Of a stretch of 36,558 nucleotides of DNA, positions 1 through 36,558 are shown in pieces. Made by a program: the position numbers and the translations under genes. The stretch is from an uncultured Mycoplasmatota bacterium (GTDB taxonomy: Bacteria > Bacillota_I > Bacilli_A > RF39 > UBA660): positions 1-36,558 of the forward strand of contig CANPIX010000010.1 of NCBI GenBank assembly GCA_947574215.1, read 5' to 3'. Positions within the stretch are counted from its first letter, which is position 1. The number at the start of each line of letters is the position of its first letter. A model generated the notes under the pieces. That model was not told the origin of the DNA and did not search any database. It saw only the letters and a program-made list of their open reading frames with translations.

Positions 1-61
1 TATTTTCTGTTTTTATTGTATAATCAAACACCCCCTCCCGTCAAGGTTTATTTACCATAAC

Positions 62-88
62 AAAAAAAAGCAAAATAGTTTCTTGCTT
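62..88 (-). terminator. Probable terminator downstream of ysxC
   Basis: Read on the minus strand, AAGCAA, a nine-base loop and TTGCTT are followed by a run of eight T. It lies about 150 bases past the ysxC stop with no gene between. The rest of 1-237 shows a C-rich patch (CCCCCTCCC near 32-40) that is odd for this genome, and a TATAAT at 19-24 with no gene visible downstream. Confidence 0.55.
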
Positions 89-237
89 CCTATCGTGAAA
101 AGTTATCTTTTACACAGAATTTTGGACACACTCTTGAAAAATTGAAAACAATGAATTTCATGTGCAAAAACATAGTACTTTCAATATCTCATTTGTGTAA
201 ACTGGTTTTTATAGATTTTCTCTTCTTTATTTTTTAT

Positions 238-831
238 TTATTCTTTTTTTCTAAAATAGTTTTCTATTATTGAAAAAACTTCTTCTTTTCCTTTTTTTGT
301 TATAGTCGAAAAAGGAATAAATCGATCTTGTTCCCCTAATTTTAAAGTATCTCGTATTAATTTATCTTGCTTCATACGATTACTTTTTGTTACTTTATCA
401 TATTTTGTAGCAACAACTGTTATATTTAAATCATAATATCTTAAAAAATTATACATAAGTATATCATCTTCTGTTGGCTTATGACGATAATCCACTAATA
501 AAAAAACATGTTTCAATTCCTTTCTGTTTTTTAAATATTCTTCAATCATCATTCCCATTTTTTTGCTTGTTCCTTTATCTACTTTTGCATAACCATATCC
601 AGGAACGTCTATTAGATAAAACGTTTCATTTATAAAATAAAAATTCAACGTTTGGGTTTTTCCAGGTTTTGAACTTGTTCTAGCGTAATTTTTGCGTCCA
701 ATTAGCGTATTAATAAAACTACTTTTTCCAACATTACTTCTGCCGACTAATAAAAATTCACACTTTTCATCTGTGGGATATTGGCTTTGCCTAACCGCAA
801 TATTTTTTAAATCTACCGTTTTGATTTCCAT
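238..831 (-). CDS. ysxC: Ribosome biogenesis GTP-binding protein YsxC/EngB
   Basis: This is a TRAFAC-class GTPase of the YihA/YsxC/EngB family, which helps assemble the large ribosomal subunit. The P-loop GRSNVGKSS, the G3 motif DVPGYGYA and the G4 motif TKYDK are all present, and the product of about 197 residues has the usual family size. I chose the internal ATG at 831 (MEIKTVDL...) because AGGTGA lies eight to nine bases upstream. The longer ORF-track start is a TTG inside the promoter. The gene is transcribed divergently from the FemAB-like gene and ends before a hairpin terminator. Family assignment is secure; the cellular role is family knowledge. Confidence 0.95.
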   Translation of the reverse strand: MEIKTVDLKNIAVRQSQYPTDEKCEFLLVGRSNVGKSSFINTLIGRKNYARTSSKPGKTQTLNFYFINETFYLIDVPGYGYAKVDKGTSKKMGMMIEEYLKNRKELKHVFLLVDYRHKPTEDDILMYNFLRYYDLNITVVATKYDKVTKSNRMKQDKLIRDTLKLGEQDRFIPFSTITKKGKEEVFSIIENYFRKKE

Positions 832-850
832 ATAAAAATCACCTAAAAAT

Positions 851-879
851 AGTTTACCCTTTTTCATTAGTATTTGCAA
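851..879 (-). promoter_or_regulatory. Putative promoter of ysxC
   Basis: On the minus strand TTGCAA (874-879) and TAAACT (851-856) are separated by exactly 17 bases, with the ysxC RBS just downstream. TTGCAA is its own reverse complement, and a second copy serves the divergent promoter seven bases away. Confidence 0.5.
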
Positions 880-886
880 TCTTTTC

Positions 887-915
887 TTGCAAACTACATT
901 ATTTATGTTTATAAT
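887..915 (+). promoter_or_regulatory. Promoter of the FemAB-like gene
   Basis: TTGCAA (887-892), 17 bases, then a perfect TATAAT (910-915), 25 bases before the ATG. The ORF track places the start of the downstream gene inside this promoter (a TTG at 887), which argues against that start. Confidence 0.7.
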
Positions 916-940
916 AAAAAATCAACAGGAGGTTTTTTTC

Positions 941-2200
941 ATGCGCATTAGAAATTTAAACATTCATGAGTTTGAAACATTTGTATCAAAGAATGATTTA
1001 GGAAACTATTATCAGACTTATGAATACGCTTGTCTTATGAAAGAAAATGGGTACGATTATGAATTTATTGGTTTAGTAAACGAATACGATACTGTGCTAG
1101 GTGCCTCTTTAATACTAATTAAAAAATTAACAAAACATTTAAAATATGGCTACGCACCAAAAGGTTTTGTCCTTGACTATTTTAATAAAGAATTAGTAAA
1201 AGAATTCACAAATCGCGTTATCTCCTATTACCAAAAAAAGTTGACATTTATAAAAATAAATCCGGAAATAGCTATCTCTGAAATTAATGCCAAAACAAAA
1301 GAAAAAATATACAATCAAAATATGGAAATTAAAAACATTTTATTAGATTTAGGATATGAAAAACTAAAAGACAATTTGTATTTCGAATCTCAAATTCCAA
1401 AATACAATGGAGTCGTTCATCTAAGAAATTTTTCTATAGAAAACCTTGAAAAAAACACAAGAAACAAAATTAAAAGGGGAAACAGCAAAGGATTATTTTT
1501 CGAAATATCAGATTATAGAGGAATTGATATTTTGTATAACTTTATCAAAAGAAAGAAAAGTAAAAACGCTTTGTATTACAAAAAATATTATCGAACCTTT
1601 AAAAATACTAATAATGTTGATGTGGTTTTAGTCGGTATTGATACAAATGATTTTTTAATACAATCTAAAAATAGTTATGAAAAAGAATTGGAACACAATT
1701 CACTACTAGCAAAATGTTTAACAAAAGAACAAAACGAAAAAAATATAAACAAAAAAATGAATTCAGATCGTACTCTTTTATCTTATAAAAACGATATTTT
1801 GAATGCACAAACAATAGCAAAAATTGGACAAAGAATATATATTGCTGGAGCTTTAGTCATAAAGTATAAAAACAGAATTAGCATTGCAATTAGTGGGTAT
1901 GATATCAAATACAAACGATTTAATCCTAATTATTACTTACATTATCAAATATTTAATTATTATAAAAAATATTTTGAATTTGCGGATATAAATGGGCTAA
2001 CTGGAGATTTTAGTTCAGAAAATCCCTACAAAGGATTAAATACTTTTAAATTAGGATTTAAGCCTAAAATATATGAGTTTATTGGTGAATACGATTTGAT
2101 TCTAAATCATTCTACATACAAAAGGCTTTTAAAAAATGGAAAATTAGCAAAAGTATTTAATAAAAACAATATAAAGAAAAAAAGAAATACCAATTCTTAA
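941..2200 (+). CDS. FemAB/MurM-family peptidoglycan interpeptide-bridge aminoacyltransferase
   Basis: The protein of about 419 residues matches the Fem family, tRNA-dependent transferases that add amino acids to the lysine side chain of lipid II. The N-terminal half has the Fem-type start (ETFVSKNDLGNYYQTYEYA) and a basic helix (NTRNKIKRGNSKGL). The C-terminal half has the second acyltransferase-fold signature, with YYLHYQ, the DINGLTGDF region and FKLGFKP followed by IGEYDL. The lysine-rich stretch between about residues 215 and 295 may be the helical arm. AGGAGG lies ten bases before the ATG at 941. A terminator follows, so it is probably monocistronic. It implies a peptidoglycan wall with a cross-bridge. 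Which amino acid it adds cannot be read from the sequence. Confidence 0.85.
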   Translation: MRIRNLNIHEFETFVSKNDLGNYYQTYEYACLMKENGYDYEFIGLVNEYDTVLGASLILIKKLTKHLKYGYAPKGFVLDYFNKELVKEFTNRVISYYQKKLTFIKINPEIAISEINAKTKEKIYNQNMEIKNILLDLGYEKLKDNLYFESQIPKYNGVVHLRNFSIENLEKNTRNKIKRGNSKGLFFEISDYRGIDILYNFIKRKKSKNALYYKKYYRTFKNTNNVDVVLVGIDTNDFLIQSKNSYEKELEHNSLLAKCLTKEQNEKNINKKMNSDRTLLSYKNDILNAQTIAKIGQRIYIAGALVIKYKNRISIAISGYDIKYKRFNPNYYLHYQIFNYYKKYFEFADINGLTGDFSSENPYKGLNTFKLGFKPKIYEFIGEYDLILNHSTYKRLLKNGKLAKVFNKNNIKKKRNTNS

Positions 2201-2220
2201 AAGTTGAAATAATAAAGTAA

Positions 2221-2256
2221 AAGTGGAACACAAAAAAATGCGTTCTACTTTTTTTG
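2221..2256 (+). terminator. Terminator after the FemAB-like gene
   Basis: AGTGGAACaCA and TGcGTTCTACT pair, with one mismatch and one G-U, around an A-rich loop and lead into seven T. Confidence 0.75.
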
Positions 2257-2562
2257 ATATATTTTAAATAAGGAATTGCTATTAGGTCCTAAGGTAAAAA
2301 AAATATAATAATTTAAATTAGTAAAAGATCATGTAAATCAACATAAGTGCATTAGAAATCACAAATCGAAAAAATATGCCTAGAAAAGTATAATTATTAG
2401 AAATAGCTGAAACAAACGATATTTTGAATAATTATGAAATAAATAGAAATGGAAAGATTTCCTCTATTACACAATTTTTTACATTCTCTAAAATTTTTAA
2501 AAATTATTTTTTCACGCTTTTTAATAGCAAGATTTCATTAGAAATATTCAATCAATTATAAG
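2257..2562 (+). other. Gene-free stretch with a possible decayed ORF
   Basis: No start-containing ORF is supported. On the plus strand 2394-2561 is open for 55 codons without a plausible start (it begins LLEIAETNDILNNYEIN) and follows an in-frame stop; it could be the tail of a degraded gene, but I recognise no family. There is no clear terminator for the HAD gene that ends at 2563. Confidence 0.2.
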
Positions 2563-3273
2563 TTAATTTAAAGTTTCTATTAATTCTGCAACCGTATTAC
2601 AAAGTTTATTTGTTGATTTATAAACAACTTCTTCAGAATTTTTCATGCCATAACCATTATATTTTAAAATCATTTCTACATCATTTGCTCCATCACCAAT
2701 AGGGTAAACATCATTATCAGATATATTTTCCATTTTTACTATTTTTTCAATAGCCTTTCCTTTATCTGTTTTTACAGAAATAATTTCAACTAAGTAATCT
2801 TTTTGTGTTGTTATAACATAAGATTTAACTGTTTCTTTCCAATTTTCATTTATAGTTTCAGATAAAGCTCTAGAAGTTTTTTCATCTTTCATTTCTAACA
2901 TAATTTTGGTAAGTTCATCTGATACATCTTCTATATCTTTTTTCATAATATCAAAAAGAATTATGCGTTCTAGACCTTCTCTAGATTCTACTGCCTTTAA
3001 TATCTGAATACCAATATTTTTTGGAATGAAACAAGCGTCAATAACTTTTTCATTTTTATCCAAAATAACTCCTCCATGATTTACAATTAAATAATCAAAA
3101 GGAATAGGATAAAAATCAAGTTTTCTTTTTAAGTCTAAATAACTTCTTCCTGTAGCAATTACAAACAAATTATCATTATCTCTAAATTTTTTAATTGCTT
3201 CAATATTTTTTATTATATCTTTTTCACTTGTATCTAAAGTTCCATCATAATCACTAAAAATAATCTTATTCAT
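2563..3273 (-). CDS. HAD-superfamily phosphatase, Cof/YcsE-like
   Basis: This is a haloacid dehalogenase-fold hydrolase of about 236 residues. Motif I DYDGTLDT is at the N-terminus, a motif II-type threonine is in FVIATGRS, and motif III/IV is GDGANDVEM. The cap between them is of the Cof (type IIB) kind, whose members dephosphorylate sugar phosphates or flavin-related compounds; the substrate cannot be deduced. I prefer the ATG at 3273: AGGAA is nine bases upstream, whereas for the ORF-track GTG at 3282 it would be directly adjacent. The gene stands alone between two gene-poor gaps. Confidence 0.85.
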   Translation of the reverse strand: MNKIIFSDYDGTLDTSEKDIIKNIEAIKKFRDNDNLFVIATGRSYLDLKRKLDFYPIPFDYLIVNHGGVILDKNEKVIDACFIPKNIGIQILKAVESREGLERIILFDIMKKDIEDVSDELTKIMLEMKDEKTSRALSETINENWKETVKSYVITTQKDYLVEIISVKTDKGKAIEKIVKMENISDNDVYPIGDGANDVEMILKYNGYGMKNSEEVVYKSTNKLCNTVAELIETLN

Positions 3274-3282
3274 TGAATTCAC

Positions 3283-3684
3283 TTCCTATTCTATTGCTTT
3301 TGCTTAATAATTCCATTTTATTTTACTAATTCATTTCCCTCATTTATTATAGTTATAATTCTGATTATTAAATCTATAATATTATTTAAGCAACAAATTT
3401 ATACAATTCGAAATTGCATCATAAACGCTAATCTTTGAGCGGGTATTAATGTTAAGAAATAACCTAAAATATTTCTTTCTGTAGAAGTTTTCAAATTAAA
3501 TTTTTGTATCTATCCGTTATACATGTTATTATTTCAAGGAACAAATCCATTAACTCGAAGCAAAAAAAAGAAAAAGGTTTTCAAAAAGTTGTGTAAAAGG
3601 TAATTTTACCTTACGTAAAGAAGCATCAAAAAAGATGGTTCTTTTTAAATTTATTATAGCAATTAATAAAGTGCTGATATTTTC
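3283..3684. other. Gene-poor gap of about 400 bases
   Basis: No supported gene. The strongest structure is AAAGAAGCATC, A6, GATGGTTCTTTTT at about 3618-3648, a stem with one mismatch that is T-rich on the plus strand side and only weakly so on the minus side; it may end the serine hydrolase transcript. A second small inverted repeat, GGTAATTTTACC, is just before it. On the minus strand around 3395-3500 there are short peptide-like stretches (such as TERNILGYFLTLIPAQR) ending in stops, suggestive of a decayed gene but not identifiable. Confidence 0.3.
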
Positions 3685-4680
3685 TTATTTTTCATAAATC
3701 TCTGCATGACATAAATTTTGTCGGCTGTCATAAAAGGATTGATGAAGTTCACGTACTCTTTTATGTATTTCTTGTACAATTTCTTTATATCCACTATTTT
3801 CATGTAATGTTAATATAGAAATCGCGTAAGGTTTTTCTTCCAAACTTAATCCAATATCATGATAATTGTCTCCATAACTACCATACTTATGATAGATTTT
3901 AATTGTGTCTGTATTAAAAGCATTTCGCTCACTATTATCCATAATATTTTTTAAAAATGGACCATATTTTTCATTTTCCTTTATAATTCGGTAAGCCTCT
4001 TTAAGATATATATTAGTGTCTTCTGCTGTCTGACTACCAAAATTATCTCCACCCGTTAGAATAACTTTGGCCCCTAAACTTTCTCCATAGGACTTTAATT
4101 TACTAAAACCAATATAATCAATCAACATCATATGAGCAGAATTATCACTCACAGAAATAGCATAAGTAATCAAATTTCGAAGAGACACTTTGTCACCATA
4201 TTTGTGAGTTGCAAGACCACTACTAAAAGCTTTTTTATACTTTTCTGTATATGTTATCGTTTCCGTATCTAAATTTACATTTCCTATTATTGCTTCATTA
4301 ATTAAATAAAGAGCATCCACTAATTTTATTAAACTAGCTCCATAATAAATAGTAGTAGGCTTATAACTATAAGAAAATCCCGTTGTTAAATCTTCATAAA
4401 AAACCGAAACTTCATAGTGATTTTTCTTTATATATTCATTAATCCCATTTCTTATAGAATTTAAGTTATCATTTATATCTGTTTCATTAAATTTGCGATT
4501 TAAACAAGCATTATACTCTCTTTCTTGTTCTTTTTGTTCCTCTTTTTGATTCTTAGGAAATCCCGTTTTATAATCATCTCGTTTTGAAAAATTAAAAAAA
4601 TAGGAAAAGATAAATAGAAAAAAGAAAACAGTTAAGAGAAGTTTAATAAAACGTTTCTTTTTTATTTTACGTTTAGCCAT
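3685..4680 (-). CDS. Membrane-anchored class A beta-lactamase-like serine hydrolase
   Basis: A 331-residue protein: a lysine-rich start, one membrane segment (about 12-30), a charged linker, then a penicillin-binding-fold domain from about residue 60. The SxxK motif is SLIK (S116-K119), the SDN loop is S178-N180, and the third motif is KYG (K255-G257) where beta-lactamases usually have KTG. I see no evident omega-loop Glu166 motif. The family (beta-lactamase2 type) includes true beta-lactamases and serine hydrolases of unknown substrate, so drug resistance should not be assumed. Two cysteines only, C59 and C324, bracket the outer domain and could form a disulfide. AGGTGA precedes the ATG. An extended -10 (TGTTATTAT) lies between it and the tuf terminator. 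Confidence 0.8.
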   Translation of the reverse strand: MAKRKIKKKRFIKLLLTVFFFLFIFSYFFNFSKRDDYKTGFPKNQKEEQKEQEREYNACLNRKFNETDINDNLNSIRNGINEYIKKNHYEVSVFYEDLTTGFSYSYKPTTIYYGASLIKLVDALYLINEAIIGNVNLDTETITYTEKYKKAFSSGLATHKYGDKVSLRNLITYAISVSDNSAHMMLIDYIGFSKLKSYGESLGAKVILTGGDNFGSQTAEDTNIYLKEAYRIIKENEKYGPFLKNIMDNSERNAFNTDTIKIYHKYGSYGDNYHDIGLSLEEKPYAISILTLHENSGYKEIVQEIHKRVRELHQSFYDSRQNLCHAEIYEK

Positions 4681-4711
4681 AGTATCACCTATTACTTAAA
4701 TAATAACACAA

Positions 4712-4749
4712 TTAAACAAAAAGAAAAAGTGGAAGCAAATTCCACTTTT
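4712..4749 (-). terminator. Terminator of the tuf transcript
   Basis: On the minus strand AAAAGTGGAA, a five-base loop and TTCCACTTTT form a perfect ten-pair stem followed by a T-rich run (TTTTTCTTTTTG). It ends the rpsL-rpsG-fusA-tuf unit. Confidence 0.9.
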
Positions 4750-4759
4750 ACATTTGTAA

Positions 4760-5926
4760 TTATTCGATAATTTCTGAAACTACACCAGCACCAACAGTAC
4801 GTCCACCTTCACGGATAGAGAACTTAGTACCATTTTCAAGTGCTACTGGAGCAATTAATTCTACAGTCATATCAACATTATCACCAGGCATTACCATTTC
4901 AACTCCACTTGGAAGTTCGATAACACCAGTAACGTCAGTTGTACGGAAATAGAATTGTGGTCTGTAGTTTGAGAAGAATGGAGTATGACGTCCGCCTTCT
5001 TCTTTACTTAGAACATAAACACTAGCTTTGAACTTATGATGTGGAGTAACACTTCCAGGTTTTGCTAGAACTTGACCACGTTCAACATCATCACGAGCAA
5101 CACCACGAAGTAAAACTCCTGCATTGTCTCCTGCTTGCGCAAAATCTAATTGTTTTCTAAACATTTCGATTCCAGTACAAACCGTTTTAGATGTATCTTT
5201 AAGACCAACGATTTCAACTTCATCATTAAGATTCAATTGTCCACGTTCAACACGTCCTGTAACAACTGTACCACGTCCAGAGATTGTGAATACATCTTCA
5301 ATACTCATTAAGAATGGTTTATCAGTATCACGAACTGGTGAATCAATATAATCATCAACAGCAGCCATTAAATCACGAATAGCCCCAGCATTTGTTTCAT
5401 CACCTTCAAGAGCTTTAAGAGCAGATCCACGAATAATAGGACATTCTGAATCAAAATTGTATTCTCCTAATAACTCTCTAATTTCCATTTCAACTAAATC
5501 AAGTAATTCTGGATCATCTACTTGATCACATTTGTTCATGAAAACAACAATTTTAGGTACACCAACTTGACGAGATAACAAGATATGTTCTCTAGTTTGT
5601 GGCATAGGTCCATCTGCAGCAGATACTACAAGGATAGCACCATCCATTTGTGCAGCACCAGTAATCATGTTTTTAACATAGTCGGCATGTCCTGGGCAGT
5701 CTACGTGAGCATAATGACGTTTTTCCGTTTCATACTCAACGTGAGAAGTATTAATTGTAATACCTCTTTCTCTTTCTTCTGGTGCTTTATCGATATCAGC
5801 ATAATCAACAAAGTTTCCAAAATATTTTGTAATTGCAGCCGTTAATGTTGTTTTACCATGGTCAACATGTCCAATAGTACCAATATTAACGTGTTCTTTT
5901 GAACGATCGTATTTTTCTTTTGCCAT
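4760..5926 (-). CDS. tuf: Translation elongation factor Tu
   Basis: EF-Tu delivers aminoacyl-tRNA to the ribosome as a GTP complex. The G1 motif GHVDHGKT, the switch I region ERGITI, the G3 motif DCPGHADY and the G4 motif NKCD are all intact, followed by the two beta-barrel domains and the conserved end ([10 protein letters not shown]). The start is the ATG at 5926 ([10 protein letters not shown]), with AAAGGAG upstream, giving 388 residues; the ORF-track start is six codons longer. It is the last gene of the str operon and also has its own promoter in the fusA-tuf gap. Confidence 0.98.
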
Positions 5927-5956
5927 CGTTTTTTCTCCTTTCAATATACTATTATT

Positions 5957-5985
5957 ATTTTATCTAATGCTTGAATGTTTTTCAA
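5957..5985 (-). promoter_or_regulatory. Internal promoter for tuf
   Basis: In the 68-base fusA-tuf gap the minus strand has TTGAAA (5980-5985), 17 bases, then TAAAAT (5957-5962). The -35 is part of a small inverted repeat CTTGAAaaacaTTCAAG. It would allow tuf to be expressed above the rest of the operon. Confidence 0.6.
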
Positions 5986-5994
5986 GTATTATTT

Positions 5995-8067
5995 TTAGTT
6001 AACGCTGTTTTTCTTTATGATTTCTTCAGCGATTGATTTAGGAACTTCTTCATAATGATCTTTTTCCATTTGGAAGTTTCCACGTCCTTGTGTATTACTT
6101 CTTAAATCAGTAGCATACCCAAACATTTCTGAAAGTGGTACCATAGCTATAATTCTTAAAGTATTACCAATAGACTCTTGTCCCATAGGACGTCCTCTAC
6201 GACTTGTTAAGTCTCCCATAACATTACCCATATATTCTTCTGGAACATCAACTACTACTTTCATAATTGGTTCTAAAAGAACAGGTTTACATTTATTTTT
6301 AGCTTCTTTTAAAGCCATAGATGCAGCAATCTTAAACGCCATTTCACTAGAATCGACATCATGATAACTTCCATCATAAAGTGTAGCTTTTACATCTACT
6401 AGTGGATAACCAGCTAAAATTCCGCCAGCCATTGCTTCTTGAAGTCCTTTATCTGTTACTGGAATGTATTCACGAGGAACTACTCCACCAACAATTGCAT
6501 CCACAAATTCATATCCCTTTTCTGGATTTGGTTCAAATTTAACCCAAACATGTCCATATTGTCCACGTCCACCAGATTGTTTAATGTACTTACCTTCACA
6601 TTCACCCATTTGAGTAATGGTTTCACGATAAGCAACTTGTGGTCTACCTTTGTTACATTCAACGTTAAATTCACGTTTCATACGATCAACTATAATATCT
6701 AAGTGAAGTTCTCCCATTCCAGATAGTACGGTTTGACCAGTTTCGGTATCCGTTTTAACACGAAGAGTTGGATCTTCTTCTACTAATTTTGCAATAGCAA
6801 TTGCCATTTTGTCTTGATCATTTTTTGATTTTGGTTCAATGGCAATATCAATAACTGGTTCAGGAAATTCCATACCTTTCATAATACAGAAATTCTTTTC
6901 ATCACAAAGGGTATCAGCCGTTGTTGTATTTTTAAGACCAACAGCTGCAGCAATTTCTCCAGCGTATACCTCGGTGATTTCTTTTCTTTGATTTGCATGC
7001 ATTTGTAAAATACGTCCAATACGTTCTTTTTCTCCTTTTGTAGAGTTTAAAACGTAAGAACCACTTTTTAATACTCCAGAATACACACGGAAGAATGAAA
7101 GTCTTCCTACAAATGGATCCGTCATAATTTTGAATGCAAGTGCCGTAAATGGTTCAGAATCACTTGGATGACGTTTTACGTCATTTCCTGACTTATCTGT
7201 ACAATCAATAGCTTCAATATCTGTTGGTGCAGGTAAATAATCAAGAACTGCATCAAGTAATGTAGCTGTACCTTTATTACCCAAAGCATCCGCACATAAT
7301 ACTGGGAAGAATCCCACAGATAATGTAGCCGTTCTGATTGCTTTCTTTAATGCATCAACAGTAATTTCTCCACCATCTAGGTAAGTCATCATGAATTCTT
7401 CATCAAAATCAGCAACCGCTTCAATTAACTTAGATCTGTATTCTTTGGTTTTTCCTACCATATCATCCGGAATTGTAATTTCGATTAATTCTTGTTTTTC
7501 AGTTCCATCATATTTGTATGCTTTTTCTGTTACCAAGTCAACATAACCAATGTAATCTGACTCAGCACCAATTGGTAAAATAATAGGTGCAGCATTAGCT
7601 CCTAATCTGTCTTTAATTGTTCCTAAACTAAAGTAGAAATCTGCTCCCATTTTTTCCATTTTATTGGCACAAATCATTCTTGGAACTTTGTATTCATTAG
7701 CTTGTCTCCAAACCGTTTCCGTTTGAGGTTCTACTCCTGCTTGAGCATCAATTAGAGCAACCGCTCCATCTAATACTCTTAAACTTCTTTGTACTTCAAT
7801 AGTAAAATCTACGTGTCCAGGAGTATCAATAATATTTAGACGATATCCTTTCCAATGACAAGTCGTAGCAGCAGAAGTAATTGTTATACCTCTTTCTTGT
7901 TCTTGCTCCATCCAGTCCATTTGTGAAGCACCATCATGAGTTTCCCCAATTTTATGAGTAATTCCCGTAAGGTATAAAATTCTTTCAGTAGTAGTGGTTT
8001 TACCAGCATCGATATGGGCCATAATCCCAATATTTCTTAATTTATCTATAGAAACATCTCTTGCCAT
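5995..8067 (-). CDS. fusA: Translation elongation factor G
   Basis: EF-G is the GTPase that drives translocation. The product is 690 residues, normal for bacteria, with G1 AHIDAGKTT, switch I QERGITI, G3 DTPGHVDF and G4 NKMEKMGA, then domains II-V ending in the conserved [11 protein letters not shown] segment. The usual EF-G sequence runs unbroken, so it is not a tetracycline-protection paralogue. The start is an ATG with AGGAGG whose first bases overlap the rpsG stop region, 12 bases downstream of rpsG, which suggests coupled translation. Confidence 0.98.
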
Positions 8068-8079
8068 AATTTATTCCTC

Positions 8080-8547
8080 CTACCATCTATAATGAGCAAA
8101 TGCTTTATTTGCTTCAGCCATCTTGTGTGTATCTTCACGTTTTTTAACAGCACCACCAGTTCCTTCGGCAGCATCCATAAGTTCTTGCGCTAAATTCATA
8201 GCCATTCCCTTACCATTTCTTAATTTTGCATAATTAACAATCCAACGTAAAGCAAGTGTTTGACTTTTTTCATCACTAACTTCTACTGGAACTTGGTAAT
8301 TAGAACCACCAACACGACGTGATTTAACTTCAAGAGCTGGTTTAACGTTTTCTAACGCGACATTATAAACATCCATTGGTTCTTTACCGGTTTTTTCTTT
8401 TATAATATCAAATGCTTCATAAAGAATTTTTTGTGCAGTACCTTTTTTTCCATCTTGCATAATTTGATTCACTAACTTTGTAACTACTTTCGAATTATAC
8501 ACAGGATCTGGTAATACATCTCTTTTAATTGCTCTTCTTTTACGCAT
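8080..8547 (-). CDS. rpsG: 30S ribosomal protein S7
   Basis: S7 starts assembly of the 30S head by binding the 3' domain of 16S rRNA. The 155-residue protein begins [19 protein letters not shown] and has the typical [12 protein letters not shown] beta hairpin and the [15 protein letters not shown] end. It lies 21 bases after rpsL with its own AGGAGG-type RBS. In some bacteria S7 represses its own operon; no clear S7 target is visible in the short rpsL-rpsG gap. Confidence 0.98.
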
Positions 8548-8568
8548 TTTATTTTCCTCCTTTATCTA

Positions 8569-8982
8569 TTATTTTTTTGGTTTTTTCGTCCCGTACTTAC
8601 TACGACCTTGTCCACGATTTTGAACGCCTTGGGTATCAAGTGTACCACGTACAATGTGATAACGAACACCGATTAAATCTTTTACACGACCACCACGTAC
8701 TAAAACAACACTATGTTCTTGCAAATTATGTCCTTCTCCTGGAATATAAGCATCAATTTCTTTACCATTTGAAAGTCTAACACGAGCGTACTTACGCAAT
8801 GCTGAGTTTGGTTTCTTTGGTGTTTTTGTTCCTACACGAGTACATACACCACGCTTTTGTGGACTATTTTGTTCTGTTTGTTTTCTCTCAAGTGTATTAA
8901 ATCCAACATTTAAAACTGGGCTTTTACTCTTTTTCATTTTCTTTTTTCTTTTGTTATTAACAAGTTGATTGATTGTAGACAT
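8569..8982 (-). CDS. rpsL: 30S ribosomal protein S12
   Basis: S12 lies at the decoding centre. The 137-residue protein begins MSTINQLV and carries the conserved loops [12 protein letters not shown] and [11 protein letters not shown], including the lysines whose mutation gives streptomycin resistance in other species; both are in the usual sensitive-type context. The start ATG follows AAAGGAGGAC. It is the first gene of the str operon. In most Firmicutes rpoC, and often a small L7Ae-family gene, precede it; here a promoter and a pilin-like gene cluster do. Confidence 0.98.
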
Positions 8983-9041
8983 TTATTTGTCCTCCTTTCA
9001 TTAACACACATCCTGGTGTATCAATTATTAGCTTAAATTAA

Positions 9042-9059
9042 GTTCTATCAAGATAGAAC
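9042..9059 (-). promoter_or_regulatory. Hairpin in the rpsL leader
   Basis: GTTCTATC-AA-GATAGAAC is an eight-pair perfect inverted repeat in the untranslated leader between the promoter and rpsL, with no T run after it, so it is not a terminator. It could bind a ribosomal protein or stabilise the mRNA; neither can be told from sequence alone. Confidence 0.4.
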
Positions 9060-9079
9060 CACATTTAAAAACCAAAAAT

Positions 9080-9109
9080 AATATATCACTCTTACTATAT
9101 GAAAGTCAA
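9080..9109 (-). promoter_or_regulatory. Promoter of the rpsL-rpsG-fusA-tuf operon
   Basis: TTGACT (9104-9109), 18 bases, TATATT (9080-9085) on the minus strand, about 100 bases before rpsL. It confirms the operon starts here instead of continuing from upstream RNA polymerase genes. Confidence 0.7.
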
Positions 9110-9175
9110 GAAAAAGAATGACAAAATCTTACTACTTTTGGCTTTTAAAAAACAAATTTTAACTATTTTTTTCAA

Positions 9176-9208
9176 AGTAAAAAAGTAAAAGAAAAAATTT
9201 TATCTTTT
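9176..9208 (-). terminator. Weak terminator after the small exported-protein cluster
   Basis: On the minus strand AAAAGA and TCTTTT pair around a ten-base loop, followed by ACTTTTTTAC. The stem is short and AU-only apart from one G-C pair. Confidence 0.35.
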
Positions 9209-9217
9209 CCATTTATA

Positions 9218-9571
9218 TTAATTATATCCTTTTGATTTATAATTTTTACAACTTATATAACCATTATATTCAAAAACCGCGTTTTTCTTTTTTATTGTGG
9301 CATAGCCATCACAATTTTCACCATTTATCTCCAAAGAATCTAAATACCCATTTTCTTTTAAAGTTTCTGCTGTTACTTTCAGTTCTTGATTATCGGTTGG
9401 ATATAAAAACTTGGCATCAACATATTTCTTTTCTGCCGTAACTAACTTCTGTTCTAAAGCTTTATAATCTTTAGATTTATTTTTATACACGAATCCAAAA
9501 GTAGTTAATAGCACAAAAATCCCGATAACTATAACTCCCCATACGCCATAAATTCTTTTCATCTTATTCAT
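9218..9571 (-). CDS. Small membrane-anchored pilin-like protein
   Basis: The 117-residue product has an N-terminal membrane segment (about 9-25), a helical linker and a C-terminal domain with two cysteines (NCDGYATI ... GYISCKNY). I recognise no named family. Its C-terminal part aligns by eye with the gene just upstream: both show leucine-rich helix, acidic turn, C-x-GY, a basic strand, then (F/Y)(L/I)xCxxYK(T/S). The start is the ATG at 9571, preceded by GGGAG inside the end of the upstream gene, which it overlaps by eight bases; the ORF-track start is a later extension into that gene. Unlike its neighbour it lacks a GW-type N-terminal motif. Pseudopilin-like is inference only. Confidence 0.65.
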   Translation of the reverse strand: MNKMKRIYGVWGVIVIGIFVLLTTFGFVYKNKSKDYKALEQKLVTAEKKYVDAKFLYPTDNQELKVTAETLKENGYLDSLEINGENCDGYATIKKKNAVFEYNGYISCKNYKSKGYN

Positions 9572-9998
9572 AAACGTCTCCCATTCTCCAATCTTGAAAG
9601 TCTTTTGTCTTATATTTTTCACACTGCAAAAAAGCTTCTGTAATTAGTGACTTTTCCTCGTTTCTTTTAACTAAAACATAACCTTTACAAATATCATTTT
9701 CAGTAGTTACAAAATCACTTTCCTCTAATAATTTATATTGAATAAAACGGTCACTTACTATCGTCAAAGTTCCTGTACCTATTTCATTTTTATAATACTT
9801 TTCCAAATATTCTACAGTAGCTTTTTTCAAATTCCGTTCAATGGTTGCATAGGTTACTTTTCCAGTAACACTTTCTTTAAAAGACTCTCCGAACTCTCTC
9901 ATCAATTGAGAACTATAGAAAAAAATAAAAAATAAAGCGATTAATAAAATAGAACTGCATAATAACATTTGATTTAAACTCCACCCATGTTTATTCAT
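9564..9998 (-). CDS. Pilin-like exported protein with degenerate type IV prepilin N-terminus
   Basis: The 144-residue product begins MNKHGWSLNQMLLCSS, followed by a strongly hydrophobic helix to about residue 26. A short basic leader ending in Gly, then an aromatic residue and S-L, resembles the class III prepilin cleavage site (G|FTLxE), but the residue corresponding to Glu5 is Gln. The soluble part ends in a two-cysteine domain (ICKGYVLV ... FLQCEKYK) shared with the next gene. The start is the ATG at 9998 with GGTGAT ten bases upstream; the ORF-track TTG lies almost on a GAGGG. No pilus ATPase or prepilin peptidase is in the window, so pilus membership is speculative. Confidence 0.65.
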   Translation of the reverse strand: MNKHGWSLNQMLLCSSILLIALFFIFFYSSQLMREFGESFKESVTGKVTYATIERNLKKATVEYLEKYYKNEIGTGTLTIVSDRFIQYKLLEESDFVTTENDICKGYVLVKRNEEKSLITEAFLQCEKYKTKDFQDWRMGDVYE

Positions 9999-10055
9999 TA
10001 TAATAAAATCACCAACCAACCCTCTAAAATATAATATATTTGTAGAAGAAAAAAA

Positions 10056-10316
10056 TTATTCACATTGCCTTTCTTTTATAATAAATGGCCCAAATTCTGT
10101 TGCTTTTAAACACTCACGATTATAGCGAATCATTTTATATCCTAATCCATTGCAAATAGAATTAGACCCATCCTCATAGGTATTCGTTTCTTTAGATAAA
10201 CAGAACAAAGGATCCTGATTGTTTCTTACTCTAAAATAATCCACAAAAACCAAAACAATCCACAAAAATAAAATCAGTAAAATCAAAATTTTAAATACCA
10301 TTTTCATTTTTTTCAT
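10056..10316 (-). CDS. Small cysteine-rich membrane-anchored protein
   Basis: An 86-residue protein with one N-terminal membrane segment (about 8-27), then an outer part with four cysteines (PLFCLSK, SNSICNGLGY, NRECLKA, ERQCE) and an EFGPF motif. Similar small proteins occur widely as hypotheticals in Firmicutes, to my recollection; the function is unknown. AGGAGG lies eight bases before the ATG at 10316, which makes the gene convincing despite its size. It is separated by about 57 bases from the pilin-like pair and follows the rplL terminator, so it probably starts a separate unit. Confidence 0.75.
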   Translation of the reverse strand: MKKMKMVFKILILLILFLWIVLVFVDYFRVRNNQDPLFCLSKETNTYEDGSNSICNGLGYKMIRYNRECLKATEFGPFIIKERQCE

Positions 10317-10378
10317 ATATTTTTCCTCCTAGTATTTCTATATTACATTATAAAATAGATTAATAACTTTTACAAGCA

Positions 10379-10407
10379 CGAAAAAAGAGTAGTTTTTTAC
10401 TACTCTT
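10379..10407 (-). terminator. Strong terminator after rplL
   Basis: On the minus strand AAGAGTAGT, a five-base A loop and ACTACTCTT form a perfect nine-pair stem followed by TTTTTTCG. This closes the rplJ-rplL transcript where most bacteria continue into rpoB. Confidence 0.92.
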
Positions 10408-10414
10408 CAAACAA

Positions 10415-10786
10415 TTAAGCAAGTTCGATTTCTGCTCCAGCTTCTTCAAGTTGTGCTTTAATTTGATTTGCTTCATCGCTAGGAACGTTTTCTTTAATGT
10501 TTCCACCATTGTCAGCAAGTGCTTTTGCTTCAACCAATCCTAGACCAGTAATTTCTTTTAATAATTTAATAACAGCAATTTTATTTCCTCCAGCATTTTT
10601 AAGAACAACTGTTTTAGATGCAGAACCAGCATCTTCTTGAGCCCCAGCAACTGGTGCAGCAGCAACTGCAACTGCGCTTGGATCTACTCCAAATTCTTCT
10701 TTCATTCCGTCAACTAATTCTTTTACTTCAAGAATTGTCATTTCTTTTAAAGCACTAATAAAATCTTCTTTTGTTAATTTAGCCAT
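10415..10786 (-). CDS. rplL: 50S ribosomal protein L7/L12
   Basis: L7/L12 forms the flexible ribosomal stalk that recruits translation GTPases. The 123-residue protein has the N-terminal dimerisation helices, an Ala-rich hinge (AVAVAAAPVAGA) and the conserved C-terminal domain with KIAVIKLLKEITGLGLVEAKALAD. AGGAGG precedes the ATG, 16 bases after rplJ. It ends in a terminator instead of leading to rpoB. Confidence 0.98.
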   Translation of the reverse strand: MAKLTKEDFISALKEMTILEVKELVDGMKEEFGVDPSAVAVAAAPVAGAQEDAGSASKTVVLKNAGGNKIAVIKLLKEITGLGLVEAKALADNGGNIKENVPSDEANQIKAQLEEAGAEIELA

Positions 10787-10802
10787 TTTTCATTCCTCCT
10801 AA

Positions 10803-11300
10803 TTAATTATTTTCTTCCAATTGTTCAACATATAAGTTTAAACCTATTGCTAAATCTCTAACGTATTGCATCATACCACCAGCAAGCATTGTAAGCAATC
10901 CTTCTCTTGATGGAATATTTGCATATTCACGAATGGTATCGATAGTAGCTATATCTCCACTAATAATACCAACACGTATATCAAGTTTATCATTATTACG
11001 AGCAAAATCTGCGATAACCTTGATTGGCTCTAGTAAATTTTTACCAAACAAAATAGCATTTGGTCCTTCTAGAAATCCTTCTAAATTAAGTTTCAAATCG
11101 TCCAAAGCTCTTTTAAGTAATGTATTTTTGTACACTTTTACTTCAGCGTTTGTCTCTCTTAATTTTATTCTTAAATCACTTAAATCAGAAACGGTTAAGC
11201 CTTGGTATTGAAATAAAATAACAGATTCACTATTTTTAATTTTATCTGTAATCTCAGCTACAATTTCTTTTTTTTCATTAAGAACTTTTTGACTTGCCAT
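10803..11300 (-). CDS. rplJ: 50S ribosomal protein L10
   Basis: L10 anchors the L7/L12 dimers to 23S rRNA. The 165-residue protein has the typical N-terminal RNA-binding domain (VILFQYQGLTVSDLSDLR, KVYKNTLLKRAL) and the C-terminal helix that binds L12. The ATG follows AAGGAGG. An L10 leader lies directly upstream, so the L10-L12 complex probably controls this operon by attenuation. Confidence 0.97.
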   Translation of the reverse strand: MASQKVLNEKKEIVAEITDKIKNSESVILFQYQGLTVSDLSDLRIKLRETNAEVKVYKNTLLKRALDDLKLNLEGFLEGPNAILFGKNLLEPIKVIADFARNNDKLDIRVGIISGDIATIDTIREYANIPSREGLLTMLAGGMMQYVRDLAIGLNLYVEQLEENN

Positions 11301-11324
11301 AGAATCCTCCTTTTTTATAAATTA

Positions 11325-11446
11325 GAAAAGCTCTTTTCTATGAGGAAAAAGAGCTTATAAATTTTATAAGTATTCGTTTTCCCTCGGTAGGATTATTAAA
11401 AACCATTTGTTTCCCTACTGTCTTTGGTAAGCACGCTTTTCTATAT
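11325..11446 (-). promoter_or_regulatory. L10 ribosomal protein leader (rplJ attenuator)
   Basis: The minus-strand leader carries the sequence pattern of the known L10 leader: GTGCTTACCAAAGACAGTAGGG, then AATAATCCTACCGAGGG, with CAGTAGGG and CCTACCG able to pair. It is followed by AAGCTCTTTT / AAAAGAGCTT (11328-11356), a ten-pair hairpin with a T-rich tail that would act as the attenuator before the rplJ RBS. Binding by L10-L12 is known for this element in other Firmicutes; here it is inferred from sequence and position. Confidence 0.85.
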
Positions 11447-11448
11447 GT

Positions 11449-11477
11449 ATTATATTAAATGTTTCTTTAAATGTCAA
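11449..11477 (-). promoter_or_regulatory. Perfect-consensus promoter of rplJ-rplL
   Basis: TTGACA (11472-11477), exactly 17 bases, TATAAT (11449-11454). The -35 hexamer is inside the last codons of rplA (TTT GAC ATT TAA), so the coding end and the promoter are constrained together. Confidence 0.9.
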
Positions 11478-12165
11478 AAGAATTTTTGTCTAGTTTTATT
11501 CCAGGCCCCATTGTAGATGCAACAGTAATCGATTTGATAAATTTTCCTTTAACACTTGCTGGTTTTAATTTAGAAATAGTTGTAACTATATATTCTAAAT
11601 TTTCTTGTAATTTTGTTTCATCAAAAGAAACTTTCCCAACAACACTATGAACGTTTCCATAAGTATCTGTTTTAAAACTAACCATACCTTTTTTTACATC
11701 TTCAATAGCAGATACTACATTTGTAGTTACTGTATTTGTTTTTGGATTTGGCATTAAACCTTTAGGTCCTAAAATTTTACCAATTTTTCCAAGTTCTGGC
11801 ATCATATCTGGTGTAGCGATAATAACATCATACGCAAACCAATTTTCTTTTTGGATTTTTTCAATCATGTCCTTATCTCCAACATAATCTGCACCAGCAT
11901 TTTTGGCAGCTTCTGCTTGTGCACCCTTAGCAATTACTAAAATTTTCTTAGACTTCCCTGTACCATTTGGAAGTACAAAAGAGCCTCTAAGTTGTTGATC
12001 AGCCTTTTTGGGGTCAATATTTAATTTTATAGCTACATCTACTGTACTATCAAATTTCGTAATCGAAGTTTCTTTAACTAATTTTATTGCTTCTACAATT
12101 GTATATTCTTTATTTTTTTCTACGTTTTTAGAAGCTTCCACATATTTTTTTCCAAACTTCTTCAT
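11467..12165 (-). CDS. rplA: 50S ribosomal protein L1
   Basis: L1 builds the mobile stalk near the E site and can repress its own operon. The 232-residue protein has the family's usual length, with GKKYVEASKNV at the start and the signature KIGKILGPKGLMPNPK. AGGAGG precedes the ATG, 59 bases after rplK. Its last three codons and stop overlap the -35 of the rplJ promoter. Confidence 0.98.
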   Translation of the reverse strand: MKKFGKKYVEASKNVEKNKEYTIVEAIKLVKETSITKFDSTVDVAIKLNIDPKKADQQLRGSFVLPNGTGKSKKILVIAKGAQAEAAKNAGADYVGDKDMIEKIQKENWFAYDVIIATPDMMPELGKIGKILGPKGLMPNPKTNTVTTNVVSAIEDVKKGMVSFKTDTYGNVHSVVGKVSFDETKLQENLEYIVTTISKLKPASVKGKFIKSITVASTMGPGIKLDKNSFDI

Positions 12166-12224
12166 AATTTCCTCCTAACTGTGGTTTATTAGCGGATTCT
12201 TTTTTTAATATATATAACTATTTG

Positions 12225-12815
12225 TTACTCTTGATTTTCTGAATTTTCATCTGCAACAGGAACTTCTACATTTCCACTCGCAAGTTCTTGTGCTTCTGCT
12301 TCCATTTCAGCTAATTCTTCATCACGTTTTGCCATTTCTGCTTCATGTACAGCGGCTTCTTTTGCTTGTTCTTGCAATTCTGCATCGTTTACACCTTTAA
12401 TCGCGATTCCCATATTTCTTGCAGTACCTTCTATAATATTCATTGCAGACTCTACATCATATGCATTTAAATCTGGCAATTTGGTTTCAGCAATACTTCT
12501 AAGTTCTTCTTTTGTAATCGTTGCAACAATTTCATTGGCACCTTTTTTACTTCCTTTTTGAATCTTAGCCGTTTTTTTAAGTAAAAATCCAGCAGGTGCA
12601 GTTTTTATAATAAAATCAAACGTTCTATCTTCATAAACTGATATTTCAACAGGAAGAACATCTCCCATTTTTTCGCGAGTTTGTTCATTGAATTTAGAAC
12701 AAAAATCTTGAATATTGATTCCAGCTGGTCCTAAACAGGTTCCAACGGGTGGAGCAGGTGTTGCTTTTCCCGCTTCAATTTGTAATTTTATTTTCTTTAC
12801 GACTTCTTTAGCCAC
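12225..12815 (-). CDS. rplK: 50S ribosomal protein L11 with acidic C-terminal extension
   Basis: L11 sits in the GTPase-associated centre. Residues 1-142 are a normal L11 ([17 protein letters not shown], then KIQKGS and EGTARNMGI). The further 54 residues are unusual: Glu- and Ala-rich, with a likely single helix ([20 protein letters not shown]) and a disordered acidic tail ending NSENQE. I set the start at the GTG at 12815 (VAKEVVKK), which has GGAGGTG six bases upstream; the ORF-track ATG lies within that RBS and would add five non-conserved residues. It is the first gene of rplK-rplA, with its own promoter and a candidate L1 site in the leader. Confidence 0.95.
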
Positions 12816-12856
12816 GAAAAACACCTCCATTTAAAATTTATTTTTCGTTCAGTGGT

Positions 12857-12885
12857 AGTGGGCAAATCCGCATTTCCCTCCCACT
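12857..12885 (-). promoter_or_regulatory. Candidate L1 autoregulatory site in the rplK leader
   Basis: The minus strand reads AGTGGG-AGGG-AAAT-GCGG-ATTT-G-CCCACT: two helices separated by an asymmetric internal loop, the general form of L1 target sites in 23S rRNA and L11-operon leaders. No T run follows. Recognition by L1 is inferred from position and form. Confidence 0.5.
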
Positions 12886-12924
12886 TAACAACAATCTAAT
12901 ATAACATATGCGATTGCAATTAAG

Positions 12925-12953
12925 ATAATAGCACAAAAAAATACCGTTTACAA
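12925..12953 (-). promoter_or_regulatory. Promoter of rplK-rplA
   Basis: TTGTAA (12948-12953), 17 bases, then TATTAT (12925-12930) preceded by TGC, an extended -10. It separates rplK-rplA from the gene upstream. Confidence 0.65.
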
Positions 12954-12966
12954 CTCTTTTTCTGTT

Positions 12967-13881
12967 TTATCTAATTAATCTTAACACTTTTTCATGTTGC
13001 CATTTATAATTATCAGTTCTATCTTTGATTTCCTCTCTTGATACCTTTCCAAACTTAAAATAACCTTTTTTATCTTTCTCATACAAAAAAATTTCTAAAT
13101 CACAATACGTACTCACGATAACTTCCATAAACTTATTTCTTTGCTTATTGTAAACAGTAGAATGTTTTCTATAAATTTTTAAATCATCCAAAAAAAATAC
13201 TAACATCTTATTTAAGAATTTAGACCCCGTAAAAAAATCAATGTTTGGTCTTTCAATGTTGATAATTAACGTTACCACTTCAAATACTCTTTCTATTAAT
13301 TTCGAATCATTTTCATAAGAAACCGAATAAATCTCTTTTTTTATCATATCTAAAACTTCATCCGTATAAATTCCTTTGTAATATTTCAATTTTTTATCAA
13401 TTTCCAACATTGCTTTTTGTTCTCCACATAAAAAATATAAATTTAAGTTTCGTAATAAACGCTTGAAAATAGAAGTCTCATAAAAGTTACATAGTTGCAA
13501 GCCAAACTTTATATTTACAATATCTTCAAAGCCAGTAGTTATATCCGCTATGTATACTTTTTTTCCAATATAAATTAAAACATAGGCATGCCAAAAATTA
13601 TCTAGTTCTACATATTCTGCCGAAATACCAAAAGCTTTTAACAGCGCTTCAAACATTTTTGCCCACGAGGCACAAACGAAACGAAAACTTTGCACATCAT
13701 AAATATTTATTTTTTCATTGAAAATTTTTCTTTGTTTTTTTCCACCAGAACGATAGGTAAAAAAGGTTTTATTGTACTTAAAAATTTCTCCTGTTCTAAT
13801 ATATAAAAACCTAGCAATCGTTAATTCATCTGTTAAATTTAATAATTCTTTTTCCTCATACAATTTTTTCAATAAATTCAT
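12967..13881 (-). CDS. Transglutaminase-like (papain-fold) protein inserted between nusG and rplK
   Basis: The 304-residue product has a plausible Cys-His-Asp triad in transglutaminase order. Numbered from the ATG at 13881 these are C70 (RFVCASWAKM), H98 (NFWHAYVLI) and D113 (VYIADITTG). The Cys starts a helix, followed by the AFGISAEYV strand and the His strand, as in the transglutaminase core. The remaining C-terminal half is charged and helical with no recognised domain. No signal peptide is seen, so it is probably cytoplasmic. The ATG has AGAGG eight bases upstream; the ORF-track TTG start is inside the nusG terminator. It could be a protease, amidase or an inactive fold member. Such a gene is not part of the usual superoperon. 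Confidence 0.6.
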   Translation of the reverse strand: MNLLKKLYEEKELLNLTDELTIARFLYIRTGEIFKYNKTFFTYRSGGKKQRKIFNEKINIYDVQSFRFVCASWAKMFEALLKAFGISAEYVELDNFWHAYVLIYIGKKVYIADITTGFEDIVNIKFGLQLCNFYETSIFKRLLRNLNLYFLCGEQKAMLEIDKKLKYYKGIYTDEVLDMIKKEIYSVSYENDSKLIERVFEVVTLIINIERPNIDFFTGSKFLNKMLVFFLDDLKIYRKHSTVYNKQRNKFMEVIVSTYCDLEIFLYEKDKKGYFKFGKVSREEIKDRTDNYKWQHEKVLRLIR

Positions 13882-13907
13882 ACCTTTTTCCTCTTTTTTA
13901 GAGCAGT

Positions 13908-13931
13908 AAAAAAATTGCAAAATTGCAATTT
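13908..13931 (-). terminator. Weak terminator overlapping the nusG stop
   Basis: On the minus strand AAATTGC, six bases, GCAATTT, then TTTT. The stem is AU-rich, so it may be leaky and allow some readthrough into the transglutaminase-like gene. Confidence 0.5.
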
Positions 13932-14463
13932 AAGCTTTACTAACTTGAAATAGTTCCACCTCTACTGGAGTTTCTTGACCAAACAAATCAATTAGAACAT
14001 TTAATTTGTTATTTTCAGTATCAATAGTGTCAATTGTCCCTATCATACCTTTAAATGGACCATCGATAACATTTACTTTATCTCCCACTTTTAATTCAGA
14101 TTCCACATCTACTCGAGACATTCCCATATTTACTAAAATACGATCAATTTCTTGCGGAGGAAGAGGAGTTGGCTTTGCACCTTTACCTGAAGACCCTATA
14201 AAGCCTGTAACCCCTGGGGTATTACGTACCGCATACCATGCTTCATCACTCATAATCATTTCAACAAAAACGTATCCAGGAAACATTTTTTTTACTTTCT
14301 CTTTTTTTACTCCATCTTTTAATTCAACTTCCGTAGTCGTTGGAATAATTACACGAAAAATGTTTTCTTGCATATCCATAGATTCTGTACGTGCTTCCAA
14401 TTTTTCTTTTACATTATCTTCATGTCCTACATAAGTTGTAATAACATACCATAACTTATCCAT
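13930..14463 (-). CDS. nusG: Transcription termination/antitermination factor NusG
   Basis: NusG binds RNA polymerase and affects pausing and termination. The 177-residue protein has the NGN domain (KLWYVITTYVGHEDNVKEKLE, MFPGYVFVEM, VRNTPGVTGFIG) and a C-terminal KOW motif (VGDKVNVIDGPFKGMIGTI). The ATG overlaps the secE stop (TAATG), so translation is probably coupled. A weak terminator follows immediately. Confidence 0.97.
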   Translation of the reverse strand: MDKLWYVITTYVGHEDNVKEKLEARTESMDMQENIFRVIIPTTTEVELKDGVKKEKVKKMFPGYVFVEMIMSDEAWYAVRNTPGVTGFIGSSGKGAKPTPLPPQEIDRILVNMGMSRVDVESELKVGDKVNVIDGPFKGMIGTIDTIDTENNKLNVLIDLFGQETPVEVELFQVSKA

Positions 14464-14675
14464 TAATTAAACACATCCTTTACAACGGATAACCCTAAAT
14501 TTAAAATTTGAAAGAAAGCAACAACGACAATACAAAACACTAATGTCGCCATAGAATATTTAAAAACTTCCTTTTTACTAGGCCAAGTCACTTTTTTTAA
14601 TTCTAAACGAATTCCTTTAAAAAATCCTTCTTTTTTCTTTTTGATGTTTTTCTTCTTTTCTTTTTTCTTTGGCAT
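14463..14675 (-). CDS. secE: Preprotein translocase subunit SecE
   Basis: SecE clamps the SecY channel. The 70-residue protein is the single-spanning Firmicute form: a lysine-rich start, then GIRLELKKVTWPSKKEV, the amphipathic helix signature, and one membrane helix. AAAGGAG lies ten bases before the ATG. It overlaps nusG. No rpmG is seen between sigH and secE, although many Bacilli have one there. Confidence 0.95.
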   Translation of the reverse strand: MPKKKEKKKNIKKKKEGFFKGIRLELKKVTWPSKKEVFKYSMATLVFCIVVVAFFQILNLGLSVVKDVFN

Positions 14676-14729
14676 TTGTCAAAAACTCCTTTTTTCCAAA
14701 TAAAAAACACTTTCGTGTCTGTTAAACTT

Positions 14730-14758
14730 AATTTAGCATATATGCTTATAAAAATCAA
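14730..14758 (-). promoter_or_regulatory. Promoter of secE-nusG
   Basis: TTGATT (14753-14758), 17 bases, TAAATT (14730-14735) with TGC before the -10. A small ACAC-GAAA-GTGT hairpin followed by six T sits in the leader and could attenuate. The remainder of the 200-base sigH-secE gap is plain AT-rich sequence. Confidence 0.65.
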
Positions 14759-14875
14759 TATGTTTTTAATTGCTCATTTATGATTTTTAAAAATGTTTAC
14801 TAAATTTTATATTTTATATTTTTCAATTTTTATAAAAAACGAACTCCAATTATTATTTAAAAAAGCAAAGAAATA

Positions 14876-15499
14876 TTAAACGGCTTCTCTATTTGCTAAA
14901 ATACTTTTAATTTTATTTTTTATTCTTTGAATGGTATTATCTATTTGTTTCGATGTTTTTCCTAAAATGTCTGCAATTTCATGATAAGACAATCCTGTAA
15001 TTAACAATTTATACACTTCATATTCACTGGCAGACAAAGCTTTTTCAATAAATTCCAATAATTCATCAAATTCTTCATCTTTTGTAATATGGGTTAATGG
15101 ATCGTTTTCGTTATTATCACTAATCACTTCTTTTAATGGAATGTTGTATTCTTCATATACATGGTCTAAAGATAAACTTTCCAACAATACTCGATTTTTA
15201 ATACGACTTGCTTTTCGTATAGCATTTTGTAATCTTCTATCTACACACAAAGTAATAAAAGTAGCTATAGAAGAATTTTTATCTTCTTGAAAAGATTTCA
15301 AAGCATCGGAAAAACCAACCAAAGCTTCTTGATACAAATCTTTATATTCGAATCCATATTTCATAGCAGAATATGCATATTTTTTTATAACAATATCTAT
15401 AATATATTTATATTTTATAAACAATACATCTTTAACATCTTCATCCGCCTCACATAATAAAGAAAACAATTCGCTATCTGAATATTCTTCGTAGTTCAC
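14876..15499 (-). CDS. sigH: RNA polymerase sigma factor, SigH-like
   Basis: A 207-residue sigma-70 family protein. Region 2 includes GFEYKDLYQEALVGFSDALKSF and the following ATFITLCVDRRLQNAIRKA, the core-binding and -10 recognition parts. Region 4 is LSASEYEVYKLLITGLSYHEIADILGKTSKQIDNTIQRIK, a clear helix-turn-helix. Length and position (between rlmB and secE) match SigH of Bacillus, the early stationary-phase and competence/sporulation sigma. It lies 11 bases after rlmB, so it is cotranscribed with it. Orthology rests on position and region pattern; the regulon here is unknown. Confidence 0.85.
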   Translation of the reverse strand: MNYEEYSDSELFSLLCEADEDVKDVLFIKYKYIIDIVIKKYAYSAMKYGFEYKDLYQEALVGFSDALKSFQEDKNSSIATFITLCVDRRLQNAIRKASRIKNRVLLESLSLDHVYEEYNIPLKEVISDNNENDPLTHITKDEEFDELLEFIEKALSASEYEVYKLLITGLSYHEIADILGKTSKQIDNTIQRIKNKIKSILANREAV

Positions 15500-15510
15500 T
15501 AAAAACCTCC

Positions 15511-16182
15511 TTATTTCATATTAAAAATTAAGACGCCTGCAGCGACGCTAGCATTTAAACTATTAACCTTGCCACGCATAGGAATACTTACCTTTACATC
15601 ACTAACGTTTTCTACTACATTGCTAACCCCTTTTCCCTCATTTCCAATAACCAAAACTTTTTTATCAGCATAATCAATTGTTTGGTAATCTTCACCATCC
15701 ATAAAAGCCGCATAAACAAAATAATTTTCTTTTTGTAACTTTCTTAAAGCTTCACATAAATTATTTACTAAAATAATTTTTACACGATCAATTGCTCCAA
15801 CACTTGTTTTCATGACAATATCATTAACTCGTACACTTCTATCTTTAGGAATTAAAATTGATTTTACACCTGCAGCTTCACAGGTACGAATAATGGCACC
15901 AAAATTATGAACATCTTCAATATGATCTAAAGCTACAATAAAAGATTCTCCCATTATACTGTCAAAAGACGCATACTCAAAAGAATCCATATCAATTACA
16001 ACTCCCTGATGATTCTTATCTACCATTTTATCCAATTGGTGTTTTGGACGATAAAAATAGCGAATATGATGCTTTTCTAAATAAGAAATAATTTCTTTAT
16101 CTCGAAAATTATCATTCAAATAAACTCTTCTAATTTTTTTAGGTTCCACGTCTTTTAAAACATTTTTACCATATACTAACAT
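15511..16182 (-). CDS. rlmB: 23S rRNA 2'-O-ribose methyltransferase, RlmB/TrmH family
   Basis: A SPOUT-class methyltransferase of 223 residues. An N-terminal substrate-binding part (VYGKNVLKDV) is followed by the knot domain with DHIEDVHNFGAIIRTCEA, VIGNEGKGVS and SIPMRGKVNSLNASVAAGVLIF, the three SpoU motifs. Bacterial RlmB methylates a guanosine in domain V of 23S rRNA. GGAGGGG precedes the ATG and an extended -10 (TGATATAAT) lies just upstream. The neighbour order rlmB-sigH-secE is conserved in Bacilli. Confidence 0.92.
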   Translation of the reverse strand: MLVYGKNVLKDVEPKKIRRVYLNDNFRDKEIISYLEKHHIRYFYRPKHQLDKMVDKNHQGVVIDMDSFEYASFDSIMGESFIVALDHIEDVHNFGAIIRTCEAAGVKSILIPKDRSVRVNDIVMKTSVGAIDRVKIILVNNLCEALRKLQKENYFVYAAFMDGEDYQTIDYADKKVLVIGNEGKGVSNVVENVSDVKVSIPMRGKVNSLNASVAAGVLIFNMK

Positions 16183-16206
16183 TATTTCCCCTCCAATTTG
16201 CTAAGT

Positions 16207-16215
16207 ATTATATCA
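16207..16215 (-). promoter_or_regulatory. Extended -10 promoter of rlmB-sigH
   Basis: TGATATAAT on the minus strand, 25 bases before the rlmB ATG; no good -35 is visible. Just upstream, GATAATTT and AAATTATT can pair ahead of TTTCTTTTTT and may terminate the 72-codon gene. Confidence 0.5.
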
Positions 16216-16257
16216 TATTTAAGAAATAAAAAAGAAATAATTTATCGATAGACAAAA

Positions 16258-16476
16258 TTATCTCTCAAAAGTATGTCTAGTTGATTTTGATTTCGTTATA
16301 TTATAGTCTTTTATAAGTTTCCTAGTATACGAATGTTGCTTATTAGAATTTGCTTTTCCATAGATATAGTTATCATAGTTTTGATGAAGTGGTGTAAAAT
16401 TTTGCATGGCATACAATTCCATTGCAACCCTACATGCAAAAAAATTTTTAACATCTCTTATTTTATTGATTTTCAA
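16258..16476 (-). CDS. Small protein of unknown function with its own promoter
   Basis: A 72-codon ORF with a TTG start. AAAGGAGAG lies about ten bases upstream and a TTGACA-18-TAATAT promoter precedes it, so it looks transcribed and translated despite its size. The product is basic, with one cysteine in a short helical start (KNFFACRVAMELYAMQNF) and a Tyr/Asn/Lys-rich remainder (NYDNYIYGKAN, SYTRKLIKDYN). There is no membrane segment and no family I recognise. It is a single-gene unit between two terminator-like structures. The overlapping plus-strand ORFs have no such signals and look like shadows. Confidence 0.55.
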   Translation of the reverse strand: MKINKIRDVKNFFACRVAMELYAMQNFTPLHQNYDNYIYGKANSNKQHSYTRKLIKDYNITKSKSTRHTFER

Positions 16477-16509
16477 AATTACATTCTCTCCTTTTTTAAA
16501 CGTATATTT

Positions 16510-16539
16510 ATATTACAATTATTTTTTGTTTTATGTCAA
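16510..16539 (-). promoter_or_regulatory. Promoter of the 72-codon gene
   Basis: TTGACA (16534-16539), 18 bases, TAATAT (16510-16515), directly downstream of the terminator of the preceding operon. Confidence 0.7.
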
Positions 16540-16540
16540 C

Positions 16541-16580
16541 TAAAACAAAAAGGAACTTGAATAATCAAATCGTTCCTTTT
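16541..16580 (-). terminator. Terminator of the GGDEF-YihY operon
   Basis: On the minus strand AAAAGGAAC and GTTCCTTTT form a perfect nine-pair stem around a 15-base loop, then TTTGTTTT. Confidence 0.85.
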
Positions 16581-16681
16581 AAGTATTACTTTTTAATATC
16601 GTTAATACAAAATTATATTAATTTGATATCAAAAAAACATTTTGTGTACAAAGTAATACTTGTGTACACTATTAATAATAT

Positions 16682-17530
16682 CTACGGATTTATTATATTT
16701 ATTGCTCCTGTTTTTTCCAATTTTATAACTTCCTCTTTATAATTAAGAGCCATACCAATTACAAAGATAGTGGCAAGAATGTATACCCAAAGCATCAACA
16801 TTACAATATTCGCTAATCCTCCATAAAATACAGTGTAATTAGCAAAATGGTGTATATAGTAAGAATACAAAGCGGTAACAATAACCCACATGACTGTTGT
16901 AAAAATGGCTCCATAATTTACATATAAACTTTCCAATTTACGATCAGGAGCCATTGTATATAGTATTTTTATAAAACAGAAGATAATAAACCATGTTATT
17001 GGTCCTTTCAATAAATTAAACGTAAAAATAATGGTATTCGTAATAGATTCATTCATATTAACAAGAGTTACAGCATCAATGATATTTTTCCCAAACACGG
17101 GAACAATCAAAATGAACACAAAAAGTATTACAATTAAAAACGTCATAATAATGGCTTTTGTTCTTCTCCTCAAAAAATGAGTATCTGCTATTCCATAGAT
17201 TGCGTTGGACGTAACAATAATAGAAGCTGCACCATTACTTGCTATATAAAAACCAATTAATAATGTAAAGAAAAAGCGAAAATCTATATTTGTGACAGCT
17301 ACCATAGGAACAATTAAACTAGCAATTTCCAAACCAAACGCTTTTTCTATAAAATTACCAATAAAATCAATAGATAAATTCAAAAAAGAAGCTCCATAAG
17401 TAATTAAAGTTACTATAGGAACTACTGATAAAACAAAGAAAAAAGCAAGTTGACCTGGCAAAACTCTCATCTCAGGTTTTTTTATAACGCTCAATACTTT
17501 TTTTAAAAACTCTGTTAGTCTTTCTATCAT
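16682..17530 (-). CDS. YihY/BrkB-family membrane protein
   Basis: A 282-residue integral membrane protein with about six hydrophobic segments. The family signs are LPGQLAFFFVLSVVPIVTLI near the start, SNGAASIIVTSNAIYGI, and the C-terminal MLWVYILATIFVIGMALNYKEE. Members were once called ribonuclease BN, which is wrong; the real function is unknown, with roles in envelope processes proposed. The ATG overlaps the stop of the GGDEF gene by four bases, so it is translationally coupled to it. A terminator follows after the gap. Confidence 0.9.
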   Translation of the reverse strand: MIERLTEFLKKVLSVIKKPEMRVLPGQLAFFFVLSVVPIVTLITYGASFLNLSIDFIGNFIEKAFGLEIASLIVPMVAVTNIDFRFFFTLLIGFYIASNGAASIIVTSNAIYGIADTHFLRRRTKAIIMTFLIVILFVFILIVPVFGKNIIDAVTLVNMNESITNTIIFTFNLLKGPITWFIIFCFIKILYTMAPDRKLESLYVNYGAIFTTVMWVIVTALYSYYIHHFANYTVFYGGLANIVMLMLWVYILATIFVIGMALNYKEEVIKLEKTGAINIINP

Positions 17531-19560
17531 GCATTTCCCTCTTTTTTATTCTCTTTTTGTTTTTTTACTTCTTCAAGAGCTTCATTAATAGCGTCTTCTA
17601 CAGTTTTAATATTATCTTCAATCATACTATAACCAATAGCTGCACCTTGCTCATAAGGAAGACGTTTAAACTCTTTGTTAAGTTTATGAATATAACTCGC
17701 AAGCTGTTTTTGTGAATAACCTATCATATATATCACAAATTCATTGCCATCTGTTCGGATAATATCGCTTTTATCAAGTTGAGCTTTAACTAATATATTA
17801 GCTGCAGCCTTAATTTGTTCATCGCCTTTTTCATAACCCATTGTATCATTAATATATTGCAAATTATTCAAATCAATAACAACAACAGATTGAGGATAAA
17901 TTGTGTTTTGACTCCAACTTTCCAAATTTTCACTTAAATAATTTCTATTTTTTAAAGAAGTAAGTTGGTCTATGTATTTAAGCTTATCTTCTTTTTTAAT
18001 TCTTTTAGATAATTTAATTTTTTTAGTAAGTTTGTAAGCGTATAGGAAAAACAAAACCACTATGATTAAAATATACATAAAATACTTGGCAATAGCACCT
18101 GTAACTCTCCCAGTTCTAAATGTTAATTCATAATTATAAATCCCTTTATATTCTGTCTTTGCAGGATCTTTTAAATTAATAAATCGTGTAAATAATTTCG
18201 AAAAAGTCTCATTCGTATCTATTTTAAAATTATAATTCGTATCAACAATACTAGTTAAACGAGAACTATACTCATTAAAAATTCCAAAACGATTGGCATA
18301 ATAAACGTTACTATCTACTATAATAATTTCTTGTTTTTTCACTAATTTTTTTAACTCTTTTTCATTTTTATAAGTTTTTAAATTAATTTTAGAATTCATT
18401 TTTAAATAATCATACAAAGACGTATTTTCTTCTACATAAGCAGTAACATTGTTAAGAGATTTTAAAGATTTTACAACAACATCATCCTCTTTATCTACTA
18501 AAACACTAAAGTTAATATTTATACTAGAAGGAAGAGTATTAAAATTGTTATTTGGAATATTATAAAAAGCAAAATAAACATCTACATTATCATTTCGAAT
18601 CGCTTCAGTAAACTTTTTTACATTTTTATATTTTGTAAATTTAATTTCTGTGTCACTAAAATCTATAAATTCTTTTAAATATTGAGCGATGATTCCCCCA
18701 TAATTTCCTCCAGACAAAATTTCATAAGGAGGAGTGCCAATAAATCCATAATTGTAAGAAATACTTTGCATAGCGTCTATTTCTGTTAAAGAAATATTTA
18801 AAGAATTGGTAAATAATTTAAACATATGATTTTTATATGATTTTTGAAAACGATTTTCTTCCCATTTCATAAAATATTTTTGCAAAATAGATCCTAAAGT
18901 TTTATTTTTACTCATATCAACCTTATAATAGTAAGGAATATCACTAAAATGGTAGGCTACTGTATAATCATTTTTTAAAATGTTTTCCATATTTAAACAC
19001 AAAGGAATAATCATATAATTAATTTCTGATTGCTCTTCAAAAGACTTCAATAATTCTTCATTTGTATTATAAGTTTTTATTGTTAAATTTGGATTATCCA
19101 AAAATCCACTAACATAAGAAAGATTATCGTTTAAAATCCCTATTTTTTGATTTGTCAAGTGGGTTGCATTGCTAAAACTATCTTTTTCTTTACTAATAAG
19201 AACATAGTGTCCTTCATAAAATACAAATTCATTTTCATTGTACGTATTTCCAATTGTAAAAGCAATATTCGAAGGAGATTCTCCAAGATTGTAAGTAACT
19301 GAATTGATTTTTAAATTGTATTCTTTATAGAAATCTTCCAAAAAATCGTAAAAAACCCCACTACCGTTATCTCCAAAAATACTTACATTATTCAAAACAT
19401 TAAAATTTTGAACCGTTGTTGAATTATCTGCCAAAAATTTTTTTTCTGAAGCATTTAATTTGGTTGTGTCCGTAAAATATAAATAAGAAAGAATAAAAAG
19501 TATAACTAAAAATACAATAATAATAAAACTTATTAAAAAAAACTTTTTTTTACTTTTCAT
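17527..19560 (-). CDS. Membrane receptor with two solute-binding-like domains and a degenerate GGDEF domain
   Basis: The 677-residue protein has an N-terminal membrane anchor (about 5-28), an outer region of about 460 residues that looks like two family 3-type periplasmic-binding domains in tandem (first about 50-240 with ENEFVFYEGHYVLISKEKD; second about 260-470 with IGTPPYEILSGGNYGGIIAQYLKEF), a second membrane helix (493-512) and a GGDEF domain (531-660). DQLTSLKNRN and NNLQYINDTMGYEKGD are well kept, but the signature itself is DGNEF (604-608) in place of GGDEF. Diguanylate cyclase activity is therefore doubtful; it may bind nucleotide or act as a sensor. It is 14 bases from the preceding small membrane protein and overlaps the YihY gene. 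Confidence 0.85.
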   Translation of the reverse strand: MKSKKKFFLISFIIIVFLVILFILSYLYFTDTTKLNASEKKFLADNSTTVQNFNVLNNVSIFGDNGSGVFYDFLEDFYKEYNLKINSVTYNLGESPSNIAFTIGNTYNENEFVFYEGHYVLISKEKDSFSNATHLTNQKIGILNDNLSYVSGFLDNPNLTIKTYNTNEELLKSFEEQSEINYMIIPLCLNMENILKNDYTVAYHFSDIPYYYKVDMSKNKTLGSILQKYFMKWEENRFQKSYKNHMFKLFTNSLNISLTEIDAMQSISYNYGFIGTPPYEILSGGNYGGIIAQYLKEFIDFSDTEIKFTKYKNVKKFTEAIRNDNVDVYFAFYNIPNNNFNTLPSSININFSVLVDKEDDVVVKSLKSLNNVTAYVEENTSLYDYLKMNSKINLKTYKNEKELKKLVKKQEIIIVDSNVYYANRFGIFNEYSSRLTSIVDTNYNFKIDTNETFSKLFTRFINLKDPAKTEYKGIYNYELTFRTGRVTGAIAKYFMYILIIVVLFFLYAYKLTKKIKLSKRIKKEDKLKYIDQLTSLKNRNYLSENLESWSQNTIYPQSVVVIDLNNLQYINDTMGYEKGDEQIKAAANILVKAQLDKSDIIRTDGNEFVIYMIGYSQKQLASYIHKLNKEFKRLPYEQGAAIGYSMIEDNIKTVEDAINEALEEVKKQKENKKEGNA

Positions 19561-19574
19561 AAAATCACTACCTA

Positions 19575-20066
19575 CTATTCATTATCTTTTGCTACTTCCG
19601 TATTATTATTCCAAACAAGAGTACTTCCATTAACATTTTTTGCTCCCATAAGTAAAAATCCTTCATTGTTTTCTGTAGCATTTGCTTTTAAAGTATATTG
19701 GAAATCATAAAAATCCAAATAGTTTTGCTCAAAGGATTTTAAAGAAGATAGTGCTTTACTTTGAGCCTCCACTAAACTTACACCCTCTTTAAATGTTAAA
19801 GCGATATAAATAATTTTCCCTTGTGTTTTAATCGTAACCTCTTGAACTGAAGCATCATTTTTCATAGATGAAATAAAATTGTTCTTAATTTCATCGGTAA
19901 CTTCTACCTCTTTAATTCCTTCAAGTCTGTTACCATAGCTACCTTTAGAAGAACCAAAAAAATACTTTAAAAACACACCTAAAATAATAAATAAACAAAT
20001 AAGTACTATCAAAAAAAGAACAAACAATACTCGATTTTCTATCCATAATTTCTTGATTTTTTTCAT
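19575..20066 (-). CDS. Single-pass membrane protein of unknown function
   Basis: The 163-residue protein has a basic start, one membrane helix (about 13-37) and an outer domain of about 115 residues. It contains a helix plus strand unit (SVQEVTIKTQGKIIYIALTFKEGVS) and ends in an Asn-rich tail. No family is recognised and it has no cysteine outside the membrane segment. AGAGGTGG precedes the ATG. As the first gene of the operon with the dual-SBP GGDEF receptor and the YihY protein, it may form an envelope complex with the receptor (inference). Confidence 0.7.
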   Translation of the reverse strand: MKKIKKLWIENRVLFVLFLIVLICLFIILGVFLKYFFGSSKGSYGNRLEGIKEVEVTDEIKNNFISSMKNDASVQEVTIKTQGKIIYIALTFKEGVSLVEAQSKALSSLKSFEQNYLDFYDFQYTLKANATENNEGFLLMGAKNVNGSTLVWNNNTEVAKDNE

Positions 20067-20095
20067 TTTCCACCTCTTCTATTTAAGGTAATATC

Positions 20096-20124
20096 ATTAT
20101 ACTACATTATATACGAATTGGCTA
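20096..20124 (-). promoter_or_regulatory. Promoter of the GGDEF-receptor operon
   Basis: TAGCCA (20119-20124), 17 bases, TATAAT (20096-20101). A second TATAAT lies ten bases upstream with a poorer -35. Between here and the ligA stop (20261) nothing else is seen. Confidence 0.5.
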
Positions 20125-20260
20125 GTTTTTTGCACCTACAAAAACTATTATTAAATACAAAACACAAAATTCAAATTTAGCCATCTTGCATCTAAAAACA
20201 CCTAATAGTATAATTATGCAAACAAAATTTGTAAAGAAGATTGATTAGATTCAAAAATTA

Positions 20261-23171
<2,911 letters not shown>

Positions 23172-23375
23172 ACTCTTAATTCCTTTCTTTTTATCTTTTT
23201 ACTTCTCTTATAAAACCTACTTAAAAGTTTATCTTCTATTGTTTTTTACTTAAAAATTGAATTCCACTTATTTTTCTAAAAAAATTAACAAAGAAAACAA
23301 AACTTTTAACCACTAAATATTTAAAAACAAACTTGTTCTTTTAAAAATTAATATGTATTTTATTATTCCAGTTCG

Positions 23376-25460
23376 TTAACTTTCTTTCCTTAAACTTTTA
23401 TGATTTTTCATTAATTTTTTTACTCCAACTTTATTAGAAAAGGCCACGGTTACCAACATCTTATCTACATCAATTATTACTCCTCTTCCATAAATCTCAT
23501 GAAATACTACATCTCCAGAATTATATTGAATATCATTTTCATTATACATGGTTTTTTTATTAAATACTGGTTCTTCTTTTAAACTAGATACTGATGTTTC
23601 AATTAATTCTTTATCTATTTCTTCTATGAATCGACTAGGAGGATTAATACTTTCCTTTCCATATAACATTCTTCTTTTGGCATTGGTTAAGTACAACAAA
23701 TCTCTCGCACGAGTTATCCCAACATACATTAATCTTCTTTCTTCTTCCAATCCTTCTTTTTCTAGTAAAGAGTTTGCATGAGGAAAAATGCTTTCTTCCA
23801 TACCAATTAAAAATACAACGTCAAATTCAAGACCTTTGGCACTATGTATAGTCATTAAAGTAATTACATCTTTCAAATCTTTGTGTTCACTCATGTCTGC
23901 AATTAAACTGATTTCCTCTAAAAAATCTCCTAAATTTACACTTCCTGTTCTTTCTTCAAAGGAAGCAGTGATACTTTTAAACTCCATTAAATTTTCCAAA
24001 CGCAATTCGTTTTCTAAAGTAGCGTCTTCCTCTAATTCTTTTTTCATACCTGACTTTTCCATAATTGTATCTATCAGCTCTGTTAAGGATAACGATTCAC
24101 TTTCTTTTGCTAATTCCAAAATCAAATTTTTAAAGTCCAATTCTTTACCTTTTGAAATGGCATCAAACATGGAAACGTTGTTTATAAGTGCACTATTTTC
24201 AATTGCTTGTAGAGTAGAAGGACCAATTTTTCGTTTTGGGACGTTAATGACTCTCCTTAAGCTTACTTCATCGTGTGGATTTAAAATAAGACGTAAATAA
24301 CTAATTAAATCTTTAATTTCTTTTCTTTGATAAAAGTAATAACTGCCAACAACTTTATAAGGCAAATTATTTTTAATAAACATTTCTTCTACTACACGTG
24401 CTTGACCATTGGTTCGATAAAAAACGGCGATATCCTTTGCTTTGTACCCTTCACTTACTAATTGTTTTATCTCTTCAATACATAAGGTAATTTCATGTTT
24501 TTCATCATAACTTCTTAAGTATTTTACTTTAGCTCCTAAAACTTTATTACTTTTTAAATTTTTTTCTTTACGATCCTTATTATTTTTTATAACGGAGTTT
24601 GCTGCCTCTAAAATCATTTTCGTACTACGATAATTTTCTTCTAAAGCTATTACTCTAGCATTTTTATAATCTTTTTCAAAATTTAAAATATTTTTGTAAT
24701 TAGCACCTCTAAACTGATAAATAGACTGATCTGGATCCCCAACAACAAATATATTTTGATATAGTGAACTTAATAATTTTGTCAGTTTGTATTGAACTTC
24801 ATTTGTATCTTGATATTCATCAATTAAAATATATTTATACTTCTCTTGATAATGATAAAGTATTTCTTTTTCTTTCATAAATAACATAACTGGCATTAGT
24901 AACAAATCATCAAAATCAACAGAATTATTCTTTTTTAATACTTTTTTATATTCTTTATATACCTCAAAAGCAATTTGTTCGGGATCTGTATTAAAAAACT
25001 TTTCAATTTCTAATTCACTCATCATTTCATTTTTAATAAAACTAATACGGTTTCGAATATAGGAAGGTGCACATTCTTCTTTGCTAATTCCTTTATCTTT
25101 CATTATTTTTTTTATTAAACTTAATACATCATCACTATCTAAAATGGTAAAATTTCGTTCTAGTCCCAAATAAGTATAATTTTCCCTTAAAATTCGAACG
25201 CCAAAAGAGTGAAACGTTCCCATAAAAACATTATTTTGTGGTATCATAACTTCTAAACGATCTCGCATTTCTTTGGCAGCTTTATTTGTAAAAGTAATAG
25301 CTAAAATGTTCCAAGAAGGTACACCATCTAGAATAAGCTTTGCGATACGAGTTGTTAGTACTTTTGTTTTTCCACTTCCTGCACCAGCAATTACTAAACA
25401 TGGACCTTCTTTATGAAAAACCGCTTCTTTCTGTTGTTCATTTAAATTATTTAAGTCCAT
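23376..25460 (-). CDS. pcrA: ATP-dependent DNA helicase PcrA/UvrD
   Basis: A superfamily 1A 3'-5' helicase used in repair and in clearing proteins from DNA. The 694-residue protein has the Q motif LNEQQKEAV, Walker A AGAGSGKT, motif Ia AITFTNKAAKEM, Walker B IDEYQDT, motif III GDPDQSIYQFRGA, motif IV ENYRST, motif V TIHSAKGLEFD and motif VI VGITRAR. The C-terminus keeps the PcrA-type Tudor-like tail (GDVVFHEIYGRGVIIDVD) that binds RNA polymerase in relatives. It is transcribed alone from an extended -10 promoter. Confidence 0.97.
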   Translation of the reverse strand: MDLNNLNEQQKEAVFHKEGPCLVIAGAGSGKTKVLTTRIAKLILDGVPSWNILAITFTNKAAKEMRDRLEVMIPQNNVFMGTFHSFGVRILRENYTYLGLERNFTILDSDDVLSLIKKIMKDKGISKEECAPSYIRNRISFIKNEMMSELEIEKFFNTDPEQIAFEVYKEYKKVLKKNNSVDFDDLLLMPVMLFMKEKEILYHYQEKYKYILIDEYQDTNEVQYKLTKLLSSLYQNIFVVGDPDQSIYQFRGANYKNILNFEKDYKNARVIALEENYRSTKMILEAANSVIKNNKDRKEKNLKSNKVLGAKVKYLRSYDEKHEITLCIEEIKQLVSEGYKAKDIAVFYRTNGQARVVEEMFIKNNLPYKVVGSYYFYQRKEIKDLISYLRLILNPHDEVSLRRVINVPKRKIGPSTLQAIENSALINNVSMFDAISKGKELDFKNLILELAKESESLSLTELIDTIMEKSGMKKELEEDATLENELRLENLMEFKSITASFEERTGSVNLGDFLEEISLIADMSEHKDLKDVITLMTIHSAKGLEFDVVFLIGMEESIFPHANSLLEKEGLEEERRLMYVGITRARDLLYLTNAKRRMLYGKESINPPSRFIEEIDKELIETSVSSLKEEPVFNKKTMYNENDIQYNSGDVVFHEIYGRGVIIDVDKMLVTVAFSNKVGVKKLMKNHKSLRKES

Positions 25461-25487
25461 AATAATCCACCCTATTCCGTTTTATTT

Positions 25488-25496
25488 ATTATAGCA
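25488..25496 (-). promoter_or_regulatory. Extended -10 promoter of pcrA
   Basis: TGCTATAAT on the minus strand, 28 bases before the pcrA ATG and just after the terminator of the operon upstream. The -35 is poor. Confidence 0.6.
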
Positions 25497-25506
25497 CAAA
25501 ATTCCA

Positions 25507-25530
25507 TAAAAAAAGAAGCCTTAATGGCTT
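25507..25530 (-). terminator. Terminator of the 27774-25541 operon
   Basis: On the minus strand AAGCC-ATTAA-GGCTT followed by CTTTTTTT. Confidence 0.8.
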
Positions 25531-25540
25531 TAATCTGCTA

Positions 25541-25828
25541 TTACAAAAATTCTACAATTTCCATATTAGCATTAATTTTTTCTAACAAATCTTCACGTTC
25601 GTAATTATTAAAAATCGTAGCAAAATTACTAGTATCCATCAAGAACATGTCATAAAATTTCAAAAAAATTTCTTTATAAGTGCTGACTCCTAAATTTTTA
25701 AGAAACTCTATATTTTGAGAAACCAACTTGTAAGAATTCAATATTTGTTCTTGCAATAAAGGAGGTATATTAGCACTAAAATCGTTTATTTCATTTTCCA
25801 AAAAGTCATATTTCTTTAAAAAATCCAT
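25541..25828 (-). CDS. Small helical protein of unknown function, last gene of a three-gene operon
   Basis: A 95-residue, wholly soluble, helical protein. The pattern NIEFLKNLGVSTYKEIFLKFYDMFLMD, then FATIFNNYEREDLLEKINANM, looks like two units of a helical repeat, and a similar spacing (P-x-VLEKY, then ENLKEVIESLKNNG) occurs at the C-terminus of the 26653 gene. Likeness to mTERF-type or other two-helix repeats is only a visual impression. It starts two bases after its neighbour, whose last codons (KGGE, AAAGGAGGAGAA) supply its RBS, so the two are coupled. Confidence 0.7.
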   Translation of the reverse strand: MDFLKKYDFLENEINDFSANIPPLLQEQILNSYKLVSQNIEFLKNLGVSTYKEIFLKFYDMFLMDTSNFATIFNNYEREDLLEKINANMEIVEFL

Positions 25829-25830
25829 GT

Positions 25831-26637
25831 TTATTCTCCTCCTTTGGTTAATTCCTTATCGATAATTTCTTTAATTTCTTCTATCGATAAATTAGATTTA
25901 TAGAATAAAACAATAAACAAAGCATCTTGAAAAGAAATAGGCAAATTTAATTTAATAATTGTGCTAATAGTATTTTTAACTTCTTGAAAAGAATTTACCT
26001 CTTTATTATGTATAATAATTTTCCAACCATCATCTACAGGGAGCAAATAATCCTCACAAATTTTATTTTCGACTTTTTGTAATTCAAGTGCAACATTAAA
26101 ATCTTCTTCATCTCCACTTGATTCCAAATTTTCTATTTTATCTATCAAACTAGGATCTTGTAAAATCGTTTTTAAAAAGGCATTAACATCTCCGTTTTCA
26201 AAACTTTCTTTCTTTTCTTCATAATTCAATAACATAGATAAATTATACATATCATTATCTTTATAAGAAATATTTTTGCATTGATACTTTTTCATATTTT
26301 CTGCAATTGTATGAATATTTTTAGGTTCTGCTAAAAATTCTGGATAATTCCTTAAAAAAGACATTTCATTGATTGCAAAAAATAAATTTATTTGTTCTTT
26401 TAAAACACTCGTTTCTACAGAAAAAATACGTAAAGCAAACATTCCATTAACTTTTTGTAAAGGAATCGCATTTTCTTCTAATAAATCTACAATTTGATTA
26501 AACTTATTTTCATCTTTTAACAAAAGTAAACTAATTCCAAATTTATTAAAAGAATCAGAAAATAGGGTCAATGCTTCTTCTGAATCAGGAATCATTTTCT
26601 TTTCTTTAAGTTTATTTAAAATAGTTAATATATTCAT
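25831..26637 (-). CDS. Helical protein of unknown function, middle gene of a three-gene operon
   Basis: A 268-residue soluble acidic protein, mostly predicted helix by eye, with no signal peptide or membrane segment and no recognised motif. It has repeated leucine-rich helices (NKFNQIVDLLEENAIPLQKV, YPEFLAEPKNIHTIAENMK) and ends IEEIKEIIDKELTKGGE. AAGGAGG lies about nine bases before the ATG. It is 15 bases after the coiled-coil gene and two bases before the small last gene, so all three are one unit. The similar helix-loop spacing across the three proteins suggests they share an origin or bind each other (inference). Confidence 0.7.
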   Translation of the reverse strand: MNILTILNKLKEKKMIPDSEEALTLFSDSFNKFGISLLLLKDENKFNQIVDLLEENAIPLQKVNGMFALRIFSVETSVLKEQINLFFAINEMSFLRNYPEFLAEPKNIHTIAENMKKYQCKNISYKDNDMYNLSMLLNYEEKKESFENGDVNAFLKTILQDPSLIDKIENLESSGDEEDFNVALELQKVENKICEDYLLPVDDGWKIIIHNKEVNSFQEVKNTISTIIKLNLPISFQDALFIVLFYKSNLSIEEIKEIIDKELTKGGE

Positions 26638-26652
26638 TATAAAAAACCTCCT

Positions 26653-27774
26653 TTAATATGCCATTAAAGGAACATTTTTAGGATCCATTCCATTATTTTT
26701 TAACGATTCAATAACTTCTTTCAAATTTTCTTTAGAATATTTTTCTAAAACACTTGGATTTAAATAAATATCTATTGGTTCTTTACCAAGTTCCAATAAA
26801 ATATTAATTTTATCCTCTAATTCTTGATCAATCATCAATTCTATATGATTCACAAAAATTTCAGTACCCACATTTGTCTCTTTAACATAAGAAATATTTT
26901 TTCTCATCAACGATTCATCATAATTTTCAATTAAAGAATCTATTTCTTGTCCAGAAAAATCTAAATAATTGATTCCATTATCTTTTAACAAATCCAATAT
27001 TTTTTCTTTAGGGTCTTCTTGAGCAACTTCTACAACGATTGGCTCTTCTTCAACAAGTTTAACTGCTTCCTCTACAATAGGTTCTGCATTTTTTGCTTCT
27101 GTAAATACATCACTAAATGATTTACCACTTTGCTCACTTTCTCTTACTTGCTCATCGTAAGCAAATAACGCATCCTCAGGAAACATTAATATTTTAGCAG
27201 CTTCTCTTCTTTCTTCATCTGTAAAATTAAATTGTTCCAATAAAGAAACAATTGAATCACGTGTAATACTAATTCTTCCTGATAACGCAAGTTCAAAATA
27301 CTCATTTAATTTTTCTTGATTAGCCAATGCAGCATCACGACGAATACTAAGTTCATCTATTGTAGCTATAGCGTGATTCATTTCTTCTTCGACTCTTACC
27401 AATTGTTTTTCTGCTTTTTTAGTATCTAAAGTTACAGAGTCAATAGTACGAGGTAAAGACTTATTTAATTTTTCAACCAATTCTTGAGGATTAAAATCTA
27501 TCTCCAAACGATCCAAAACAGTCGCGTAATCGTTTCGATCTATATTAGATAAAAGCGTACTTAATTTTTCTCCTTGACTATTTAAATCGTTGTATAGTTT
27601 TTCCAATCCTGCAATTCTAGCTTGTAATTCTTTTTTCTCTTCAGTAGTTCGAGTCTTAGTTTCAACAGCTCTATTACGTTGTCTGTTCATTTCCACTAAA
27701 ACTACACTATCGTCCCCTCTTAAATTATACAATTTGTCTAGTAAAGCACTAACTTCAGGTGATAATGCCTTCAT
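26653..27774 (-). CDS. Coiled-coil protein of unknown function, first gene of a three-gene operon
   Basis: The 373-residue protein has a long coiled coil (about 30-150, RAVETKTRTTEEKKELQARI and TKKAEKQLVRVEEEMNHAIA), a helical middle, an acidic Glu/Val-rich hinge (AEPIVEEAVKLVEEEPIVVE) and a C-terminal helical part (ILDLLKDNGINYLDFSGQEI; VLEKYSKENLKEVIESL) that may be a repeat. There is no signal peptide. I chose the ATG at 27774 because GGGAGTG lies six bases upstream; the ORF-track start falls in that RBS. A near-consensus promoter lies directly upstream. The layout recalls a cytoskeletal or chromosome-associated scaffold, but no function can be assigned. Confidence 0.75.
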   Translation of the reverse strand: MKALSPEVSALLDKLYNLRGDDSVVLVEMNRQRNRAVETKTRTTEEKKELQARIAGLEKLYNDLNSQGEKLSTLLSNIDRNDYATVLDRLEIDFNPQELVEKLNKSLPRTIDSVTLDTKKAEKQLVRVEEEMNHAIATIDELSIRRDAALANQEKLNEYFELALSGRISITRDSIVSLLEQFNFTDEERREAAKILMFPEDALFAYDEQVRESEQSGKSFSDVFTEAKNAEPIVEEAVKLVEEEPIVVEVAQEDPKEKILDLLKDNGINYLDFSGQEIDSLIENYDESLMRKNISYVKETNVGTEIFVNHIELMIDQELEDKINILLELGKEPIDIYLNPSVLEKYSKENLKEVIESLKNNGMDPKNVPLMAY

Positions 27775-27801
27775 ACTAATCACTCCCATATTCTACAAAA
27801 G

Positions 27802-27830
27802 ATTATATCAAAAGAAATTCGACTTGTAAA
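27802..27830 (-). promoter_or_regulatory. Promoter of the unknown three-gene operon
   Basis: TTTACA (27825-27830), 17 bases, TATAAT (27802-27807) with TGA before it, making it an extended -10. A strong promoter for proteins of unknown role. Confidence 0.8.
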
Positions 27831-27884
27831 CTAGTATTTTTTAATGATTTTTGCAATTTTTTTACATATAAACGAAAGATTTTG

Positions 27885-27912
27885 TTGTATAAAAACATTT
27901 TGATGCTATGAT
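27885..27912 (+). promoter_or_regulatory. Putative promoter of the HAD nucleotidase-like gene
   Basis: TTGTAT (27885-27890), 16 bases, TATGAT (27907-27912) preceded by TGC. Confidence 0.45.
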
Positions 27913-27930
27913 TAAAAATAGGTGATAAAT

Positions 27931-28494
27931 TTGAAAAAAATATTAATTGATTTAGATGATACAATTTTAGTAGATTGTTATTTAGAAATAGTAAATAAAT
28001 ATTTAAATAGTAATTATTCTTATAACGATATTAAAGGCTATTGGGTTGATGATATAATTCCTAAAGAAAAACAAGAAGAATATTTAGACTTTTTTTATAA
28101 TCATATTGATGTATATGAATATGGACATGTACAAAAAAATGCTATAAGAGTAATAGAACAATTAAACCAGTATTATGATGTATTAATTTGTAGTGCGTAC
28201 ATTGATCATCGAGATTTAAACAATTGTTCAAAAATTCTAACGTGCAAACACAAATGGTTAATAAAAAATCTTTCGTTTATAAAACCAGAAAATTTTATTT
28301 TTACAAATAGAAAAGACGTAATCCCTACAGATATTAAAATTGATGATAAATTAGAAAATTTAAAAACTTGTACTACCAAACTTTTAATCACCGCTTATCA
28401 CAATAAAAATATAAAAGAAGAAGATTTAAAAAAAGAAAATATTATACGAGTAAACGATTGGGACGAAATTGCGGAAATATTGCTTAATCACTAA
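27931..28494 (+). CDS. HAD-family 5'(3')-deoxyribonucleotidase-like protein
   Basis: A 187-residue HAD protein. Motif I is LIDLDDTILVD, with both aspartates; motif II lies around LICSAYID; the acidic motif III/IV is IKIDDKLENL. The short all-helical cap fits the NT5C type family, which removes phosphate from (deoxy)nucleotides, though the substrate is not provable. The start is the TTG at 27931 with AGGTGA five bases upstream; the ORF-track GTG lies within that RBS. Its stop runs 11 bases past the end of the convergent sortase gene. Confidence 0.75.
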   Translation: MKKILIDLDDTILVDCYLEIVNKYLNSNYSYNDIKGYWVDDIIPKEKQEEYLDFFYNHIDVYEYGHVQKNAIRVIEQLNQYYDVLICSAYIDHRDLNNCSKILTCKHKWLIKNLSFIKPENFIFTNRKDVIPTDIKIDDKLENLKTCTTKLLITAYHNKNIKEEDLKKENIIRVNDWDEIAEILLNH

Positions 28495-29035
28495 TCAATT
28501 TAAAAACATAAACATTTTGAAGTTTTTCATTTTTTCTATCACAAGTAATCAACGTTAAATTTGTTTCATTTCTTCTTTTGGATATTTCTATGGTACCATT
28601 TTTTAAAACGTTATACATAGTAATTAATTTATAATTATACTTTTTTTCATTATAATATAAATACGCAATATCATTTACTTTTAACTTATCTAAATTTTTA
28701 AAAAATGATATTTTACTATTTCCACTGTGCGATGCAAGAATTAAATTACTGTTTTTATTATCTGGCATCAATGAAGTTTCAATAACTTCAATATTTTTAT
28801 CCACATGATTATTTTTAGAACCAAATTTATAAAAGCCTCGTTTTAATTTTATTTTGGGAATTTCTAATACCGCAATAAAATTTTCTTCCTTTTTTTCAAA
28901 ATTTGAAACAATAAAATTTTCAACTTTTTGTATGTGCTTTTTTTCAACAGTCTTATGAATAAAAAAAGAAATAACAATAAACTGGATTCCTAGTATAAAA
29001 ATTAGTAATCCTATTTTTTTAAATTTTTTTACCAT
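28484..29035 (-). CDS. Sortase paired with the thioester adhesin
   Basis: A 183-residue membrane-anchored sortase: N-terminal helix (8-27), then the beta-barrel with IAVLEIPKIKLKRGFY, the catalytic His103 (LILASHSGN) and Cys165 (LTLITCDR). The conserved Arg normally found eight or so residues after the Cys is not at its usual place: the strand reads EKLQNVYVF, with Q173 there, and the only nearby Arg is R167, two after the Cys. The gene starts 17 bases inside the end of the adhesin gene and is translationally coupled to it, so the adhesin VPNTG signal is its most likely substrate. Its class cannot be settled by eye. Confidence 0.85.
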   Translation of the reverse strand: MVKKFKKIGLLIFILGIQFIVISFFIHKTVEKKHIQKVENFIVSNFEKKEENFIAVLEIPKIKLKRGFYKFGSKNNHVDKNIEVIETSLMPDNKNSNLILASHSGNSKISFFKNLDKLKVNDIAYLYYNEKKYNYKLITMYNVLKNGTIEISKRRNETNLTLITCDRKNEKLQNVYVFKLISD

Positions 29036-31094
29036 GTTCTACTAGACCTATACCAACAATCAAAAAAAAGAGTGGAAATATAAAATTCAATTTGAAAGCA
29101 AATTTACCCGTGTTTGGCACTTTCACAATTTTTTCATTTTCTAAAGATATTGGCACGACTTGTTTATCTTCGGTTATTGAAAAATAGATTCGCTCTTTAA
29201 ATAAATGATAATCATTTAATGCTTTTTTTTCTAATATATAGTACTTTCCATAAGGTAACTCTTTAATAACAATTTGACCGTTTTCATCTGTAGGACCACT
29301 AAAAATCAGTTCATCCTTTTCATTATATACTTCTATTAAAACATTTTTTAAGAGTTTTCCCGTCGCTAAATCCGTTTTATGAAATTCCAAGGTCCCTCTA
29401 AAAGGATGATTTATCAAATTCATATTTGTTTGTTTCTCCGTATTCTTGTCGACTACAAAAACAATGTCATCTAATAATCGATAGCCAAGTTTCCCTTTAA
29501 CTTGCCTAATAATATATTCTCCATAAGGAAGTTCAATTTCAGAATAACCATTTTCATTTGCATATACCCTAGTTATCATTTTCAAATTTTTTTTGTCATA
29601 TATTTCAAAAACGGCTTCTTTTTCAGGTAAAACTGAATTTAAATACCAAAAGTTTTTATTTATTATCAATTTGGTTTTGTAAACCTCATCGTATACTGTT
29701 AGGTAAACTAAAGAATCAGCATTTTCTTTGGTAATCGAAAAAAAATATTTTGTTTGGTCCAACTTATAACCAACAGGCGCTTTCATTTCCTGTAAATAAT
29801 ATTCTCCTAATAATAAATTCTTTTTTGATAAAGATTTACAATTCTTATCAATAATCAGTTGATCCACCAACTTATCTTCTTTCGTATAAATTCCATAAAC
29901 CGCACCATTTAAATAGGCTGTCCCACTATTTGAATTACAACTTTTCGTATCTGTATCGTATTTTTTTATTTCCACTTGTCCTAAATATATTTTATCATAA
30001 ACTATTATTTCTTTTGTTAAAACCTCCTTTGTAATCGAAAAATAATAAACGTTTGGATCGAGTTCATAATTTAAACCTGGAATTTCTTCTTTGAGATAAT
30101 AATTTCCAAGTTCTAAATTCTCTATAGAAGCGCTACAATCTTCTCCAATTAAAAGATCACTAACCCATGTATGATCCATTTTATACAATTTATAAACACT
30201 TCCTTTCAACGATCCATTTTCTTGAGCTTGACATATTTGACTGTCAGCATCGTATTTGAATAATTTTAATTTACCACTAATCACACTAAAATTAATTTCT
30301 AATTTTTGAGGATCCAAATTCCCCGCCACAAGAACATTTTGTCCATTATTAGAAGTATAAATAACAAGTTCTTCATCATAACTATTGGCTCTTTTTTCTA
30401 AAAAAATCTTTCCCGATTTATTAAAAGTTGGTGTAACAATAAGTTCTTTATTTTGAACTTGATATATACAATTTTCACAATTTTTAACTTCAAATCCATT
30501 TAATTTTCCAAAATTATAAGAAGTATTAAAAGGAATTACAGCAGAAAACGTTTTAAAATCTGGTTGTTTTAAATAAGAATCCACATATTCTTTTATCTCT
30601 TTCATATGTTCTTGAATCTCTTTAGGCGTTTGGATAATATATTTTTGAGGATTTTCTGGATGATAACCACTAGTAAATTCTAAACTCCTTCCTAGTTCTT
30701 TCCAAATAAGTGTTTGAGTGGCTACAATCCAATCGTCACCTTTATGTCTTCCTTTGTAATCGTAGCCAAAATAAGCATATAAAGCAATTTTTTCTAACTT
30801 ATTTTTACTTATATTGGCCTTACTTCCCAACTCACTTAATGGCAAATCATAATACCCTTTGTATGAAAGAGAAGATAATGAAACTCCTGGTTCGATACAA
30901 TAAGCTGTTGTTTTATCACTTGTTCTAATAAAATGCTCAAAATTTGCATGTTTTCCTTTCGAGTCTACATAACTATAATTTTTTATAAATATAGCTTCAA
31001 ATTGATCCGTAGTTGTTTTAGCTAAAACAACCCGAGGTACAAACAATACTAACAAAATTGCTACAATGTATATATATTTTATTTTAACGTGCAT
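29019..31094 (-). CDS. Cell-wall anchored thioester-domain adhesin with SpaA-like repeats
   Basis: A 691-residue secreted protein: signal peptide (about 1-25), a thioester domain whose Cys66 (AYCIEPGV) and Gln127 (VATQTLIW) match the Cys-Gln pair that forms a covalent bond with host proteins in known members, an intermediate segment with a CxxC (206-209), then four SpaA/Cna-B-like domains (about 274-369, 372-471, 474-563, 567-655), a VPNTG sorting signal (659-663), a hydrophobic segment and a basic tail. Lys280, 378, 480 and 573 and Glu336, 436 and 622 fit internal isopeptide chemistry; domain 3 has Gln531 where Glu is expected. Domains 1 and 2 share a cysteine pair at equivalent places. AAGGAG precedes the ATG. 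It overlaps its sortase. Confidence 0.9.
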   Translation of the reverse strand: MHVKIKYIYIVAILLVLFVPRVVLAKTTTDQFEAIFIKNYSYVDSKGKHANFEHFIRTSDKTTAYCIEPGVSLSSLSYKGYYDLPLSELGSKANISKNKLEKIALYAYFGYDYKGRHKGDDWIVATQTLIWKELGRSLEFTSGYHPENPQKYIIQTPKEIQEHMKEIKEYVDSYLKQPDFKTFSAVIPFNTSYNFGKLNGFEVKNCENCIYQVQNKELIVTPTFNKSGKIFLEKRANSYDEELVIYTSNNGQNVLVAGNLDPQKLEINFSVISGKLKLFKYDADSQICQAQENGSLKGSVYKLYKMDHTWVSDLLIGEDCSASIENLELGNYYLKEEIPGLNYELDPNVYYFSITKEVLTKEIIVYDKIYLGQVEIKKYDTDTKSCNSNSGTAYLNGAVYGIYTKEDKLVDQLIIDKNCKSLSKKNLLLGEYYLQEMKAPVGYKLDQTKYFFSITKENADSLVYLTVYDEVYKTKLIINKNFWYLNSVLPEKEAVFEIYDKKNLKMITRVYANENGYSEIELPYGEYIIRQVKGKLGYRLLDDIVFVVDKNTEKQTNMNLINHPFRGTLEFHKTDLATGKLLKNVLIEVYNEKDELIFSGPTDENGQIVIKELPYGKYYILEKKALNDYHLFKERIYFSITEDKQVVPISLENEKIVKVPNTGKFAFKLNFIFPLFFLIVGIGLVEHGKKI

Positions 31095-31163
31095 GAACGT
31101 TTTTTCTCCTTTCTACTTTATATATACACCGTAAATTTAAAAATTCCTTTTATTCATTGTAAT

Positions 31164-31189
31164 AAAAAAAATTTACTTATTTGTAAATT
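31164..31189 (-). terminator. Terminator after the CmpB-like gene
   Basis: On the minus strand AATTTAC, six bases, GTAAATT, then seven T, starting in the stop codon itself. It separates this gene from the adhesin gene 95 bases downstream. Confidence 0.65.
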
Positions 31190-31841
31190 ACTCTCCTTTT
31201 AAAATTGGATATTTTTTATACATAAAATCATCATTATATTTCTTATCGTAAAATTCACCAATAAAAGTTTTAGGAGGAAATCCATTCTTTCTTAAGATCA
31301 TCCTTCCAAACACACTATAAGATAACAACATATCAAATACTATTAAAAAAAATAAACATATATTTAATGTTTTTCCTATTTTATAGGGAATTTTCTCAAT
31401 CCAACAAGAAACAATAGGATAAATAATTTTTAAAAGTAAAACTCCTAGTAAACCCCAAACAATCATAATAGGAATTGTCGTTTTACCATTTATATTCAAA
31501 AACATAGAAGAATAATCCCAAAATTTTGTTTGCAAAACTTGTTCTGTTAAAATACCTGCTAAATACTCAAAAACTCCACCAATTAGAAAAGAATAAAAAA
31601 ATGTTTTTCCAAATCCTCTTTGATCATTTTTTGGTCCTAATAAAAATAAAAAGAAAACCATTCCAAATCCATAAAGTGTACTGAATGGTCCATACAACAA
31701 ATCATGTCGGCAAGTCCAAGTTCCATGTATTATAAACCATTGGATTTCTTCAAAAAAGCCACCAAAAACGCTTCCAATTATAAAAAATAAAAAGATTTTA
31801 TCAAAACAAAATCCTTTAGCAAAAATAACATTTTTTTTCAT
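31188..31841 (-). CDS. CmpB-like multi-pass membrane protein (PF06541 type)
   Basis: A 217-residue membrane protein with five or six hydrophobic segments. The order of GSVFGGFFEEIQW, YGPFSTLYGFG, GGVFEYLAGILTEQVLQTKFWDYS and IVWGLLGVLLL matches the family annotated as putative ABC-transporter type IV, which has no proven transport role. The start is the ATG at 31841 with GAGAG about eight bases upstream; the ORF-track GTG is three codons longer. It is monocistronic, with a terminator. Its being next to the adhesin may be chance. Confidence 0.8.
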   Translation of the reverse strand: MKKNVIFAKGFCFDKIFLFFIIGSVFGGFFEEIQWFIIHGTWTCRHDLLYGPFSTLYGFGMVFFLFLLGPKNDQRGFGKTFFYSFLIGGVFEYLAGILTEQVLQTKFWDYSSMFLNINGKTTIPIMIVWGLLGVLLLKIIYPIVSCWIEKIPYKIGKTLNICLFFLIVFDMLLSYSVFGRMILRKNGFPPKTFIGEFYDKKYNDDFMYKKYPILKGE

Positions 31842-31932
31842 ACAAACCACTCTCTGTATTAGTAGTCTTAACGAATTTATAGCATTTATTCTTACATATT
31901 ATAACAATTCAAGTATAGTTATAATATATTTT

Positions 31933-33702
31933 TTATATTGCTATCTTATTTGATTTATCCTTAGAAGCTGCAATAATTTTCTTGAAATTTTCAATTCTAG
32001 TGAATAGTAGTGTACAAAGTTTATGAATACGTCGATCCGTCATTTTGGTAATATCTTGAAACTTATGAAGCATTGTTTCAAATTCTTCTACAACGCCATC
32101 TAATTTTGTTAAATCAAATCTTGTGATATTCTCTATGTTTTTAAGTAGCGAATCAAAATCATTTACTGAATAGAAAAATCTTGCTTTTCCATTAATAATA
32201 ATTTCTTCCTCATTATAATCCACAATGTTAAGAGCCTGTCCATTATCAAAAATTGGAGCCACACAAATCCATTTTAAAGTATTTACATCTCTAATAATAC
32301 CGAAATTATTTAAATGTCTATCTTCATTTAAAATAAGATAATCCAAAATAAACATATTTTCAATAGATTCGCGAGCTTTTGAAATACCATGTTCTTTTAG
32401 TACTTCTATATATTCTTCATAAATATTTTCCTTCTTACAATAGCAATGTACAATTTGATAAGCTGAAACATATTCTGTGTTAGAATCAATAAAACATGGG
32501 CATTTAGAAACAATTTGACCTTTTACGACATCGATTGTATATTTAACATGATCAAAACACAAGCGTTCACAAATTAAGGAAGCTAAAGCCTCATTAAAGG
32601 GTTGCATAACTTCTCCTTTAAATCCCCCTTTTAATAAAAATCTTTTTCCTGACTCAAGAATCCATGTTTTCTTTAGTCTTCCATCAGTTGTATTATTAGG
32701 AGAAAATAAACTTACATCTTCATTTCTAACATTTGAGAAAGTTATATCCATCAGACTTGAATCTTTAAAATCATGTTCAAAAAAATTAATATCTTCATAT
32801 TTTATTTTACTATCATAAGGTTTAATCCAATATTGATCCGATAATGAAAGACCAAAAGCTTTATTTAAAAGTTCCTCAGAGACATTAACATTTAATTTAT
32901 GTAATAATATATCCAAATCGTCACGCCAAGAAGGAATTCCCCTTCCGCAAAACCAATCAGACAAAGAACGTTTAAAATCCGATTCAGAAGAAGCATTATA
33001 ATAAGCGTGTTTTACTATTAATGGAGCATACTCAATATTTTTTATTTCGTATATTTCACTAAATCCATGCAAAATATCATCATAATCTGCTATTAATACC
33101 TCCGTATTTTTATTCATCAAAATGCAATTAGGCTTTAATTGTAAAGCATCTCTAAAAATAAATTCTATTTCCGAATTATCATAAACTGCCTTATCCCAAT
33201 CTTTGCCATAATATTGCAAAAGATTTAACATCAATTCAATCTTTATCCATTCCCCATCGTTTATTAATTTAAGCAAACCTGCTATACGATTGACCATATA
33301 TTTATTTAAAGTCTTCATATCTTCTTGTGATAACTGTCCATTGGCATGCATATCTTCAACTGGACCATTGCGAAAAAAATAATGAGTAAAAGCCTTTGAA
33401 ATCCAATCAATATTTTCAGATTTAAATAAACGTGATTTAGCTCCGCTATTCAAACTCTCAAATAAAGTACTATTTTCTTCTTTGTATCTTTTAAATATGT
33501 AATTAGAAGAAAACGGAGCGATATTCCATTTTTTTCTTTTATATCGAACCTGATTTTTAGAAACTTTATATAGATCAGCAATCAAACTATCCGAAATTCT
33601 TTCTTCTACAAATAGTTTTTCCAATTGGATTTTTGTAATGCTATTCCAGTCCATTTGCATACCTTCATTTTTCATTTTTACTAGTTCTTCATAAGAATAC
33701 AT
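31933..33702 (-). CDS. HipA-like kinase with an N-terminal HTH and extra helical domain
   Basis: The 589-residue protein ends in a HipA-type Ser/Thr kinase domain (about 335-570). It shows FLLKGG (K358), the catalytic loop LNEDRHLNNFG (D461, N466) and the metal-binding APIFDNG (D486), all intact. Before it is SLSDQYWIKP...EDINFF (285-308), a segment I associate with Firmicute HipA-like proteins. The N-terminal third is different: an apparent helix-turn-helix (about 25-60, SDSLIADLYKVSKNQVRYKR) and a helical region with HYFFRNGPVEDMHANG (about 107-122). No HipB-like gene or other partner lies next to it. The upstream AAAGTGATG is a weak RBS. Kinase activity is likely from the motifs; toxin or defence function is speculation. 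Confidence 0.75.
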   Translation of the reverse strand: MYSYEELVKMKNEGMQMDWNSITKIQLEKLFVEERISDSLIADLYKVSKNQVRYKRKKWNIAPFSSNYIFKRYKEENSTLFESLNSGAKSRLFKSENIDWISKAFTHYFFRNGPVEDMHANGQLSQEDMKTLNKYMVNRIAGLLKLINDGEWIKIELMLNLLQYYGKDWDKAVYDNSEIEFIFRDALQLKPNCILMNKNTEVLIADYDDILHGFSEIYEIKNIEYAPLIVKHAYYNASSESDFKRSLSDWFCGRGIPSWRDDLDILLHKLNVNVSEELLNKAFGLSLSDQYWIKPYDSKIKYEDINFFEHDFKDSSLMDITFSNVRNEDVSLFSPNNTTDGRLKKTWILESGKRFLLKGGFKGEVMQPFNEALASLICERLCFDHVKYTIDVVKGQIVSKCPCFIDSNTEYVSAYQIVHCYCKKENIYEEYIEVLKEHGISKARESIENMFILDYLILNEDRHLNNFGIIRDVNTLKWICVAPIFDNGQALNIVDYNEEEIIINGKARFFYSVNDFDSLLKNIENITRFDLTKLDGVVEEFETMLHKFQDITKMTDRRIHKLCTLLFTRIENFKKIIAASKDKSNKIAI

Positions 33703-33810
33703 ACTATCATCACTTTCTAATTACAAATTTAAACTTTAAGATATTTTATCAAAATGAAAAATGAAAATCCATATTTACTTCAAAAATATTGAACGTATAA
33801 AAAAGAAGTA

Positions 33811-34835
33811 CTAAAGATTTGCTATTAATTTTTTTATCATATTTAATTCTTTTTCTAATTTTACATCTGTTCCTATTTCATAAGATAGTATTACTCTTAT
33901 ATAAAAATCTATTGCGGGAGATAAATATACAGCTTCTTCTTTAACTCTAAACATTGATATGTCTGTTCCTGCTTTTTCATAAGGCTTTGTTGATTTAAAA
34001 GATTTTCTTTTAATCCTCTTAAATCTCCTTTATAAGAATTGTATCTTCTATAATTGATTTTATTTTGTTTCACATATCCTTTTTTTCTCATTATTTCTAA
34101 TACTTTATTTTTTCCTATTTTTATTCCTTGATTCTTAAGTTCTATATATATTCTTTGATAACCAATTCTTTTTTTATGCTTTTCTAAATATAAATAATCT
34201 ATTTCTTTTTCTATATCTTCGTACTTGTTGACTTCATTTTTTATTGCATTTAATTGATAATAATACACCGACAGTGGAATATCTGTCATTTCTAGAAGAA
34301 CTTTTAACTCATATTTTGTCCTTAGCTCGTTAACAACTTTTACTTTTTCCTTTGTTGTTAGTTCTTCTAGTTTTTTTGCTAAGGACTGCGATTTTTTTAA
34401 GAAATCAATCTCTGCTTTCAATCTTTCATTTTCTTCCATCAATTTTTTATCTATCATCTTCTTATATCGTTCATCTTCATTTAGGTAATTTTTTCTAGGA
34501 TAAGTATCTTGTATTGATTGTTCTCCTTCTTTATCATACTTTTTTACCCAATCTAATGCCGTTTTATAATTTATTAATCCCATATCCAAACTTACTTGTC
34601 TTATTGATTCTCCATTTTTTATTCTGCTTATAGTTAATAGTTTTGTTGCTCTTCTATAAGTTCTTCTTTCTCTATTTAAAAATGGTTCTTCTCCATATCT
34701 TTTATATAAATTAACTAGATATTTTAAATCATCTATGTTTTTTGTATTGTGTAATTCACATATGTGTGATAATGACTTTCCTTCTACTACATGTTCTTTA
34801 CACATTTGAAGTTTTTCTTCTATCGTTTTTTTCAT
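33811..34835 (-). pseudogene. Decayed IS3-family (IS150-like) transposase
   Basis: The reading frame begins with OrfA-type repeated HTHs (EKLQMCKEHVVEGKSLSHIC; SIRQVSLDMGLINYKTALDW), then a leucine-zipper-like stretch, then the HTH_21 part of OrfB (KRIGYQRIYIELKNQGIKIGKNKVLEIMRKKGY). After LKENLLNQ the frame is wrong and stops at 33909. In the next frame the integrase domain resumes (KAGTDISMFRVKEEAVYLSPAIDFYIR) but stops at 33811, losing the rest of the DDE core with its second Asp and Glu. So it is both frameshifted and truncated. The ATG at 34835 has GGAAGGAG upstream; TATAAT with a TCGAAA -35 precedes it. OrfA and OrfB seem fused in frame, not joined by programmed frameshift. Confidence 0.85.
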
Positions 34836-34920
34836 TAAAAAAATGACTCCTTCCAAGTTTTAGAATATATTTTTATTATACATTCTTTTTCCAACTTTTC
34901 GAAGCCATTTCATCCACATC

Positions 34921-34994
34921 TGGCAGGGGATGAGAGAATCGAACTCCCAACTAAAGTTTTGGAGACTCCTATTATACCATTTAACTAATCCCCT
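34921..34994 (-). tRNA. tRNA-Trp (anticodon CCA)
   Basis: The minus strand folds as a full cloverleaf: acceptor AGGGGAT/ATCCCCT, D arm GTTA/TAAT, anticodon stem GGAGT/ACTTT with loop CTCCAAA (anticodon CCA), a four-base variable loop, T arm GGGAG/CTCTC with TTCGATT loop, then G and an encoded CCA. It reads UGG only. No terminator follows; the IS remnant begins within 60-90 bases of its 3' end. Confidence 0.95.
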
Positions 34995-35010
34995 ACAAAT
35001 TTACAATATT

Positions 35011-35040
35011 ATTATAGCATAAGTATGAACAAATAAGCAA
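35011..35040 (-). promoter_or_regulatory. Promoter of tRNA-Trp
   Basis: TTGCTT (35035-35040), 18 bases, TATAAT (35011-35016) preceded by TGC, an extended -10, 17 bases before the tRNA. Confidence 0.65.
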
Positions 35041-35071
35041 ATACTTTCATATACTATTCTAGGTGATTATA

Positions 35072-35494
35072 ATGCTTATTAATTATACGACAAAAGAACT
35101 TGAATTATTAGCAAGAATTATGAGAGCTGAAGCGCTAGCTGAAGGAAACTTAGGAATGCTTATGGTTGGAAATGTTGTAACAAATCGTAGTATTGCAAAT
35201 TGTTTAACTTTTAAAAACATAAGAAGTATAACAGATGCCATTTACCAAAAAAATCAATTTGCAGGAGTGAATTCATCTTTATTCCAAGCCTCCCCAACAA
35301 CTCACGAAAAAAATTTGGCTGAAAGAGTATTGCGTGGAGAATACTATTATCCAGCTACTCACTCCTTATGGTTTTATGCTCCTGCAAAAAATACATCTTG
35401 TCAAAGTACTTGGTATGGTCAAAAATTGGCAGGAAGTTACAAAAATCATTGTTTTTATAGACCCGACCCAGGAGCTTGTGAAGAATTATACTAA
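35072..35494 (+). CDS. SleB/CwlJ-like cell wall hydrolase
   Basis: A 140-residue protein matching the Hydrolase_2 family: ELELLARIMRAEALAEGNLGMLMVGNVVTNR carries the two family glutamates, and QFAGVNSS and LWFYAP follow as usual. Relatives CwlJ and SleB open spore cortex peptidoglycan during germination. There is no signal peptide, as in CwlJ, so secretion is unclear. It has four cysteines (NCLT, TSCQS, NHCFY, GACEE). AGGTGA is five bases before the ATG at 35072; the ORF-track GTG is in the RBS. A strong terminator follows. With SigH it hints at sporulation ancestry, but no sporulation gene cluster is in the window. Confidence 0.85.
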   Translation: MLINYTTKELELLARIMRAEALAEGNLGMLMVGNVVTNRSIANCLTFKNIRSITDAIYQKNQFAGVNSSLFQASPTTHEKNLAERVLRGEYYYPATHSLWFYAPAKNTSCQSTWYGQKLAGSYKNHCFYRPDPGACEELY

Positions 35495-35545
35495 AAAATA
35501 TAAGTGAATACTAGTAAATATGAATAAATTATGTATTAGAAGATT

Positions 35546-35570
35546 GAAGCAAAAAAAATTGCTTCTTTTT
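35546..35570 (+). terminator. Terminator after the SleB-like gene
   Basis: GAAGCAA, six A, TTGCTTC, TTTTT on the plus strand, a perfect seven-pair stem. Confidence 0.85.
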
Positions 35571-35817
35571 GATTTTTAAAATTTATTTAAGAAAAAATGC
35601 ATACGAACTTAAAATCTTTTTTCATTTGGTAATCAATTTTCATGGCCATATTAGAATACAACCACTAAAATAAACATAAACAACATGATAAATCTTATAC
35701 ATCTCTGTTTTATCTAAATTTCAGTGGTTATTTATATTTACGTTTGTCCTTGTGTTTATAAGGTATCTCTTCCTAATTTTTTGTATTTTCATTTATATTA
35801 ATTTTCATGATTCTTAC

Positions 35818-35881
35818 TTTCTTAACAAAAAAAACGAGATTCATGTATAATGTGATTTTTGACAATTTAATTGTTAAGAAA
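35818..35881. repeat. Ten-base inverted repeat enclosing an orphan promoter
   Basis: TTTCTTAACA at 35818-35827 and its exact reverse complement TGTTAAGAAA at 35872-35881, 44 bases apart. The left arm contains the -35 of a plus-strand promoter-like site. Too far apart for a normal terminator. Confidence 0.5.
35822..35851 (+). promoter_or_regulatory. Orphan promoter-like site
   Basis: TTAACA (35822-35827), 18 bases, TATAAT (35846-35851). No gene follows on this strand; a transcript would run antisense into the LysM gene, or end soon as a small RNA. Confidence 0.4.
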
Positions 35882-35925
35882 TTTACTCTTTTATAAGTAC
35901 ATTCAATTCTAAAAAAATAGGACAG

Positions 35926-35953
35926 TTAAAAAGCAACCAAATAAGATTGCTTT
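35926..35953 (-). terminator. Terminator of the LysM-repeat gene
   Basis: On the minus strand AAAGCAA, ten bases, TTGCTTT, TT, overlapping the stop codon. Confidence 0.7.
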
Positions 35954-36558
35954 AAGGTATTAGAAGTTTTTGACCAACAGAAAGTGAACTTGATATTAAA
36001 TTATTTAGATTTTGTATAGCGGTTACTGTCGTATTAAAATTTCTAGCAATACTATACAAGGTATCGCCTTTTTTTACAGTATACGTTTGGTATTCATTTT
36101 GTGTAGGAATAATTAATCTTTGACCAATACTTAATAAGTTACTAGTTAAATTATTAATACGTTTTAGTTCATCTACAGTTGTTCCAAAACGACTTGCTAT
36201 TTGATAAAGACTATCACCAGATTTTACAACGTAATATTTATTTTCATCTCCATCATCATTTGATATATTTGAACTCACTTTTAAAACTTGACCTATAGAT
36301 AATGTATTCGCTGTTAAATTATTAATACGTTTTAATTCATCTACTGTTAAACCAAAGCGATTAGCAATTCCATACAAAGTATCACCACTTTTTACAGTAT
36401 ATGTTTCTCCTGTTGCTGGAGTAGATGGAGCAGTTGTAACTTCTTTTAATTTTAAGACTTGACCTATAGATAAAGAATTAGAAGTTAAACCGTTTATTCT
36501 TTTTAATTCATCTACACTAATACCATTATTTCTTGCAATACTCCATAAAGTATCACCA
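35952..36558 (-). CDS. LysM-repeat protein, 5' end outside the window
   Basis: The frame stays open to the window edge, so the start is missing and the ORF-track Met is internal. About 202 codons are visible. They hold four LysM domains of about 45 residues: GDTLWSIARNNGISVDELKR (edge), GDTLYGIANRFGLTVDELKR, GDSLYQIASRFGTTVDELKR and GDTLYSIARNFNTTVTAIQN, joined by short Thr/Ser/Asp linkers. LysM binds N-acetylglucosamine in peptidoglycan. No catalytic domain follows the repeats, so any must be N-terminal, off the window. The first three repeats share near-identical DNA (VDELKRIN), which suggests recent duplication. The protein ends right after the last LysM. Confidence 0.9.
   Translation of the reverse strand, partial: GDTLWSIARNNGISVDELKRINGLTSNSLSIGQVLKLKEVTTAPSTPATGETYTVKSGDTLYGIANRFGLTVDELKRINNLTANTLSIGQVLKVSSNISNDDGDENKYYVVKSGDSLYQIASRFGTTVDELKRINNLTSNLLSIGQRLIIPTQNEYQTYTVKKGDTLYSIARNFNTTVTAIQNLNNLISSSLSVGQKLLIP

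Follow-up and report, generated by a model that had tools for sequence, protein, structure and literature searches.

The window, the whole stretch of 36,558 nucleotides analysed here, contains a gene encoding an HTH, a helical region and a HipA-like kinase in one chain, and the question that it raises is whether this protein represents a previously undescribed system, possibly of defence, as the initial annotation proposed, or a variant of a known arrangement.

Organization of the fusion gene

The gene shows an ATG start and no internal stops, and its host is a gut-type Bacilli genome known as one MAG. The encoded protein is divided into an N-terminal module (N-module) and a kinase half (Table 1), and the presence of HTH, helical region and intact kinase in a single chain was borne out by the ORF, the motifs, the AF2 helices and the family alignments. 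Most of the solo kinases start with MKCILMNKN..., and in the alignment the fusion protein reads ...ALQLK-PN-CILMNKN..., while the solo N-module protein of locus L106 terminates in ...AIGLK at the position matching the junction. According to these alignments, the fusion is made of two whole gene families joined head-to-tail, end-to-start and in frame, and the 50-66% identity of its halves to independent homologues excludes, at the level of sequence, a chance resemblance. The kinase half deviates at three of the 116 sites otherwise invariant in 22 relatives (other relatives deviate at zero to six), and the N-module deviates at none of 29 otherwise invariant sites; with so few departures, neither half is decaying.

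Table 1. Features of the fusion gene and of its surroundings, with positions in the window.
Feature	Residues	Position	Strand	Evidence
Fusion gene (589 aa): N-module (HTH + helical domain) and HipA/CtkA-type kinase		31933..33702	-	Single open frame; independent homologues for both halves
N-module	1-190	33133..33702	-	Solo proteins of ~190-214 aa in other genomes
HTH part	about 22-62	33517..33639	-	AF2 helices 24-33, 38-45 and 49-58, pLDDT >90; segment recurs before or inside NOV_C proteins
Helical domain with FFRNGPVEDMHANG...LNKYMVN signature	about 95-189	33136..33420	-	No Pfam family or PDB fold match
Fusion junction	K190 / P191-N192	33127..33135	-	Alignments: natural C-terminus of the N-module (...AIGLK, then stop, in L106) meets residue 3 of the solo kinase (MKCILMNKN...)
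Kinase half	191-589	31936..33132	-	Solo kinases of ~390-400 aa in other genomes
Kinase N-terminal subdomain, three strands then helices	~191-343	32674..33132	-	AF2 strands 193-197, 200-208 and 213-220
Catalytic loop LNEDRHLNNFG (D461, N466)	458-468	32299..32331	-	37 relatives all share D461 and N466
Metal-binding APIFDNG (D486)	482-488	32239..32259	-	37 relatives all share D486 and G488
IS3-type transposase remnant, OrfA and start of OrfB		33909..34856	-	HTH_28 and HTH_21 present; rve domain/integrase core missing
tRNA-Trp(CCA), edge of the variable cargo slot		34921..34994	-	ARAGORN, Rfam; adjoins cwlJ in sister genomes too

The kinase half

The kinase half matches the Pfam family HipA_C with an E-value of 3.4e-6, slightly under the gathering score, and shows a match called weak (1.3e-15) to the PADLOC model PDC-M03A, the PDC-M03 system being formed by the PDC-M03A kinase and its partner gene(s). 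The match to CtkA in the PDB is weak from the single sequence and reaches 7.8e-22 with the family profile, with HipT ranking after it (~4e-7). Foldseek with the AF2 model of the fusion protein (mean pLDDT 76) gave CtkA with an E-value of ~1e-7 (8e-8) and a TM of up to 0.66 on the target, HipA with ~1e-6, and also HipT. The motifs LNEDRHLNNFG and APIFDNG are intact, as had been noted, and K358 of RFLLKGG, the ATP-binding Lys, is also invariant in the alignment of the 37 relatives. By its conserved K358, D461, N466 and D486 and its HipA_C-like fold, the kinase half belongs to the HipA/CtkA superfamily, and it very probably has kinase activity. For its N-terminal subdomain, from the model we only infer a resemblance to the HipA N-subdomain-1/HipS arrangement, and neither hhalign to E. 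coli HipA nor Pfam Couple_hipA gave support to a HipS-like identity of residues 191-343.

The N-module

The N-module is all-helical in the AF2 model. Its HTH segment also recurs in unrelated proteins, which supports the HTH call: the HTH half is found in proteins ending in NOV_C (DUF3883-like), at L103:3272-4192 and L104:3347-5005 (by Pfam) and at L105:2870-3976 (by eye), and the first of them adjoins a PDC-S73 defence candidate. The second part belongs to a helical family lacking a Pfam entry, whose best-conserved stretch is the FFRNGPVEDMHANG region, and shows weak matches to a solo chromosomal protein of ~105 aa and to a phage protein. Searches of the N-module against Pfam, PHROGs and PADLOC gave sub-threshold or partial matches only, NCBIfam contains no family describing it, and neither profile search of the PDB nor Foldseek gave anything significant; the clearest viral fold match spans the HTH only. 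A known non-defence family matching the N-terminal regions was looked for in particular, and none was found.

Solo homologues of the N-module, 50-60% identical, are present in six genomes (G090, G241, G205, G067, G292 and G364), and proteins of viral contigs are 43-51% identical; in the wider phylum, phages and plasmids the N-module is absent or represented by its helical half alone. In the viral contig L137 (IMGVR_UViG_3300006217_000328, 92-4537), a gene encoding a protein 48% identical to the N-module of the fusion is located ~35 bp downstream of a GajA-GajB pair, identified by PADLOC (2e-190 and 1e-254, respectively), and is possibly an accessory gene of this Gabija system. Another viral homologue (L143) adjoins serine recombinase and terminase-type phage genes, a third one (L146), containing only the helical half, sits by phage structural genes, and one BRO/antirepressor-type candidate gene is among the contextual hints at defence. 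These contexts are suggestive of an N-module family used by mobile elements or in defence, the Gabija case being single. Apart from them, chromosomal proteins of ~105 aa (L038:3992-4294 and similar ones in L039-L041) are weakly related to the helical half, and a relative of this size is conserved beside an MBL-fold hydrolase-like gene in many genomes of the family.

Distribution in related genomes

The genomes searched were 291 of the same family, 22 of the same genus and 385 of the order, with a separate search of 386 family genomes for the N-module; these sets overlap and contain about 520 distinct genomes in total. A second protein spanning both halves was not found in any of these about 520 related genomes, and on this survey the fusion is lineage-specific rather than a conserved system. 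Its two source families are both present within the genus, the solo kinase in G309 and the solo N-module in G241 and G292. Solo kinases 54-66% identical to the kinase half occur in the same taxonomic family with a patchy distribution, in about one in five of the related genomes surveyed. The kinase was seen in none of the six genomes encoding the N-module as a solo protein, a number too small for significance, and co-occurrence therefore adds no support for a functional link.

The absence of a HipB gene beside the fusion, pointed out in the initial annotation, extends to its relatives: no HipB-type operon partner is found near the window gene or in any of 56 distinct kinases of its own family, two of which show an XRE gene on the opposite strand within 300 bp. 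In nine of the 56 (L004, L014, L015, L018, L019, L024, L066, L068 and L069) a gene encoding a large serine recombinase ends 51-57 bp upstream of the kinase gene, with the domains PF07508 and PF00239 verified at one locus; thus, part of the kinase family travels paired with a recombinase. More distant relatives, on plasmids and in phage and viral contigs among others, have different N-terminal or upstream parts: HTH_17 is fused to the kinase in Collinsella (L121), and XRE HTH_3 in Vescimonas (L123) and also, judged from the sequence, in the viral contig L133; a phage contig (L125) shows a helical extension of ~100 aa; a HicB/RHH gene overlaps upstream of the kinase gene in Selenomonas (L120), and an RHH_1 gene is upstream of it in a Clostridiaceae plasmid (L126). 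In the kinase tree, whose deep branches are long and poorly placed, the window kinase falls among the solo kinases, and the types paired with DNA-binding parts are distant and scattered, so that DNA-binding partners must have been gained several times.

Genomic context

The same-strand neighbours of the fusion gene are a gene encoding a PF06541 membrane protein, downstream, and the IS3-type transposase remnant, upstream, followed by tRNA-Trp. The remnant and the tRNA gene had been recognized from the outset as a mobile-looking setting, and comparison with sister species, where Fic or XRE genes are found at this site, agrees with it. The sister genomes keep the order CmpB-like gene, variable region, tRNA-Trp and cwlJ, and the variable region, which corresponds to positions 31850-35063 of the window and was compared in loci L171-L177, differs within the genus: it is nearly empty in G303 (~0.95 kb); G241 has HTH genes there, G309 a Fic gene together with an HTH_26 gene, and both G136 and G305 have XRE genes. 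The slot filled by the fusion gene and the IS3-type remnant is thus one that accepts toxin-type and regulatory cargo. In G012, a cwlJ homologue is followed 87 bp downstream by a solo kinase gene (L023). The tRNA-Trp gene was considered as a pointer to TrpS, the HipT target, and this was rejected, as this old boundary of the slot is present in the sister genomes as well.

Comparison with known Hip-type systems

The closest layout is that of HipH/YjjJ, clade X of the Hip tree, a monocistronic Hip kinase whose N-terminal HTH of ~100 aa is a proposed antitoxin acting in cis (PMC8262856). The likeness (one gene, an N-terminal HTH and no adjacent HipB) is one of layout only: the N-module of the fusion is unrelated and larger, with an HTH and a helical domain of ~100 aa, its kinase is nearer to CtkA/HipT by profile and fold, and the present fusion is lineage-specific. 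The YjjJ model gave weak matches in five of the 37 relatives (best E-value 0.004), and the window protein gives no NCBIfam match and no hhalign match to E. coli HipH, so that these searches do not place its kinase in the YjjJ clade. Since HTH-Hip single chains were already known in this form (PMC8262856) and the three-part layout is in no other genome, to call the locus a previously undescribed system was an overstatement.

CtkA (PDB 3akj), a Helicobacter protein tied to a type IV secretion system (PMC5536186), is the nearest solved structure and shares the kinase core and the DRHxxN and PIFD motifs, but it has ~325 aa and contains neither an HTH nor the kinase N-terminal subdomain of the fusion, for which there is no sign of secretion. 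HipA of hipBA has the catalytic residues in common with the kinase half and matches most of it by fold, whereas the fusion has no adjacent hipB and its sequence does not align significantly with that of E. coli HipA; HipT of hipBST is similar by profile (4e-7) and fold, but no hipB or hipS is beside the fusion gene. HipA-like kinases without HipB are also found in the HipA/DUF3037 pairs (DS-6/HipAD and PDC-M66), which are proven anti-phage systems in which the DUF3037 partner neutralises the toxicity (PMC13092281, PMC12548924); the fusion differs from them in having neither a DUF3037 nor a DUF1829 partner beside it. With Gabija it shares only the N-module, through the single L137 locus, and no GajA or GajB gene is beside the window gene. 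The fusion is thus a genuine though modest new version of the known theme of HTH and Hip kinase, with a possible link to defence.

Proposed function and alternative explanations

HipA and HipT phosphorylate tRNA synthetases and thereby arrest growth. In this lineage only, a solo accessory Ser/Thr kinase has been joined to the end of an entire DNA-binding module, which in relatives is encoded by an accessory gene of its own. The kinase would phosphorylate a housekeeping target, probably of translation, so that growth is slowed or stopped, and the HTH and helical module would bind in cis its own promoter or other DNA, autoregulating and/or restraining the kinase, until stress or an incoming element alters the DNA-bound state of the module and ends the restraint. 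To this reading, in which a growth-arresting kinase is autoregulated or restrained by the DNA-binding module of its own chain, we give about even weight. Of its parts, growth arrest by the kinase is probable, regulation of the kinase in cis by the N-module may equally be right or wrong, and a role against phages or other mobile elements is doubtful. The matches to CtkA, HipT and HipA, the invariant catalytic residues, the undecayed halves, the repeated pairings with DNA-binding parts, the HipH/YjjJ precedent and the cargo slot speak for it, and restraint in cis is favoured because of this precedent, the HipA/DUF3037 pairs and the anatomy of the fusion. Against it stand the lack of co-occurrence of kinase and N-module, the single MAG and the 56 solo relatives without an operon HTH, since such relatives indicate that the kinase needs no such module and may not be toxic.

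An alternative is a non-toxic regulatory Ser/Thr kinase that modifies a cellular protein and is tethered by the N-module to DNA or to a transcription site, a reading in line with the persistence of solo kinases without antitoxin in small genomes (~1.2 Mb); the characterised members of the superfamily acting inside bacteria, HipA, HipT and YjjJ, nevertheless inhibit growth (PMC8262856), and we regard it as unlikely. The kinase might otherwise be cargo or an addiction toxin of small mobile elements, maintained selfishly, and the fusion a chance by-product of insertion in the tRNA-Trp slot with the N-module as a passenger. The nine kinases that follow a serine recombinase, the patchy presence and the varied positions fit with such a history, but both halves have kept their conserved residues, they are joined exactly end to start with the frame kept, and addiction would need an antitoxin partner, of which none is seen near the fusion gene or in the operons of the 56 relatives, all of which makes this explanation improbable. 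The union of two separate genes of the MAG by an assembly artefact is very improbable: the fusion is known from one genome only, but the frame is kept, the natural terminus of one family meets residue 3 of the other, and the join lies inside the contig with consistent synteny on both sides.

The proposal of a defence gene in the initial annotation survives as hints only: one N-module adjacent to Gabija, one BRO/antirepressor-type gene and the weak PDC-M03A similarity. A single-chain phage-defence protein, in which the N-module would sense infection through foreign DNA or a phage product and the kinase would abort it, has on its side the N-module gene downstream of GajA-GajB in L137, the HTH half in the NOV_C protein beside the PDC-S73 candidate, the PDC-M03A match, the variable cargo slot and the use of HipA-like kinases as effectors in HipA/DUF3037 systems (DS-6/HipAD, PMC13092281; Retron-Sda1 locus, PMC12548924). 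However, the Gabija association is single, the neighbours of other N-modules are housekeeping or prophage genes, solo kinases occur dispersed between housekeeping genes outside defence islands, and the fusion is not conserved, so that we consider this reading rather unlikely. Its most far-reaching form seems decidedly unlikely: a DNA-binding or infection-sensing module, a separate subunit in Gabija-like systems, would have been joined to a HipA-type kinase as a one-gene abortive-infection protein, and the FRNGPVEDMH helical domain would represent a new domain for sensing or regulation common to phages, Gabija operons and kinases.

The fusion adds to a recurrent pattern in which Hip-type kinases acquire, fused or adjacent, DNA-binding partners that are not related to one another (XRE, excisionase-type, RHH and here an HTH and helical module not yet named), and the natural fusion provides a ready construct for asking if such modules restrain the kinase in cis. 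Two families are worth naming: the solo HipA/CtkA-like kinases that follow serine recombinase genes in uncultured Bacilli, and the FRNGPVEDMH helical module, which occurs beside Gabija.

Other features of the window

Outside the cargo slot, a sortase-like gene adjoins a gene encoding a large surface protein with repeated pilin/adhesin-like domains, recognized by eye (28484-31094, minus strand), and a ribosomal protein L10 leader RNA (RF00557; 11315-11445, minus strand) precedes the L10/L12 genes.
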